This document shows, piece after piece, positions 1 through 64,000 of a stretch of DNA of 64,000 nucleotides. Source of the DNA: an uncultured Pelagibacteraceae bacterium. GTDB lineage: Bacteria; Pseudomonadota; Alphaproteobacteria; Pelagibacterales; Pelagibacteraceae. The position numbers and the translations under genes were made by a program. Position 1 is the stretch's first letter. Every line of letters begins with the position of its first letter. Where the stretch lies: positions 44,205 through 108,204 of the forward strand of contig CACMOQ010000004.1 in the NCBI GenBank assembly GCA_902615445.1, given 5' to 3'. The notes below the pieces were generated by a model that saw only the letters and a list, made by a program, of their open reading frames with translations, made no database searches and was not told the DNA's origin.

Positions 1-726
1 TATTTTTTACCAAGGCATGGAAGAGGACATTATATATCTCCTTCAAAAATTAATTTTAGAGCCAATATAGATGCTCTTAAACAATTAGGCGTCACAGACA
101 TAGTATCAGTTTCTGCTGTTGGTTCTTTAAAAGAGAATTTGCCGCCAGGAAAATTTGTTATTGTTGATCAGTTTATTGATCGTACTTTTGCCAGAGAGAA
201 AACATTTTTTGATAATGAAATTGTTGCACATGTCTCGATGGCACATCCAACATCTAATGGTTTAATGAATGCTTGTGAGGAGGCAATTAAAAAAGAAAAA
301 ATTGAATATCAAAGAAATGGAACATATGTTGTTATGGAAGGACCACAATTTTCAACATTAGCGGAATCAAATTTATATAGATCGTGGAAGGCAGATGTAA
401 TTGGTATGACAAACATGCCTGAAGCAAAACTGGCAAGAGAAGCAGAGATAAGATACGCTTCTGTTTCGATGGTTACGGATTATGATTGTTGGCATCCAGA
501 TCATGCAAATGTCGATGTTCAACAAGTAATCAAAGTTCTTCTAGGAAATGCAGTAAAAGCTAAAAACATGATAAAAAATTTAATAGAAAATTTTGAAAAT
601 CATATTGATCCTAACGATCCAACTAACAATTGTTTAGATGTAGCAATAATAACCTCACCTGAAAAAAGAACTAAAAAAACAATAGATAAGCTCAAAACAG
701 TTGCTGGTAGAGTTTTAAATAAATGA
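1..726 (+). CDS. mtnP: S-methyl-5'-thioadenosine phosphorylase (5'-partial; the frame is open from base 1: YFLPRHGRGHYISPSKINFRANIDALKQLG...)
   Basis: ORF extends upstream of the listed M at 139 to the window edge; MTAP/PNP motifs RHGRGH, EGPQFST, GMTNMPEAKLAREAEI; followed by mtnA. Confidence 0.93.
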   Translation, partial: YFLPRHGRGHYISPSKINFRANIDALKQLGVTDIVSVSAVGSLKENLPPGKFVIVDQFIDRTFAREKTFFDNEIVAHVSMAHPTSNGLMNACEEAIKKEKIEYQRNGTYVVMEGPQFSTLAESNLYRSWKADVIGMTNMPEAKLAREAEIRYASVSMVTDYDCWHPDHANVDVQQVIKVLLGNAVKAKNMIKNLIENFENHIDPNDPTNNCLDVAIITSPEKRTKKTIDKLKTVAGRVLNK

Positions 727-1793
727 GAATAGAAGGAAAAGAATATCGTACTATCTGGTTTGAAAATAATATTGTAAAAATTATTGATCAAACAAAACTT
801 CCTCACCAATTTATAATAAAAGATCTTAAAACCGTTAAGAATGCAATAAACGCAATTAAATTAATGGAAGTAAGAGGTGCACCTTTAATAGGAGCAACTG
901 CTGCTTATGGCTTGGTTTTAGCAATTATTGAAAATAATGATCAATCATTTTTAGAGAAATCTGCAGAAGATTTAATTAGTTCAAGACCAACAGCAATAAA
1001 TTTAAAGTGGTCTGTTGATAGAATGATGAAAAAATTATCAGGCGTTAATAGTGATAAAATCTTAGAAATAGCTTTAAATGAAGCAAAAGATATTTGTGAG
1101 GAGGATATAAAATTTTGTAAAAATATAGGATTAAATGGTCTTAAAATTATAGAGGAAATTTTTAGTAAAAAAAAAGATACGGTTAATATATTAACTCATT
1201 GTAATGCAGGGTGGCTTGCAACAATTAATTGGGGAACAGCAACTTCTCCAATTTATCATGCACACAAAAAAGGAATTCCAGTTCATGTTTGGGCAGATGA
1301 AACTAGGCCAAGAAATCAAGGAGCAAATCTAACTTCTTATGAATTAAACGAAGAAGGAATTAAGAACACAATCATTGCAGATAATACAGGTGGTATATTA
1401 ATGCAAAGAGGTGAAGTTGATATGTGTATTGTTGGAACAGATAGAACTCTAGCCAATGGAGATGTTTGTAATAAAGTTGGAACTTATCTTAAAGCACTTG
1501 CAGCTCATGATAATGATATTCCTTTTTATGTTGCACTACCAAGTTCAACAATTGATTGGAATATAAAAAATCATAAAGATATTCCAATAGAGCAGAGAAA
1601 TTCAGATGAATTATCTTCTGTTGAAGGTTTAGATGAAAAAGGAGATATAAAAAAAATACAAATTTATCCAAAAAAAAGTAAAGCTATAAATTTAGCTTTT
1701 GATGTAACACCTGCAAAATATGTTACAGGATTAATTACCGAAAAAGGTGTATGTGAAGCATCGGAAAAAGGACTTAAAGAATTATTTAAATGA
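723..1793 (+). CDS. mtnA: S-methyl-5-thioribose-1-phosphate isomerase
   Basis: eIF2B-like family motifs LMEVRGAPLIGATAAYG, THCNAGWLAT, HVWADETRPRNQGA, DNTGGILMQRGEVD; overlaps mtnP by 4 nt. Confidence 0.93.
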   Translation: MRIEGKEYRTIWFENNIVKIIDQTKLPHQFIIKDLKTVKNAINAIKLMEVRGAPLIGATAAYGLVLAIIENNDQSFLEKSAEDLISSRPTAINLKWSVDRMMKKLSGVNSDKILEIALNEAKDICEEDIKFCKNIGLNGLKIIEEIFSKKKDTVNILTHCNAGWLATINWGTATSPIYHAHKKGIPVHVWADETRPRNQGANLTSYELNEEGIKNTIIADNTGGILMQRGEVDMCIVGTDRTLANGDVCNKVGTYLKALAAHDNDIPFYVALPSSTIDWNIKNHKDIPIEQRNSDELSSVEGLDEKGDIKKIQIYPKKSKAINLAFDVTPAKYVTGLITEKGVCEASEKGLKELFK

Positions 1794-2443
1794 AGAATTT
1801 AGAACAAAGAAATCAAATTATTGAATATTCATTAAAATTAAATTCTACAAATCTCTCACCTCTTAGGTCGGGCAATATATCATTAAGGGGAATAGAAGAT
1901 GATATTGAGGGATATTTAATTACTCCATCAGGAAAAAAATATGAAACATTAAAACCTGAAGATATTGTTTTTATGGGTTTAAATGAGGATGAAAAAAACG
2001 ACCCAACTAAAAAACCATCTTCTGAATGGAGATTTCATCGAGATATTTATAAAAATAAAAAAGAGGCACATGCTATTGTTCATGCTCATTCTCCACACGC
2101 AACGGCTGTATCTTCACATGGAAAACCCATTCCACCTTTTCATTACATGATTGCTCTTGCAGGAGGAGATGACATTAAGTGTGCTGAATACGCGACTTTT
2201 GGAACTAAAGAGTTATCTAAAAATGTTATCAAATCTCTAGAAAATAGATCTGCATGTTTAATGTCTAATCACGGCCAGGTTGCTTTTGGAAAAAATCTTG
2301 ATGATGCATTTGAACTAGCACAAGAGATAGAAAATATTTGTCATCAATACACTATTGCTTTAAAATTAGGTCAACCTAAGATACTTTCATTTGAAGAAAT
2401 GAAAAAAGTTTTAGATAAAGCTAAAAACTATAAAAAAGGGTAA
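1790..2443 (+). CDS. Class II aldolase, FucA type (candidate 5-methylthioribulose-1-phosphate aldolase)
   Basis: HAHSPHATAVSS, PPFHYMIALAGG, YATFGTKELS, SNHGQVAFG resemble fuculose-1-P aldolase rather than MtnB dehydratase; overlaps mtnA by 4 nt. Confidence 0.85.
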   Translation: MKNLEQRNQIIEYSLKLNSTNLSPLRSGNISLRGIEDDIEGYLITPSGKKYETLKPEDIVFMGLNEDEKNDPTKKPSSEWRFHRDIYKNKKEAHAIVHAHSPHATAVSSHGKPIPPFHYMIALAGGDDIKCAEYATFGTKELSKNVIKSLENRSACLMSNHGQVAFGKNLDDAFELAQEIENICHQYTIALKLGQPKILSFEEMKKVLDKAKNYKKG

Positions 2444-2444
2444 A

Positions 2445-3485
2445 ATGATTAAAGTAGGGGAGCATATTACTTTAGATATTATAGGCACTACAAAAGAGTA
2501 TGATCCTTCAGTTTTTGAAAAAGTTATAAATAAAATTGCTAAAGCAGCAGATGTAACTATCCTTAATATTTCTAAACATAAATTTGAACCTCAGGGCTTT
2601 ACAATTTTAGCTTTATTAGCCGAAAGTCACATCAGCTTTCATACATTTCCAGAAAAAGGAATAATTAGCTTTGATTTTTTTACCTGTGGAAAAATAAGTC
2701 CATCAGTAGCAATTGACATTGTTAAAAAAGAATTTGAACATAAAAGAATTGTTAAAAAAGAATTTAATAGAGATACAAGATCTCTTTACCACGATATCTA
2801 TAGTTCACCGGGATTACAAAAATCGTATGTTGTGAATGAAGTTTTAGAAGACTTTAAATCAAAAGTTGGTCAACATATAGAAATTTTAGAATTGGAGCAG
2901 TTTGGAAAATCTTTATTTATTGATGGTGAAATTCAAGTAGCTACTTCAGATGAACATTTATACAGCTCAACTTTTGTTGGTGCTGGTTTAAAATTAAACA
3001 AAAAAAATGAGAGAGCTGCAATAATTGGTGGTGGGGATGGTGGTGTTGCAAGAGAATGTATTTCGAAAAAGTTTAACTTTATAGATTGGTATGAATTAGA
3101 TCCAGAAGTTGTTGAAGTTTGCAACAAACATCTTGGTGATATAGGAAAAAAAGCTACAGAAAAAAATTCTGTAAAATGTGTCTGGGGTGATGCTTTTAAA
3201 AGCATAAAAACAGTGAACGAGGATACATATGATCATATTTTTGTTGATTTAAATGATGACCAGTTTTGTATAGACCTTGCTTCCAAAAATATGGACTCTT
3301 TAGTTAGAATACTTAAACCAAAAGGAGTAATTACTGCACAGGTTGGAAGTCAGGATAAAAAACCTCTTCAAGTTGAAAATTGGTTGAATGTATTTAATCA
3401 TCATTTTGGAAACACTAATTTATCAAGAGTTTACATACCTAGTTTTGATTGTTCTTGGAATTTTTCTTCATCAATAAATCATTAA
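2445..3485 (+). CDS. Fused S-adenosylmethionine decarboxylase (SpeD) - spermidine synthase-like aminopropyltransferase (SpeE)
   Basis: N-terminal SpeD-like domain with AESHISFHTFPE; C-terminal SpeE-like domain with QVATSDEHLYSS, AAIIGGGDGGVARE, YDHIFVDLNDD, in one 346-aa ORF. Confidence 0.9.
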   Translation: MIKVGEHITLDIIGTTKEYDPSVFEKVINKIAKAADVTILNISKHKFEPQGFTILALLAESHISFHTFPEKGIISFDFFTCGKISPSVAIDIVKKEFEHKRIVKKEFNRDTRSLYHDIYSSPGLQKSYVVNEVLEDFKSKVGQHIEILELEQFGKSLFIDGEIQVATSDEHLYSSTFVGAGLKLNKKNERAAIIGGGDGGVARECISKKFNFIDWYELDPEVVEVCNKHLGDIGKKATEKNSVKCVWGDAFKSIKTVNEDTYDHIFVDLNDDQFCIDLASKNMDSLVRILKPKGVITAQVGSQDKKPLQVENWLNVFNHHFGNTNLSRVYIPSFDCSWNFSSSINH

Positions 3486-3546
3486 TTTTTTCTTTTTAAT
3501 ATCCACAATCTGTGAAATACTATTTTTTTTATTAAAGGAGATAACA

Positions 3547-4374
3547 ATGAATATATTCAAGAAAACTATTTTTTCAGTTTTACTTTCTCTATTGGTAATG
3601 GGAAATGTTAATGCTGATAAAATAAGAATTGGAACAGAGGGTGCTTATCCTCCATGGAACTCAAAAAATGAAGCAGGTAAGTTAATTGGTTTTGAAGTTG
3701 AATTAGCTTACACACTTTGTAGATACATTGGACAGCAATGTGTAATAGTTGAGCAAGACTGGGACGGGATGATACCAGCGTTAATCATGAGAAAGTTTGA
3801 TGCAATAATGGCAGGTATGTCAATTACTGCAGAAAGACAAAAGGCTATTAGTTTTTCTCAAGGATATGCTGATGAAGTTGCATCTTTAGCAGTCATGAAA
3901 GGTTCTAGCCTAGAAGGTTTGGATACATCTGCTGGGATAAATCTTACTAAACCAAATGCTGCAGCTAAAAAAGATCTTAAAACACTTACTGCTGCATTAG
4001 CAGGTAAAACTGTTTGTGTACAAACTGCTACAATTCACCAAAACTTTTTAGATTCTGGCGATGTTGGAAAAGTAAATGTAAGAACTTATAAAACACAAGA
4101 TGAAGTTAACTTAGATTTAGCATCAGGAAGATGTGATGCTGCATTAGCTGCTGCAGTTGCATTTAGCGATTATGCAGAAAAATCTGGTAAGCCAGTTGTC
4201 TTAACTGGACCAACTTTTTCAGGTGGTGCATTTGGAAACGGCGTTGGAGTAGGTATTAGAAAAGATGATACTGAACTTTTAAAAAAGTTTAACTCCGCTA
4301 TCAATAAAGCAAGAAAAAACGGAGACATTAGTAGAATTGCTACTAAGTGGTTTGGTTTCGACGCTTCTATGTAA
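3547..4374 (+). CDS. Polar amino acid ABC transporter substrate-binding protein
   Basis: Signal peptide, then KIRIGTEGAYPPWNSKNEAGKLIGFEVELA, DWDGMIPALIMRKFDAIMAGMSIT; SD AAAGGAG upstream. Confidence 0.92.
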   Translation: MNIFKKTIFSVLLSLLVMGNVNADKIRIGTEGAYPPWNSKNEAGKLIGFEVELAYTLCRYIGQQCVIVEQDWDGMIPALIMRKFDAIMAGMSITAERQKAISFSQGYADEVASLAVMKGSSLEGLDTSAGINLTKPNAAAKKDLKTLTAALAGKTVCVQTATIHQNFLDSGDVGKVNVRTYKTQDEVNLDLASGRCDAALAAAVAFSDYAEKSGKPVVLTGPTFSGGAFGNGVGVGIRKDDTELLKKFNSAINKARKNGDISRIATKWFGFDASM

Positions 4375-4387
4375 TTAAATTTTCGAT

Positions 4388-4414
4388 TTGGCGACTATCA
4401 TGTATAGTCGCCAA
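4388..4414 (+). promoter_or_regulatory. 11-bp perfect stem-loop between SBP and permease genes
   Basis: TTGGCGACTAT-CATGT-ATAGTCGCCAA; no U-tract; ends 5 nt before the permease ATG. Confidence 0.8.
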
Positions 4415-4419
4415 TCTGT

Positions 4420-5112
4420 ATGGAACTTCTAGCATTTGGAGATACTGGTTGGGGTGATGAACTGTTTTACGCAACCTTGATGACCATAGCTGTTTCAATA
4501 ACAGCAATGTTTATAGGTTTTCTCTTTGCATTAATCTTTACCCCATTAAAATTATCTAAAAATAAGTTTTTAAATTTTATCGCCAATTCTTACACAACCA
4601 TAATAAGAGGTGTTCCAGAATTATTAGTCATTTACCTTTTCTTTTTTGGCGGTACTGGTGCAGTTATGTTTGTTGCATCAATATTTGGTTATAATAAATA
4701 TATTGAAATAAATGCATTCATTACAGGTGCATTTGCAATTGGAATAATTTCCGGTGCTTATTCAACAGAGGTCTTTAGAGGAGCCATTCAATCAGTCGAC
4801 AAAGGTCAGTTTGAAGCTGCCAATGTATTAGGTCTAAATAAATTTGGAAAATTTTTTAAGATTATTTTACCTCAGACATTAAGATTAGCTATTCCAAATC
4901 TAAGTAATGTTTGGCAAATAACACTCAAAGATACCTCACTAATTTCAGTTACTGGTTTAGTTGAAATAATGAGACAATCCTATATTGCTGCTGGATCAAC
5001 AAGAGACCCATTGTTTTTTTATTCATTTGCTGCAGTTTTATATTTATTACTTACTTTTGTTAGCATGAAATTAATCAATAGATTAGAAGTTAGATATAGT
5101 AGGGGGTATTAA
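4420..5112 (+). CDS. Amino acid ABC transporter permease (HisQ/ArtQ-like)
   Basis: TTIIRGVPELLVIYLFFFGG, EVFRGAIQSVDKGQFEAANVLGL motifs. Confidence 0.92.
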   Translation: MELLAFGDTGWGDELFYATLMTIAVSITAMFIGFLFALIFTPLKLSKNKFLNFIANSYTTIIRGVPELLVIYLFFFGGTGAVMFVASIFGYNKYIEINAFITGAFAIGIISGAYSTEVFRGAIQSVDKGQFEAANVLGLNKFGKFFKIILPQTLRLAIPNLSNVWQITLKDTSLISVTGLVEIMRQSYIAAGSTRDPLFFYSFAAVLYLLLTFVSMKLINRLEVRYSRGY

Positions 5113-5783
5113 TGGATCTTGAATTAATGATTAATAGTTTCCCTAAATTATTAAGTGCAGCAGTCATAACTTTAAAACTTCTTTCAGTTTCTCTAATAAT
5201 AGGATTATTTATTGGATTATTTTTTGCAATTCTTAGATTAAATAAGAATATATTTATAAGTAAATTTGCCTATGGATATTCTTATGTTTTTAGAGGCACA
5301 CCACTTTTAGTACAAATTTTTATAATTTATTTTGGATTAGGTCAGATTGAATATTTAAGATCGACAGTTTTATGGGTAATTTTGAAAAAACCATATTGGT
5401 GTGCAATTATTGCTTTTGCTCTTAACACAGGTGCTTACACTTCAGAGATATTTAGATCAGCATTTCAAACAATTAAACCTGGAATAATAGAGGCAGGTAA
5501 AAGCCTGGGTATCTCAAATAAAATAATCTTTTATAAAGTTCAGATACCTATCGCTATCAGACAATCTTTACCAGCTTATGGAAACGAAATTATTCTAATG
5601 ATGAAAGGAACTTCTTTAGCCAGTACAGTCACCATAATGGATCTTACAGGTGTTGCAAAATATATAATATCAACAACTTTTAAACCAATTGAAGTTTTTA
5701 TTGTTGCGGGGGGTATTTATCTATTTATGACTTTTATAATTCACAATTTAATCAAGTTTTTAGAAAAAAAATATAGTTATTAA
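5112..5783 (+). CDS. Amino acid ABC transporter permease (HisM/ArtM-like)
   Basis: YVFRGTPLLVQIFIIYFGLGQ, SEIFRSAFQTIKPGIIEAGKSLG; TAATG overlap with the upstream permease. Confidence 0.92.
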   Translation: MDLELMINSFPKLLSAAVITLKLLSVSLIIGLFIGLFFAILRLNKNIFISKFAYGYSYVFRGTPLLVQIFIIYFGLGQIEYLRSTVLWVILKKPYWCAIIAFALNTGAYTSEIFRSAFQTIKPGIIEAGKSLGISNKIIFYKVQIPIAIRQSLPAYGNEIILMMKGTSLASTVTIMDLTGVAKYIISTTFKPIEVFIVAGGIYLFMTFIIHNLIKFLEKKYSY

Positions 5784-6169
5784 TATTTTGTATATTCTTT
5801 AATTTCTTTTATTTTTGAACCAGTGTGATTATTAATTTCTAATTTTATTTTAGCACGGTCGTCATTAAAAAAATGAACATCTCTGGATAGTTTAATGAAT
5901 TTTTCTCCAAAATCTTTTTCTTTTTCACATAATCTTTTTTCATCTTCAATTAACCAAAGCTTAGCGTTAATTTCTTTAAGTGATTGGTAGAGTTTTTTGA
6001 GTTTATCATCATAATTTACATTTTTCTCTAATTGATCTCTTAAAATAGAATGCTCGTTATCAATAAATTTTAACTTTTCATTATCTTTTATCTTTTCCTT
6101 TTTAATCTCTAAAATTGAAATTTTATCTAAAAGTTCTCCAATTGAAACTTCTACTATAATTTTATTCAT
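5780..6169 (-). CDS. DUF6165-like hypothetical protein
   Basis: 129-aa ORF, IIVEVSIGELLDKISILEIKKEKI; next to glycosyltransferase genes. Confidence 0.65.
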   Translation of the reverse strand: MNKIIVEVSIGELLDKISILEIKKEKIKDNEKLKFIDNEHSILRDQLEKNVNYDDKLKKLYQSLKEINAKLWLIEDEKRLCEKEKDFGEKFIKLSRDVHFFNDDRAKIKLEINNHTGSKIKEIKEYTKY

Positions 6170-6201
6170 AAAATTTAATACTGTGCTATCTTGTTATAAA
6201 T

Positions 6202-7140
6202 ATGTCTAACATTTTAATTATAAAACACGGATCATTAGGAGATATAGCTCAAGCGAGTGGTGCTATTCAAGACATATCTGAGAATCATAAAAATAGTAAA
6301 ATATATTTAATGACAACAAAACCTTACTTTGAATTATTCAAGAAAAATCCCTACGTAAATGAGGTTATCTTAGATAAAAGATTACCAAAATATAATTTAA
6401 TCTATTTATATTTTTTAATGCGAGATCTTAAGAAGTATAATTTTACAAAAGTTTTTGATCTTCAAAACTCCTCAAGGACCTCTTTTTATAAAAATATACT
6501 TTTTCCAAAAGCCAACAAAAATATTTGGTCTAGTACCAAAACAACTTTACCAGAGGACACAAATAAAGAAAAATTTGATAAAGGCTCAGTGCTAGATAGA
6601 TTTAACCATCAATTAAAAGATTCTGGATTAAATACAATTAACACACTTAAACCCAATTTTAGTTGGGCTTGCTCAGAAATTGATGAAATAAAAAGAAAAT
6701 ATGATTTACAAAAATATATTCTATTATTTCCTTTTTGTTCTCAACATCTATCTGTTAAAAAATGGCCTTACTTCGATGAGCTTATTAAATTAATTAAAGA
6801 CAAGTTTGAAACAGATTATAAAGTTATTATAGCACCCGGTCCCAAAGAAATAATTGAAGCTAAAAAATTTGATGCAAAAATTATTTTGGATAATGATAAA
6901 GCCTTAAACGTGTCTCAATTAACATCTCTAATCAAGGAAAGCTCTTTTGTAGTTGCTAACGATACTGGTCCAGCACACATAGCCGCGCATGTTGCAGCAA
7001 AAGGCTTAACTTTGTTTGGAAAACACACTACTGCTCATAAAGTAAGTATTGAAAGAGAAAATTTTAAATCAATACAAGTGACAGATTTGAATAATCTAAG
7101 TGCCAATAAAGTTTTTGAAAGGTTATTAAATTTATTGTAA
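6202..7140 (+). CDS. Glycosyltransferase family 9 (heptosyltransferase-like)
   Basis: ILIIKHGSLGDIAQASGAIQDI, VANDTGPAHIAAHVAAKGLTLFG. Confidence 0.88.
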   Translation: MSNILIIKHGSLGDIAQASGAIQDISENHKNSKIYLMTTKPYFELFKKNPYVNEVILDKRLPKYNLIYLYFLMRDLKKYNFTKVFDLQNSSRTSFYKNILFPKANKNIWSSTKTTLPEDTNKEKFDKGSVLDRFNHQLKDSGLNTINTLKPNFSWACSEIDEIKRKYDLQKYILLFPFCSQHLSVKKWPYFDELIKLIKDKFETDYKVIIAPGPKEIIEAKKFDAKIILDNDKALNVSQLTSLIKESSFVVANDTGPAHIAAHVAAKGLTLFGKHTTAHKVSIERENFKSIQVTDLNNLSANKVFERLLNLL

Positions 7141-8214
7141 TATTTTTTTGTAGCCTTCTATAATGTTGGGCCAACTAAACTTAGAGGAATATTCTTTAGC
7201 ATTTTTACCCAACTCCAAATATTTTTTATTCTTTAACATTGAACTTAAAGATGAATAAATATCTTCTAGCTCATTTCCATCACAAATTAATCCTGTTGCA
7301 TCATGTTTGATAGCATCAGAAGCACCTCCATCTTTACCACCTAACGAAGCAACACCGTATTGAGCAGCTTCTATATAAGCTATTCCGAAACCCTCGACAG
7401 AATTTTTGTGAATAATTGATGGCATTACAAATATATTTGACTTTGCTATTAAAGCATTTTTTAGATCATCACTAATTTCTTTAAAGAACATTACCTGTGA
7501 ACCTAAATCAAGTTCTTTTACTAAGTTCTTAATATTTTTTTCCTCATCACCATAACCTATACAAATATAAACTATGTTTGAATAAATTTGTTTTAAGTTT
7601 CTTAGAGCCATTAATACTTTTTCATGATTTTTTCTTTTGTCAAATCTCGAAACAGTAATGAGACGTGGCGCTTTTATCTTTAATAAACTTTCAACTTTAT
7701 CTAAAGATTTTTTATCCAGTTCTTTGGGGAGGGGTACTCCAGGGTTAATAACTACAGTTTTAGAAGGATTAATGCCAATACTAATTGCTAAGTTTTTGGT
7801 ATACTCAGAATTCGCAATTACTTTATCAACTTTATTTAATACTTTTATAATCCTCTTATTTTGCGAACTATCTTTTAGATGATTAATTTCTTTACCGTGA
7901 ATTAGACAATATTTCTTTTTACTTGATTTGATTAACTCTAAACTTTTCCAATGATCGGCTATAATTCCTTGAACTTTATTATCTTTAAGAAACTCATTAA
8001 TTAATTGAGCTTTTCTTATCTTTCTTAAAAATTTTATTCCACCAATTCTTTCAATAGAAAAATTTACATTATCGTCGAATTCTTTATGATTTTTATGGTA
8101 ATCAGCAAAAACTTTAATCATAAAGTTTTTTGACATCTCTCTTGAGAGACCCCACATTAAACTTTGCATTCCCCCTACTTCTGGAGGGAAAGATCTTGTA
8201 GTAATCAAATACAT
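7132..8214 (-). CDS. Glycosyltransferase family 4 / group 1
   Basis: FPPEVGGMQSLMWGLSREM, TVSRFDKRKNHEKVL, EGFGIAYIEAAQYG. Confidence 0.88.
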   Translation of the reverse strand: MYLITTRSFPPEVGGMQSLMWGLSREMSKNFMIKVFADYHKNHKEFDDNVNFSIERIGGIKFLRKIRKAQLINEFLKDNKVQGIIADHWKSLELIKSSKKKYCLIHGKEINHLKDSSQNKRIIKVLNKVDKVIANSEYTKNLAISIGINPSKTVVINPGVPLPKELDKKSLDKVESLLKIKAPRLITVSRFDKRKNHEKVLMALRNLKQIYSNIVYICIGYGDEEKNIKNLVKELDLGSQVMFFKEISDDLKNALIAKSNIFVMPSIIHKNSVEGFGIAYIEAAQYGVASLGGKDGGASDAIKHDATGLICDGNELEDIYSSLSSMLKNKKYLELGKNAKEYSSKFSWPNIIEGYKKILQ

Positions 8215-8768
8215 TAATTATTTTTCCACTTAATACCACAGCCAGCACTTGGGACCTGATTCTCTGGTCCTTTACCAGTGTCAGCTATTTGTCTCATTGC
8301 TTTAAACAAGTCGCTGTCACCGTCTCTTTGTGGGATTAAATTTTTTAATTCTCTTAGCCTACCTCTATATTGAAGCTCTAAGTTTTTATTATAACCAAAA
8401 AAATCAGGGGTACATACTGCATCATAGGTTTTGGCAATATTTTGAGTCTCATCAATTAAATATGGGAAGCTAAATTGGTTTCTTTTTGCAAATTCGATCA
8501 TGTTTTCAAAAGAATCCTCTGGATAATTTTCTACATCATTTGCGCATATTGCAACTGAATTAATACCAATTTTTTTCAATTTATTACAATCTTCAACTAT
8601 ATCTTTAGTCACCGCTTTTACATAAGGACAGTGGTTACAAATGAACATTATTAAAGTTCCATTATCCCCTTTTATATCATTGAGAGAAATCATTTTATTT
8701 TCAGTAGATTTAAGCCTGAAGTCATAAGCCTTTTGACCGAAATCACATATTGGAGTTTGTATTGGCAT
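8214..8768 (-). CDS. Thioredoxin-fold / redoxin family protein
   Basis: LIMFICNHCPYVKAV, YDAVCTPDFFGYNKNLELQYRGR. Confidence 0.85.
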   Translation of the reverse strand: MPIQTPICDFGQKAYDFRLKSTENKMISLNDIKGDNGTLIMFICNHCPYVKAVTKDIVEDCNKLKKIGINSVAICANDVENYPEDSFENMIEFAKRNQFSFPYLIDETQNIAKTYDAVCTPDFFGYNKNLELQYRGRLRELKNLIPQRDGDSDLFKAMRQIADTGKGPENQVPSAGCGIKWKNN

Positions 8769-8788
8769 AATGTAATAATATATAAATT

Positions 8789-9301
8789 ATGTTTTATGAT
8801 TTAAAAGATAAAAAACCAAAAAACTCGGGCGAAAATTGGGTTGCGCCAAATGCGGTAGTGATCGGTGATGTTACTTTAGAAAAAAATACAAGCATTTGGT
8901 TTAATGCGACTTTAAGAGGAGATATTGAAAATATTCATATCGGAGAAGGATCAAACGTACAAGATGGATGTGTTTTGCACACAGACCCAGGCTGCCCTTT
9001 AAATGTTGGAAAGGATGTAACCGTTGGACATCTTGTTATGCTTCATGGATGCACAGTAGGAGATAATAGTTTAATTGGTATAGGTGCAGTAATTCTGAAC
9101 AATGCAAAAATTGGTAAAAATTGTATTATTGGTGCAAAAGCTTTAATTACCGAAAATAAAGTAATTCCAGATAATTCATTGGTTGTTGGTTCTCCAGGAA
9201 AAGTAGTAAGAGAAGTTACTGAGGAAGAAAAAAAAGCTGTATTTGAAAACACAAAGCACTATCAAGATAATTGGAAAAAATATTCTAAATCTATATTTTA
9301 A
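8789..9301 (+). CDS. Gamma-carbonic anhydrase-like hexapeptide-repeat protein
   Basis: [62 protein letters not shown]. Confidence 0.9.
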
Positions 9302-9306
9302 TTTTT

Positions 9307-9747
9307 ATGCCAACTTATACTGTTACAAACTCAAACTTTAATATTTCACCGAAACAACAAAAAAAATTAGCTGAAGGTATCACTAAAGTTCATAATGTTG
9401 TAACAGGTGCTAATACTTATTTTGCCCAAGTGATATTCAACAAAACAAAAAAGAATAATCATTTCATGGGAGGAAAAAAGGTTAAAGAACCATCGATTTT
9501 TTTGTTTGGTCAAATAAGAGCTGGGAGATCAAAAGCAGTGAAAGACAAATTAATTTCAAATTTAAAAGATGTATTAGTAAAAAATTCAAAATTAAATGAA
9601 ACTCAAGTTTGGGTTTATATTAACGATCTGCCTCCATCTCAAATGATCGAGTACGGTACAGTTTTACCAGAGTCGGGAAAAGAAAATGAGTGGTTTACGA
9701 ATTTACCATCAAAATTAAAAAAAAAATTATCAGCTATCGAAAGTTAA
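9307..9747 (+). CDS. Tautomerase-superfamily protein
   Basis: MPTYTVTNSNFNISPKQQKKLAEGITKVHNVVTGANTYFAQVIF; N-terminal Pro after Met; overall fold resemblance only. Confidence 0.65.
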   Translation: MPTYTVTNSNFNISPKQQKKLAEGITKVHNVVTGANTYFAQVIFNKTKKNNHFMGGKKVKEPSIFLFGQIRAGRSKAVKDKLISNLKDVLVKNSKLNETQVWVYINDLPPSQMIEYGTVLPESGKENEWFTNLPSKLKKKLSAIES

Positions 9748-9748
9748 T

Positions 9749-10348
9749 TTAAGGAACTAGCCAAAAATTTTTTTTTGTAATTAAGTCAAATTTTGCTCTT
9801 CGATGTCCTTTTGCAGCAAGATATAACCACTCAATAGATTTTATTTTACATTTAATCACTGTAAAGTTTTTATAACCTTCCTCACTTTGCTCCATTGTGT
9901 AATCGAAATCCTCTAATTTAGATATCATTCCAGATGTTGGATTTTCTGATGTAGTCCCAGGGGGACTATCAGTCAAATAACATCTTCGACTTATATGTTG
10001 GGTTTTTTTCCAAGAATCTTCTGTTGTAGAATTTTGATTATTTACTTCACATTCAACTTTTACTCTCAATTGTATCTTTTCTTCTTTATCATAAAAAACT
10101 AGTGAAGCTTTATTATTTTTTTTTAGAATATCTACTTTTGGTGATCTTAAATCAGTATGAAATTGTAACAAATTATTTGCTCTATCTGATTTTCTAAGAA
10201 CAACAATTCTGCCATCAACTTCATCTTGATGAGCACAAATGAAAACAGGAATTCTAAAAGGAGAACCTCTGTTAGTCACAGCATCATCTAACATAGACCA
10301 ATACTTATTTTGAATTTCTATTAAATCCTCATAGTATGCTGGTTGCAT
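9749..10348 (-). CDS. Pyridoxamine 5'-phosphate oxidase family flavoprotein
   Basis: RIVVLRKSDRANNLLQFHTDLRSPKVDILKKNNKASLVFYD. Confidence 0.8.
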   Translation of the reverse strand: MQPAYYEDLIEIQNKYWSMLDDAVTNRGSPFRIPVFICAHQDEVDGRIVVLRKSDRANNLLQFHTDLRSPKVDILKKNNKASLVFYDKEEKIQLRVKVECEVNNQNSTTEDSWKKTQHISRRCYLTDSPPGTTSENPTSGMISKLEDFDYTMEQSEEGYKNFTVIKCKIKSIEWLYLAAKGHRRAKFDLITKKNFWLVP

Positions 10349-10351
10349 ACT

Positions 10352-11221
10352 TTACTTTCTAAATCTTTTAATTAAACTTGATGTATCCCAACGATTTCCA
10401 CCTAAACCTTGGACTTCCTCATAAAATTTATCCACAAGTTCTGTAACAGGCAATAATGAACCGTTATTTTTTGCTTCATCCATTGCAATTTTTAAATCTT
10501 TTCTCATCCAGTCTACTGCAAAACCAAAATCAAATTTATCATCAATCATTGTTTTGTACCTGTTTTCCATTTGCCAGGACTGTGCTGCACCTTTTGAAAT
10601 TACCTCAATTACATCTTCCATATTCAATCCAGCTTTCATTCCAAAGTTGATTCCCTCAGATAATCCTTGAACTAATCCTGCTATACAAATTTGATTAACC
10701 ATCTTAGCTAATTGTCCACAACCAGCTTCACCAAGTAATTTCATTTTTTTACTGTAGCAATCAATTTTATCTTTCGCTTTATCAAAATCAGCTTGATCAC
10801 CACCGATCATCACTGTTAATGCACCATTCTCTGCACCAGCTTGTCCACCAGATACTGGAGCATCTAGTGCACCAAATCCATTTTTCTTTGCATGTTCATA
10901 AATTTCTCTAGCAATTGTTGCTGATGCTGTGGTGTTATCAATATAAATTGCACTTTTTTTTATTGTTTTAAATGCACCATTGTCACCAAAGGTTACTTCT
11001 CTTAAATCATTATCATTACCAACACAGGTAAAAATATAATCAGCATTTTTTGCAGCTTCTGCCGGAGTTTCTTTCATTTTACCTTTGTATTCTTTAATCC
11101 ATTTTTCTGCTTTTGATTTTGTTCTGTTAAAAACAGTTACATTATGCCCACCTTTTGATATATAACCTGCCATTGGATAACCCATGACACCAAGTCCTAT
11201 GAAAGCAACATTACAACTCAT
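10352..11221 (-). CDS. NAD(P)-dependent beta-hydroxyacid dehydrogenase (3-hydroxyisobutyrate dehydrogenase / tartronate semialdehyde reductase family)
   Basis: VAFIGLGVMGYPMAGYISKGGHNVTVFNRT, DAPVSGGQAGAENGALTVMIGG, CGQLAKMVNQICIAG. Confidence 0.9.
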   Translation of the reverse strand: MSCNVAFIGLGVMGYPMAGYISKGGHNVTVFNRTKSKAEKWIKEYKGKMKETPAEAAKNADYIFTCVGNDNDLREVTFGDNGAFKTIKKSAIYIDNTTASATIAREIYEHAKKNGFGALDAPVSGGQAGAENGALTVMIGGDQADFDKAKDKIDCYSKKMKLLGEAGCGQLAKMVNQICIAGLVQGLSEGINFGMKAGLNMEDVIEVISKGAAQSWQMENRYKTMIDDKFDFGFAVDWMRKDLKIAMDEAKNNGSLLPVTELVDKFYEEVQGLGGNRWDTSSLIKRFRK

Positions 11222-11229
11222 AATTTTTT

Positions 11230-12435
11230 ATGTTTAATAACCTAAGTTTAAAAGTAATTATATTTGGATTTATATTTACATTTTTTTCTAGCTTTGGACA
11301 GAGTTTTTTTCTTGGTCTTTTTAATTCTAGCATACGAGAAGCACTATCTATCACCCAGGGACAATTTGGAACAATTTACGCATCCGCAACTTTAATCAGT
11401 AGTTTTTTATTAATTTGGATTGGAAAAAAAATAGATGATATCAATATATTTAAATTTGCATTTTTTGTTGCATTACTTTTATCTTTTTCATGTTTTTTCT
11501 TTTCAAAAATTTCTTCAATAACTTTTTTGTTCATTTCAATTTTTCTCATGAGATTTTCAGGTCAAGGTATGATGTCTCATACTGCAACTACAACAATTTC
11601 AAGATATTTTACAAAATCTAGAGGAAAAGCTTTAAGTACAAGTTGGTTTGGTCTCTCTACTGCTGAATTTATATTGCCTGTTTTGATTGTATATTTACTT
11701 ACCATCACTTCTTGGCAAAATATTTGGATATATATCTCAATTTTAGTTTTGATATTTCTTCCAATTATTTCTTTTATTTTAGTAAAAAATTTAAACTTTG
11801 AGTCTAGAGAGGAAACAAACAAAAAAGAATTTAATCAAAAAATAAAACAATGGAAAAGAATTGAAGTTCTAAAAGATTATCGATTTTATATCGTTTGTTT
11901 AAATATGTTAGCAATGCCGTGGATTGCAACAGGAGTATTTGTTTACCAGTCTTTTATAACAGAGTCTAAAGGGTGGGGCACTTATGTTATTGCCCAATCA
12001 TTTATGGTTTATTCTGTCTTATCAGTAATAACTTTACTAGTTGCAGGGTTTTTGATTGATAAATTTACAAGCAGAAAATTACTTATTTTTATGAATATAC
12101 CATTATTAATTTCAACTATAGTTTTGATGTATTTTGATATTTCATTTTCAGCTTTCTTTTTTTTAGGTTTAATTGGGATATCGAATGGACTTGCAAACGT
12201 ATTAGGTTCCTCTACATGGGCAGAAATTTATGGTGTTAGACACATTGGTTCCATAAAAGCTCTAACTACAGCTTTAATGGTTTTTTCAACAGCATTTGGT
12301 ACTGCATTATTTGGTCTTTTAATTGACTCAGGATTTTCAATAGAACAGGTTGCTCTAGTGTCACTAATCTATATTTCTTTAGCCATGATAGTGTTATTTT
12401 TAGTTAGAAATAAGCTAAATCCAAAGTATTTATAA
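11230..12435 (+). CDS. MFS transporter
   Basis: About 12 hydrophobic segments; GLFNSSIREALSITQGQFGTIYASATL. Confidence 0.85.
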   Translation: MFNNLSLKVIIFGFIFTFFSSFGQSFFLGLFNSSIREALSITQGQFGTIYASATLISSFLLIWIGKKIDDINIFKFAFFVALLLSFSCFFFSKISSITFLFISIFLMRFSGQGMMSHTATTTISRYFTKSRGKALSTSWFGLSTAEFILPVLIVYLLTITSWQNIWIYISILVLIFLPIISFILVKNLNFESREETNKKEFNQKIKQWKRIEVLKDYRFYIVCLNMLAMPWIATGVFVYQSFITESKGWGTYVIAQSFMVYSVLSVITLLVAGFLIDKFTSRKLLIFMNIPLLISTIVLMYFDISFSAFFFLGLIGISNGLANVLGSSTWAEIYGVRHIGSIKALTTALMVFSTAFGTALFGLLIDSGFSIEQVALVSLIYISLAMIVLFLVRNKLNPKYL

Positions 12436-12478
12436 AATTCTCCTTGATTTTTTAAAGTTCACTGTGTAGATACTCCGC

Positions 12479-13012
12479 ATGGCAAGAGTTACAGTTGAAG
12501 ATTGTGTTGATAAAGTTGAAAGTCCCTACGAATTGGTTTTAGTTGCAAAAGAGCGAGCTGCACAATTAAGTTCTGGTATTGAACCAACACTTGATAAAGA
12601 TAATGATAAAAATACTGTAATTGCCTTAAGAGAAATTGCTAGCGAAAATGTAAAAGTTCAAGATCTAACAGAGGCTGCAGTGTATAAATTAAGAAAACAT
12701 GTAGAGCAGGTTGATGAGAATGCCGAAGATGATGAAGATATTGGTGATGATTTTGAAAGTTTATACAAGGGTGAAGTTTCTAAAAGTGGCACTCCAATTT
12801 TACCATCTAAGCGGGCAAGAAAGACTCCTGAAAAAATTCAAGTGTCAAAAGATGATTTAGCCGAACTTTCTCAAACAGCTAGTCCTGAGGTAGACTCTCA
12901 ACCATCAGAGGAAACAGAGGACGATTCAGGTGATGTTTCTCTTGATGAAGTTTCAGAGGCTGAAGAGCAAGTAAGTCAACAAGATACAGAGTCTTCAGAG
13001 GAAAATAATTAA
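12479..13012 (+). CDS. rpoZ: DNA-directed RNA polymerase omega subunit with long acidic C-terminal extension
   Basis: [45 protein letters not shown]; then about 100 residues of acidic low-complexity tail. Confidence 0.92.
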
Positions 13013-14154
13013 TTATTAAATTCTTCTAAAATTTTTTGTCGATGCTCATCCAAATCAGGAATATCACCTCTTGTCTTTTCATCCTTATAGGATGACATTT
13101 TAATTGGGTTTCCAGCTAATTTAAAATTCCCCACAACTTTATGAAAAGCTTTTACAATCATGTTTCTTGATTCTATCTGAGGATTTTCGACAGCCTCTTT
13201 TATATTAAAAATTGGACCACATGGAATTTTATCTTTTTCCATCTCTTTAACCCACTCATTTGTTTTTTTTGTAGATAATCTATCCTCTAAAATCTTTTTA
13301 AGCTCATCCATATTTTTAGCTCTTAATGAATTATTTGAAAATTTTGGATTTTGATTTACTTCACTTATTTTTAAGACATTACATAGTTTTTCAAATAATT
13401 TATCATTACCTGCTGCAATTATTATATAACTATCCTTTGTCTTGAAGGCTTCAAATGGAGCAATTGATGGATGACGTGATCCCATCGGTTTTGGAATTTC
13501 ATTCTTTGAGAGATATCGTGCAATAGCATTTTCTAGAATAGCTATTTGACAATCAAGCATCGATACATCTATGTACATTCCTTTTCCAGTTTTTTGTCTA
13601 TCATAGAGAGCAGCGTTAATTCCAATCGTAGCAAAAAGTCCTGCAGTTATATCTCCTATGGATGTTCCAACTCTTGTAGGCTCAGAATTTGGTTGACCGG
13701 TTACACTCATTAATCCCCCCATACCTTGTACAACCATGTCGTAAGCTGGTAACTCTTTAAGTGGACCTGTTTGACCAAACCCTGATGCAGAAGCATAAAT
13801 TAGTCTGGGATATTTATTGGACAAATCTTTCCAGCCATAACCCCATTTTTCCAAAGTTCCTGGTTTAAAATTTTCAACTAAAATATCTGCTTTATCTAAA
13901 ATTTTTTCAAAAATTTTCTTATCCTGTGTATTCTTTAAATTGAGAGCAATACTTTCTTTACCTCTATTTAAAGACATAAAATATGCAGAGTAATCTTTTA
14001 TAAATGGTCCAAAATTTCTTGAGTCATCACCGATTTCCGGAGCTTCAACTTTTATCACCCTTGCACCTAAGTCTGATAATATCATTGTACAATAAGGCCC
14101 AACTAATACTCTCGTTAAATCAACAACTAAAAGGTTTTTTAAAGGTCCATCCAT
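13009..14154 (-). CDS. CaiB/BaiF family (class III) CoA-transferase
   Basis: [56 protein letters not shown]. Confidence 0.92.
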
Positions 14155-14251
14155 AAATATAGTTTTATATTAAGTGCTTTTACTGACTTGACTCTTATTA
14201 ATAAGTTCACTTTAATTGAATTATTAAAAATAACAATAGAGGGAAAAAATA

Positions 14252-15262
14252 ATGTTTAAAAAAATATCTTTATACTTTACTTCATTAGTTTTTGTTTTCA
14301 CAACTATTGGTTCTGCTTTTGCTGTAACTTTAAAGGCAAGTCACCAATGGCCAGGAACACCAAGAGCTGATGGATCTTTTGATCCACGTCATGAAATGGT
14401 TCAAATCATTGCTGACGAGGTCAAAAAAGCAAACGTTGGAATAGATATAAGAATTTATCCAGCTAAATCATTATACAAACCAAAAGAACAGTGGAAACCA
14501 ATGACCACAGGTCAGTTGGATATTTCTGCTTTCCCATTAGCATACGCATCTAAATTCCACCCAGAATTTGATGCAACTTTAATGCCAGGAACAGTAAAAA
14601 ATCATGACCATGCTTTAAGATTTAATAAAGGTCCTATGATGACTGAGATAAAAAAAATAATTAACGATGCTGGTGTTGTAGTTTTATCTGATGCTTGGTT
14701 AGGTGGTGGTTTTGCTTCAAAAACAAAATGTATCAAAAATCCTAGCGATGCAAAAGGCCAGGTTATGAGAGCTGCAGGTAAAGCATTTAACCAAATGTTA
14801 GAAGCAGCAGGAGCGGGTATACAAAGTATGCCATCATCTGAAATTTACACAGGTTTACAAACTGGTGTATTAACAGGTGCTAACACTAGTTCAGGAAGTT
14901 TTGTAAGTTATAAAATTTATGAACAAGTTTCATGTGCGACTCCTCCAGGAAAATTTGGTTTATGGTTTATGTACGAACCAATCTTAATGTCAAAAAAGTC
15001 TTATGATGCTTTAAGTTCTAAGCAACAAAAAGCTTTAATGAAAGCTGGTAAAGTTGCTGAGAAATATATGACAGCTCAAGTAGAAAACTTAGATAAAAAG
15101 TTTGAAGATGCTTATAAAGCTGCTGGTGTAAAATTGGTATACATGGATGCAAAAGATCATGCTGCATGGGTAGAGATTGCGAAAAAATCTTCTCATAAAG
15201 CATTTGCTGATAAAGTTCCAGGTGGTGATAAGCTGATGGAAATGGCTTTAGCAGTTAAATAA
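14252..15262 (+). CDS. TRAP transporter substrate-binding protein (DctP family)
   Basis: Signal peptide; VTLKASHQWPGTPRADGSFDPRHEMVQIIADEV; followed by DctQ/DctM genes. Confidence 0.9.
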   Translation: MFKKISLYFTSLVFVFTTIGSAFAVTLKASHQWPGTPRADGSFDPRHEMVQIIADEVKKANVGIDIRIYPAKSLYKPKEQWKPMTTGQLDISAFPLAYASKFHPEFDATLMPGTVKNHDHALRFNKGPMMTEIKKIINDAGVVVLSDAWLGGGFASKTKCIKNPSDAKGQVMRAAGKAFNQMLEAAGAGIQSMPSSEIYTGLQTGVLTGANTSSGSFVSYKIYEQVSCATPPGKFGLWFMYEPILMSKKSYDALSSKQQKALMKAGKVAEKYMTAQVENLDKKFEDAYKAAGVKLVYMDAKDHAAWVEIAKKSSHKAFADKVPGGDKLMEMALAVK

Positions 15263-15276
15263 AATAATATATAAAG

Positions 15277-15314
15277 AACCCCTATTTATTCTTATTAAAT
15301 AGGGGTTTTTTTTT
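15277..15314 (+). terminator. Intrinsic-terminator-like hairpin between SBP and DctQ genes
   Basis: AACCCCTATTTA-TTCTTAT-TAAATAGGGGTT followed by a T-run, immediately before the dctQ ATG (15315). Confidence 0.88.
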
Positions 15315-15809
15315 ATGAAAAAAAAATATCTACAACTTTGTAGCATTATAGCTAAAGCATGTGGTGCTTTCGCCGTGATAGCATTGCTCTTATCAATCTT
15401 GGTAATCGTTGAGCTTGTTTTTGAAAGATATTTTTTTCAACGAGCAATTACATGGCAAACAGAACTTGTCACCATGTTGTTAGTTGCTTCAACTTTTATA
15501 GGAAGTGTATACGTTTTAAGTGAAAAAGCTCATGTTAGCATGGAATGGATTTATGACTTTCTATCAAAAAAAAATATAATTAGATTAAAAATTTTTACCT
15601 CATCAATAAGTTTGCTTTTTTTCTTAATTTTATTTTATTTTGGATTTTTAATGTTTGAGGAAGCATTTACTAAAAATTATTCAACAGGAACTGTTTGGGA
15701 TCCACCACTATGGATACCATATTCATCGATGATGTTGGGAGCCTTGCTAATGATATTACAGTATATTGCAGAAATTATAAAATTAACTGATGAAAAGGAT
15801 TTTGAATAA
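15315..15809 (+). CDS. TRAP transporter small permease (DctQ)
   Basis: Four hydrophobic segments; FFQRAITWQTELVTMLLVASTFIGSVYVL; operon position. Confidence 0.88.
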   Translation: MKKKYLQLCSIIAKACGAFAVIALLLSILVIVELVFERYFFQRAITWQTELVTMLLVASTFIGSVYVLSEKAHVSMEWIYDFLSKKNIIRLKIFTSSISLLFFLILFYFGFLMFEEAFTKNYSTGTVWDPPLWIPYSSMMLGALLMILQYIAEIIKLTDEKDFE

Positions 15810-17141
15810 ATGGATCCATTGATTATAGCATTAATTGTTGCGGTTTTTACTTTATTGGTACTTTTTTCTGGAATTCCAATTGCATTTGGTTTGAGTTTTG
15901 TTTCGATTGCTTTGTTAGTTACATTTGAGGGAGTCCAAATGCTTGACGTATTTGCTGAAACATTTTTTGCAGGATTAAATTCTTTTGTTTTACTTTCCAT
16001 ACCAATGTTTATTTTAATGGGAATGGCTGTTGCCAATTCCCCAGCAGGAAAAGATTTATATACTGGCTTGGATAGATGGCTTTGGAGAGTACCAGGCGGA
16101 TTAGTAATTTCTAATATTGGTGCCTGTTCAATTTTTGCAGCTTTAAGTGGATCTAGCCCTGCAACTTGTGCAGCAATTGGAACAATGGGAATACCTGAAA
16201 TGAGGAAAAGAGGGTACTCTGACCAAATTGCAACAGGAACTATTGCAGCTGGAGGGACTTTAGGAGTTCTAATTCCTCCTAGTATTGTTTTAATTGTTTA
16301 CGGAATTGCAACAGGTACATCTATTGGAAGATTATTTTTATGTGGTCTTGTACCAGGTTTTATGTTGGCAGGTATGTTTGCGATATGGGCTCTAATACAT
16401 AGTTATTTTATTGATAAAGATGCAGCAAAAGCTTTAAGAAATAGAGTAAGACCAACTCTGAAAGAAAAACTTGAAGTTTTACCAAGAATTCTTCCTTTTT
16501 TAGCAATTATAGCAGGAGTGCTATATGTGCTTTATGGAGGAGTTGCAACTCCATCTGAGGCATCTGGAGTAGGGGCATTCTTAGTTTTTGTATTAATAGC
16601 TGTTGTTTACAAAATTTATCAGCCAAAAAAGATTTGGAACATTGTTAAAGTTTCTATGAAAGAAAGTGTTATGATAATGTTCATTATCGCTGCCTCATAT
16701 CTTTTTGCATTCACTCTATCACAACTGTATGTAACTCAGTCATTAGCACAGAGCATGGTTGAATTAAGCTCTAACAAATGGGTTGTGTTCATTCTAATAA
16801 ACATATTTCTTTTAATAGCTGGTTTCTTTTTACCGCCAGTTGCAGTTATTGTAATGACCTCAGCTATATTATTGCCAGTTATTACTACTTTAGGTTTTGA
16901 CCCATATTGGTTTGCAATAGTATTTACGATTAATATGGAGATTGGCTTAATTACACCGCCAGTTGGATTAAATCTTTATATTATAAAAGGAATTACCCCG
17001 GACGTTAGTTTGTCAGAAATTTTAAAAGGATCTATACCGTTTATGATAATTATGGCTTTAGCTATAGTAATTTTATGTATTTTTCCTGAGATTGTTACAT
17101 GGTTACCTGATAAAATAATGGGTAAAGATCTTGGATTCTAA
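15810..17141 (+). CDS. TRAP transporter large permease (DctM)
   Basis: IGACSIFAALSGSSPATCAAIGTMGIPEMRKRGY, AAGGTLGVLIPPSIVLIVYG. Confidence 0.93.
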   Translation: MDPLIIALIVAVFTLLVLFSGIPIAFGLSFVSIALLVTFEGVQMLDVFAETFFAGLNSFVLLSIPMFILMGMAVANSPAGKDLYTGLDRWLWRVPGGLVISNIGACSIFAALSGSSPATCAAIGTMGIPEMRKRGYSDQIATGTIAAGGTLGVLIPPSIVLIVYGIATGTSIGRLFLCGLVPGFMLAGMFAIWALIHSYFIDKDAAKALRNRVRPTLKEKLEVLPRILPFLAIIAGVLYVLYGGVATPSEASGVGAFLVFVLIAVVYKIYQPKKIWNIVKVSMKESVMIMFIIAASYLFAFTLSQLYVTQSLAQSMVELSSNKWVVFILINIFLLIAGFFLPPVAVIVMTSAILLPVITTLGFDPYWFAIVFTINMEIGLITPPVGLNLYIIKGITPDVSLSEILKGSIPFMIIMALAIVILCIFPEIVTWLPDKIMGKDLGF

Positions 17142-18135
17142 AAAAAAAATAAACAGAAAAATATCAGTTGCCCCAATGATGGATTGCACTGATAGGCATG
17201 ATCGTTTCTTTTTAAGACTGATGAGCAAAAATGTAATGCTCTATACTGAGATGATTGCAACGAAATCTGCAATTTACGGTGATAGAAAAAAAATTTTATC
17301 TTTTAGCTCTGAAGAAAAACCATTAGCTCTTCAAGTAGGTGGATCTAATAAAGAAGAGTTAGCGGAAGTAGCTAAAATTGCAGAGGATATGGGCTATAAT
17401 GAAATAAATATTAACCTTGGTTGTCCTAGCAAAAAAGTTCAAAAAAATAAATTTGGAGCATGTTTAATTAAAGAACCTGATTTGGTCGCTGAATGTATTA
17501 ATTCAATGGTAAACGCATGTAAAATTCCTGTTACAGCTAAGACAAGAATTGGCTTCGATGAAACAGAAGAGTTCGATTATTTAAATAATTTTATTCATAA
17601 GATGAGAGACGCTGGTTCAAAAACATTTATATTGCATGCAAGGAAAGCGATTTTGTCAGGTTTATCTCCCAAACAAAATTTAAACATTCCAAAATTAAAT
17701 TATAAAATGGTTTATGATATTAAAAAAGAAAATCCTAATTTAGAAATAATTATAAATGGTGGGATCACAAAAGTTGAGGAAATAAATAATCATTTAAAAT
17801 TTTGTGATGGTGTGATGATAGGAAGATCAATATATCAAAATCCGTATTCTTTAATTGAAATTGAAAAAGAAATATTCAAGACAAAGATTAGTCCTACAAG
17901 GGAACAAGTCGTTGAAAAACTTCTAGAGTATGTAGATAGGGAAGTAAAATTAGGCACTAAAGTGAATCATATTATGAGACATACTGTAGGATTATATCAT
18001 GGACAAATTGGTTCAAAAAATTGGAAAAGATATTTAAGTGATAATATGATGGCAAAAGACTCTGATTTTCAGAAAGCTAAACATATTATGACTATTGTTC
18101 AGAATAATGAAAAGGCTAATCAAATAAACTCATAA
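17131..18135 (+). CDS. dusA: tRNA-dihydrouridine synthase A (probable TTG start, overlapping dctM)
   Basis: ISVAPMMDCTDRHDRFFLR, NINLGCPSKKVQKNKFGACLIKEP, MGRSIYQNP; start-codon choice uncertain. Confidence 0.9.
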   Translation: MDSKKKINRKISVAPMMDCTDRHDRFFLRLMSKNVMLYTEMIATKSAIYGDRKKILSFSSEEKPLALQVGGSNKEELAEVAKIAEDMGYNEININLGCPSKKVQKNKFGACLIKEPDLVAECINSMVNACKIPVTAKTRIGFDETEEFDYLNNFIHKMRDAGSKTFILHARKAILSGLSPKQNLNIPKLNYKMVYDIKKENPNLEIIINGGITKVEEINNHLKFCDGVMIGRSIYQNPYSLIEIEKEIFKTKISPTREQVVEKLLEYVDREVKLGTKVNHIMRHTVGLYHGQIGSKNWKRYLSDNMMAKDSDFQKAKHIMTIVQNNEKANQINS

Positions 18136-18971
18136 TGGAAGCTGTCAATTCAGGAGAATTATTAAATCTTTTGATAGTCTTAGCTTTAGCTGCAGCTGTT
18201 GCGGGATTTATGGCAGGTTTGTTAGGGGTTGGCGGTGGTATCATTATGGTTCCAGCTTTATACTATGCTTTCACGGTTTTAGATTTTGATATTGTTACCA
18301 GAATGCATTTATCTGTTGGAACCTCTTTAGCAATAATTATTCCAACATCTATAATATCTACTAGAACTCATATGGAATATGATGCAGTAGACTTTAAAAT
18401 GGTAAAATCATTTGGAATTTATATTCTTTTAGGTGTTATCGCTGGAACATTTTTAGCTGTAAATTTAAAAACCCCTGCTTTAGTTTTATTTTTCTCAATA
18501 TTTGCGTTCATTGTAGGTTTATTTTTTATTTTTGTTAGAGAAAAACTTATGGAAAATCCAAAGAAAATTTCAAATTTTATCAAAAATATATCTGGTGTAA
18601 TTATTGGATTTATATCTGTTCCGCTTGGAATTGGGGGAGGATCTTTGATGGTACCTTTTATGAGAACTTTTGGTTATGATATAAGAAAATCTATAGGCAC
18701 TGCAGCAGCGGTTGGTTTTTTGATTGCTTTGAGTGGAACTATCATGATGATAACAGGTGGAAATATAATCGATAATGTGAATACCCCATTTAGTTTAGGA
18801 TATATAAATATATTAGGTTTCATTGTATTTGTTCCTGTGACGATGATTATGGCTAGAATTGGAGCAAAAGCAGTGTATAAAATCAATAAAAGATTGTTAA
18901 GTAAAATCTTTGGAACATTTTTAATTATTGTCTCTATTAGATCATTTGTGGAATATTTAACAATAAACTAA
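18135..18971 (+). CDS. TauE/SafE family membrane protein
   Basis: GFMAGLLGVGGGIIMVPALYY and second repeat GFISVPLGIGGGSLMVPFM. Confidence 0.88.
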   Translation: MEAVNSGELLNLLIVLALAAAVAGFMAGLLGVGGGIIMVPALYYAFTVLDFDIVTRMHLSVGTSLAIIIPTSIISTRTHMEYDAVDFKMVKSFGIYILLGVIAGTFLAVNLKTPALVLFFSIFAFIVGLFFIFVREKLMENPKKISNFIKNISGVIIGFISVPLGIGGGSLMVPFMRTFGYDIRKSIGTAAAVGFLIALSGTIMMITGGNIIDNVNTPFSLGYINILGFIVFVPVTMIMARIGAKAVYKINKRLLSKIFGTFLIIVSIRSFVEYLTIN

Positions 18972-19003
18972 AGATATAAGACAATGATACATTCAAGCAT
19001 ATC

Positions 19004-20308
19004 ATGTTCAATTTAAAAGAAATAATTTCATCAATTGCCGATGCAGGTCAGAAATTATTCAAAAAAAGTGTAGTAAAAAAGAATAATTTAGACTCAATAA
19101 TTTCACTGTGTGATGATTTAATTTCTAATAAAGGTGCAGCATTTGGCATTACTGTAGCAAGAGATATTACTGATTTATACCACACTTTAACTCTTGAAAA
19201 TAAATTATTATTTTTTAAAAAAATAAACGAAAAATATAAACCTAATCATACTAAAGTAACTGAAGCAATAAATACATATAAAGAAAAACAAGATGATAAG
19301 AATCTTTTTAATTTATTCGTTGTAACTGAGGGTAAAAGAAGAGAACTTTTTAGAAGAATGAATATGTCACCTAATGGGATTTCAACAATTGTTACTTTAA
19401 GAGAAGATTTGTTAAAAATTTTAAAAGATAATCCAGATTTGAAACCTCTTGATGATGATTTACGTGAATTATTTAAATCTTGGTTTAACCCAGGTTTTCT
19501 TAAGTTGCATAAAGTGACATGGAATACTAAAGCTGCAGTTTTAGAAAAAATTATGAAATACGAAAGAGTTCATGAAATAAAGAATATGGACGAACTTAAA
19601 CGAAGACTAGGTGAGGATAGGAGATTTTTTTCTTATTTTCATCCAGCACTAGAGGATGAACCAATAATTTTTGTACAAGTAGCTTTAACTAATGGATTAG
19701 GTAAATCTATTCAAGAAATAATGAAACCAAGAACAGAGGGAGAAAAAAAATATGACACAGCAACTTTTTATTCAATAAGCAATTGTCAACAGGGTCTTGA
19801 GAGAGTAACTCTTGGAAATTTTTTGATTAAAAGAGTTGTCTTTGAAATTCAAGAGGAATTACCAAACATCAAAAATTTTGGAACTCTTTCACCAATAATT
19901 GGATTTAGGAATTGGTTTTCTTATTTAGAAGATGATAAAATTAAAAATATTGTCGGTCAAAAATTTTTTGAAAATGTAGTTTTTTTAAGATCATCTAATT
20001 TAAAAATCGGTGATAAAAGAATTATTGATAATAAAGACGCTATCATAAAATTAGTAGCTCATTATTTAGTAAATGAAAAAAATAAAAAAAATCTTCCAAT
20101 AAATGATGTTTGTAGATTCCATTTAGGCAATGGGGCTATAATAGAAGATATAGTTATTAATGCAAATATATCAGATGTAGGTTTTAATAGATCGTTTGGA
20201 ATTATGGTCAATTATCTTTATGAGCTTAAAAATATAGAAAAAAATCATGAGGATTACATAAACAATAAAAAGATAATTATTTCAGAAAAATTGAAGAAAA
20301 AGTTATAA
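19004..20308 (+). CDS. Malonyl-CoA decarboxylase
   Basis: EFR-type motifs: HEIKNMDELKRRLGEDRRFFSYFHPALEDEPIIFVQVALT, TATFYSISNCQQGLERVTLGNFLIK, NFGTLSPIIGFRNWF. Confidence 0.9.
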   Translation: MFNLKEIISSIADAGQKLFKKSVVKKNNLDSIISLCDDLISNKGAAFGITVARDITDLYHTLTLENKLLFFKKINEKYKPNHTKVTEAINTYKEKQDDKNLFNLFVVTEGKRRELFRRMNMSPNGISTIVTLREDLLKILKDNPDLKPLDDDLRELFKSWFNPGFLKLHKVTWNTKAAVLEKIMKYERVHEIKNMDELKRRLGEDRRFFSYFHPALEDEPIIFVQVALTNGLGKSIQEIMKPRTEGEKKYDTATFYSISNCQQGLERVTLGNFLIKRVVFEIQEELPNIKNFGTLSPIIGFRNWFSYLEDDKIKNIVGQKFFENVVFLRSSNLKIGDKRIIDNKDAIIKLVAHYLVNEKNKKNLPINDVCRFHLGNGAIIEDIVINANISDVGFNRSFGIMVNYLYELKNIEKNHEDYINNKKIIISEKLKKKL

Positions 20309-20524
20309 TTTTTTTTCTTTATCTAAATCTGTGCCCCATTTTATTTTATTCCAAATTCTTTCGTGAAAATAATAAAAAAATAAAGGAATTATTGATCCGA
20401 CTCCAAGAATTCCAGCAATTTTTATTGAACCAGTAAATATATAGCCAAACATCATCCAATAAATAAAAATTAAAAATCTCCACGAAAAAGTTTTTGCTAC
20501 TGATCTGATTTTTTTATCAGCCAT
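20303..20524 (-). CDS. DUF2061-like small membrane protein
   Basis: IRSVAKTFSWRFLIFIYWMMFGYIFTGSIKIAG. Confidence 0.8.
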   Translation of the reverse strand: MADKKIRSVAKTFSWRFLIFIYWMMFGYIFTGSIKIAGILGVGSIIPLFFYYFHERIWNKIKWGTDLDKEKKL

Positions 20525-20557
20525 TGAAAGATTTCTTGATTAACTAAATCTCAACTC

Positions 20558-20596
20558 CAAAAAAAAGAGGTGACTTCAGTCTCCCTCCATCACCTC
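20558..20596 (-). terminator. Minus-strand intrinsic terminator-like hairpin
   Basis: Minus strand GAGGTGA - 16 nt loop - TCACCTC followed by TTTTTT; lies in the 3' UTR of the phosphomannomutase gene. Confidence 0.7.
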
Positions 20597-20740
20597 AGTT
20601 AATTTTTAAATGATTCTCAAAATTTTTTTTAACACTTATTAGTTGTATTTGAAGTTTATTAAACTTAGTTTAAACATATGAAATTGTTTTGAGCCTTAAA
20701 TATTGTAAGGTTTTTGAAATAGATGTGTTTAAAATAAAAA

Positions 20741-22195
20741 CTAAATTTTTTGGTCGTATTCACCAATTTTACCAGTCTTTTGAAGTAAACCATCAATGAA
20801 ATCAAATATTTTTTTCTTTCTTTCATTTGATGTAGGACTTTCAGTAACGACGACCAATGAAGGTTTGTTTGAAGATGCTCTAATTAAACCCCATGAGCCA
20901 TCTGAGAATGAAAACCTTACTCCATTAACTGTTAATACTTCATTAATTTCTTGACTATCAATAAGAATTTTATCCTCTTTAATTTTCTGGACCTCTCTCA
21001 CAAGATCTTCAACAACTGTATATTTTTCTTCATCTTTACAGAAAGGAGCCATTGTTGGTGTTTGATAAGTTTTTGGTAATTCACTTATAATTTCATTCAT
21101 CTTTTTATTTTGATTATTTAATAAATGACAAACTTGAATCGCAGAATTTATCCCATCATCATACCCATATCCTAAGGGTTTATTAAAAAAGAAATGACCA
21201 CTTTTTTCGAATCCAGCAAGTGCTTTTTCATGATTTACTTTTCTTTTGATGTGTGAATGTCCTGTTTTCCAATATATTGTCTCACAATTGTTATCCTTTA
21301 AAACTTCATCCGTTGAATAAAGACCAGTTGATTTTACATCAACTACAAATTTAGAATTTTTATGGTTTGGTGCTAAATTTCTTGCTATCAATAACCCTAT
21401 TTTATCTGAAAAAATCTCGTTTCCTTGATCATCAATTACCCCAACTCTATCACCATCTCCATCAAAACCAAATCCAATATCAGCATTATTATCTTTAACT
21501 GCTTTTGCTATAGCATGTAACATTTCTAAATCTTCTGGATTTGGATTGTATTTAGGAAAAGTCCAATCTAATTTACAATCAAGTTCTATTACTTCACAAC
21601 CAATTCCTTTTAAAATATCAGGAGCAAAAACTCCAGCTGTACCATTTCCACACGCAACAACAGCTTTAATCTTTTTTTTTATTTGATTTTTTTCAATTAA
21701 ATCTTGTTTATAAATTTTATCAAAGTCTTTAATTTGTTTTTCGTTTCCACTTCCACTTAGAAATTTTTCATTTAGAGTAATTTCTTTTAATTCTTTCATC
21801 TCATCCGGAGCATGTGTTAATCCTTTTTGAATTCCCATTTTCACACCTGTCCAACCATTTTCATTATGACTAGCAGTTACCATCGCAACCGCATCAGTAT
21901 TTAACTTAAATTGCGCATAATAAACCATTGGAGATAATGATAATCCAACATCTTCTACGTTACAGCCTGTTGATTTTAAACCCTCCTTAAGAGCAGTTTT
22001 AATTTCCTCACTGTAAGATCTATAGTCATGACCCACAACAACTCTTGGATTATTTTTTTTCGTGTGTTTAATAATTTGGGATCCTAAACCTCTGCCTAAA
22101 TTTTTAATACCGGCTTTGTTGATATCTTTTTTATATATCCACCTTGCATCATATTCTCGAAAACCAAATTTATCTATTAAAACTTTATCATTCAT
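20741..22195 (-). CDS. Phosphomannomutase/phosphoglucomutase
   Basis: FGFREYDARWIYKKDINKAGIKNLGRGLG, AVAMVTASHNENGWTGVKMG, IGFGFDGDGDRVGVID. Confidence 0.92.
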   Translation of the reverse strand: MNDKVLIDKFGFREYDARWIYKKDINKAGIKNLGRGLGSQIIKHTKKNNPRVVVGHDYRSYSEEIKTALKEGLKSTGCNVEDVGLSLSPMVYYAQFKLNTDAVAMVTASHNENGWTGVKMGIQKGLTHAPDEMKELKEITLNEKFLSGSGNEKQIKDFDKIYKQDLIEKNQIKKKIKAVVACGNGTAGVFAPDILKGIGCEVIELDCKLDWTFPKYNPNPEDLEMLHAIAKAVKDNNADIGFGFDGDGDRVGVIDDQGNEIFSDKIGLLIARNLAPNHKNSKFVVDVKSTGLYSTDEVLKDNNCETIYWKTGHSHIKRKVNHEKALAGFEKSGHFFFNKPLGYGYDDGINSAIQVCHLLNNQNKKMNEIISELPKTYQTPTMAPFCKDEEKYTVVEDLVREVQKIKEDKILIDSQEINEVLTVNGVRFSFSDGSWGLIRASSNKPSLVVVTESPTSNERKKKIFDFIDGLLQKTGKIGEYDQKI

Positions 22196-22219
22196 ATTTT
22201 TTAGTAGTCAGTATTCTTT

Positions 22220-23113
22220 TTAGTCAAACCATTCTTTAAATTTTACCTGTTTATCAGCAGAATTTAAATAATCTGGTAAATGATGATTATCAATCTTTTT
22301 TAATTTATAATTAAAATTCCATCTTTCTTTATATTTTTCCTTATCAACAAAGTGATTAAAAAAAACCTCTTTATTATCAATTTTTTTTTGAAGATCATTA
22401 ACGGTCATACCGCTCAACTCAAATTCATCATGATGTCCAAAGTTAGTCAATTTTTCATAGAGTTTTTCAGCAGTCATTATATTTGTAAAGTGCCAACCCC
22501 CATCGTTTATTATTTCTAAGTTTATGTATCTTGTATTTGAAAAAAGTGTATCAATTCTCCAAAAAGGATACTTCTTATTTTTTAAATTCCTAAGCCACGA
22601 CATAGAAACTAGGTTCTTTTTTTTTGCCGCTTTAGAACCATACCATGGGATTAAATCATATAATAAATTTAACTTATAATAAAAGAATAATTGTTTAAAA
22701 ATTATTATATTTTTGTTCGAATTTTTGAATTGTTTTGATTTTAGATTTGGTATTTCATCATTATCACTTAGTATTATTAGGTCATTATCTGAGGCTTTAT
22801 CTATTGCTTTGATCATATAGTCATATGAAAGATTTATTCTTTTCAAGCTATCTGATCTTTTTTCATGCGGTTTGGCTAAACCATTTTTTAATCCTATTAT
22901 ATCCTCAGGTTCTTCATCAATGATTATATAAGAAATTTTATCTTTAAATTTAGGATAGTTGTTTATATCAAAATTAAGTTTTTTCTTTTTACCACTATGG
23001 GAAATAGTTGATTCGCAAACAATGAATTTCTCAACATATTCATTTAATATATTGAACCTTAAATCCATCATTAAATGCTCAGAATAGAATGTAGTACAAT
23101 CAAAAATCTTCAT
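22220..23113 (-). CDS. Glycosyltransferase family 17-like protein
   Basis: KIFDCTTFYSEHLMMDLRFNILNEYVEKFIVCESTISHSGKKKKLNF, LIILSDNDEIPNL, GGWHFTNI. Confidence 0.82.
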   Translation of the reverse strand: MKIFDCTTFYSEHLMMDLRFNILNEYVEKFIVCESTISHSGKKKKLNFDINNYPKFKDKISYIIIDEEPEDIIGLKNGLAKPHEKRSDSLKRINLSYDYMIKAIDKASDNDLIILSDNDEIPNLKSKQFKNSNKNIIIFKQLFFYYKLNLLYDLIPWYGSKAAKKKNLVSMSWLRNLKNKKYPFWRIDTLFSNTRYINLEIINDGGWHFTNIMTAEKLYEKLTNFGHHDEFELSGMTVNDLQKKIDNKEVFFNHFVDKEKYKERWNFNYKLKKIDNHHLPDYLNSADKQVKFKEWFD

Positions 23114-23220
23114 ATATTATTTTATTTATCACTTAATAGTCGTTTAGGGCTTCAATTTTAATATTGACTTACTTTATTTGTTAATTTTATGTAATTTAAT
23201 TGTTGATTTTTTTTTTCTAT

Positions 23221-23235
23221 GTTCTATAAATGTTC
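23221..23235 (+). promoter_or_regulatory. Candidate alphaproteobacterial LexA box GTTC-N7-GTTC upstream of nrdA
   Basis: GTTCTATAAATGTTC, inside two direct 9-mers ATGTTCTAT (23219-23227, 23230-23238). Confidence 0.6.
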
Positions 23236-23325
23236 TATTGATTTACTGATTATATAGTATATTAATTATTTGCGCATACAACATCTAGTTGTTTTAGCCA
23301 AAATAACAATTTATAATAATATTTT

Positions 23326-25266
23326 ATGAATAAAATACTATCGCAGGCATTAAAGAAAGCTGTCTCTGAATATAGCCCAGAAATAAAAGACACTATTAAA
23401 GATAAAAGACCTGATCTTTTTTCATTAAATAATGAAACAGAATTATATCAGAACAATAAAGGTATAATTATCAAAATAGACCGGTCAAGAGACAAAAACC
23501 TAACAGATTTTGGTAAAGCAACTTTAAAAGACAGATATCTTGGTCACAATGAATCCTTTCAAGATTTGTTTGCCAGAGTAGCAAGCACTTATTCCGATGA
23601 TAATTTACATGCTCAGAGAGTTTATAATTATATAAGTAACCTTTGGTTCATGCCAGCAACTCCCGTATTATCTAATGGTGGAACAAAAAGAGGTTTACCG
23701 ATTTCATGTTTTTTGAATGAGGCATCAGATAGTCTTGGAGGAATTTTAGATTTATGGAGTGAAAATGTTTGGTTAGCTGCTAAAGGAGGAGGTATAGGTA
23801 GTTATTGGGGAAACTTGAGATCCATAGGAGAGAAGATTGGTAAAGTTGGAAAAACCTCAGGAATAATTCCTTTTATAAAAGTGATGGACTCTTTAACAAT
23901 GGCAATCAGTCAAGGATCATTAAGAAGAGGCTCTGCAGCTTGTTACCTTCCAATTGATCATCCAGAAATTGAAGAGTTTATGGAAATGAGAAGACCAACA
24001 GGTGGTGACCCTAATAGAAAAGCTCTTAATTTACATCATGGTGTTCTAGTTTCAGATGCATTTATGAGAGCAGTTGAAAATGATGATCAATGGGCACTAA
24101 AAAGTCCTGCTGACGGATCTATTCAACAAACTATATCTGCAAGAAATTTATGGATTAGACTATTAACTGCAAGAATTGAAACAGGTGAACCTTACATAAT
24201 TTATATAGATACTGTTAACAGACAAATACCTCAACATCATAAGTTGGCAAATTTAACTGTAAAAACTTCTAATTTGTGTAGTGAAATAACTTTACCAACA
24301 GGAATTGACAAAGATGGTAGAGATAGAACTGCTGTTTGTTGTTTATCATCTTTAAACTTGGAAAAATATGATGAATGGAAAGATGATCCAAATATGATTA
24401 ATGACGTTATGAGATTTTTAGATAATGTTTTGTCTGATTTCATTAATAAAGCTCCTGATCAATTTAAAGATGCAAAATATTCTGCTGAAAGAGAAAGAAG
24501 TGTTGGTTTGGGAGTAATGGGTTTCCATTCGTTTTTACAAAAAAACAGAATCCCTCTTGAGTCGGTGATGGCGAAAGCTTGGAATAAAAAGATATTTAAA
24601 AATATTCATGAAAAAGTTAATCAAGCATCAAAAGATTTGGCTGAAGAAAGAGGCGCATGTCCTGATGCAGCTGAATATGGATATAAAGAAAGATTTTCAA
24701 ATAAAACAGCTATAGCTCCAACCGCTTCTATTTCAATTATTTGCGGAGGTGCTTCACCAGGGGTTGAGCCAGTTGCAGCTAATAGTTATACTCACAAAAC
24801 TTTGTCTGGATCTTTTAATGTTAGAAATAGATATTTAGAGGAAATCTTAGAAAGTCATAATAAAAATGATGATGAGACTTGGTCTACAATCACAACTAAT
24901 CAGGGTTCGGTTTCACACTTAGATTTTTTATCAGACCTAGAGAAGGATGTATTCAAGACTGCTTTTGAATTAAACCAAAAATGGATAATTGAATTAAGTG
25001 GAGATAGAACGCCCTTTATTTCACAAGCACAATCGGTTAATTTGTTTTTACCAGCAGACGTTCACAAAAAAGAATTACATAGGATTCATTTTGATGCATG
25101 GAAAAAAGGCCTAAAAAGTCTTTATTATTGTAGATCAAAATCAATTCAAAGAGCTGAAAATGTCAATAACGCTCAATCGACTGACATAACAGCTAATGTA
25201 TATAAATCAAAAAATCAACAAACCAATGAACAACCAGAATATGAGGAGTGTCTATCATGTCAGTAG
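23326..25266 (+). CDS. nrdA: Ribonucleoside-diphosphate reductase class I alpha subunit, lacking an evident N-terminal ATP-cone
   Basis: MPATPVLSNGGTKRGLPISCF, NLCSEITLP, APTASISIICG, C-terminal ECLSCQ. Confidence 0.92.
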   Translation: MNKILSQALKKAVSEYSPEIKDTIKDKRPDLFSLNNETELYQNNKGIIIKIDRSRDKNLTDFGKATLKDRYLGHNESFQDLFARVASTYSDDNLHAQRVYNYISNLWFMPATPVLSNGGTKRGLPISCFLNEASDSLGGILDLWSENVWLAAKGGGIGSYWGNLRSIGEKIGKVGKTSGIIPFIKVMDSLTMAISQGSLRRGSAACYLPIDHPEIEEFMEMRRPTGGDPNRKALNLHHGVLVSDAFMRAVENDDQWALKSPADGSIQQTISARNLWIRLLTARIETGEPYIIYIDTVNRQIPQHHKLANLTVKTSNLCSEITLPTGIDKDGRDRTAVCCLSSLNLEKYDEWKDDPNMINDVMRFLDNVLSDFINKAPDQFKDAKYSAERERSVGLGVMGFHSFLQKNRIPLESVMAKAWNKKIFKNIHEKVNQASKDLAEERGACPDAAEYGYKERFSNKTAIAPTASISIICGGASPGVEPVAANSYTHKTLSGSFNVRNRYLEEILESHNKNDDETWSTITTNQGSVSHLDFLSDLEKDVFKTAFELNQKWIIELSGDRTPFISQAQSVNLFLPADVHKKELHRIHFDAWKKGLKSLYYCRSKSIQRAENVNNAQSTDITANVYKSKNQQTNEQPEYEECLSCQ

Positions 25267-26273
25267 TAGAAAAAATAGGAGATAAAAAGAAAGGGATAAT
25301 TCAACCAAAGAAAATGGGATTACTAGTTGAGAATCCAGTGTACAAACCATTTAGATATCCATGGTGTTATGATGCTTGGTTAACTCAACAAAGAATTCAT
25401 TGGTTACCAGAGGAAGTACCTCTTGGCGATGACGTAAGAGACTGGCAAAAAAATTTATCACAACCAGAAAAAAATCTATTAACTCAAATTTTCAGATTTT
25501 TTACTCAAGCTGATGTAGAAGTTAATAATTGCTATCTAAGACATTACACAACTGTATTTAAACCTACAGAAGTTCTTATGATGATGACAGCTTTTGCTGC
25601 GATGGAAACAGTTCATGTGGCTGCATACTCTCATCTGTTAGATACAATCGGTATGCCCGAGTCAGAGTATTCAGCTTTTATGAAATATAAAGAAATGAAA
25701 GATAAATACGACTATATGCAGGGTTTTAATGTAAACTCTAAGGAAGATATTGCAAAAACAGTTGCAGTATTTAGTGCATTTACCGAGGGCTTGCAATTAT
25801 TTGCGAGTTTTGCAATTCTTTTAAATTTCCCAAGACACAATAAGATGAAAGGCATGGGTCAGATAGTTACTTGGTCTGTGAGAGATGAAACTCTTCACTG
25901 TAATTCAATGATAAGAATTTTTAAAGAATTTATTAAAGAAAATCCAGAGATTTGGACTCCTAAATTAAAAAAAGAACTTTATGAGGCTTGCAGAACCATT
26001 ATTGAACATGAAGATGCTTTTATAGATTTAGCTTTTGAAATGGGTCCAATGGAGGGTCTAACAGCACAAGAGGTTAAAGATTATATTAGATTTATTGGTA
26101 ACAGAAGATTGGTCCAATTAGGTTTAGAACCAATTTATGATGTGCAAAAAAATCCTTTAGGATGGCTTGATACTATGTTAAATGCGGTTGAACACATGAA
26201 TTTCTTTGAAGGTCGTGCGACAGAGTATTCTAAAGCTTCGACCCAAGGAACATGGGTAGAGGCATTTAGTTAA
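25248..26273 (+). CDS. nrdB: Ribonucleoside-diphosphate reductase class I beta subunit
   Basis: Apparent metal ligands retained: FFTQADVEV (D), METVHVAAY (E,H and radical Y), FTEGLQL (E), RDETLHCN (E,H). Confidence 0.92.
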   Translation: MSIMSVVEKIGDKKKGIIQPKKMGLLVENPVYKPFRYPWCYDAWLTQQRIHWLPEEVPLGDDVRDWQKNLSQPEKNLLTQIFRFFTQADVEVNNCYLRHYTTVFKPTEVLMMMTAFAAMETVHVAAYSHLLDTIGMPESEYSAFMKYKEMKDKYDYMQGFNVNSKEDIAKTVAVFSAFTEGLQLFASFAILLNFPRHNKMKGMGQIVTWSVRDETLHCNSMIRIFKEFIKENPEIWTPKLKKELYEACRTIIEHEDAFIDLAFEMGPMEGLTAQEVKDYIRFIGNRRLVQLGLEPIYDVQKNPLGWLDTMLNAVEHMNFFEGRATEYSKASTQGTWVEAFS

Positions 26274-26362
26274 TTTACTTTATAAAACTAAAAAAATTAA
26301 ATTATAAAAAAAAGCTCAAAAAAATGACCTTAAAACAGTTTTTTTGATAAATAAGATTGTTT

Positions 26363-27637
26363 TTAAAATTGTTCAGACTCAGTTGAACCATCCATTGCAG
26401 TAGTCGAACTCTTTCCACTGCTAATCGTATTAGAAACAGCATCAAAGTAAGAAGTACCAACTTCTCTTTGATGTTTGACACTTGTGTAACCATCTTTTTC
26501 ACGAGCAAATTCTTGTTCTTGAATTTTTGAATAAGCAGACATACCTTCTTTTTTATATTTTTCTGCAAGCTCAAAAATTGCAATATTTTGAGTGTGGAAT
26601 CCAGCAAGAGTAATAAATTGGAATTTATAACCCATAGCACTAATTTCTTTTTGAAAAGAAGCAATTTCTGAATCTGACAAGTGCTTTTTCCAATTAAACG
26701 ATGGTGAACAATTATATGCTAAAAGTTTACCAGGAAACTTTTCATGTATGGCATCTGCAAATTTTTTTGCTTCTTGCAAGTTTGGGGTAGCAGTTTCACA
26801 CCAGATTAAATCTGAATATGGTGCATAAGCTAATCCTCGAGAGATTGCTTGCTCAATTCCAGATTTAACATAATAAAATCCTTCTGGCGATCTTTCACCG
26901 GTCATAAAAGGTTTATCATTATCATCATGATCATTAGTAATAAGTTTTGCAGCATTAGCGTCTGTTCTTGCTAATATAATAAGAGGAACATCAGCAATAT
27001 CTGCGGCTAATCTAGCAGCTTTTAAATTTTTAATCATAGTGCTTGTTGGTACAAGTACTTTTCCACCCATATGACCACATTTTTTTTCACTTGCTAATTG
27101 ATCTTCAAAGTGAACACCTGCAACCCCAGCTTTAATAAATTTTTTTGATAATTCAAATACATTTAAAGGTCCTCCAAAACCTGCTTCACCATCAGCTATA
27201 ATTGGAAGCATGTAATCTATTCTCTTTTCTTTTTTCATGTCTCCATCTAGAAGTTCCATATGTTGAATTTGATCAGCTCGAATTAATGCATTATTCATTG
27301 ACTCTACTAATTTAGGAGCACTATCATAAGGATATAATGATTGATCTGGGTACATTTCACCAGCACTGTTTGCATCGGCAGCAACTTGCCATCCACTTAA
27401 ATAGATTGCCTTTAAACCTGCCTTAGCATGTTGAACAGCGTGGTTACCTGACAAAGATCCTAAAGTGTTAACATAATTTTCTGTATTTAGAAGCTTCCAT
27501 AATTTAACAGATTGTTGTCTGCATAAAGAGTATTCTATTTTAATTGAGCCCCTCAGCCTTTCAACTTCTTGTGGAGTGTAGTCCCTTTTTATTCCTGCAA
27601 ATCTTTTTAAGTCATACGAAATATTTTCTGCACTCAT
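26363..27637 (-). CDS. aceA: Isocitrate lyase
   Basis: [71 protein letters not shown]. Confidence 0.96.
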
Positions 27638-27697
27638 TAGAGGAATCCTTTGATGTTAAAGCTATTTTAAGAAATGAATTTAGTGAAACTTAAAGAT

Positions 27698-27859
27698 TTA
27701 ATTCGAGTCTCTTGTAGAGTCGTTTAAATCGTTCATTCCACTAGAACCCCAATCACAATGATCATCTCTCATGTAAATCCCTCTTCTATTATGTCGAGCA
27801 AGATCCTCATGTCTTATAATTTGAGCTTCATTTTCAGTGTTTTTTAGTTTTTCGTCCAT
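27698..27859 (-). CDS. Candidate 53-aa protein (MDEKLKNTENEAQIIRHEDLARHNRRGIYMRDDHCDWGSSGMNDLNDSTRDSN) upstream of aceA
   Basis: Uninterrupted ATG-TAA frame on the aceA strand; absent from the ORF track because it is under 60 aa; no strong SD. Confidence 0.45.
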   Translation of the reverse strand: MDEKLKNTENEAQIIRHEDLARHNRRGIYMRDDHCDWGSSGMNDLNDSTRDSN

Positions 27860-27969
27860 GTAAATCTTATAATTTACAGGATTTACAAAATCTACAAAAA
27901 AGTGTAAAAGTATTGTAAATGATAGAAAAAAATTGTAAAAATAAATTTACAAAATTTACAAATGGTAAA
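27859..27969. promoter_or_regulatory. Array of TTTACA/TGTAAA half-sites between aceA side and ScfR/RamB-like gene
   Basis: Exact hexamers begin at 27859, 27873, 27882, 27903, 27914, 27934, 27946, 27955; variants at 27891 (TCTACA) and 27964 (GGTAAA). Confidence 0.65.
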
Positions 27970-29401
27970 TATGAGTCAAATTAATTTAAAAATTGGTCCA
28001 AAAATTAAGGCTTTTAGAAGACAACTTGGTCTTCAGGCCAACAAATTAGCTGAAGAATTAAATATTTCCCCTAGTTATTTAAATTTGATCGAGGGGGGAA
28101 AAAGGAAAATAGATGGAGATTTACTATTAAAAATTTGTGAAAAACTAAATATTGAGCTTTCTCAGCTTACTACAAAAACTGACTTAAATTTAGAAAACAC
28201 TTTGTCTGAAATTCTAGATGATGAATTATTTGAGGATTTAGACATTTTAGGACCAGAGGTAAAAGATCTTGTTGGTACAAATCCAAAAATAGGAAAGGCA
28301 ATAGTTAGATTGGGGGATATCCTTAAAAAGAAAGATCACGAACTTGTAAACAAAATAGAGAAAATATCTGGGAAGATTGTAGATAATAGAAAAAATTCTT
28401 TCCCGGGAGAGGTTATATCAGATTTTTTACAAGAAAATAAAAATTATTTCCCAAAACTAGAAGATTTTGCGAATAAGGTTTTTGATAAAGTTCAAAAAAA
28501 CAATCGAACAAGATATATAGCACTTTGTGAGTACTTAAACTCAGAATATAATATAAAAGTGAAAGACGTTATACCTGAGGAAAATAAACCGTTTTCTAAG
28601 ATTTTTAACAAAAATAAAAAAGAGCTTTTGTTAAGTGATTATAGTTCTTTAGAGACAAAAAAACTTCATGCAGCTGCTCAGATAGCTCAAGAGGGTGCAA
28701 TTAAAGAAATAGAGGAATACTTAAAAAAATTTACTTTTCCATCTGAAGAATCAAAAAAATTGACTAAAGTAGCTTTACTAAACTATTGTGGTGCAGCAAT
28801 TCTGATGCCATATAAACAGTTCCATTCTCAATGTAAAAAACTTAAATATGATTTAGAGCTATTACAAAATACTTTTGCAACTTCTTTTGAACAAGTAGCG
28901 CATAGAGTTACTTGTCTTCAAGATCCAAAATTACCTGGTATTCCATTTCATTTTCTGAGGGTAGATATGGCTGGAAATATTTCTAAAAGATTCTCTTTAT
29001 CAGGAATTGAAATTCCAAGGTATGGTGGAGCGTGTCCTAGATGGAATGTTTATTCAGCATTAACTAGACCAGGTGTAATTCAAGCAGCTGTTAGTAAAAT
29101 GAGTAATGGGGAAAAATACGTTTGTATTGCCAGGACCGTCGAAAAAGGTATCGGTAGATTTGGTCAATCAAAAAGTATTCTATCAATTGGCCTTGGATGT
29201 GAAGCAAAATATGCAAAAGATTTTATTTACACTGAAAATATAAACATTAACGATAAATCTACCGAAATACCAATAGGTGTATCATGTAGAACATGCGATA
29301 GATTAGACTGTTCCCAAAGAGCTTTTCCTCCTTTACATAAAAAATTTGATGTTGATATTAATTCGAGAGGTGTATCAGTCTATGTTGGAGATAAAAGTTA
29401 A
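27962..29401 (+). CDS. XRE/ScfR-type transcriptional regulator (RamB-like, short-chain fatty acyl regulator family); start may be the ATG at 27971
   Basis: N-terminal HTH LGLQANKLAEELNISPSYLNLIEGGKRK; C-terminal SCRTCDRLDCSQRAFPP domain. Confidence 0.85.
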   Translation: MVNMSQINLKIGPKIKAFRRQLGLQANKLAEELNISPSYLNLIEGGKRKIDGDLLLKICEKLNIELSQLTTKTDLNLENTLSEILDDELFEDLDILGPEVKDLVGTNPKIGKAIVRLGDILKKKDHELVNKIEKISGKIVDNRKNSFPGEVISDFLQENKNYFPKLEDFANKVFDKVQKNNRTRYIALCEYLNSEYNIKVKDVIPEENKPFSKIFNKNKKELLLSDYSSLETKKLHAAAQIAQEGAIKEIEEYLKKFTFPSEESKKLTKVALLNYCGAAILMPYKQFHSQCKKLKYDLELLQNTFATSFEQVAHRVTCLQDPKLPGIPFHFLRVDMAGNISKRFSLSGIEIPRYGGACPRWNVYSALTRPGVIQAAVSKMSNGEKYVCIARTVEKGIGRFGQSKSILSIGLGCEAKYAKDFIYTENININDKSTEIPIGVSCRTCDRLDCSQRAFPPLHKKFDVDINSRGVSVYVGDKS

Positions 29402-29406
29402 TAATA

Positions 29407-29571
29407 ATGGTTAAGTTTATTGTTCCAGCAGTAGTTATTTTTCTTGTTGTTTTATTTTGGGAAAAAATAAACAAAGTAATTTATAAAAAATTTAATATAA
29501 AAATCAATTATGTAATTTTAATAATATCAATATTAATTTTAGGAGTCATTTTTGCATTGTTATATTTTTGA
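29407..29571 (+). CDS. Candidate 54-aa membrane protein (MVKFIVPAVVIFLVVLFWEKINKVIYKKFNIKINYVILIISILILGVIFALLYF)
   Basis: Uninterrupted ATG-TGA frame with two hydrophobic segments between regulator and rseP; under 60 aa so not in track. Confidence 0.5.
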   Translation: MVKFIVPAVVIFLVVLFWEKINKVIYKKFNIKINYVILIISILILGVIFALLYF

Positions 29572-29605
29572 TTTATTATGTTCATAAATTTAATTAGAAA
29601 AAATT

Positions 29606-30718
29606 ATGCTTAGTTATATATTACCTTTTTTATTTTTAATTTTAGTTGTTGTTTTTATTCATGAATATGGACATTATTATTTTGCAAAAAAATATGGAGT
29701 AGGGGTAACAGATTTTTCAATTGGTTTTGGAAAAGAAATATTCGGCTGGAGAGATAAATCTGGTACGAGATGGAAGATTTGTTGGATACCTTTGGGCGGT
29801 TATGTAAAATTTTTTGGAGATAGAAATGTTTTTTCTCAAGCTGATCAAGAGAAAATTCTTGAAAAATATAATGAAGATGACCGCCAAAAGTTATTTGTTC
29901 TAAAACCATTGTATCAAAGAGCATTAATTGTTTTCGGTGGACCATTAGCTAATTTTTTACTAGCTTTAGTTATTTTTTTTTCAATTTACACTTTTGTAGG
30001 AAAAGATTTTACTCCAGCTGTAATAAACGAAGTTCAAAAAGATAGTCCAGCAATGGTAGGTGGATTAAAGCAAAGTGATATCATTTTAGAGATAGATGGT
30101 AATAAAGTTGAAAGCATCATGGATGTTTCTAAATTTATTACAATGTCCACTGCAGATGTTATAGACTTTAAGGTAAAGCGATCTTATGATGAATTATTGC
30201 TTAAAATTAAACCAAAAATGATTTTAAGTGAGGACAATCTTGGAAATAAAATCAATAAACGTATAGTTGGAATAAAGCTTGGTGCTTATAATAATGAAAT
30301 AAATCATGTAAAATTAGGTCCCGCTCAGGCTATATATCACGCTGTACATGAAGTGTATTACGTGAGCATTTCATCTTTAAAATATGTTGGTGGAATGATT
30401 ATGGGTAAGGCTGATACTTCTCAACTAGGTGGCCCAATTAGAATAGCAAAAATTTCTGGTCAGGTTGCTGAGTTTGGTATCTTGGCATTTATAAGTATGA
30501 TGGCATATATTTCCATAAGTCTTGGCTTGGTAAATTTATTTCCAATACCAATGTTAGATGGTGGTCATTTGATGTTATACGCTTTCGAAAAGATTTTAGG
30601 CCGCCCTTTATCACAAAAAACTCAGGAGGGTTTTTTTCGAATCGGCCTATTTTTACTGCTATCTTTGATGTTTTTCACAACATTTAATGACTTAAAAGAC
30701 TTAGGTTTGTTGAGTTAA
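29606..30718 (+). CDS. rseP: RIP zinc metalloprotease RseP-like
   Basis: VVFIHEYGHYYFAKKYGVGVTDFSIGFG (HExxH), PDZ-like centre, NLFPIPMLDGGHL. Confidence 0.93.
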   Translation: MLSYILPFLFLILVVVFIHEYGHYYFAKKYGVGVTDFSIGFGKEIFGWRDKSGTRWKICWIPLGGYVKFFGDRNVFSQADQEKILEKYNEDDRQKLFVLKPLYQRALIVFGGPLANFLLALVIFFSIYTFVGKDFTPAVINEVQKDSPAMVGGLKQSDIILEIDGNKVESIMDVSKFITMSTADVIDFKVKRSYDELLLKIKPKMILSEDNLGNKINKRIVGIKLGAYNNEINHVKLGPAQAIYHAVHEVYYVSISSLKYVGGMIMGKADTSQLGGPIRIAKISGQVAEFGILAFISMMAYISISLGLVNLFPIPMLDGGHLMLYAFEKILGRPLSQKTQEGFFRIGLFLLLSLMFFTTFNDLKDLGLLS

Positions 30719-30871
30719 TTAAATTTATTAATTGATTTAAAACCCAATAAAATCAATACTTTTTAGCTATTTTACTATATGTTGTGTATAATTTTAAAAA
30801 TAACACTAAAAAAAAGCTTGATTTATCAACACTTTTGATAAGAATGTACCTAACCATAAACCGGAGCTAAA

Positions 30872-31147
30872 ATGAATAAAAAACAACTAATAGTCAAGCT
30901 TTCAGGAGCTTTAAATTTAAGTAAAGCTGATGCTGAAAGAACTTTTGACACAATTACCAACACTATTTTAGATGCTTTAAAAGGTGATGATCCTGTAAAA
31001 ATTGCAGGATTTGGTACTTATAAAGTGGCCAAGAGAAAAGCAAGAGTTGGAAGAAACCCTAGAACAGGTGAGCAAATACAAATCGCTGCATCTCAAAAGG
31101 TAAAATTCTTGCCTGCAAAAGCTCTAAAAGAAGTATTTAATAAATAA
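30872..31147 (+). CDS. HU family DNA-binding protein
   Basis: MNKKQLIVKLSGALNLSKADAERTFDTI, GFGTYKVAKRKARVGRNPRTGEQIQIAASQKVKF. Confidence 0.93.
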   Translation: MNKKQLIVKLSGALNLSKADAERTFDTITNTILDALKGDDPVKIAGFGTYKVAKRKARVGRNPRTGEQIQIAASQKVKFLPAKALKEVFNK

Positions 31148-31155
31148 TTCTAAAT

Positions 31156-31190
31156 AACAGCCTTAACGATTTTCTCGTTGAGGCTGTTTC
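31156..31190 (+). terminator. Terminator-like hairpin downstream of HU gene
   Basis: AACAGCCTTAACGA-TTTTC-TCGTTGAGGCTGTT (14 bp with one G-T wobble); weak U-tract. Confidence 0.7.
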
Positions 31191-31282
31191 TATATGCAGA
31201 AACTGCATATCCAATCCTCATAATCAACGTTAGTTTTTCCTAATTTTAAAAAATATACATCTGATTTAACAGGGAGGTCTTA

Positions 31283-32581
31283 ATGACTAAATTTTTAAAT
31301 AAGATAAGTGTGCCACTTATTAGTTTAATTTTTTTATTAAACATGAGTAGTGCAGGATATGCAGATTCAACTGTTTCTGCAGAAGTAGGGTTTATTTTTA
31401 ATACTCTACTATTTTTAATGTGTGGGTTCCTGGTCTTTTTTATGGCTTGTGGATTTGCAATGTTAGAGTCAGGTATGGTTACATCGAAAAGTGTATCTGT
31501 AATCTGTGCAAAAAATATAGGTTTGGTATCTATTGGAGCAATTATGTTCTGGTTAGTTGGATACAACCTAGCATATGGTATCCCAGAAGGAGGATACATT
31601 GGAAAATTCATCCCATGGAGCGACGCTAGTAAAATAGATACTGGTTATGCAGATGGATCAGATTGGTATTTCCAAATGGTATTTTGTGTAACAACAGTTT
31701 CAATTGTTTCTGGAACAATGGCTGAAAGAATTAAATTATGGCCATTCTTTTTATTCGCAGCAATTTTAGCTGGTGTTATTTATCCAATTGTAATGGGTTG
31801 GCAATGGGGAGGCGGCTGGTTAGCTAAAGCTGGTTTCTCAGACTTTGCTGGTTCAACATTAGTTCACTCAACAGGTGGAGCAGCTGCTTTAGCTGGTGCT
31901 ATAATTATTGGCCCTAGATTAGGAAGATTTACTAAGTCTGGAGCTCCGGCACCACTTAAACCTTTTGCAGCATCATCAATTCCATTAGTTACACTTGGTG
32001 TATTCATCCTTTGGTTAGGTTGGTTTGGATTTAATGGTGGTTCACAGTTAGCAATTGGTACTGCACCTGATGCAATTGCTGTTTCAAAAATATTTATAAA
32101 CACTCTATTAGCTGGTGCAGGTGGTGTAATGGCCGCTGCAGCTGTCACTAGATTATCTGGTAAAACAGACGTAGTGCAAATGCTTAATGGATGTATTGGT
32201 GGCTTAGTTGCTATCACAGCAGAACCGTTAATGCCTTCACCTTTTGCTTCAATTTTAATTGGTGCTGTAGGAGGTATAATAGTTGTTTATGGTACGAAGA
32301 TGTTGTTTGCTTTAAAAATCGATGACGTAGTCGGAGCCGTACCTGCTCACTTGTTTGCAGGTATCTGGGGAACTTTAATAGTTCCTGCTACAAACTCGGG
32401 TGCGAATTTTGGCACTCAGTTACTAGGCGTAATTTCAATAAATGCATTTGTGTTTGTTACTGCGTTTATAGTTTGGTCATTGATGAAAGCTACAATGGGT
32501 ATCAGATTGAGTAAAGAAGCTGAGACTAAAGGAACTGATGTATCAGAGACTGGAGTTATAGCTTACTCAATTCGTGACTAA
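31283..32581 (+). CDS. amt: Ammonium transporter
   Basis: FFMACGFAMLESGMV, DFAGSTLVHSTGGAAALAGAIIIGPR, WFGFNGGSQLAI. Confidence 0.95.
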   Translation: MTKFLNKISVPLISLIFLLNMSSAGYADSTVSAEVGFIFNTLLFLMCGFLVFFMACGFAMLESGMVTSKSVSVICAKNIGLVSIGAIMFWLVGYNLAYGIPEGGYIGKFIPWSDASKIDTGYADGSDWYFQMVFCVTTVSIVSGTMAERIKLWPFFLFAAILAGVIYPIVMGWQWGGGWLAKAGFSDFAGSTLVHSTGGAAALAGAIIIGPRLGRFTKSGAPAPLKPFAASSIPLVTLGVFILWLGWFGFNGGSQLAIGTAPDAIAVSKIFINTLLAGAGGVMAAAAVTRLSGKTDVVQMLNGCIGGLVAITAEPLMPSPFASILIGAVGGIIVVYGTKMLFALKIDDVVGAVPAHLFAGIWGTLIVPATNSGANFGTQLLGVISINAFVFVTAFIVWSLMKATMGIRLSKEAETKGTDVSETGVIAYSIRD

Positions 32582-32676
32582 TTGTTAACAATAACAATTA
32601 CGGGGTTCTTCGCTCTCTGTATCTCCGCGATTACTCATCGGAGAACCCCTTAAATCTCTCTCTAGTTAGTTAAAAA

Positions 32677-32705
32677 AAGGTCCCCTTGCAAAAGGGGGCT
32701 TTTTA
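32677..32705. terminator. Likely bidirectional terminator between amt and convergent glycosyltransferase gene
   Basis: AAGGTCCCCTT-GCAA-AAGGGGGCTTT with T-run on + and T-run (A-run on +) on the other strand. Confidence 0.82.
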
Positions 32706-33671
32706 TTTGTTGTCCTCCCACATTTTTTTATAATCTAAGAAAGGAGATAAGCCGTAACTTGAATTAATGTTGGTTAAATGAAGAGATAAACTTTTGATTG
32801 GTGAAATACAAATTTCATTTTCATAAATTTCATTAATATATTTTTCAAAAGGATCATGGCGATCTAAGCAAGTTTTGTAAAAATTTTCCCAATATTTATT
32901 CAGTAAATTTTTACTTAACATAAATGTACATAGTGTCTTATTAATTGTTCTCCAATGTCTATTGCTACCAATCAAAATATTTGTTTTTTCATCATTCATA
33001 TAAAGATAAGGGTAGTCTGCCGGGCACATAATTATGTCTTTTTTTACTTGTGAGGCTAATCTTTCATATGACGAAATCATTTCATCTAGCATTGTTTCAG
33101 AGTGAATATAATCATCCTCGATAAAAAAAATTAGATCATCACTTTGGTTTTTACCAATTTCAAAACTTTGGAGTAAGCTCGCTAAATTAGAAAAAGTTTC
33201 TGTTTTTTCCTGTTTTTTAATTATGGGTTTATATTTTTCATGATCTAATGGAATAATTTCAATATTTTGATCTTGAATTAATTTTCTAATTTTATCTAAG
33301 TCATCTTTTTTTGATTGATCATCAACAATAATTGTCTTAATTTTTATAACAGGATATTTATTGCGACAAACAGTTATTGCTTTGATTAATGAATTAATAG
33401 ATCTTATTGAGTATTCAATTTTTGGTTGCTCAAACAATCTTTTCTTTTTTTGATCCCATATTTCTACCACTGTATTCATACGTAATACAATTAATAAAGA
33501 CTTAACTTTTTTTGTAATGTTAACATTTCCTAAAGGTAATATTATTGATTTTTGATTAATAACTGAAAGTTGATCATTAAGCTCTTTTTCTAGTGACGGT
33601 GATACAAAATTATTTTGATCAATAATTTCGTAACCTAACAATCTTGCAAGTTTTATAAAAATTTTTTTCAT
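32703..33671 (-). CDS. Glycosyltransferase-like protein (GT-A type)
   Basis: YSIRSINSLIKAITVCRNKYPVIKIKTIIVDDQS, DDLIFFIEDDYIHSETMLDEMI. Confidence 0.75.
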   Translation of the reverse strand: MKKIFIKLARLLGYEIIDQNNFVSPSLEKELNDQLSVINQKSIILPLGNVNITKKVKSLLIVLRMNTVVEIWDQKKKRLFEQPKIEYSIRSINSLIKAITVCRNKYPVIKIKTIIVDDQSKKDDLDKIRKLIQDQNIEIIPLDHEKYKPIIKKQEKTETFSNLASLLQSFEIGKNQSDDLIFFIEDDYIHSETMLDEMISSYERLASQVKKDIIMCPADYPYLYMNDEKTNILIGSNRHWRTINKTLCTFMLSKNLLNKYWENFYKTCLDRHDPFEKYINEIYENEICISPIKSLSLHLTNINSSYGLSPFLDYKKMWEDNK

Positions 33672-33680
33672 AAATATAAA

Positions 33681-34091
33681 ATGTATGGTATAGATATTTA
33701 TCTGATTATGACAATTAAATCATCTCAAACTCTTGTATCTGAAGCACTTAAAGAGATAAAAACTATTTCAACTGATGAAGCTCATGAAATGTCAAGTAAT
33801 AACCAATGTAATTTAATTGATATTAGAGATATTAGAGAACTTGAAAAAGAGGGTAGAGTAGAAAATGCCAATCATATCCCAAGGGGAATGCTTGAATTCT
33901 GGTTAGATCCTGACAGCATATATTTTAAAAAAGGAAAACTAGATTTAAATAAAGAAATGGTTTTATTTTGTGCTGGGGGTTTAAGATCTGCATTAGCAGC
34001 AAAATCATTAAAAGATATGGGTTTTAAAAAAGTTTCTCATATAGACGGAGGTTTTGGTGCTATTAAGACAAGTAAATTTAAAATTGTTTAA
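33681..34091 (+). CDS. Rhodanese-like domain protein
   Basis: NLIDIRDIRELEKEGRVENANHIPRGMLEFWLD, VLFCAGGLRSALAAKSLKDMG. Confidence 0.9.
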   Translation: MYGIDIYLIMTIKSSQTLVSEALKEIKTISTDEAHEMSSNNQCNLIDIRDIRELEKEGRVENANHIPRGMLEFWLDPDSIYFKKGKLDLNKEMVLFCAGGLRSALAAKSLKDMGFKKVSHIDGGFGAIKTSKFKIV

Positions 34092-34672
34092 GAATTGTAT
34101 TCATCTAAAGCATAATCAAGACGATCTTGTCCCCAAAAGATTTTGTTATTAACAACAAAAGTTGGTGCCCCAAAAATATCTTTTTCAAAGGCATTACTGG
34201 TTAATTTTTTTAGCATTTCTTTAATATCATTCTTTTCAATATCATCTAGAAATTTTTTTTTATCTAAGCCTGATTTTTTAATTATATTTTCAACAATTTC
34301 CTCTTCAGAAATATCTAAGTTTTCTTTCCAATAAGCATCAAAAGAAATTTCAAAGAATTTTTTTTTAAGATGATCATCAACAACAAGATATCCTCTCATT
34401 AAATATAACGAATTTATTGGAAATTTTACATTCCATTTAAATTCAATCTTATTCTTAGATGCAACTAACTCACAATCATTTTTCATATTTTTTAATTTGC
34501 GTTGATTAAAAGCAGGAGGAGTTATTTTCCCAAGATTATGAAGACCTCCAAGCAATATAGGCTTATAATTAATATTAATTTTGTTATCCTCATTTAATGA
34601 ATTTAATCTCTTATAAGCCAAATAAGAATATGGACTTATAAAATCAAAATAAAAGTCCAAATTTTTAATCAT
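34088..34672 (-). CDS. DsbA-family / 2-hydroxychromene-2-carboxylate isomerase-like protein
   Basis: LDFYFDFISPYSYLAYKRL, DIFGAPTFVVNNKIFWGQDRLDYALD. Confidence 0.88.
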   Translation of the reverse strand: MIKNLDFYFDFISPYSYLAYKRLNSLNEDNKININYKPILLGGLHNLGKITPPAFNQRKLKNMKNDCELVASKNKIEFKWNVKFPINSLYLMRGYLVVDDHLKKKFFEISFDAYWKENLDISEEEIVENIIKKSGLDKKKFLDDIEKNDIKEMLKKLTSNAFEKDIFGAPTFVVNNKIFWGQDRLDYALDEYNS

Positions 34673-35177
34673 ATAAACTGATACTTTTTGCGTGAAATAT
34701 TCTAATCAACCAATAAATGAATAAACCTAATGGACCTATTAAATATGTAATTAATAGTGGAAAAATCATTAATATCTTATTAACTGAAAATTTTTGTGAG
34801 TCTTTAACAATCCACCCACCTGTAAAGAGATTGATACAAATAAAATGTGTCCAAAACATCATTAGAAAAGTTTTATTAGAAAATAAGTCAGAAATATTAT
34901 CTATACTCAAGTAAAGACTAAAATTATTATTAAAAGGGTAAATATTTAGATAAGCTTTATAAAGAATAAAAATATAAACCCCGCTTAAAATAAAAATTGG
35001 AAAAATTGAGGTTACAAAATACCTACAAAAATAAGATTGAGGAAAAAAAATTAATACTAACCAAAATGGCAAAACTCCTAAATTTACCCAATAATAGAGC
35101 ATTTCAAGTGTAAAATAAGTATAAATTTGTTCGATCATTTTAAAATATATTATATTAAATCTTTTGATGATTCCCAT
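34665..35177 (-). CDS. Hypothetical membrane protein
   Basis: 170-aa ORF with several hydrophobic segments; no family recognised. Confidence 0.65.
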   Translation of the reverse strand: MGIIKRFNIIYFKMIEQIYTYFTLEMLYYWVNLGVLPFWLVLIFFPQSYFCRYFVTSIFPIFILSGVYIFILYKAYLNIYPFNNNFSLYLSIDNISDLFSNKTFLMMFWTHFICINLFTGGWIVKDSQKFSVNKILMIFPLLITYLIGPLGLFIYWLIRIFHAKSISLYD

Positions 35178-35730
35178 AAGAAATAAAAAAAAAACTCTTC
35201 AGGTAACTGTTGATGAAATGAGAAATTTTGCGTTCGCTTATGTTGAAAAATATGCCCCATCAAAACAGCAGCTTAAAACATACTTATTAAAGAAATATTT
35301 AAAAATTTCTGTACCAAACGTAAAAAAACAAGATGTTAATAATTTAATCGATATTGTTTTGTCAGATTTAGAAAAGAACAGATTTATTAATGACAAATTT
35401 TATTCTGAAACTAAAGCCAAAAGTATGATTCGACGAGGAAATTCAATAAATAAAATAAGAAGTTATTTAATAGGTAAAGGTATAGAAGATAATTTTATCA
35501 AAGAGACAGTAAATAAAATTCAAGATGAGAATTCAGATCAAGATTTTTTTTCAGCAATCAAAGTTTGTAAAAAAAAAAGAATAGGGCCAGCTAGAATAGA
35601 TGATAATAGATCTTTATTTTATAAAAAAGATATCTCTTTATTAGCAAGGAATGGCTTTGATTTTGAAACTTCAAAAAAGGTAATGGATTTAAAAAAAGAA
35701 GATTTTTTAAAAATTACAAAATTACTTTGA
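35164..35730 (+). CDS. RecX-family regulatory protein
   Basis: YVEKYAPSKQQLKTYLLKKY, DLEKNRFINDKFYSETKAKSMIRRGNSINKIRSYLIGKGI. Confidence 0.75.
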   Translation: MMIPIRNKKKTLQVTVDEMRNFAFAYVEKYAPSKQQLKTYLLKKYLKISVPNVKKQDVNNLIDIVLSDLEKNRFINDKFYSETKAKSMIRRGNSINKIRSYLIGKGIEDNFIKETVNKIQDENSDQDFFSAIKVCKKKRIGPARIDDNRSLFYKKDISLLARNGFDFETSKKVMDLKKEDFLKITKLL

Positions 35731-35865
35731 CTTTTTGTCTTTTTCGATTTTTACTAAGTAGTCAATTTTATTTTTAATGTAATTTTTGACAAAAACAAAT
35801 ACTAATAATCCGAAAATTGAGACTGATACTAAAATGATAAGTATAATTCTTAATTGATCATCCAT
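35722..35865 (-). CDS. Candidate 47-aa single-TM protein (MDDQLRIILIILVSVSIFGLLVFVFVKNYIKNKIDYLVKIEKDKKSK)
   Basis: ATG overlaps the upstream gene stop as TAATG; under 60 aa so not in track. Confidence 0.6.
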   Translation of the reverse strand: MDDQLRIILIILVSVSIFGLLVFVFVKNYIKNKIDYLVKIEKDKKSK

Positions 35866-36638
35866 TACAAAATTCCTTTACTTTTTAAAATTAAACTTGG
35901 ATTTTTAAAATCTTTTTTACCATACAAAATCTCATTACCATTAAAATCAGTAACGTTCCCCCCGGTATGCTTTAGTATTGCGTGACCTGCTGCTATATCC
36001 CACTCACAAGCTCTAGGCTCTGCAACATAACCATCAAACTCACCAGCAGCTATTACACAAAATTTCAACGAACTTTTCATTCTTACATATTTTTTAACAT
36101 TTAATTCTTTATGAATTTTCTCAATTTCTGGTTTTATTTTATGAGAATAAGAAACAAATTTTATTTCATTTTTATTGAAATTTTTTTTTCCATCAAGTTT
36201 AATAGGCTTTCCATTAATTAATTCAAATGCATAATTCATCCCATATGAGAAAAACATTCTATTTTTTGCAGGCGCATAAATTAATCCTGCCACTGGCCTG
36301 TTATCAATTATTAAACCAGCGTTAATAGTAAATTCATCTTTATTATTTATATAATCATACGTTCCATCTATTGGATCTATTAACCAAAAGTTTTTAAGGT
36401 TTTTTATTGATTTATTTTCTGGAGTTTCTTCAGAAACTATAGGAATATCTGGTGTAAGTTCCGATATTTTTTTTGATATAATTTTATTTACTTCTAAGTC
36501 ACCATTACTAACAGGAGTATTATCTGATTTTGTTTCTTTGGTTAATCCCTTATCCCTTAGATCTAAGGAGATCTTTCCTGCATTCAAGAATGTATCAATT
36601 AAATTTTCCACAACATCTTTGATATCAATTCTTGTCAT
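35865..36638 (-). CDS. Inositol monophosphatase superfamily, CysQ-like 3'(2'),5'-bisphosphate nucleotidase
   Basis: PIVSEETPENKSIKNLKNFWLIDPIDGTYDYINNKDEFTINAGLI, EPRACEWDIAAGHAIL. Confidence 0.9.
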   Translation of the reverse strand: MTRIDIKDVVENLIDTFLNAGKISLDLRDKGLTKETKSDNTPVSNGDLEVNKIISKKISELTPDIPIVSEETPENKSIKNLKNFWLIDPIDGTYDYINNKDEFTINAGLIIDNRPVAGLIYAPAKNRMFFSYGMNYAFELINGKPIKLDGKKNFNKNEIKFVSYSHKIKPEIEKIHKELNVKKYVRMKSSLKFCVIAAGEFDGYVAEPRACEWDIAAGHAILKHTGGNVTDFNGNEILYGKKDFKNPSLILKSKGIL

Positions 36639-36801
36639 TTATTTTTTTTAATTCTATATTTTCAGCATTAATAACTTTTTTTCCAGCATTCTCAAAATTA
36701 ACTGTTATTTTATCTTTAATAATTGACTGAACCTGACCGATACCCCAGTCTTTATTTTGTGGGTTGAAAACCTTGTCACCTGGTTCAAAATCATAAATCA
36801 T
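36625..36801 (-). CDS. 58-aa DUF3553-like protein ([58 protein letters not shown])
   Basis: DWGIGQVQS...[10 protein letters not shown] pattern; overlaps the downstream CysQ-like start; under 60 aa so not in track. Confidence 0.75.
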
Positions 36802-36842
36802 TTAATTTAATTTATATTAGAAATGAGTATAAATACCACCAA

Positions 36843-37961
36843 ATGTATAATGAATTAAATTCTATAGGATTAGATAAAAAACCCTCAGATACAACTGTGG
36901 TTGTTGCTATGTCGGGTGGAGTAGATTCTTCTACAGTCGCAGGTATGATGAAAAATGAAGGATATAAAGTAATTGGAATTACCTTAAAACTTTATGACGA
37001 TGGAAAAGATGTTGCGTCCTCAAAACAATGTTGCTCAGGTCAAGATATCATGGATGCAAAAAGAGTTGCTAACAAATTAGGAATCGAACATAAAATTCTT
37101 TATTATCAAAATAAATTTAAACAAGGAGTTATAGATAATTTTGTTGATAGTTATTTAAAAGGTGAAACACCTATTCCGTGTGTACAATGCAATCAAACAG
37201 TAAAATTTAAAGATTTGTTTGAGGTATCTAAAGATTTAAAAGCTGATGCAATGATAACAGGTCATTATGTTAAAAGTGTTACATCAGGAAATGAAACAAA
37301 TATGTATAGAGCTCTAGACGAAAATAGAGACCAAAGCTATTTTTTATTCAATACTACTAAAGATCAGTTGAACTATCTTAGATTTCCACTTGGTGGTATG
37401 CTGAAAGATGAAACTAGAAAAATAGCAAAGCAATTAGATTTAAACGTTTCGGATAAACCTGACAGTCAAGATATCTGCTTTGTACCTAATGGAGATTATG
37501 CATCAGTTATCCAAAAATTTAAGCCAGAGGCTTATAAAAAAGGAAATATTAAGGATCTGAATGGAAAAGTGATCGGTGTGCATGATGGTATAGTTAACTT
37601 TACAATTGGGCAAAGAAAAGGAATAAAAGTTGCTGACAAAGATCCTTTATACGTTCTTAAAATTAATGCAGATAAAAATGAAATTATAGTTGGACCTAAA
37701 GACAAATTAGGAAAGAAAACAATTTATTTAAATAATTTAAATTTATTAGTTAATAAAAACGAATTTCAAGATGAGATTTTAGTAAAAGTAAGATCAACTG
37801 GAAAGCTCCTTAATGCAAAAATTTCGTTTAAAGATTTAGAAAAAGCTGAAGTAAATCTTAAAATTTCTGAAGATGGAATTTCTCCTGGTCAAGCTTGTGT
37901 TTTTTATAAAAAAGATAACTTTGGATATAAAGTTTTGGGTGGTGGCTGGATTACAAATTAA
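36843..37961 (+). CDS. mnmA: tRNA-specific 2-thiouridylase
   Basis: [51 protein letters not shown]. Confidence 0.95.
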
Positions 37962-38664
37962 TTTTTTTCCACATAAAAAAAGTAAATAAATAAAAGGTTA
38001 TAACACCAATGAAATAATCCCATTCTAATGCATGTTTAAAAAATTTTAAATTAAAACCCATAAAGTCATTACCTGGCAAGCTTATAATAGGGATACTTAT
38101 TGCTGCTACAACTATCAAAATTGACACTAAAACTAACTTAGCTTTTAAAAAATTTGGGTTGATTAGATCTGTTATTTTATTTTTAAAAGAGTACAAAATT
38201 ATAACTAAATATGTTTGTGCAACTATTTCAAAAATTATAAATGATAACATAATCACCCTTCTGAATAATTTATATAGGTCGTACTCAAATTTTATCCCTA
38301 AAAAAATCGAGTGAACTGTTAGAGCTATCGCTGATGCTACACCAAAAAAAATTATTTTTTTGATATGTTTATGTTCTCCGCCAACTTTTAGTAAAATCTC
38401 TCTGTTTAAATACCAATATCGGATTAATAAATATGAGGTGAAAAACATCGCAGGTTTAAAAATAAGATAGGTAGGAAATACTCTAGCTGTTCTGCTTATA
38501 GAAGCGCCACCATCAATATATGGAAATGTGTTATGAATTACATCTGCTCGATTAGGAAATAAACCATGAAATTGAGTTATCAATATTAAGCAAGTGTTTA
38601 CTGCTACAAAAGGAACTATAAATATCCAAATACTCATGGATTTAACTTTTTTTATCTGCTCCAT
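37951..38664 (-). CDS. Hypothetical multi-pass membrane protein
   Basis: 237-aa ORF with several hydrophobic segments; family not recognised. Confidence 0.65.
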
Positions 38665-38672
38665 TTGAAAAA

Positions 38673-38756
38673 CTATTTTTTTTTGTTTTTCTTTCTAGCT
38701 CGTCTTTTTTTAGAGCCCATTTTTCTTCGGCCTCTATGCTTTTTTGGATATCCCAT
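38673..38756 (-). CDS. Candidate 27-aa highly basic microprotein (MGYPKKHRGRRKMGSKKRRARKKNKKK)
   Basis: Uninterrupted ATG-TAG frame in the gap upstream of 37951-38664; 16 of 27 residues K/R. Confidence 0.45.
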   Translation of the reverse strand: MGYPKKHRGRRKMGSKKRRARKKNKKK

Positions 38757-38832
38757 TATTTCCCTTAGTTATAATTTAATTGAAATTATGTCAGGGATAT
38801 AGCATTGTCTTTTATAGTTATCAATTTTTTTT

Positions 38833-40008
38833 ATGTCTAAATCTTTCAAGACTTTTTTAAAGCACACAGCTAAAGATTTTCATAATCAATCTGTCAATCC
38901 ACCAGTGGTAAGAGCATCTACAATTATATTTAAGTCTATGCAGCATTTAAGAAAAACTCAGGCTAAAGCACAAAAAAATCCTGTTGGTGGACATTATGAT
39001 TACGGAAGACAAGGAACTTCCACGACTTATATATTACAAAAAATTTTAACAAAACTTGAAGAAAGCTATCATGTTTTTACTACACCAACTGGTTTTGGCT
39101 CTGTTTTTTTAGCAATTTTTAGTGTTGTAAGACCTGGAGATGAAATGTTGGTTGCAGACCCTGTTTATAGTCCAACAAGAATTTTAACAGAAAATTATTT
39201 AAAAGAATTTAACATTCATACAACTTTTTATGATCCTCGAAATTTAAAGACTTTAGAAAAATCTATTACAAAAAAAACTAAACTGATTTTTGTTGAAAAT
39301 CCAGGTAGTAACACATTTGAATTTCAGGATTTAAAAAAAATAATCTCAGTTGCAAAAAGAAAAAAAATTTTCACAGCTATTGATAATACTTGGGCTACAC
39401 CATATTTTTTTAAACCAATTAAAATTGGTTTTGATATGTCAATTGTTTCAGCAACCAAGTATTATTCTGGACACTCTGATGTCATGGGTGGCAGCTTAGC
39501 AGTCAATAAAAAAGTTTTTAATAAAGTAAAATTAGCAGAAAAAATTATAGGTTTGAGATTAGGACCTGATGATGCATATTTAATTACTAGAGGGCTTAGA
39601 ACTTTAGATGTGCGACTTGATAGACACAGTGAGAATGCTAAAAAAGTTGCATCTTTTTTAGATAAAAATAAAAAAATAGAATTGCTTTATCCTTATAAAA
39701 AAAATTCATTAAATTATAAAATGTGGAAAAAATATTATTCAGGAGCTTCAGGTTTAATGGGATTAAAAATTAAAACAAAAAAATCAAATTCTGTAACAAA
39801 ATTCGTGAATTCCTTAAGATTGTTTGGGTATGGATATAGCTGGGGTGGTTTTGAAAGTTTAGCTTTACATCAAGAATTTAGAGAAACGGGGAGTAGGAAA
39901 TATATGAGCCTAGAAAAGAACGAGCATTTAGTAAGACTTCATATAGGTCTCGAAGATCCTAGTGACCTTATTGCTGATTTAAAACAAGCTCTTAGACATT
40001 TAAAATAA
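38833..40008 (+). CDS. PLP-dependent Cys/Met metabolism enzyme (cystathionine beta-lyase-like)
   Basis: YDYGRQGTSTTYILQKILTKLE, KLIFVENPGSNTFEF, SATKYYSGHSDVMGG. Confidence 0.9.
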   Translation: MSKSFKTFLKHTAKDFHNQSVNPPVVRASTIIFKSMQHLRKTQAKAQKNPVGGHYDYGRQGTSTTYILQKILTKLEESYHVFTTPTGFGSVFLAIFSVVRPGDEMLVADPVYSPTRILTENYLKEFNIHTTFYDPRNLKTLEKSITKKTKLIFVENPGSNTFEFQDLKKIISVAKRKKIFTAIDNTWATPYFFKPIKIGFDMSIVSATKYYSGHSDVMGGSLAVNKKVFNKVKLAEKIIGLRLGPDDAYLITRGLRTLDVRLDRHSENAKKVASFLDKNKKIELLYPYKKNSLNYKMWKKYYSGASGLMGLKIKTKKSNSVTKFVNSLRLFGYGYSWGGFESLALHQEFRETGSRKYMSLEKNEHLVRLHIGLEDPSDLIADLKQALRHLK

Positions 40009-40014
40009 AGTTCT

Positions 40015-41235
40015 ATGCAATCTGAAAAATTTATAAGAAATAACACAGCGTTAATTACTTTAATTGCAGCTAGCTTAGTTGTTCTGATTTCATTAGGTGT
40101 GAGACAAACTTTTGGAATGTTCTTTATGGATTTTAGAGATGATCTAGGAATTTCTTTGACCCAATCTGGTTTATCAATTGGTCTTCAAATGTTAATGTGG
40201 GGATTGACCGGGCCTATTTTTGGGGTAATAGCAGATAAGTATGGTGGACATAAAGCAATTTCGTTGGCATTTATCTTTTTTATAGCTGGAGTTTATTTTT
40301 TGTATGCAGGACCAAATACTGGAATTTTTTTTCAAATTGATCTTGGCATTTTAGTTGGTATTGGTCTTGGAGGCACTGCTATAAGTATTCCAATGTCTGT
40401 TGTAGGTAAACACTTTCCTTTATCTAATAGAACTATCGCCATGAGTATTGTTACTGCAGTTGGTTCATTTGGTTATTTTCTATCTCCTATATTAACAGAG
40501 TACTCTCTTACAGAAAACGGCTGGCAAAATACTTTAGTTGCATTTATGATTGCTTTAACTATCGGATTTGCTGTTTCCTTTCTTGTTAGATCTCCATCAT
40601 TAAATGACACAATTGAACAACCAAATACTCAAAGTACTTTAGAGGCAATTAAAGAAGCTTTTGGTACTAAAAGTTATTTACTTTTAGTTTCAGGTTTTTT
40701 CGTGTGCGGTTTTCATATAACTTTAGTTGGAACTCACGTTCCAACATACGTAATTGATAGAGGTTTAGAAAGTTGGACTGCAGCAGCAATTTTATCATTG
40801 ATAGGTTTGTTTAATATTTTTGGTTCTTTGACTAGTGGTTATTTATCAACAATAATGAGTAAAAAATTAATACTAAGTGCAATTTATGGTTTGAGGGGAG
40901 TAACAATTATATTTTTTATATTTTTACCGGCGAGTAATATTAATTCTTTTATCTTTGGTGCAAGTTTTGGTTTTTTATGGCTCTCTACTGTGCCAGCCAC
41001 AAGTGGGATAGTTGCCCATATGTTTGGCACAAAGTATTTAGGTCTATTATACGGTATTGTCTTTTTAAGCCATCAAATCGGTTCTTTCTTCGGGGCTTTT
41101 CTAGGGGGCTTGTTTCATGATCTTTATGGCTCGTATGATTATGCGTGGTATTTAGCAATTGCCTTATCTGTTTTTGCGGCAATAATTCATCTACCAATAA
41201 AAGAACAACCAGTTTTAAGACTAAAAACAGAGTAA
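40015..41235 (+). CDS. MFS transporter
   Basis: GVRQTFGMFFMDFRDDLGISLTQSGLSIGLQMLMWGLTGPIFGVIADKYGG; about 12 hydrophobic segments. Confidence 0.9.
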   Translation: MQSEKFIRNNTALITLIAASLVVLISLGVRQTFGMFFMDFRDDLGISLTQSGLSIGLQMLMWGLTGPIFGVIADKYGGHKAISLAFIFFIAGVYFLYAGPNTGIFFQIDLGILVGIGLGGTAISIPMSVVGKHFPLSNRTIAMSIVTAVGSFGYFLSPILTEYSLTENGWQNTLVAFMIALTIGFAVSFLVRSPSLNDTIEQPNTQSTLEAIKEAFGTKSYLLLVSGFFVCGFHITLVGTHVPTYVIDRGLESWTAAAILSLIGLFNIFGSLTSGYLSTIMSKKLILSAIYGLRGVTIIFFIFLPASNINSFIFGASFGFLWLSTVPATSGIVAHMFGTKYLGLLYGIVFLSHQIGSFFGAFLGGLFHDLYGSYDYAWYLAIALSVFAAIIHLPIKEQPVLRLKTE

Positions 41236-41236
41236 A

Positions 41237-42388
41237 TTGAATATAACAAAACAATTATCAGATATACATCAGTCGGGAAAACCTTATATTATTTATAAAT
41301 CCCAAAAAGGATTTGATCTTTATACTGATTTTTCAAAAAAAATTATTTTGAATAATAAAAATATTAAGAATTTTTTAAGTAAAATAAATAGAAAAAAATT
41401 AAAAAATACTGATCTATTCATTGGTTTTTTTGGATACGAGTTGTTGAATAATTTGATTAATATCAAGGTCCCAAAACAAAAAAATTTAAATTTTCCAAAA
41501 GGAATTTTTTATAAACCAGAAAAAAAAATTAAATTAAGTAATAATTTTAAATATCCAAAACAAAATTTTGTCGCTGGAAATTTTCATATCAATATGAATA
41601 AAAAAAATTATACGAAAATATTCAGTAAATTTAAAAAAAAAATTAAAAAAGGTGAAACTTATCAAATTAAGATTTGCACCAAATATAAGACCAAATCAAA
41701 AATCAATCCATTAGATTTTTTTTCAAGATTATCTAATAGCAATTTAGCACCAGAGGCCTTCATGATTAAAGATAACAATTACTCAATAATTAGTTGTTCG
41801 CCCGAGAACTTAATAACAAAAAAAGGTGCTGATATATCAACAAAACCAATAGCTGGGACTGTAAAAAAAACGAAAAATTTGAATAAATTAAAAGCGTTAA
41901 AATATTTTAGAAAAAATTTAAAAGAGACCAAGGAACACAATATGATAGTTGATATGGAAAGAAATGATTTATCGAGAATTTGTAAAGTAGGCTCTGTAAA
42001 ATTATCTAAACAAAAAATTGTCGAAGAATACAAAGATCTATTTCATTATGTTAGTTTGATTAAAGGAAAATTAAAAAAAAATATCAACAACTTTGATATA
42101 ATTAAAGCAATGATGCCAGGTGGTTCAGTTATTGGGTGTCCAAAGATTAATACGCTTAATCTTTTGAATAATCAGGAAAAAGAAAATAGGAATATTTATA
42201 CAGGCAGTTTTGGCTACATAAAATTTAATGGTGATATGAGATTTAATATAATTATACGTTCAATTCTAAATTATAAAAATATATCTGAAATTTCAGTTGC
42301 CTCAGGTGTTGTCGTCGATAGTAATGCCAATCATGAATTTAATGAGAATTTTCTTAAAGCTAAAGCGTTAATAGATTTATTTAAATGA
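41237..42388 (+). CDS. pabB: Aminodeoxychorismate synthase component I-like (chorismate-binding)
   Basis: FSRLSNSNLAPEAFMIKDNNYSIISCSPENLI, PIAGTVKK, HNMIVDMERNDLSRIC, GGSVIGCPK; TTG start. Confidence 0.88.
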   Translation: MNITKQLSDIHQSGKPYIIYKSQKGFDLYTDFSKKIILNNKNIKNFLSKINRKKLKNTDLFIGFFGYELLNNLINIKVPKQKNLNFPKGIFYKPEKKIKLSNNFKYPKQNFVAGNFHINMNKKNYTKIFSKFKKKIKKGETYQIKICTKYKTKSKINPLDFFSRLSNSNLAPEAFMIKDNNYSIISCSPENLITKKGADISTKPIAGTVKKTKNLNKLKALKYFRKNLKETKEHNMIVDMERNDLSRICKVGSVKLSKQKIVEEYKDLFHYVSLIKGKLKKNINNFDIIKAMMPGGSVIGCPKINTLNLLNNQEKENRNIYTGSFGYIKFNGDMRFNIIIRSILNYKNISEISVASGVVVDSNANHEFNENFLKAKALIDLFK

Positions 42389-42942
42389 TTTATGTAATTG
42401 ATCATAACGACTCCTTTACTCATAATGTTGTTCATCAATTTGCTTTATTTGATAAAGTTGAGTGCGATAACTATGATAAAATTAGCGAAAATAAGATTAA
42501 GAAAGCATCTACAATAATTTTCTCACCCGGACCAGGTAATCCAAAAAATTATCCAATAACTTCACAAATTTATAAAAAATATAAAGGTAAAAAGAAAATC
42601 ATAGGGATTTGTTTAGGATTTCAACATATTTTATTTTGCGAGGGTGCAAAAATTGTTGAACAAAAAAAAATTTATCATGGATTTCAATCAAATATAAAAG
42701 TAATCACTAATAAATCTTTATTCATCAAAGGAAAAATATTTAAAGTTGGTAGGTATCATTCTTTAAAATTAAAAGAACCTTTCAAATCTAACAATTTTGA
42801 GATAACTATGAGATGTTTAAATTCAAAAGTTGCAATGGCATTTGAAAATAAAAAGGAAAAAATATATGGATTTCAATTTCACCCAGAATCTTTTTTAACT
42901 ATCAATGGTAACCTACTTATTAAAAAAATCTTATCAGCTTGA
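42385..42942 (+). CDS. pabA: Glutamine amidotransferase, aminodeoxychorismate synthase component II-like
   Basis: IIFSPGPGNPKNYP, GICLGFQHILF, YGFQFHPESFLT; 4-nt overlap with pabB. Confidence 0.88.
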   Translation: MIYVIDHNDSFTHNVVHQFALFDKVECDNYDKISENKIKKASTIIFSPGPGNPKNYPITSQIYKKYKGKKKIIGICLGFQHILFCEGAKIVEQKKIYHGFQSNIKVITNKSLFIKGKIFKVGRYHSLKLKEPFKSNNFEITMRCLNSKVAMAFENKKEKIYGFQFHPESFLTINGNLLIKKILSA

Positions 42943-43678
42943 AGACTTAAAACAGATAAAATTCCAAGATCTTTGGGGGGATCATGGAATTTTCACCACG
43001 ATGTGGATTTTTGGGAAACCAGCAAAAATTTTATTTTTTGATAATCATTTAAAAAATTTAATTTTATCATTGAAAAAATATCAAATAAAAAAAAAATCAT
43101 TAAAGTCAGATATTTTAAAAATAATTAATAGGAATTTATCTAAAAAAAGGAAATACAATCATCTTTTGAGAATTGCTATAAATAAGAAAGTTATTTCAAT
43201 CTCTTTAAGGAAACGAGTTAAGCCAAAATTAAATTTTAATTTGAAGTTAGTGAAATTTAAAAGAGAAAAACCAGAATTTAAAAACCTTAAATATAAAAAA
43301 ATACTTTCTTATTTATCTAAAATGGATAACTCCCAATCAGATATTGCATTAGTATCTAATAAGAAATTATTAGAAACTGGAACCTCAAATTTATTATTTG
43401 TTAAAGATCAAAGATTTTTTACTCCCAAGAAGGATTATTATGAGGGAAATACTTATAAATTTTTTAAAACAAAAATAAGAAAGATAATTAAAAAAGATAT
43501 TTTGCTTAAAGAAATAAAAAATTATGATGAAATATTATTAATAGGTTCTGGCAAAGGTGTTACTTCAGTTAAAACTATAAATGAGCTTAGATGGAAAAGA
43601 AAAAACCTAAAAAAATTTAAATTCCTATCAAAGCAATATGAATCAGTTATAAACAAATGCAATTATTATAGATTTTAA
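42905..43678 (+). CDS. Aminotransferase class IV, aminodeoxychorismate lyase-like
   Basis: Weak class-IV pattern (LRIAINKK, ALVSNKKLLETGTSNLLFVKDQRFFTPKK); position after pabBA. Confidence 0.75.
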   Translation: MVTYLLKKSYQLEDLKQIKFQDLWGDHGIFTTMWIFGKPAKILFFDNHLKNLILSLKKYQIKKKSLKSDILKIINRNLSKKRKYNHLLRIAINKKVISISLRKRVKPKLNFNLKLVKFKREKPEFKNLKYKKILSYLSKMDNSQSDIALVSNKKLLETGTSNLLFVKDQRFFTPKKDYYEGNTYKFFKTKIRKIIKKDILLKEIKNYDEILLIGSGKGVTSVKTINELRWKRKNLKKFKFLSKQYESVINKCNYYRF

Positions 43679-43681
43679 TAG

Positions 43682-44080
43682 ATGAAAGATCCAAACAATC
43701 CCTGTTTATTTTGTGATGTAAAAAAAACTGGAATTGTTTATGAAAATGAGTTGGTATACGCAAGTTATGATTCATATCCAGTTTCAGAACACCATTGTTT
43801 GATTATACCCAAAAGACATATAAAAGATTATTTTGACTTATCTAATGATGAACTGCTTGCATGTAATGATCTTATAAAAATTGTTAAAAAAGAAATAACC
43901 AATAAAGATCCGTTAGTTAAAGGATTTAATCTAGGCACAAATATAGGAATTGTATCTGGTCAGTCTATTTTACATTGTCATTTTCATCTGATTCCCCGAA
44001 GAGAAGGATATGTTGACAATCCCCAGGGTGGAGTGCGATCAGTCATCCCAAACAAACAACATTATAAAAGAAATAATTAG
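43682..44080 (+). CDS. HIT family protein
   Basis: PCLFCDVKK, HHCLIIPKRHIKDYFDLS, SILHCHFHLIPR (HxHxH). Confidence 0.92.
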   Translation: MKDPNNPCLFCDVKKTGIVYENELVYASYDSYPVSEHHCLIIPKRHIKDYFDLSNDELLACNDLIKIVKKEITNKDPLVKGFNLGTNIGIVSGQSILHCHFHLIPRREGYVDNPQGGVRSVIPNKQHYKRNN

Positions 44081-44098
44081 CCTGTTATAAAAGACAAA

Positions 44099-44133
44099 TT
44101 GACCGCAGTTTGAGGTTGAACTATAATTTCAAC
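44099..44133 (+). promoter_or_regulatory. Candidate sigma70 promoter and overlapping operator upstream of aprM
   Basis: TTGACC (44099) - 17 bp - TATAAT (44122); inverted repeat GTTGAA-CTATAAT-TTCAAC (44115-44133) spans the -10. Confidence 0.6.
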
Positions 44134-44180
44134 TATATATAAAACTTTAATACTAATTCAAAATTTAACAAAAGGCGGAA

Positions 44181-44975
44181 ATGTTAAGTAACAATCCATT
44201 TTCAATTTTATCAGAAACTATTTCACCATTTGCAATGCAATCTTTTATTATTGCAATGGTTTTGTTAATTGCAATTGGAACTATTATTCAAATGATACAT
44301 CATAAAAATTTGACTTATTTTTTTAATAACGCAAAAAAAGCAAAACTATCAGCGACAAAAGAACTAGGTGTTGGAGAAAAAGTTTCCGTGATTGCCAAAA
44401 CAACAGTTGTTGATATTGGTACTACCTCTGAATTAGGTTTTGGTAAAAGAAGATTAGCCCACGTTCTAGGAATGTATGGAACAATTTTATTTTGGGTGTC
44501 ATCAGCTGTTTTAGTTTTTTGTTACACAGGTGCTGATAAACCAACTTCTCAAACTTGGTCAATGATTTGGCATGCAGGAGCAATATTAACTTGCTTAGGT
44601 GGGTATTGGTTTTGGTTTTTTTTAAGAGTAGACGTATCTGCGGAAGCTCATCCTTGGTATAGAATTATTAAAGCTGATTTATTTGTTTTAGCATTACTGG
44701 CGTGCTCAACTTTTGGGTTAGCTTGGTCATTCGCTCAATTTAACGGTCAAATAGGTCTGTCTTATTTATTCTTAACTTTATTTGTGGCATCAAACTTAAT
44801 TTTATTTGGTGGTGTTTATTGGTCAAAATTTGCCCATATGTTCTACAAACCTGGAGCAGCAATACAAAAAAACTTAGCAGAGGCAGATGGTTCTAGAGAT
44901 AATCTACCTCCACCAGCTGATGCCCCTGAACAATTTGGCCTGGGTATAAAAAGAGAAGAGCCAAAACATTATTAA
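44181..44975 (+). CDS. aprM: Adenylylsulfate reductase membrane-anchor-like protein
   Basis: Multi-pass, STFGLAWSFAQFNGQIGLSYLFLTLF; immediately upstream of aprB-aprA. Confidence 0.85.
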   Translation: MLSNNPFSILSETISPFAMQSFIIAMVLLIAIGTIIQMIHHKNLTYFFNNAKKAKLSATKELGVGEKVSVIAKTTVVDIGTTSELGFGKRRLAHVLGMYGTILFWVSSAVLVFCYTGADKPTSQTWSMIWHAGAILTCLGGYWFWFFLRVDVSAEAHPWYRIIKADLFVLALLACSTFGLAWSFAQFNGQIGLSYLFLTLFVASNLILFGGVYWSKFAHMFYKPGAAIQKNLAEADGSRDNLPPPADAPEQFGLGIKREEPKHY

Positions 44976-45008
44976 TATGATAATAGAAAAAGGAGTAAAA
45001 TAAAAATT

Positions 45009-45479
45009 ATGTCAACTTTTGTATACATGACAAGATGTGATGGCTGTGGACACTGCGTAGACATATGTCCGTCAGACATAATGCACATTGATGAAAATAT
45101 TCGAAGAGCAAAAAATATTGAACCAAATTTTTGTTGGGAATGTTATTCTTGCGTCAAAGCATGTCCTAATCATGCGATCGATGTAAGAGGATATGCTGAT
45201 TTTGCCCCGATGGGTCACAGCGTTAGAGTTAGAAGAGAAGAAGAAAAAGGAACCATCTCTTGGAAAATTAAATTTAGAAATGGAACAGAGAAAAATTTTG
45301 TTTCACCAATAACAACTAAGCCATGGGGAAAATTTATACCTAAGCTTGCTGAAGGTGATACGCCTAATCAGGGAGAAATTAACTCGCAGAGACTATATAG
45401 TGAGCCAGAGGGTTTAAATACCAATAAAGAATTACCGTCAGTTCCAAAAGAATCTTTCAAAAAAGGTGTCTACTATTAA
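45009..45479 (+). CDS. aprB: Adenylylsulfate reductase beta subunit
   Basis: TRCDGCGHCVDICPSDIMHID, CWECYSCVKACPNHAIDVRGYADFAPMG (two 4Fe-4S motifs). Confidence 0.96.
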   Translation: MSTFVYMTRCDGCGHCVDICPSDIMHIDENIRRAKNIEPNFCWECYSCVKACPNHAIDVRGYADFAPMGHSVRVRREEEKGTISWKIKFRNGTEKNFVSPITTKPWGKFIPKLAEGDTPNQGEINSQRLYSEPEGLNTNKELPSVPKESFKKGVYY

Positions 45480-47338
45480 TGGCTAAGCATAAAACACACT
45501 ACGAGGAATGTGATGTATTAGTTGTTGGTGGTGGAATGGCTGGTACAGGAGCAACATTTGAAGCCAGGCATTGGGGAAGAGATTTAAAAATTGTTTGTGT
45601 TGAAAAAGCAAACATCGATCGAAGTGGTGCAGTCGCACAAGGTTTATATGCAATTAATTGTTACATGGGAATGCAATGGGATGAAAATCAACCTGAGGAC
45701 CATGTGAGATATGCCAGAAATGATTTAATGGGAATGGTAAGGGAGGATTTAGGTTATGACATGGCTCGTCATGTAGACTCAACTGTTCACATGTTTGACG
45801 AGTGGGGTCTACCAATGATGAAAAATGAAAAAACTGGTAGATATCTTAGAGAAGGTAAATGGCAAATAATGATTCATGGTGAAAGTTATAAACCAATTGT
45901 TGCTGAGGCAGCAAAAAAATCTGCTGATAAAATTTATAACAGAATAATGGTTACACATTTGTTAATGGACGAGTCTCAAGAAAATAGAATTGGTGGTGCA
46001 GTTGGTTTTAATATGAGAACAGGTGATTTTCATGTGTTTAGAGCAAAAGCAGTTATCGTTGCTGCAGGTGGTGCATCACATATTTTCAAGCCAAGAGCTG
46101 TAGGAGAAGGCATGGGAAGAACTTGGTATGCACCATGGAGTAATGGATCTGCATATGCCCTACCTATTGCTGCAGGTGCTAAGATGACTCAAATGGAAAA
46201 TAGAATTGTGTTGTGCAGATTTAAGGATGGTTATGGACCAGTAGGTGCATATTTTTTACACCTAAAAACTTATACACAAAACGCAAATGGTGAAAATTAC
46301 GAAAAAAAATGGTACGATCAAACTAAAGAATTAGTCGGAGAATATATTGATCATCATCCAACTCCAACTTGTTTAAGAAATCACGCTTTCATCCAAGAAG
46401 TTGCAGCAGGTGGTGGACCGATCCATATGGTTACTAAGGAGGCTTTTCAGGACCCACATTTAGAAACAGTTGGATGGGAGAACTTTTTAGGAATGACAGT
46501 TGGTCAAGCTGTTGTTTGGGCATCACAAAACATTGATCCAAAGTATACAAATCCAGAACTGACAACATCTGAGCCTTACGTAATGGGTTCTCATGCTACG
46601 TGTTCTGGAGCATGGGTAAGTGGACCTGAAGATCTTTCTCCTCCAGAATATTTTTGGGGTTATAATAGAATGTTAACTATTGATGGACTTTTTGGTGCGG
46701 GAGATACAGTTGGTGGTAGTGCTCATAAATTTTCATCAGGATCATTTACTGAGGGAAGATTAGCGGCTAAAGCAGCAGTCAAATATATAGAGGATAAAAA
46801 AGCTGAGGGAATTAAAGTGTCTGATAATCAGTGTGAAAATTTTAAGACTGCAGTATACAAACCCTTGGAAACTTTTACCGTTGCTCAAAATGAGATTACA
46901 GGTGGCACAGTATCTCCAAGTTACATATCGCCAATTCAAGGTCTACAAAGACTGCAAAAAATCATGGATGAATATGTGGGTGGAATTACATCAAATTACA
47001 TGACCAATGGAAATTTACTTAAAAAAGCATTAGAACTTTTAGATTGGCTCCAAGAGGACTTAGAAAAAGTAGGTGCTGAGGATTATCATCAATTAATGAG
47101 AGCTTGGGAATTGAAACATAGAGCTTTAACCTCTCAATGTGTAACAGAACATACCTTGTTTAGAGAAGAAACACGTTGGCCTGGCTATTATTATAGGGGT
47201 GATCATATGAAATTAGATGATGAGAACTGGCATTGTTTGACTGTCTCAAGGAGAGATCCTAAAACTGGTAAATTTACTTTAGAAAAGGTTCCTGTTTATC
47301 ATATTGTCGATGAAAAAGAGAAAAAGAAAGCCTCTTAA
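45479..47338 (+). CDS. aprA: Adenylylsulfate reductase alpha subunit
   Basis: CDVLVVGGGMAGTGATFEARHW, EKANIDRSGAVAQGLYAINCYMG, HATCSGAWVSGPED. Confidence 0.96.
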   Translation: MAKHKTHYEECDVLVVGGGMAGTGATFEARHWGRDLKIVCVEKANIDRSGAVAQGLYAINCYMGMQWDENQPEDHVRYARNDLMGMVREDLGYDMARHVDSTVHMFDEWGLPMMKNEKTGRYLREGKWQIMIHGESYKPIVAEAAKKSADKIYNRIMVTHLLMDESQENRIGGAVGFNMRTGDFHVFRAKAVIVAAGGASHIFKPRAVGEGMGRTWYAPWSNGSAYALPIAAGAKMTQMENRIVLCRFKDGYGPVGAYFLHLKTYTQNANGENYEKKWYDQTKELVGEYIDHHPTPTCLRNHAFIQEVAAGGGPIHMVTKEAFQDPHLETVGWENFLGMTVGQAVVWASQNIDPKYTNPELTTSEPYVMGSHATCSGAWVSGPEDLSPPEYFWGYNRMLTIDGLFGAGDTVGGSAHKFSSGSFTEGRLAAKAAVKYIEDKKAEGIKVSDNQCENFKTAVYKPLETFTVAQNEITGGTVSPSYISPIQGLQRLQKIMDEYVGGITSNYMTNGNLLKKALELLDWLQEDLEKVGAEDYHQLMRAWELKHRALTSQCVTEHTLFREETRWPGYYYRGDHMKLDDENWHCLTVSRRDPKTGKFTLEKVPVYHIVDEKEKKKAS

Positions 47339-47361
47339 TTAAACATTTTAATTAAAAATTC

Positions 47362-47712
47362 ATGGACTTATTAGCTAAATCTGATGAAGAAATTTTTGCA
47401 ATAGGTAAACCATTTTGGGAGAACTTAGTAAGATCCTCAAATCTTAAGGATTATGGAAGTTTTACAAGAGATTTTTCAACACAGATGTTATTTGGTGCCA
47501 ATGAAGTAGAATTGGGCAAGCAGTGGGCAAATAATGAGCTAATCACCAACTTAAATGAAACTTATGAGCCTTTCGGCACTTTAAGAAGGGGAGATCACAT
47601 TACAGTTCTTATCAAACAAACTAATAAGAAAATTCCTGGTGAATTTTTAGGCAGACTTGTGCTTGGAGTAGAGGATGGCGAGGTCAAAGTTTTTGGTGCA
47701 ACTATTTACTAA
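47362..47712 (+). CDS. Hypothetical protein downstream of aprA
   Basis: 116-aa ORF (LGKQWANNELITNLNETYEPFGTLRRGDHITVLIKQTNKKIPGEFLGRLVLG); no family recognised. Confidence 0.7.
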   Translation: MDLLAKSDEEIFAIGKPFWENLVRSSNLKDYGSFTRDFSTQMLFGANEVELGKQWANNELITNLNETYEPFGTLRRGDHITVLIKQTNKKIPGEFLGRLVLGVEDGEVKVFGATIY

Positions 47713-47775
47713 AAAAAGAATTAATTTTTCAATAATAGTTTGACAATTTATCTACCGGGTGTAAGAGAAATATAA

Positions 47776-47910
47776 ATGCACCTTCCAAATATAAAAATGC
47801 CCCAAATACTCTCTGAAAAAAAAACGACATTAATTAAAACAGGAATTTTTTCAGCAATTGTTGCTTGTTGGGGTGTAATCTTATTTGGAACTTTTATAAC
47901 TTTTAGTTAA
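47776..47910 (+). CDS. Candidate 44-aa single-TM protein (MHLPNIKMPQILSEKKTTLIKTGIFSAIVACWGVILFGTFITFS)
   Basis: Uninterrupted ATG-TAA frame between apr-associated ORF and TauE/SafE gene; under 60 aa so not in track. Confidence 0.55.
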   Translation: MHLPNIKMPQILSEKKTTLIKTGIFSAIVACWGVILFGTFITFS

Positions 47911-47932
47911 GTTATATTTAAAGTTTTTTAAG

Positions 47933-49027
47933 ATGGATGTTTTTTTACCTATAGCTCAAGTATTTATTAACCCTGTCGAAATACTTTTAATAAGTGCTAT
48001 AGTTGGAGTTCTCTCTGGTTTATTTGGTGTAGGGGGGGGTTTCTTAATGACACCTTTTTTAATCTTTATGGGTGTTCCTCCAGCTTATGCAGTTGCTAAC
48101 GAGGCCAACAATATTTTGGCAACCTCTGTATCCGGATCAACCACTCACTGGTTAAAAAATACTTTAGATTACAAAATGGGATTAATGATTGTAATTGGTG
48201 GAACTATAGGAACTATAGTAGGTATTTTTACTTTCACATATTTTAAAGACATCGGTAAAATAGATACAGTAATTTCTTTAGCCTATATGTATATTCTTGC
48301 AATAATTGGCACTCTGATGTTAGTGGAAAGTTTGGGTGAAATTGATAAAGCCAAAAAGAACATTGTAGAGAAAAAAAAATTACATGTTCATTATTGGATA
48401 CATGGACTTCCTTTTAGAATGAGGTTTCCAAAATCAAAGCTATATGAAAGTATATTCACACCCATCATAATTGGATTAGTTGTTGGGTTTATAGCAGCTA
48501 TAATGGGGATCGGTGGTGCATTTATCTTAGTGCCTGCAATGATTTATATTATTAAGATGCCAACAAAATTAGTTCCTGGAACTTCCTTATTCGTAACAAT
48601 TTTTGTGAGTGTCATAGTGACATTTCTTCATTCAATTAATTATGGTTCAATAGATCTAATGTTAGTGCTAATGTTAGTTATAGGGTCAATAATTGGAGTA
48701 CAAGTTGGTCAAAAAATTGGTGAGCAAATTGATAGTTCTGGATTAAAAGCATTATTAGCAATTTTACTATTAATTGTAGGAATAGTAATTGCTTATGATA
48801 CTTTCTTTGCAGAAGAAATACTGAATGGCACAACATCTATAAGCGCGAAAGATTTAAATTTCTTCTCAAAGTTTATCAAAGAGTTTTCAGAGGATATGCC
48901 ATTCTTCTATGGATTATTTTCGATTTTATTTGCTGTTATTTTAGGAATTGCAGCTGCTTTTATTAGAAGATCGATTTCAAAGTTTAGAGAAAAATATTTT
49001 AAAAAACCAGTTAAACAATCTAAATAA
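47933..49027 (+). CDS. TauE/SafE family (probable sulfite/sulfonate-related) exporter
   Basis: GVLSGLFGVGGGFLMTPFLIFMGVPPAYAVANE, GFIAAIMGIGGAFILVPAMIY; apr context. Confidence 0.9.
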   Translation: MDVFLPIAQVFINPVEILLISAIVGVLSGLFGVGGGFLMTPFLIFMGVPPAYAVANEANNILATSVSGSTTHWLKNTLDYKMGLMIVIGGTIGTIVGIFTFTYFKDIGKIDTVISLAYMYILAIIGTLMLVESLGEIDKAKKNIVEKKKLHVHYWIHGLPFRMRFPKSKLYESIFTPIIIGLVVGFIAAIMGIGGAFILVPAMIYIIKMPTKLVPGTSLFVTIFVSVIVTFLHSINYGSIDLMLVLMLVIGSIIGVQVGQKIGEQIDSSGLKALLAILLLIVGIVIAYDTFFAEEILNGTTSISAKDLNFFSKFIKEFSEDMPFFYGLFSILFAVILGIAAAFIRRSISKFREKYFKKPVKQSK

Positions 49028-50087
49028 AAAATTTTATATAAGTTTCTATAGTTATAATACTCACAACTCCTACAGTTAACATTGCCGTAAATCCAACAAC
49101 AAAAGGTTTATAACCCATATTTCTAATATCTTTTAAGTTTGTTGATAAGCCTATAGCAGCCATAGCCATAGTTAGGAAAATTTTAGAACTTGCTCTAATA
49201 AAATCTATAATTTCAATCCAATTATTATTAGTTGAGAAAACTTCATCACCAATATTTCTTAAAATTATCATCCCAACGAAACCTAAAATAAAATAAGGAA
49301 ATATACCTAAAATGGAGTAACCCTTGTCTTTTACCTGGCCTCTATTATAAAGAAAGGCAAAAAGAGGGATCATCACTATTAAAAAAGTATTTCTTAAAAG
49401 TTTTGTGACAGTTGCAATATTTAATGTTTCGGGACTATTATACTGTTGATCATATATTAATCCTGCTGCAGTAACTTGTGATGTTTCGTGTATAGCTGTT
49501 CCTAAAAAAAGACCTGCAAATAACGAATTTCCCTCAAAATAGAAATTTGAGAAATAAGGATACAACAACATCGATAATATTCCAAATAAAGTAATATTTG
49601 CGATTGCATAAGAAATTTCACTTTTATTTGCTTTTATTACAGGCGCGGTTGCCATGATAGCAGTGGTACCACAAACGCTGCTTCCGATTGATATCAAGTA
49701 AGCCATCCGAGTTGGTATTTGAAGTTTCTTAATTAAAAGTTTTATTACGATTAAGACACTAATTATACAAATTAATATCAATGGAATTGCAATTTTTCCA
49801 AACTCAAAAAACTCAAAAGGCTTTAATTGTATTCCTAAACAGATTATGCCAAGTTTTAAGATATAATCTTTAGTAAAATCCAATCCTTTTTGAAAACTTT
49901 CTCTAATCTTAAAAAAATTCCCAAAGAAAATACCGAGTAGAATTGCTATCATCGCCGTGGAGATCGGACTTTTGATATATCCTAAAAGCTCAATACCAAT
50001 TATGTTATTAAAACCTTGTGAGAGAGAATAAAGAACAAATGCAAGTATTATACCTGGTATGAATACCAAGAAATTTTTTAACAACAT
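49020..50087 (-). CDS. YeiH/UPF0324 family membrane protein (putative sulfate exporter)
   Basis: ISTAMIAILLGIFFGN, LKLGIICLGIQLKPFEF, GSSVCGTTAIMATAPVI, GTAIHETSQVTAAGLIY. Confidence 0.9.
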   Translation of the reverse strand: MLLKNFLVFIPGIILAFVLYSLSQGFNNIIGIELLGYIKSPISTAMIAILLGIFFGNFFKIRESFQKGLDFTKDYILKLGIICLGIQLKPFEFFEFGKIAIPLILICIISVLIVIKLLIKKLQIPTRMAYLISIGSSVCGTTAIMATAPVIKANKSEISYAIANITLFGILSMLLYPYFSNFYFEGNSLFAGLFLGTAIHETSQVTAAGLIYDQQYNSPETLNIATVTKLLRNTFLIVMIPLFAFLYNRGQVKDKGYSILGIFPYFILGFVGMIILRNIGDEVFSTNNNWIEIIDFIRASSKIFLTMAMAAIGLSTNLKDIRNMGYKPFVVGFTAMLTVGVVSIITIETYIKFFI

Positions 50088-50101
50088 TTTTTATTTAGTG
50101 A

Positions 50102-51268
50102 TTATGCGCTTCTATAAAGTTTAGTCATAACAAATTCTTTATGACCTAAAGCTTCAGCACAAGTTAGTCTTCCATTGGCTACTCTTAACGCAGTCTCTAT
50201 AAGCTTATCTCCCGCCTCAGACAAGTTCATTTCCCTTGAAAGAATTTTTGACACATCACAATCAACATGCTCACTCATACTTTTTGCGGTTAATGGGTTT
50301 GCAGTTAATTTTACGACAGGCTCAATAGGATTTCCAACTATATTTCCTTGACCTGTTGGAAATAAATGAATGTTAAATCCTCCTGCAGCTTGAAGAGTAA
50401 TACATTCTGCAGCTGCTGAAGATGTGTCCATAAAGTAAAGTCCTGGACCTTTTGTAGGTTCTTCAGCAGGTTCAAGTACATCTATAAATTTTAGGTTTCC
50501 TATTTTTTGAAAATTCCCAAATGCTTTTTCCTCAATTGTGGTTAAACCACCCGCGATATTTCCAGCGGTTGGTTGACTTTCCGAAAGATCGTTAGTTGCT
50601 TCTTTTAATATGAAATCATTATATTCATTCCATGTTTTCATAAATTTATCAGAAGCTTCTTTAGTTGCTCCTCTTGCGGCACAAACATTTTCTGCACCAG
50701 TAAGTTCAGATGTTTCACCAAAACATAAATGAACACCCAAAGGTTCTAATTTTTCCATTAGATTTCCAACTGTTGGATTGGAAGCTAATCCTGATGTTGT
50801 GTCTGACTCTCCACATTTTACTGAAATCCATAAATCACTCATTGGACATTCTTCTCTTTGTTTTTCTGAAGCCCATTGTGAAAATTCTTGCGCTTTTTTT
50901 GAAGCTTTCATTACAGTTCCAATATCTCCTGTACGCTCTATGTGAAAACCTTCAACTGGCTTTCCTGTTTTAGCGATTCCATCGACAATTTTTTTAGTCC
51001 ATTTAGGCTCAATACCGATCACAATAACCGCTGCTACATTTGGGTTACTGCCTGTTCCAATCATTGTTCTGAAGTGTAAATCTAAGTCTGCTCCAAATTG
51101 TAGTCTTCCATAAGAATGCGGCAGTGCTATAGTTCCTTTTATATTATTAGCAACTGCTTCTGCACATGCATTAGAAATATCATCAACAGGTAAAATAATT
51201 ACGTGATTTCTAGTTCCTGCTCTGCCATTTTCTCTTTTATAACCTAAAAAACTTTTTGGAATTTCCAT
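50102..51268 (-). CDS. suyB: (R)-sulfolactate sulfo-lyase large subunit (UxaA/altronate dehydratase family)
   Basis: [75 protein letters not shown]; context of xsc and suyA. Confidence 0.85.
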
Positions 51269-51271
51269 TAT

Positions 51272-51556
51272 TTACCACTTTTTAGTTTTTACATTGTGAA
51301 CATGAACATGCTCACCTTTTTTGATCGCTTTAACCACTTTACCAATATCATGACCATACTTTAAGATTGTATCACCTTCCTTAAGATCGACCATCGCAAT
51401 TTTATGACCTAAAGGTATTTCATCTACTGATTGAATAGACGCCGAGCTATCATTTTCCATAATCCAGCATTTACAGTCTTGTTTTGGGGTTATTTTCTCT
51501 ATCACTACTACACCTACATTATCTTTTTTATCGTGAATTATGATATCTGTAGCCAT
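51272..51556 (-). CDS. suyA: (R)-sulfolactate sulfo-lyase small subunit (SAF domain)
   Basis: DNVGVVVIEKITPKQDCKCWIMENDSS, EIPLGHKIAMVDLKEGDTILKYGHDIGKV; 3-nt gap to suyB. Confidence 0.85.
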   Translation of the reverse strand: MATDIIIHDKKDNVGVVVIEKITPKQDCKCWIMENDSSASIQSVDEIPLGHKIAMVDLKEGDTILKYGHDIGKVVKAIKKGEHVHVHNVKTKKW

Positions 51557-51622
51557 ATGTATAGTGTCGAAATGTTTGTTTGAATTTCCAAAAATCTTAT
51601 ATATTAATCGCGTCTATTAAGA

Positions 51623-51644
51623 AATAGTTTTATAAAAAACTATT
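51623..51644. repeat. Inverted repeat in the divergent suyA/xsc intergenic region
   Basis: AATAGTTTT-ATAA-AAAACTATT (9-bp arms). Confidence 0.5.
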
Positions 51645-51673
51645 GCATATACTGGTTTAGAAAGGCTCTATAA

Positions 51674-53458
51674 ATGACAAAAATGACAACAGAAGAAGCT
51701 TTTGTAAAAGTTTTACAAATGCACGGTATTGAGCATGCTTTTGGAATTATCGGCTCAGCATTCATGCCTATTTCTGATATTTTTCCTGATGCTGGAATAA
51801 CATTTTGGGACGTAGCTCACGAGACAAATGGTGGTTTGATTGCTGATGGTTACACAAGAGCCACTGGCAAAATGTCTATGGTCATTGCACAAAATGGACC
51901 AGGTATAACAGGATTAGTAACACCAATTAAAACAGCTTACTGGAATCATACACCTTTGCTATTAGTGACTCCTCAAGCTGCAAATAAAACAATGGGTCAA
52001 GGTGGTTTTCAAGAAGTAGAGCAAATGAATTTATTTAAGGATATGGTTTGTTATCAAGAAGAGGTTAGAGATCCTTCAAGAATGGCGGAGGTATTAAACA
52101 GAGTTATTGAAAAAGCAATACGAGGCTCAGCACCAGCACAAATAAATGTTCCAAGAGACTATTGGTGTCAAGTAATTGATATCGAACTTCCTCCAATCGT
52201 AAGATTAGAGAGACAAGGTGGAGGAGAGAATGCAATTTCAAAAGCAGCAGAGCTATTATCAAAAGCAAAATTTCCAGTTATTTTATCTGGGGCAGGAGTT
52301 GTAATCGGAGGTGCTATTGAAGACACTAAAAAGTTAGCTGAAAAACTTGACTCACCAGTTTGTTCTGGTTATCAGCACAACGATAGTTTTCCTGGCAGCC
52401 ATCCTTTAGCAGTTGGACCGTTAGGTTATAATGGATCAAAAGCTGCAATGGAATTAATTTCAAAAGCAGATGTTGTTTTAGCACTTGGAACAAGATTAAA
52501 TCCTTTTTCAACTTTACCAGGATATGGAATTGATTATTGGCCAAAGAACGCAAGTATAATTCAAGTAGATATGAATCCAGATAGAATTGGATTAACAAAA
52601 AAAGTTACAGTTGGAATAAGTGGGGATGCAAAGTTAGTGGCTAAGCAAATTTTAGAAAAACTATCCTCAAAGGCTGGAGATACAGATAGACAGAAAAGAA
52701 AAGATTTAATTCACCAAATTAAATCAGCATGGTTACAAAAATTATCAAGTTTAGATCATGAAGATGATGATGAAGGAACAGTTTGGAATAAAGAGGCAAG
52801 AGAAAGAGATGCTGATAGGATGTCGCCAAGACAAGCATGGAGAGCAATTCAAGCAGGTATGCCAGAAGATGTAATTATTTCTAGTGATATTGGAAATAAT
52901 TGTGCCATTGGTAATGCTTATCCAACTTTTGAAAAACCAAGAAAATATTTAGCTCCTGGTCTTTTTGGTCCATGTGGCTATGGTTTCCCCTCAATCTTAG
53001 GTGCAAAAATTGGATGTCCAGACACACCTGTAATTGGTTTTGCTGGTGACGGGGCTTTTGGAATTAGCATGAACGAAATGAGCTCATGTGCAAGAGAAGA
53101 ATGGCCAGCAATTACTATGGTTATATTTAGAAATTATCAATGGGGTGCAGAAAAAAGAAATACCACTCTTTGGTTTGATAATAATTTTGTTGGAACAGAA
53201 CTTGATCCAGAATTAAGTTTTGCAAAAGTGGCAGATGCATGTGGTTTAAAGGGTGTGACTGTTAAAACTATGGATGAAACTACTGCAGCAATTAAGCAGT
53301 CTTGTGAAGATCAAAAGAAAGGTATAACTACATTCATTGAAGTAATATTAAATCAGGAATTAGGCGAACCTTTCAGAAGAGATGCAATGAAAAAACCAGT
53401 AAGAGTTGCTGGTATTAAAAAAGAGGATATGAAAAAGCAACCCTCTTTAAACTCTTAA
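51674..53458 (+). CDS. xsc: Sulfoacetaldehyde acetyltransferase (ThDP-dependent)
   Basis: EEAFVKVLQMHGIEHAFGIIGSAFMPISDIFPDAGI, FWDVAHETNGGLIADGYTRATGKMSMVIAQNGPG, GFAGDGAFGISMNEM. Confidence 0.93.
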   Translation: MTKMTTEEAFVKVLQMHGIEHAFGIIGSAFMPISDIFPDAGITFWDVAHETNGGLIADGYTRATGKMSMVIAQNGPGITGLVTPIKTAYWNHTPLLLVTPQAANKTMGQGGFQEVEQMNLFKDMVCYQEEVRDPSRMAEVLNRVIEKAIRGSAPAQINVPRDYWCQVIDIELPPIVRLERQGGGENAISKAAELLSKAKFPVILSGAGVVIGGAIEDTKKLAEKLDSPVCSGYQHNDSFPGSHPLAVGPLGYNGSKAAMELISKADVVLALGTRLNPFSTLPGYGIDYWPKNASIIQVDMNPDRIGLTKKVTVGISGDAKLVAKQILEKLSSKAGDTDRQKRKDLIHQIKSAWLQKLSSLDHEDDDEGTVWNKEARERDADRMSPRQAWRAIQAGMPEDVIISSDIGNNCAIGNAYPTFEKPRKYLAPGLFGPCGYGFPSILGAKIGCPDTPVIGFAGDGAFGISMNEMSSCAREEWPAITMVIFRNYQWGAEKRNTTLWFDNNFVGTELDPELSFAKVADACGLKGVTVKTMDETTAAIKQSCEDQKKGITTFIEVILNQELGEPFRRDAMKKPVRVAGIKKEDMKKQPSLNS

Positions 53459-53497
53459 CATCTTTAAAATAATCAACAATTATCGTAATCTTTTTTA

Positions 53498-55195
53498 ATG
53501 AATAAGATTCTTTCAAGTTTAATTATTTTAATGATTTTTTTTGCCTGGGGGTGCGCATTAATAATTGGATTATCTTGGGATGAATATTTTCATCATATTA
53601 ACGGCCTGGTTAGATATAATTTTCTAATATCCTTGGGTGATTTTCAGAAATTTGAGTTTAGGAACAATAAATTTTATCCAGGACTGTATGACACTATTTC
53701 ATATGCTTTTGGACAAATCTTTTTTTTTATTAATAAAAAGTTTTACGTTCAAAATATCGATCTAATTATGCATGTGGTAAATATCTCTTTTTCATCATTA
53801 AGTATTTTCGGATTATATTTATTAACTAAAGAAATATTTAATAAAAAAATTGCATTGCTTTCAGTACTATTGACTTTACTAAATCCTTTCTTTTTTGGCC
53901 ACATGGGAATGAATTCAAAAGATATTATCGTTTTTTTTAGTTTTATATGGTTTTGTTATTTCTTTTATCTTTATTGTAAAAAAGAAGATAAAATATTCAA
54001 AAATTTGATCTTAGCATCTTTGTGTATTGGATTTGGATGTGGAGTGAGACTAACATTCCTAATTGTAATTTTTCCAACTATTATAATAGGTTTCATTTTT
54101 TTAATTAAAAAATATAAGTCGAATTATTTAAATTTAGTTAAAAGACTTTCTTTACATATCCCAATTGTTTTTATAATTACGATATTTTTAGTAATTTTAT
54201 GTTGGCCACATTTTATTGTAGAACTACAGAAAGGTAATTTTATTGAATTTACCTCACTTATAATTAATAACACAATTAATTGGATCGATGGACCAAAAAT
54301 TGGCTTAATAAACGGAGAATTTTATGAGGTATTCAACACACCTAAAACTTATTTTTTAGATGTAATTATTTTCAGATTACCATTCTATTTCACTTTTTTA
54401 TTAATATGCTCTTATTTTTTGATTTTTTCAAAAAAAATAAACACTAACAATGAAATAGAAAATTTTGGTAAAAAATTTATTTCATTAAATATTATTGCCT
54501 TTTTTTCTATAGTTTTGGCATTAATTCTAAGTGTAAATGTTTATGATAATTTAAGATTGTTTTTATTCATAATTCCATTTTTAAGTATAATTTCATCTAT
54601 AGCTTTAAATTATTTTCTTGAAAATTTCAAAAATTATACACAAATAAAAGTTGTTACAGTTTTTGTATTCTTTTTATTTTCTTTATCATTTTATAGATTT
54701 ATTATTCTCACACCATACCAATATACTTATGTAAACTATTCTTATTTAAAGCTTGAAAATAGTATAGGAAAGTTTGAACATGATTATTGGGGCTCATCAT
54801 ATAAAGAATTAGTGAAAAAAATTAAACAAAAATACAGTAAAGAAGAAATAGATGAATTTAAAATAGCTGATTGTGGAGGTGGTGACTACACTCTTATTTA
54901 TTATTTGAATAAATACTTAGGAGTTAAAAAAACTTTCAGTAATATCAACGAATTAGATCAAGCAACTCACATTGTAATGAATAATAGAGTTTTTTTAGAT
55001 GTATTTGAAAACGAGCATGTAAAAGATCTAGTTAATGATAAGGGACATATGTTAGTTGAGAATATGGAAAAAGTATCAAGAGCACCAAATATACGTCAGA
55101 CATGTTTTGACTATAAGCCATTTAGTGGAAAAAATGCTGTTGTTGTCTCAAGAGATGGTCTGCCACTTACAATTTTTAGAGAAGTATATAAATAG
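53498..55195 (+). CDS. GT-C / family 39-like membrane glycosyltransferase
   Basis: WDEYFHHINGLVRYN, LTLLNPFFFGHMGMNSKDIIVFF; multi-pass. Confidence 0.75.
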   Translation: MNKILSSLIILMIFFAWGCALIIGLSWDEYFHHINGLVRYNFLISLGDFQKFEFRNNKFYPGLYDTISYAFGQIFFFINKKFYVQNIDLIMHVVNISFSSLSIFGLYLLTKEIFNKKIALLSVLLTLLNPFFFGHMGMNSKDIIVFFSFIWFCYFFYLYCKKEDKIFKNLILASLCIGFGCGVRLTFLIVIFPTIIIGFIFLIKKYKSNYLNLVKRLSLHIPIVFIITIFLVILCWPHFIVELQKGNFIEFTSLIINNTINWIDGPKIGLINGEFYEVFNTPKTYFLDVIIFRLPFYFTFLLICSYFLIFSKKINTNNEIENFGKKFISLNIIAFFSIVLALILSVNVYDNLRLFLFIIPFLSIISSIALNYFLENFKNYTQIKVVTVFVFFLFSLSFYRFIILTPYQYTYVNYSYLKLENSIGKFEHDYWGSSYKELVKKIKQKYSKEEIDEFKIADCGGGDYTLIYYLNKYLGVKKTFSNINELDQATHIVMNNRVFLDVFENEHVKDLVNDKGHMLVENMEKVSRAPNIRQTCFDYKPFSGKNAVVVSRDGLPLTIFREVYK

Positions 55196-55198
55196 TAT

Positions 55199-55972
55199 TT
55201 ACTTAATAGCTGCCTTAACTGATCCCAATTTATCTATTTTCCCAATGAAAATACCTTTACCTTTGATAGGCACAACCCCAACAGACGATCCCGTAAAAAC
55301 CCAAAAATCTTTATTAAGATTTTTTTTATCTTTCTTAACTTTGTTCAAAACAAATCTTAATGAATTTAATGGATTTATATAAACAGTATTTGTATTCCCG
55401 TTCACACTTTGATTGATTTTTCTATTAGAAATATTTGTTTTTAAATTACCAACATTAATTTTTTTATATTTTTTTTTTGATCCAATTAAAAATTTTATAT
55501 TAGCACCAAAATCACTACACAAATCGCCAAAAGAAGTAATCCCTTTTTTTCTCTGCCTATAGCCTACTATTTCAATACAGGGTGCTATATGAGAAATGTA
55601 TTTAGATATATTTTTCATTGTAATAACACCTTTAGATGAGAAAAAAGATCTTTTAATTTTATAACAAACTTCAAGCTCTATACCTAAAGTCGACTTATTT
55701 ATTTTTACACTTTTGCCATTTTTTAAAACATTTCTTTTATAGACTGAGGCATAAAAAGGTTCTTTTTCTTTTAATTTTTTTATAAGAGGAATACCAGTCC
55801 CAGCTGCTTTAAAACCAACGACCGGAAGTTTAATTTTACTTTCACATAATTTTCGTAATCTTTGAGCTTCATTTATCTTTTTACAAAATTTTGATGGTAT
55901 TGGAGCAATGATCTTGTTTTTTAAAAAGGCATTGACTAATTTATCGGATGTTTTTTCAATTAAAGATTTCAT
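55199..55972 (-). CDS. 2-keto-4-pentenoate hydratase / FAH-superfamily-like protein
   Basis: VGFKAAGTGIPLIKKL, GIELEVCYKIKR, CIEIVGYR, FTGSSVGVVPIKGKG. Confidence 0.75.
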   Translation of the reverse strand: MKSLIEKTSDKLVNAFLKNKIIAPIPSKFCKKINEAQRLRKLCESKIKLPVVGFKAAGTGIPLIKKLKEKEPFYASVYKRNVLKNGKSVKINKSTLGIELEVCYKIKRSFFSSKGVITMKNISKYISHIAPCIEIVGYRQRKKGITSFGDLCSDFGANIKFLIGSKKKYKKINVGNLKTNISNRKINQSVNGNTNTVYINPLNSLRFVLNKVKKDKKNLNKDFWVFTGSSVGVVPIKGKGIFIGKIDKLGSVKAAIK

Positions 55973-55976
55973 AATT

Positions 55977-56780
55977 CTAGTTTAATACCGACATTGGGTC
56001 GAGTCTAGTCTGAAACCAATTAATCCTAAAATCTAAATGAGGCCCAGTAGATCTACCAGTTGAACCAACGGTACCAATTATATCACCTTGATTTATTTTA
56101 TCTCCGACCGTAACCATTACATTTTCAAGATGAGAATAGATTGTTGATATTCCATGTCCGTGATCCATAATAATTGTACCTCCAGTATAATAAAGATCAT
56201 CCTCAGCCATAGTCACTGTGCCAGATCCGGAGGATTTAATCATTGTTCCTTGTTTGGCAGCAATATCAATTCCATAGTGAGGCCATTTCGGTTTACCATT
56301 TAAAATTCTTTGACTTCCGTAAACTCCACTAATAATTCCCTCAACCGGCATAATAAATTGATTTTTAAAAAAAGGTAAGTCAGAATTAATTGATCTTGCT
56401 TTTCCAATTTTATTATTTTCATCCTTAATTCTCTTATAAACAGACTCTGGTGGTGTTACTTTACTCTCTTCAAGTCCATCAATTCTTTGAATATTGTATT
56501 TTCGTTTTAAAACTTTTTTGATTATTTTTTCTTTTTTTCCATTTTGAATCTTTGTAATTGTTAAATCAAATTTTCTATCTCGATCAATTCCAAAAACAAA
56601 GTAACCATCATTTGAAACTTTTACTTCTTTTTTATCTATTAAAATTTTTGCAAAAGGATTAGTAATTCCAACAATATAATGACCTTGAAGAAATTTGCCT
56701 TCAAATTCTATAGCATTTGAATTAGTTGATATTAAAAAGATTATCAAAAAAAATAATCTAAATTTTATTTTGCTGTCCAT
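55977..56780 (-). CDS. M23 family metallopeptidase
   Basis: GVYGSQRILNGKPKWPHYGIDIAAKQGTMIKSSGSGTV, IIMDHGHGISTIYSHL, GRSTGPHLDFRINW. Confidence 0.92.
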   Translation of the reverse strand: MDSKIKFRLFFLIIFLISTNSNAIEFEGKFLQGHYIVGITNPFAKILIDKKEVKVSNDGYFVFGIDRDRKFDLTITKIQNGKKEKIIKKVLKRKYNIQRIDGLEESKVTPPESVYKRIKDENNKIGKARSINSDLPFFKNQFIMPVEGIISGVYGSQRILNGKPKWPHYGIDIAAKQGTMIKSSGSGTVTMAEDDLYYTGGTIIMDHGHGISTIYSHLENVMVTVGDKINQGDIIGTVGSTGRSTGPHLDFRINWFQTRLDPMSVLN

Positions 56781-57532
56781 CCACCATCAACCAATAAAGA
56801 AGTGCCTGTAATCATGGATGCAGCATCTGAGGCCAAAAAGACTACAGCTGATGCTACTTCAGATAACTCTGCAAATCTTCCTAAAGGGATATTATTTAAC
56901 ATATCTCGTTTAAATTTCTTATCTCTTAAAAATTTTTTAGTCATCGGAGTCACAACAAACGTTGGGCAAACCGTATTTACTCTAATGTTATATTTTGCAA
57001 GATCAATTGACATTCCTTTTGTTAAACCCTCTAAACCAAATTTATTCATATTATAGACACTTCTTATAGGGCCACCAACATGACCCATCTGAGAGGACAT
57101 ATTTACTATAGATCCACCTATTTTTTTTCTATTTTTAGATTTAATCATTTTTAACGCACAAAGATGAGCCAGGTTAAAACTTGCTATGGTATTTATTCTA
57201 ACCATATATTCCATATCTTCCTTTTTGACTTTGGTAAAATGTGCTGGTCTATTATTTCCAGCATTGTTAATTAAGATGTCTATTCTTGACTGTTTATTAA
57301 TGATTTTTTTTATTTCATTATAATCTGTGATATCACAAACATAAGATTTACAACTTGATTTAAACTTTTTTATTTTCTTGGAAACTTCGTTTAAATCTTT
57401 ATTAGTTCTGCTGATTATGATCAAATTTGCACCAGCCTCAGCTAAAGCGATCGCGCATGCTCTACCAATACCTTTACCAGCACCTGTCACAACTGCAGTT
57501 TTATTTCTAAAATTATAATTTTTAAGGAACAT
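56765..57532 (-). CDS. Short-chain dehydrogenase/reductase (SDR)
   Basis: AVVTGAGKGIGRACAIALAEAGANLII, ILINNAGNNRPAHF, YNMNKFGLEGLTKGMSIDLA, LVDGGWTAK. Confidence 0.94.
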   Translation of the reverse strand: MFLKNYNFRNKTAVVTGAGKGIGRACAIALAEAGANLIIISRTNKDLNEVSKKIKKFKSSCKSYVCDITDYNEIKKIINKQSRIDILINNAGNNRPAHFTKVKKEDMEYMVRINTIASFNLAHLCALKMIKSKNRKKIGGSIVNMSSQMGHVGGPIRSVYNMNKFGLEGLTKGMSIDLAKYNIRVNTVCPTFVVTPMTKKFLRDKKFKRDMLNNIPLGRFAELSEVASAVVFLASDAASMITGTSLLVDGGWTAK

Positions 57533-58125
57533 TATAAAAATAATATTTTAATATCAGTGTAAATCAACTCAATAGCAACAATAAGAATTGCTAATAAACC
57601 AGCCCAAGCTATCCATTTATACTTTTTAATCCAATTTGATATTAATGTTGCAGCAGTCGCCATTAAAACAATTGATAAAACCAGTCCAAAAACAAGCAAA
57701 TAATAGTGATCTCCAGCTGCCCCAGCAACACCCAAAACATTATCCAAACTCATTGTAAAATCAGCAAGCAGAATAGTCCAAATTGCTTTTATGAAGCTTG
57801 AGTTGTCTACTTGAATATCATCTTGATGACTTGAACCTTTCACAACATCAACATAAAGTTTATAAACTATATAAAGAAGAAGAAGACCACCAATTAATCT
57901 TAAACCCGTAATTTGTAACAAGTAAGCAGTTAATAAAGTTAATATAATTCTTAATACAACAGCACCACCTATGCCCCAAAAAATAATTTTTTTTCTCTGT
58001 TCTAGTGGAAATTTGGAGGCAACCATTCCAATAATGATTGCATTATCACCAGCAAGCACAAGATCTATTAAGATAATTTGCGTTAAAATAGTAATTTGCT
58101 CTGGCGTAACAAAATCAGATAGCAT
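57532..58125 (-). CDS. TerC/YjbE family integral membrane protein
   Basis: IILIDLVLAGDNAIIIGMVA, LLADFTMSLDNVLGVAGAA. Confidence 0.9.
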   Translation of the reverse strand: MLSDFVTPEQITILTQIILIDLVLAGDNAIIIGMVASKFPLEQRKKIIFWGIGGAVVLRIILTLLTAYLLQITGLRLIGGLLLLYIVYKLYVDVVKGSSHQDDIQVDNSSFIKAIWTILLADFTMSLDNVLGVAGAAGDHYYLLVFGLVLSIVLMATAATLISNWIKKYKWIAWAGLLAILIVAIELIYTDIKILFL

Positions 58126-59720
58126 TAACCTCTAAGTATCATATCAGCACCTTTTTCTGCAATCATTATTGTTGGTGCATTTGTATTACCTGAAGTTATA
58201 TTAGGCATTATTGATGCATCAATCACTCTTAAATTTTTTAAACCTTTTACTTTAAGTGTTTCATCGACCACTGCCATGTCGTCTTGACCCATTTTACAAG
58301 TACCAACAGGATGAAAAATAGTTTGAGCATAATCTGAGCCAGCTTTTACTAATTCCTCATCATCATTAATATTTATGCCAGGTCTATATTCTTCAGGTCT
58401 ATATTTTTTAAAAGTTTCAGATTCCATGATAATTTTTCTTGTAAGTTTTAATCCTTTTGCAGCAATCATTCTATCATGTTGAGTTGAAAGATAATTGAGT
58501 TTTACTTTTGCGTAAATTCTTGAGTCTTTATTTGTAATATTTACAAAACCTCTACTAGTCGGTCTAATATTAGATACTGTTGGAGTAAATGCATGAAAGT
58601 CATGATTTTTAGTTGCTCCTAAAGTATCCATACTCATAGGCTGAACATGCCATTGCAGATCTGGTAATTCCATAGATGGATCACTTTTAGCAAACATACA
58701 CATTTGACTAGCACCCATCGTCATTGGTCCACTTCGATTAAAAACATACTCAAGACCAATCATTAATTTACCAAATAAACTATTAACTTTTTTATTTAAA
58801 GATTTTAATCCATGAATTTTATAAATCGGCCTAAACATGAGATGATCCTGAAGATTTTCTCCAACCCCTTTTAGATCATGAATCATATCTATACCTAAAT
58901 TTTTTAATTTATCGGAGTTACCAATTCCAGAAACTTGTAAAATTTGTGGCGAACCAATTGATCCTGATGAAAGAATAATTTCTTTATTAGCTAATATTTC
59001 TTTAAGTTCATTTCCTTGCCAGTATTCGACACTTTTAGCTATTTTATTGTCAAAGTTTATTTTTTTTACGTGTGCATTGGTTATTATATTAAGATTATTT
59101 CTATTTTTAATAGGATTTAAATATCCAACAGCTGTACTACATCTGAAGCCATCTTTTTCAGTGACTTGAAAGTAACCACATCCATGATTATCGCCAGTAT
59201 TAAAATCTCTTGTTTTCGGAATTCCAAACTCTTCAGCTGCATTTTGAAACTCATCTAATAATGGAAGTTGAATTCTTTGATCAGATACAGACAATGGTCC
59301 ACCAACACCGTGAAAATCGTCTTTTCCACGCTCTTGATTTTCTGCTTTAATAAAATATGGGAGGACATCATGCCATCCCCAGCCAGTGTTACCTAATTGA
59401 CGCCAAACATCATAATCTCTACTTTGTCCTCTAATATATAAAAGACCATTTATAGCTGAACTGCCCCCTAAAGTTTTCCCTCTAGGATAACGAATTGAAC
59501 GGTTATTCATTGTTTCATCAGGCTCTGTTTTATAACACCAATCTACAGATGGGTTGTGCATTGTTTTAAAATATCCAACAGGTATATGTATCCAGGGATA
59601 GTTATCTTTGCCACCAGCCTCAATTAATAAAACTTTATTTTGGGAATTTTCAGAAAGACGATTTGCAAGAACACATCCTGCAGATCCAGCACCAATAATT
59701 ATAAAATCAAAGTTTTCCAT
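58125..59720 (-). CDS. GMC oxidoreductase (choline/alcohol dehydrogenase family)
   Basis: DFIIIGAGSAGCVLANRLSE, YPRGKTLGGSSAINGLLYIRGQ, SSGSIGSPQILQVSGIG, HPVGTCKMG. Confidence 0.94.
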   Translation of the reverse strand: MENFDFIIIGAGSAGCVLANRLSENSQNKVLLIEAGGKDNYPWIHIPVGYFKTMHNPSVDWCYKTEPDETMNNRSIRYPRGKTLGGSSAINGLLYIRGQSRDYDVWRQLGNTGWGWHDVLPYFIKAENQERGKDDFHGVGGPLSVSDQRIQLPLLDEFQNAAEEFGIPKTRDFNTGDNHGCGYFQVTEKDGFRCSTAVGYLNPIKNRNNLNIITNAHVKKINFDNKIAKSVEYWQGNELKEILANKEIILSSGSIGSPQILQVSGIGNSDKLKNLGIDMIHDLKGVGENLQDHLMFRPIYKIHGLKSLNKKVNSLFGKLMIGLEYVFNRSGPMTMGASQMCMFAKSDPSMELPDLQWHVQPMSMDTLGATKNHDFHAFTPTVSNIRPTSRGFVNITNKDSRIYAKVKLNYLSTQHDRMIAAKGLKLTRKIIMESETFKKYRPEEYRPGININDDEELVKAGSDYAQTIFHPVGTCKMGQDDMAVVDETLKVKGLKNLRVIDASIMPNITSGNTNAPTIMIAEKGADMILRG

Positions 59721-59853
59721 CTCAAGTTGAATAGTTTTTTTAATTAAACTTATTTAATGATAATTACAACTATATCAACTAATTGTCACTTGTGTCAGCT
59801 TTGTTTTTCTGATTACATAAGTATGTTAAATTTAACTAACAAGAGGAATAATA

Positions 59854-60948
59854 ATGAAAAAAATCATTTCAATGTTATTTGCAACAATTTTAGTTCTTGG
59901 ATTTACATCAAGTGCTAATGCTGCAAAAACATTAAAGTGTCAAACTGTTCTTAACACTAAGGCCGACGAGGTTAAAATGTTAAAGGACTTTACTGACACT
60001 GTAACTGAATTAACTAGTGGATCATTGAAATTTGAAATATTGCCTGCAGGCGCAGTTGTTGGAGTTAAAGAAACTCTAGATGCTGTTGATAAAGGATTAA
60101 TAGACTGTGGATTTGCTTGGACTCACTATTGGTCAGGTGATCATCCTGCTGCTATGTTATTTGGTTCGCCAGTAGCTGGTGGTGGAGTAGGTATTGATAA
60201 TATCGCATTCTTATCATGGTTCCAATATGGTGGTGGTAAAGAATTATACGATCAACTTTGGAAAGAAATGGGAAGAGATATTAAAGGATTTATGATTCAA
60301 CCAGTTGGTCCAGAGGCTTTAGGTTGGTTTCCAAAACCAATTAAAGATATGGCTGACTTTAGAAAATATAAATTCAGAACTCCTCCAGGAATTCCAGGAC
60401 AAACTTATAAAGATATTGGTATAGCATCTGTTGCAATGGGTGGTGGAGATATCCTTCCAGCTCTTGAGGCAGGTACTATCGATGCTGCTGAATGGTGTTG
60501 TCCAAAACCAGACTTAACATTTGGTTTTCAAAAAGTATTAAAGCACTATTACTTACAAGGGTTACACCAAGTAGTCGTAAATGCTGACTTTTATATTACT
60601 GGAAAAACATACAATGCTATGAGTGCTCATGAAAAAAAGTCACTTGAGGTAGCTGCTAATGCTTCATTAGCAAAATCTTTAAGTTACAGAATCTATGAGA
60701 ATGGTAAAGCTTTAAGAGAGCTAACTACTAAACATGGAGTAATTCTAGAAGATACACCTTCAGATTATTTCACAGAATATATGGCTGCAGCAAAAGCATC
60801 TTTAAATAAGAATGCTAAAGATAATAAATTTTTCAACGAAGTTTACACTTCAATGAAAAATTTCGCTGATGTTGCTGTTCCTTTCTGGAGTGGTGCTCAA
60901 ATGTCTAATGCGAAGCTAGGAATGGCTCACGCGGCGACATTAAAGTAA
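59854..60948 (+). CDS. TRAP transporter substrate-binding protein
   Basis: Signal peptide; LKCQTVLNTKADEVKMLKDFTDTVTELTSGSLKFEILPAGAVVGVKETLDAVDKG, ALEAGTIDAAEWCCPKPDL. Confidence 0.93.
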   Translation: MKKIISMLFATILVLGFTSSANAAKTLKCQTVLNTKADEVKMLKDFTDTVTELTSGSLKFEILPAGAVVGVKETLDAVDKGLIDCGFAWTHYWSGDHPAAMLFGSPVAGGGVGIDNIAFLSWFQYGGGKELYDQLWKEMGRDIKGFMIQPVGPEALGWFPKPIKDMADFRKYKFRTPPGIPGQTYKDIGIASVAMGGGDILPALEAGTIDAAEWCCPKPDLTFGFQKVLKHYYLQGLHQVVVNADFYITGKTYNAMSAHEKKSLEVAANASLAKSLSYRIYENGKALRELTTKHGVILEDTPSDYFTEYMAAAKASLNKNAKDNKFFNEVYTSMKNFADVAVPFWSGAQMSNAKLGMAHAATLK

Positions 60949-60969
60949 TCAGTAATTAATCTTGATTTT

Positions 60970-61006
60970 TTAGAGCGGACTATAAAGGTCCGCTCTAATT
61001 TTTTTA
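60970..61006 (+). terminator. Intrinsic-terminator-like hairpin between SBP and DctQ genes
   Basis: TTAGAGCGGAC-TATAAAG-GTCCGCTCTAA followed by TTTTTTT. Confidence 0.88.
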
Positions 61007-61017
61007 ACTAAAATTTT

Positions 61018-61632
61018 ATGGCAGAAGAACCTGGTAAACTAGATATCTCTGATGAAATGATTGCCGAAAGGCGAGGTGGATCAGGTAAAATGCCAGCTAA
61101 TATGCCATCATGGATGGCTAAATCTATTATTAATATTGATAAATTCAGTAAGTGGATTGGTAGTATTGTTTGTTGGATATTGATACCGTTAATTTTTGCA
61201 ATGACTTATGAAGTTCTTGCAAGAAAATTATTTTTAGCGCCAACAATTTGGGCCTACGACATAAGTCGTTTTCTTTATGGCGCATTATTTATGCTTGGTG
61301 CAGGATATGCTCTTTCTAGAGGAGTTCATATAAGAGCAGATTTTTTATACAGAAACTTTAAAATTAAAACACAAGGTCTTATTGATTTCTGGTTATATCT
61401 TTTATTTTATTTTCCAGGACTAATTGTTTTTCTTTATATGACCGTAGGTTTTGTTGAAGAGTCAATTAGAAGAGGCGAACGAGGGATGGACACTACTTGG
61501 ATGCCATATATGTGGCCCATTAAAACATGTTTGTTACTTGGAATTATTTTTTTATTAATTCAAGGTTTTTCAGAATTATTAAAAAGTTATTGGGCAGCTA
61601 AAAAAGGCGAGTGGCCTGGAGAAACTAAATGA
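61018..61632 (+). CDS. TRAP transporter small permease (DctQ)
   Basis: TMTYEVLARKLFLAPTIWAYDISRFLYGALFMLGAGYALSRGVHIRADFLY-type motif; operon position. Confidence 0.92.
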   Translation: MAEEPGKLDISDEMIAERRGGSGKMPANMPSWMAKSIINIDKFSKWIGSIVCWILIPLIFAMTYEVLARKLFLAPTIWAYDISRFLYGALFMLGAGYALSRGVHIRADFLYRNFKIKTQGLIDFWLYLLFYFPGLIVFLYMTVGFVEESIRRGERGMDTTWMPYMWPIKTCLLLGIIFLLIQGFSELLKSYWAAKKGEWPGETK

Positions 61633-62963
61633 TAGCTGAGTTTATAGATCCAGCAATCTTGGGCTTTATCCTAGTTGGAGTAATGTTATTTGCAATATTT
61701 ATAGGGTTTCCCATTTCATTCACCTTAATATTTCTAGGTTTTGTATTTGGCTATCTTGGATTTGGAAAATTAGTTTTTTATTTAATGACCCTTCAATTTT
61801 CGATGGTCATGACCGAACAAACTCTCGCCGCCGTCCCGCTCTTCGTTTTTATGGGTATTATGATGGAACAAGCTGGATTGATGGAAAGGTTGTTTTCAGC
61901 ATTTCAAATGATGCTAGCAAAAGTTAAGGGGTCTTTATATTACGCAGTTTTATTTGTCTCTGTAATATTTGCTGCAGCGACAGGAATTGTTGGTGCCTCT
62001 GTAACAATTCTTGGAATTATGGCGGCAAAATCTATGAATAGATCAGGGTATGATGTTAGACTTGCAGCTGGAACAATTACAGCTGGAGGAACTTTAGGAA
62101 TATTAATTCCACCAAGCATTATGCTAGTTGTTATGGGGCCAATAATGGAAATTCCAGTAATTGATTTATTTGCTGCTGCAATCCTACCAGGAATTCTTCT
62201 TGCGAGCTTATACGCGGGTTACACAACAATTAGATGCATGATTAATCCTAAATTGGGACCAATTATACCTGATGACATGAGAGCTGCGAGCATGAAAGAT
62301 GTGTGGATTGAATTTTTTTTAGGTTTAGTTCCACCCGCGGCTTTAGTATTTGCAGCATTAGGAAGTATTCTATTTGGTTTTGCTACTCCAACTGAAGCTG
62401 CAGGATGTGGAGCTATGGGTGCACTACTTCTTTCATTAGCCTATAAAAAGTTGACTTTTCCAAAGTTACAGGAAGCATTAGTCAAAACACTTGAAATAAC
62501 TGCATTGATAATGGTTTTGGTTGCAGCTTCAAATTTTTTTGGTGCTGTTTTTGCAAGACTTGGAACACCAACTTTATTAACTGAATTTTTATTAGGTCTT
62601 GAAATGAATAAGTATCTAATTTTAGCGATGGTTATGGTAATGATATTTTTATTAGGATGGCCTTTAGAATGGGTGCCTATAGTAATGATTATTGTGCCAA
62701 TAATATTACCATTAATTGAGGCATTAGGTTTTAATTTAACTTGGTTTGCAATATTAGTAGCTGTTAATTTACAAACCGCCTGGTTATCTCCTCCAGTTGC
62801 TCTTTCAGCTTATTTTTTAAAAGGTGTTGTTCCTGAATGGGATCTTAAAGATATATATTATGGAATGATGCAATTTATGGTTCTACAAGTATTTGGTTTG
62901 ATTTTAATTATCATTTTTCCAAAAATTGCACTTTGGTTGCCAACTCTCCTATATGGACAGTAG
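61629..62963 (+). CDS. TRAP transporter large permease (DctM)
   Basis: GASVTILGIMAAKSMNRSGYDVRLAAGTITAGGTLGILIPPSIMLVVMG; 4-nt overlap with DctQ. Confidence 0.94.
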   Translation: MIAEFIDPAILGFILVGVMLFAIFIGFPISFTLIFLGFVFGYLGFGKLVFYLMTLQFSMVMTEQTLAAVPLFVFMGIMMEQAGLMERLFSAFQMMLAKVKGSLYYAVLFVSVIFAAATGIVGASVTILGIMAAKSMNRSGYDVRLAAGTITAGGTLGILIPPSIMLVVMGPIMEIPVIDLFAAAILPGILLASLYAGYTTIRCMINPKLGPIIPDDMRAASMKDVWIEFFLGLVPPAALVFAALGSILFGFATPTEAAGCGAMGALLLSLAYKKLTFPKLQEALVKTLEITALIMVLVAASNFFGAVFARLGTPTLLTEFLLGLEMNKYLILAMVMVMIFLLGWPLEWVPIVMIIVPIILPLIEALGFNLTWFAILVAVNLQTAWLSPPVALSAYFLKGVVPEWDLKDIYYGMMQFMVLQVFGLILIIIFPKIALWLPTLLYGQ

Positions 62964-62988
62964 AATAATAAAGTTTTATATTGTTTAA

Positions 62989-64000
62989 GTGAGTCAACTT
63001 AAAAATTCAAATAAATCACTCATTAATTGGGACTTAGTCACTGTCAATCCAAATAATAAAAACTGGGATTGGAAAGATTTATTTTATTTTTGGGGTGTCA
63101 ATATTCAAAGTGTCATTGGTTTTTCTTTAATTGCCTCTTTATATGTTGTCTATGATTTAAACACTTTTATCGTTTTTTTTGGAACTCTAATAGGTTCATT
63201 ATTAGTTTATTTTTTTTCAAACTTAATTGGTGAGCCTTCACAAAAGTTTGGATTACCTTTTGTAGTTTTATTGAGATCTTCTTTAGGTGTAAAAGGTGCA
63301 AAATATTTTGGTTTGATAAGAACTTTAGTTGGTATTTTTATGTTTGGAATACAAACATATTTTTTGTCAAAAGCATTTGTTTATTTGATCCGAATATTAA
63401 TTTTTTCAATTGATCCATCATTGCTTGATCAAGAAGTCTTTTTATTATTTTTTTTAGGTCTAAATATAATTGATTGGATTTCAATTACATTGTCAATTCT
63501 TGTTCAAGTATCTTTGTTTAGTGTTGGAATGGTATTTAATAGAAAAATTATGAAATTTTCAGCAATAACTGTTTACATCGGAATTTTTATGTTTTTTTTG
63601 ATTGTTCTATTAAATGACGTAAAAATTTCTTCTCAAGCATTTTTACAATCAGTAAATTATTATAATTTTTTTGATCAAAAAAACTTTATACCTCTATTAA
63701 CTGTTGCTGGCACTGTTTTTGCTTATTTCTCAATAATTATTTTGAGTTATGGGGATTTTTCCCGTCATGTAAAAAATAAGAGTGAGTTAAAAAAAGGAAA
63801 TCTGAGTTTAATACTTAATTTGGTTGTTTTTTCTTTTATGGCTTTATTTATTGTTAGTGGTGCTGATGCTTTAATAAAACAAGATGCACAAAATTTATCA
63901 AGAATTCTTACTAACCCAACTGACATAATAGGTAAAATGAACAATCTTTTAATTACAATTTTAGTACTGATTTTTATTATTATCGCATCTGCATCGACAA
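62989..64000 (+). CDS. NCS1-type nucleobase/hydantoin/allantoin permease-like protein (3'-partial, GTG start)
   Basis: Frame open from GTG 62989 to window end; WDWKDLFYFWGVNIQSVIGFSLIASLYVVYDL, LIGEPSQKFGLPFVVLLRSSLGVKGAKYFGLIRTLVG, LSYGDFSRHVKN; missing from the track because it has no stop in the window. Confidence 0.8.
   Translation, partial: MSQLKNSNKSLINWDLVTVNPNNKNWDWKDLFYFWGVNIQSVIGFSLIASLYVVYDLNTFIVFFGTLIGSLLVYFFSNLIGEPSQKFGLPFVVLLRSSLGVKGAKYFGLIRTLVGIFMFGIQTYFLSKAFVYLIRILIFSIDPSLLDQEVFLLFFLGLNIIDWISITLSILVQVSLFSVGMVFNRKIMKFSAITVYIGIFMFFLIVLLNDVKISSQAFLQSVNYYNFFDQKNFIPLLTVAGTVFAYFSIIILSYGDFSRHVKNKSELKKGNLSLILNLVVFSFMALFIVSGADALIKQDAQNLSRILTNPTDIIGKMNNLLITILVLIFIIIASAST

Follow-up and report, generated by a model that had tools for sequence, protein, structure and literature searches.

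A rigid seven-box TTTACA array between aceA and a ScfR-family regulator gene in Pelagibacter, a probable two-sided operator

Beside the isocitrate lyase gene aceA in a member of the Pelagibacteraceae, the short word TTTACA and its complement TGTAAA recur at a density that raises three questions: whether the cluster is a genuine element, which protein is likely to read it, and which genes that protein would control. We have analysed the cluster within a window of 64 kb (the window, hereafter, is this whole stretch of DNA) and across related genomes.

Boxes, spacing and conservation

We find eight exact copies of TTTACA or TGTAAA within 102 bp (27859-27960), starting at 27859(-), 27873(+), 27882(+), 27903(-), 27914(-), 27934(-), 27946(+) and 27955(+). 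The most that any 102 bp held in 200 first-order Markov simulations of the 64-kb window was four, against the eight observed, and 20,000 simulations with the composition of the 136-bp region itself gave at most five. Across the whole window TTTACA is not enriched (89 observed vs 94 expected). The dense array of eight exact copies reported in a preliminary description is thus confirmed, far above simulation, as are its 9-bp-period tandems, to which a degenerate TCTACA at 27891 adds a third 9-bp step. The features of the locus are as follows.

26363-27637, minus strand: aceA, isocitrate lyase (NF011645, 724.8 bits vs a cutoff of 562)
27698-27859, minus strand: conserved small ORF of 53 aa; C-terminal motif GIYMRDDHCDWGSSGM, nearly invariant
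27859-27864, minus strand: box A, facultative, sharing bases with the small ORF's start codon; 92/104 loci
27866-27871, minus strand: TATAAG, resembling a -10 element, for small ORF and aceA; start predicted at the A of the ORF's ATG
27873-27878, plus strand: box B1; TTTACA in 100/104 loci, TTTACT in 4/104
27882-27887, plus strand: box B2, TTTACA, 9 bp past B1; 102/104
27891-27896, plus strand: box B3, degenerate TCTACA, the third 9-bp step; TCTACA, TCTATA, TCTATT or TCTACT in most loci
27903-27908, minus strand: extra TGTAAA copy, outside the conserved array; 10/104
27914-27919, minus strand: box C, TGTAAA on the plus strand; 103/104
27934-27939, minus strand: box D, TGTAAA on the plus strand, 20 bp past C; 104/104
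27946-27951, plus strand: box E, TTTACA, 12 bp past D; 102/104
27955-27960, plus strand: box F, 9 bp past E; TTTACA in 84/104, TTTACT in 20/104
27946-27960, plus strand: boxes E and F together; E-F, TTTACAAAATTTACAAA, is the sole exact 17-bp double box genome-wide
27971-29401, plus strand: ScfR-family (RamB-like) regulator with HTH, Peptidase_M78-like and ScfR C-terminal domains

The array had been placed between aceA and the regulator gene; divergent genes do flank it, but the 53-aa ORF separates it from aceA. The earlier treatment of all eight copies as a single array stands for C, D and E, present in 102-104 of 104 loci, and fails for the copy at 27903, found in 10. Seven boxes make up one array: B1-B2-B3 with a 9-bp period, C, D, and E-F with a 9-bp period. 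Box A is absent from several of the 24 more diverse congeners.

These counts come from 104 Pelagibacteraceae loci, comprising 24 congeneric loci and 80 taken from genome contigs; as some of the contig loci are close relatives, the set is not one of independent loci, and the same pattern of conservation is seen in the 24 species-level congeners alone. The preliminary description had named a scrambled or absent array in close relatives as the result that would speak against it, and we find the array retained in all 104 loci. The spacing from C to D (20 bp), D to E (12 bp) and E to F (9 bp) is fixed in every one of them, and the distance from B1 to C measures 41 bp in 99 of them, the other 5 having 42 bp. 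The spacer sequences within the array drift while their lengths stay; the distance separating the small ORF from aceA, in contrast, varies widely, with 30 values between 26 and 155 bp.

On the minus strand, 27859-27887 reads TGTAAA-N3-TGTAAA-N8-TTTACA and 27934-27960 reads TGTAAA-N3-TGTAAA-N6-TTTACA, such that each half of the array is a tandem pair of boxes with an inverted one after it, and the two halves resemble a duplicated module. We also note that other genera of the family (L235-L250) retain TTTACA boxes upstream of the regulator gene in varying orientation and number; in one example TGTAAA-N3-TGTAAA adjoins the ATG in place of TTTACA-N3-TTTACA, an instance of operator turnover.

The inverted boxes D and E might be thought to act in RNA, as a hairpin in the ramB leader (TTGTAAA-N6-TTTACAA) serving translation control or as a thermosensor, and a 7-bp stem is indeed predicted for the D-E consensus. 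However, among 20 sequences no pair has changed on both sides and a change in the outermost base breaks its pair, folding is not clearly better than that of shuffled sequences (z -1.28), the region has no Rfam match to a hairpin or riboswitch, and the reversal of box orientation in other genera of the family also argues against a hairpin. We therefore regard an RNA element as very unlikely, and treat the boxes below as an operator.

Genes on either side of the array

The small ORF is present in all 104 loci and differs among them mostly at the third codon position (0.289, vs 0.144 and 0.121 at the other two); it has no match in Pfam or NCBIfam. Other genera of the family have more divergent versions, in which the C-terminal motif is GVYVKEDDQDWGSSGM. 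The ORF is probably cotranscribed with aceA. Six bases of the minus strand separate TATAAG (27871-27866) from the A that opens the small ORF's start codon, which would fit a leaderless transcript. The TTATAA adjoining B1 is 94-100% conserved per base across loci, and the start of the small ORF lies 13 bp from B1 in 93 of 100 loci. Boxes B1-B3 span roughly -14 to -39 of this predicted leftward promoter, a stretch in which a good -35 hexamer is absent.

TTTACA shares five of six bases with the -35 hexamer TTGACA. Some of the words could accordingly be core promoter elements that mark several promoters, for example D as a -35 and C as a -10 reading leftward; a promoter scanner does pair D (TTTACA) with C (TACAAT) at a minus-strand distance of 16 bp, and the D-C spacing is invariant. 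Against this, promoter-like matches are no commoner than in shuffled sequence (3 vs 2.3), the -10 would in most loci be TACAAG, without the key T, the 9-bp tandems are incompatible with -35/-10 pairing, and other Alphaproteobacteria, some of them GC-richer, carry these words ahead of their ScfR genes. We consider it quite unlikely that promoter elements explain the words, and turn to the regulator as the candidate reader.

That the neighbouring gene encodes a ScfR/RamB-like regulator, as first proposed, is borne out by its match to PF09856 (E 2.3e-58; 197 bits vs a cutoff of 24), with HTH_3 at 44.9 bits and Peptidase_M78 at 38.9 bits. The gene is divergent from aceA, with the small ORF alone between them. 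Its product scores 361.2 bits against NF038139, the Corynebacterium-type RamB equivalog, below the cutoff of 700, and is ~32-37% identical to the aceA-linked ScfR proteins of its class. Two in-frame ATGs are present, at 27962 and 27971, the second of which fits the start in nearly all relatives with a single HTH. Its alignment with PrpR of Mycobacterium tuberculosis (Mtb; 6CZ6) extends over 400 residues (E 9.8e-62), and the four cysteines that in PrpR hold a [4Fe-4S] cluster (PMC6765138) are all conserved. These ligands comprise a C-x2-C-x4-C motif and a GAF-domain cysteine, with CRTCDRLDC and GGACPRW aligning to PrpR, and the cysteine motif is found in 24 of 24 congeners.

The regulator is not of one form throughout the genus. 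Seven of the 24 congeners (L011, L014, L015, L021, L022, L023 and L024) encode a protein of ~563 aa in which two complete but divergent HTH domains stand in tandem, the recognition region being intact in each. Among the N-terminal copies, six group as a single clade with support of 100/99, and the remaining one, from L014, resembles them in sequence. The main parts of these proteins split into two groups, and there has accordingly been loss or recombination since. An AlphaFold model of a tandem-HTH protein is poor overall (mean pLDDT 50.9), with both HTH regions helical and of better confidence and a low-confidence linker between them. We considered whether the tandem HTH is linked to an altered operator and rejected this, the box spacing being the same with both forms of the regulator.

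Relation to known ScfR sites, and occurrence across genomes

Two characterised ScfR-family systems provide the closest comparisons. The 17-bp site of Mtb PrpR, TTTGCAAA-n-TTTGCgAA, consists of two 8-bp boxes one base apart (PMC6765138). The PrpR and Pelagibacter systems share the 9-bp box period, the regulator domains and the Fe-S cysteines; they differ in the central bases of the box (TTTGCAAA vs TTTACAAA/TTTGTAAA here), in the target pathway and in the number of boxes, which is much larger in Pelagibacter. A likeness in gene arrangement is seen in the class-2 RamB operator of Paracoccus denitrificans, where the ScfR gene is likewise divergent from glyoxylate-cycle genes, and whose boxes TGACAAACCTTACA and TGACAATACTGACT lie 18 bp apart (PMC10370305, from oligos 26, 46 and 47). 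Each Paracoccus box is TKACA-N4-TKACW, a 9-bp direct repeat, and TKACA half-boxes in 9-bp direct repeats recur here in B1-B2 and E-F. On its other strand E-F reads TGTAAATTTTGTAA, which agrees at 11 of 14 positions with TGTAAGGTTTGTCA, the reverse complement of the first Paracoccus box, and in both organisms the site adjoins the ramB start codon. The overall layouts are different: whereas Paracoccus has two double boxes 18 bp apart, those of Pelagibacter start 73 bp apart and there is no second double box at a 32-bp pitch; instead, a double or triple box lies on the aceA side and a double box on the regulator side, with the single inverted boxes C and D between. The class-1 RamB of Corynebacterium glutamicum is likewise a ScfR regulator, with a role in acetate metabolism.

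The word is also found beyond these systems. In the 150 bp upstream of ScfR genes at 19 sampled alphaproteobacterial loci, TTTACA/TGTAAA occurs 39 times vs 3.6 expected and 9-bp pairs occur 9 times vs 0.14 expected, and in nine other sampled Alphaproteobacteria a full-length aceA is divergent from a ScfR gene. To judge by sequence, the element is a class-2 RamB-type box that appears to have been elaborated into a rigid seven-box array in Pelagibacter. The rigid seven-box layout is a newer aspect of this locus, as is the congener lineage whose regulator carries two tandem HTH domains.

The 9-bp phasing had been read in the preliminary description as a sign of filament-like occupancy, in which the tandems would seed a cooperative protein filament across the whole array. 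Box B does offer three tandem steps, and the distance between the left and right blocks is near-constant. A filament is nevertheless unneeded, because the PrpR site and the Paracoccus RamB boxes share the 9-bp pitch: it is the ordinary period of a ScfR double box, and here there are two short tandems only, each ending after two or three boxes. Nor do the box centres fall significantly on one helical face when compared with random placement of the blocks (R 0.71, p 0.075). We give the filament very little credence, and retain discrete boxes read by a ScfR protein.

If the array belongs to the adjacent regulator, its distribution should bear on how many targets that regulator has. Searching 61 genomes with a profile of C-F gives one strong site (E ≤ 4e-7) in each of 26, always at the regulator locus. 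The remaining matches are background: family f2, like congeners without aceA and the regulator, gives nothing better than E 0.015; the best off-locus site in a relative (G016:C5, E 1.7e-4) lies within a gene. The array does not occur in the tested genomes that lack aceA and the regulator. Congeners checked that are without the regulator are also without a true aceA, as are the seven genomes tested of a second family; the exception is G002, in which aceA lies at a contig end 83 bp long, so that its neighbour is out of view. We note that aceA and the regulator come and go together (G009, G010, G018, G021, G022, G028 and the family f2 genomes), and that genomes without the regulator have distant isocitrate-lyase-like paralogues or none.

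Within the genome itself, the exact 17-bp double box TTTACAAANTTTACAAA occurs once (zero mismatches), and no three-box cluster TGTAAA..TGTAAA..TTTACA with gaps of ≤28 bp is found elsewhere. TTTACA-N3-TTTACA has five matches genome-wide, two at the array and three within coding genes. Allowing ≤2 mismatches, the 17-bp double box has 50 matches vs 25 for a reversed control; of ten other double-box loci inspected, eight lie in coding frames and two are overlapping windows on one intergenic stretch of contig 2. A genome scan for TTTACA clusters near acetate and propionate genes had been suggested; scanning puts the array and the exact double box only here, and the array, double-box, three-box and profile searches accordingly give no sign of a wider acetate/propionate regulon. 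The genes under the operator would seem to be the small ORF and aceA to its left and the regulator gene to its right.

The same distribution bears on whether the array is owned by a different regulator, for instance an iron regulator of the Fur or Irr type. In strain HTCC1062, iron limitation was accompanied by parallel increases of 1.58-fold for aceA (SAR11_1240; p 0.091) and 1.60-fold for SAR11_1242 (p 0.054; PMC2864753), which are small and of marginal significance, and SAR11_1242, two loci from aceA and from gene order only taken to be the ScfR gene, is higher in light (PMC3090418). The iron and light responses of SAR11_1242 (PMC2864753, PMC3090418) would fit an iron regulator, and an earlier search for Fur boxes with relaxed criteria reported motif sequences ahead of seven genes, SAR11_1242 and SAR11_0964 among them (PMC3090418). 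But the operator is single in each genome, travels with the ScfR gene and aceA and is found nowhere else in the genome, and the word is a class-2 RamB box rather than a GATAAT-type repeat. Ownership by an iron regulator is very unlikely, and the ScfR protein remains the favoured reader.

A two-sided operator and its implications

Taken as a whole, the array is probably best explained as a two-sided operator of the adjacent ScfR-family (RamB-like) regulator. The multi-site autoregulated operator of the preliminary description remains the best reading, because the array is strongly conserved, holds several sites and abuts the start of the regulator gene: C-F border or overlap it, and this right block would mediate autoregulation at the start codon. 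The left block, B1-B2-B3, would lie on the leftward promoter of the small ORF and aceA, over its spacer and -35 region. A single box, TTTRYAAA, would be read by one HTH, and two boxes 9 bp apart would form the standard ScfR double box. Because characterised ScfR proteins are tetramers (PMC10370305 for Paracoccus RamB), the four rigid boxes C-F may suit one tetramer, with the left block occupied by a second complex.

We further infer the binding of both blocks by the regulator, the tetramer assignment, the sign of regulation and the ligand. The resting regulator would most likely hold both promoters down, and binding of an acyl-CoA, loss of the [4Fe-4S] cluster, or both, would alter the oligomer such that the small ORF-aceA unit and the regulator gene rise together. 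The parallel if marginal increases of aceA and SAR11_1242 under iron limitation in HTCC1062 would agree with such joint control. The resting-repression step may be wrong, since Paracoccus RamB, for which a repressing tetramer and an activating dimer have been proposed, and Mtb PrpR are both activators in vivo. Given the protein family, the acyl-CoA-sensitive switch first suggested for this array is plausible, and the array would be a more elaborate form of an established switch governing acetyl-CoA use.

It is conceivable, if rather unlikely, that one tandem-HTH chain reads a 9-bp double box alone, giving eight HTHs per tetramer for seven boxes, and that a single complex switches both promoters under joint control by acyl-CoA and Fe-S. 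If that is true, the operator would be a natural test of direct-repeat reading by ScfR proteins and would reveal a direct link from iron to the glyoxylate shunt in SAR11.

SAR11 bacteria are the ocean's most abundant heterotrophs, with few transcription factors and no routine genetics, and they seldom offer a well-defined operator whose regulator can be named. The natural occurrence of single-HTH and double-HTH regulators on the same operator layout permits a clean test of how ScfR proteins read DNA. The combination of [4Fe-4S] ligands, an acyl-CoA-type domain and a single target site makes this system a candidate route from iron and carbon status to the glyoxylate shunt.
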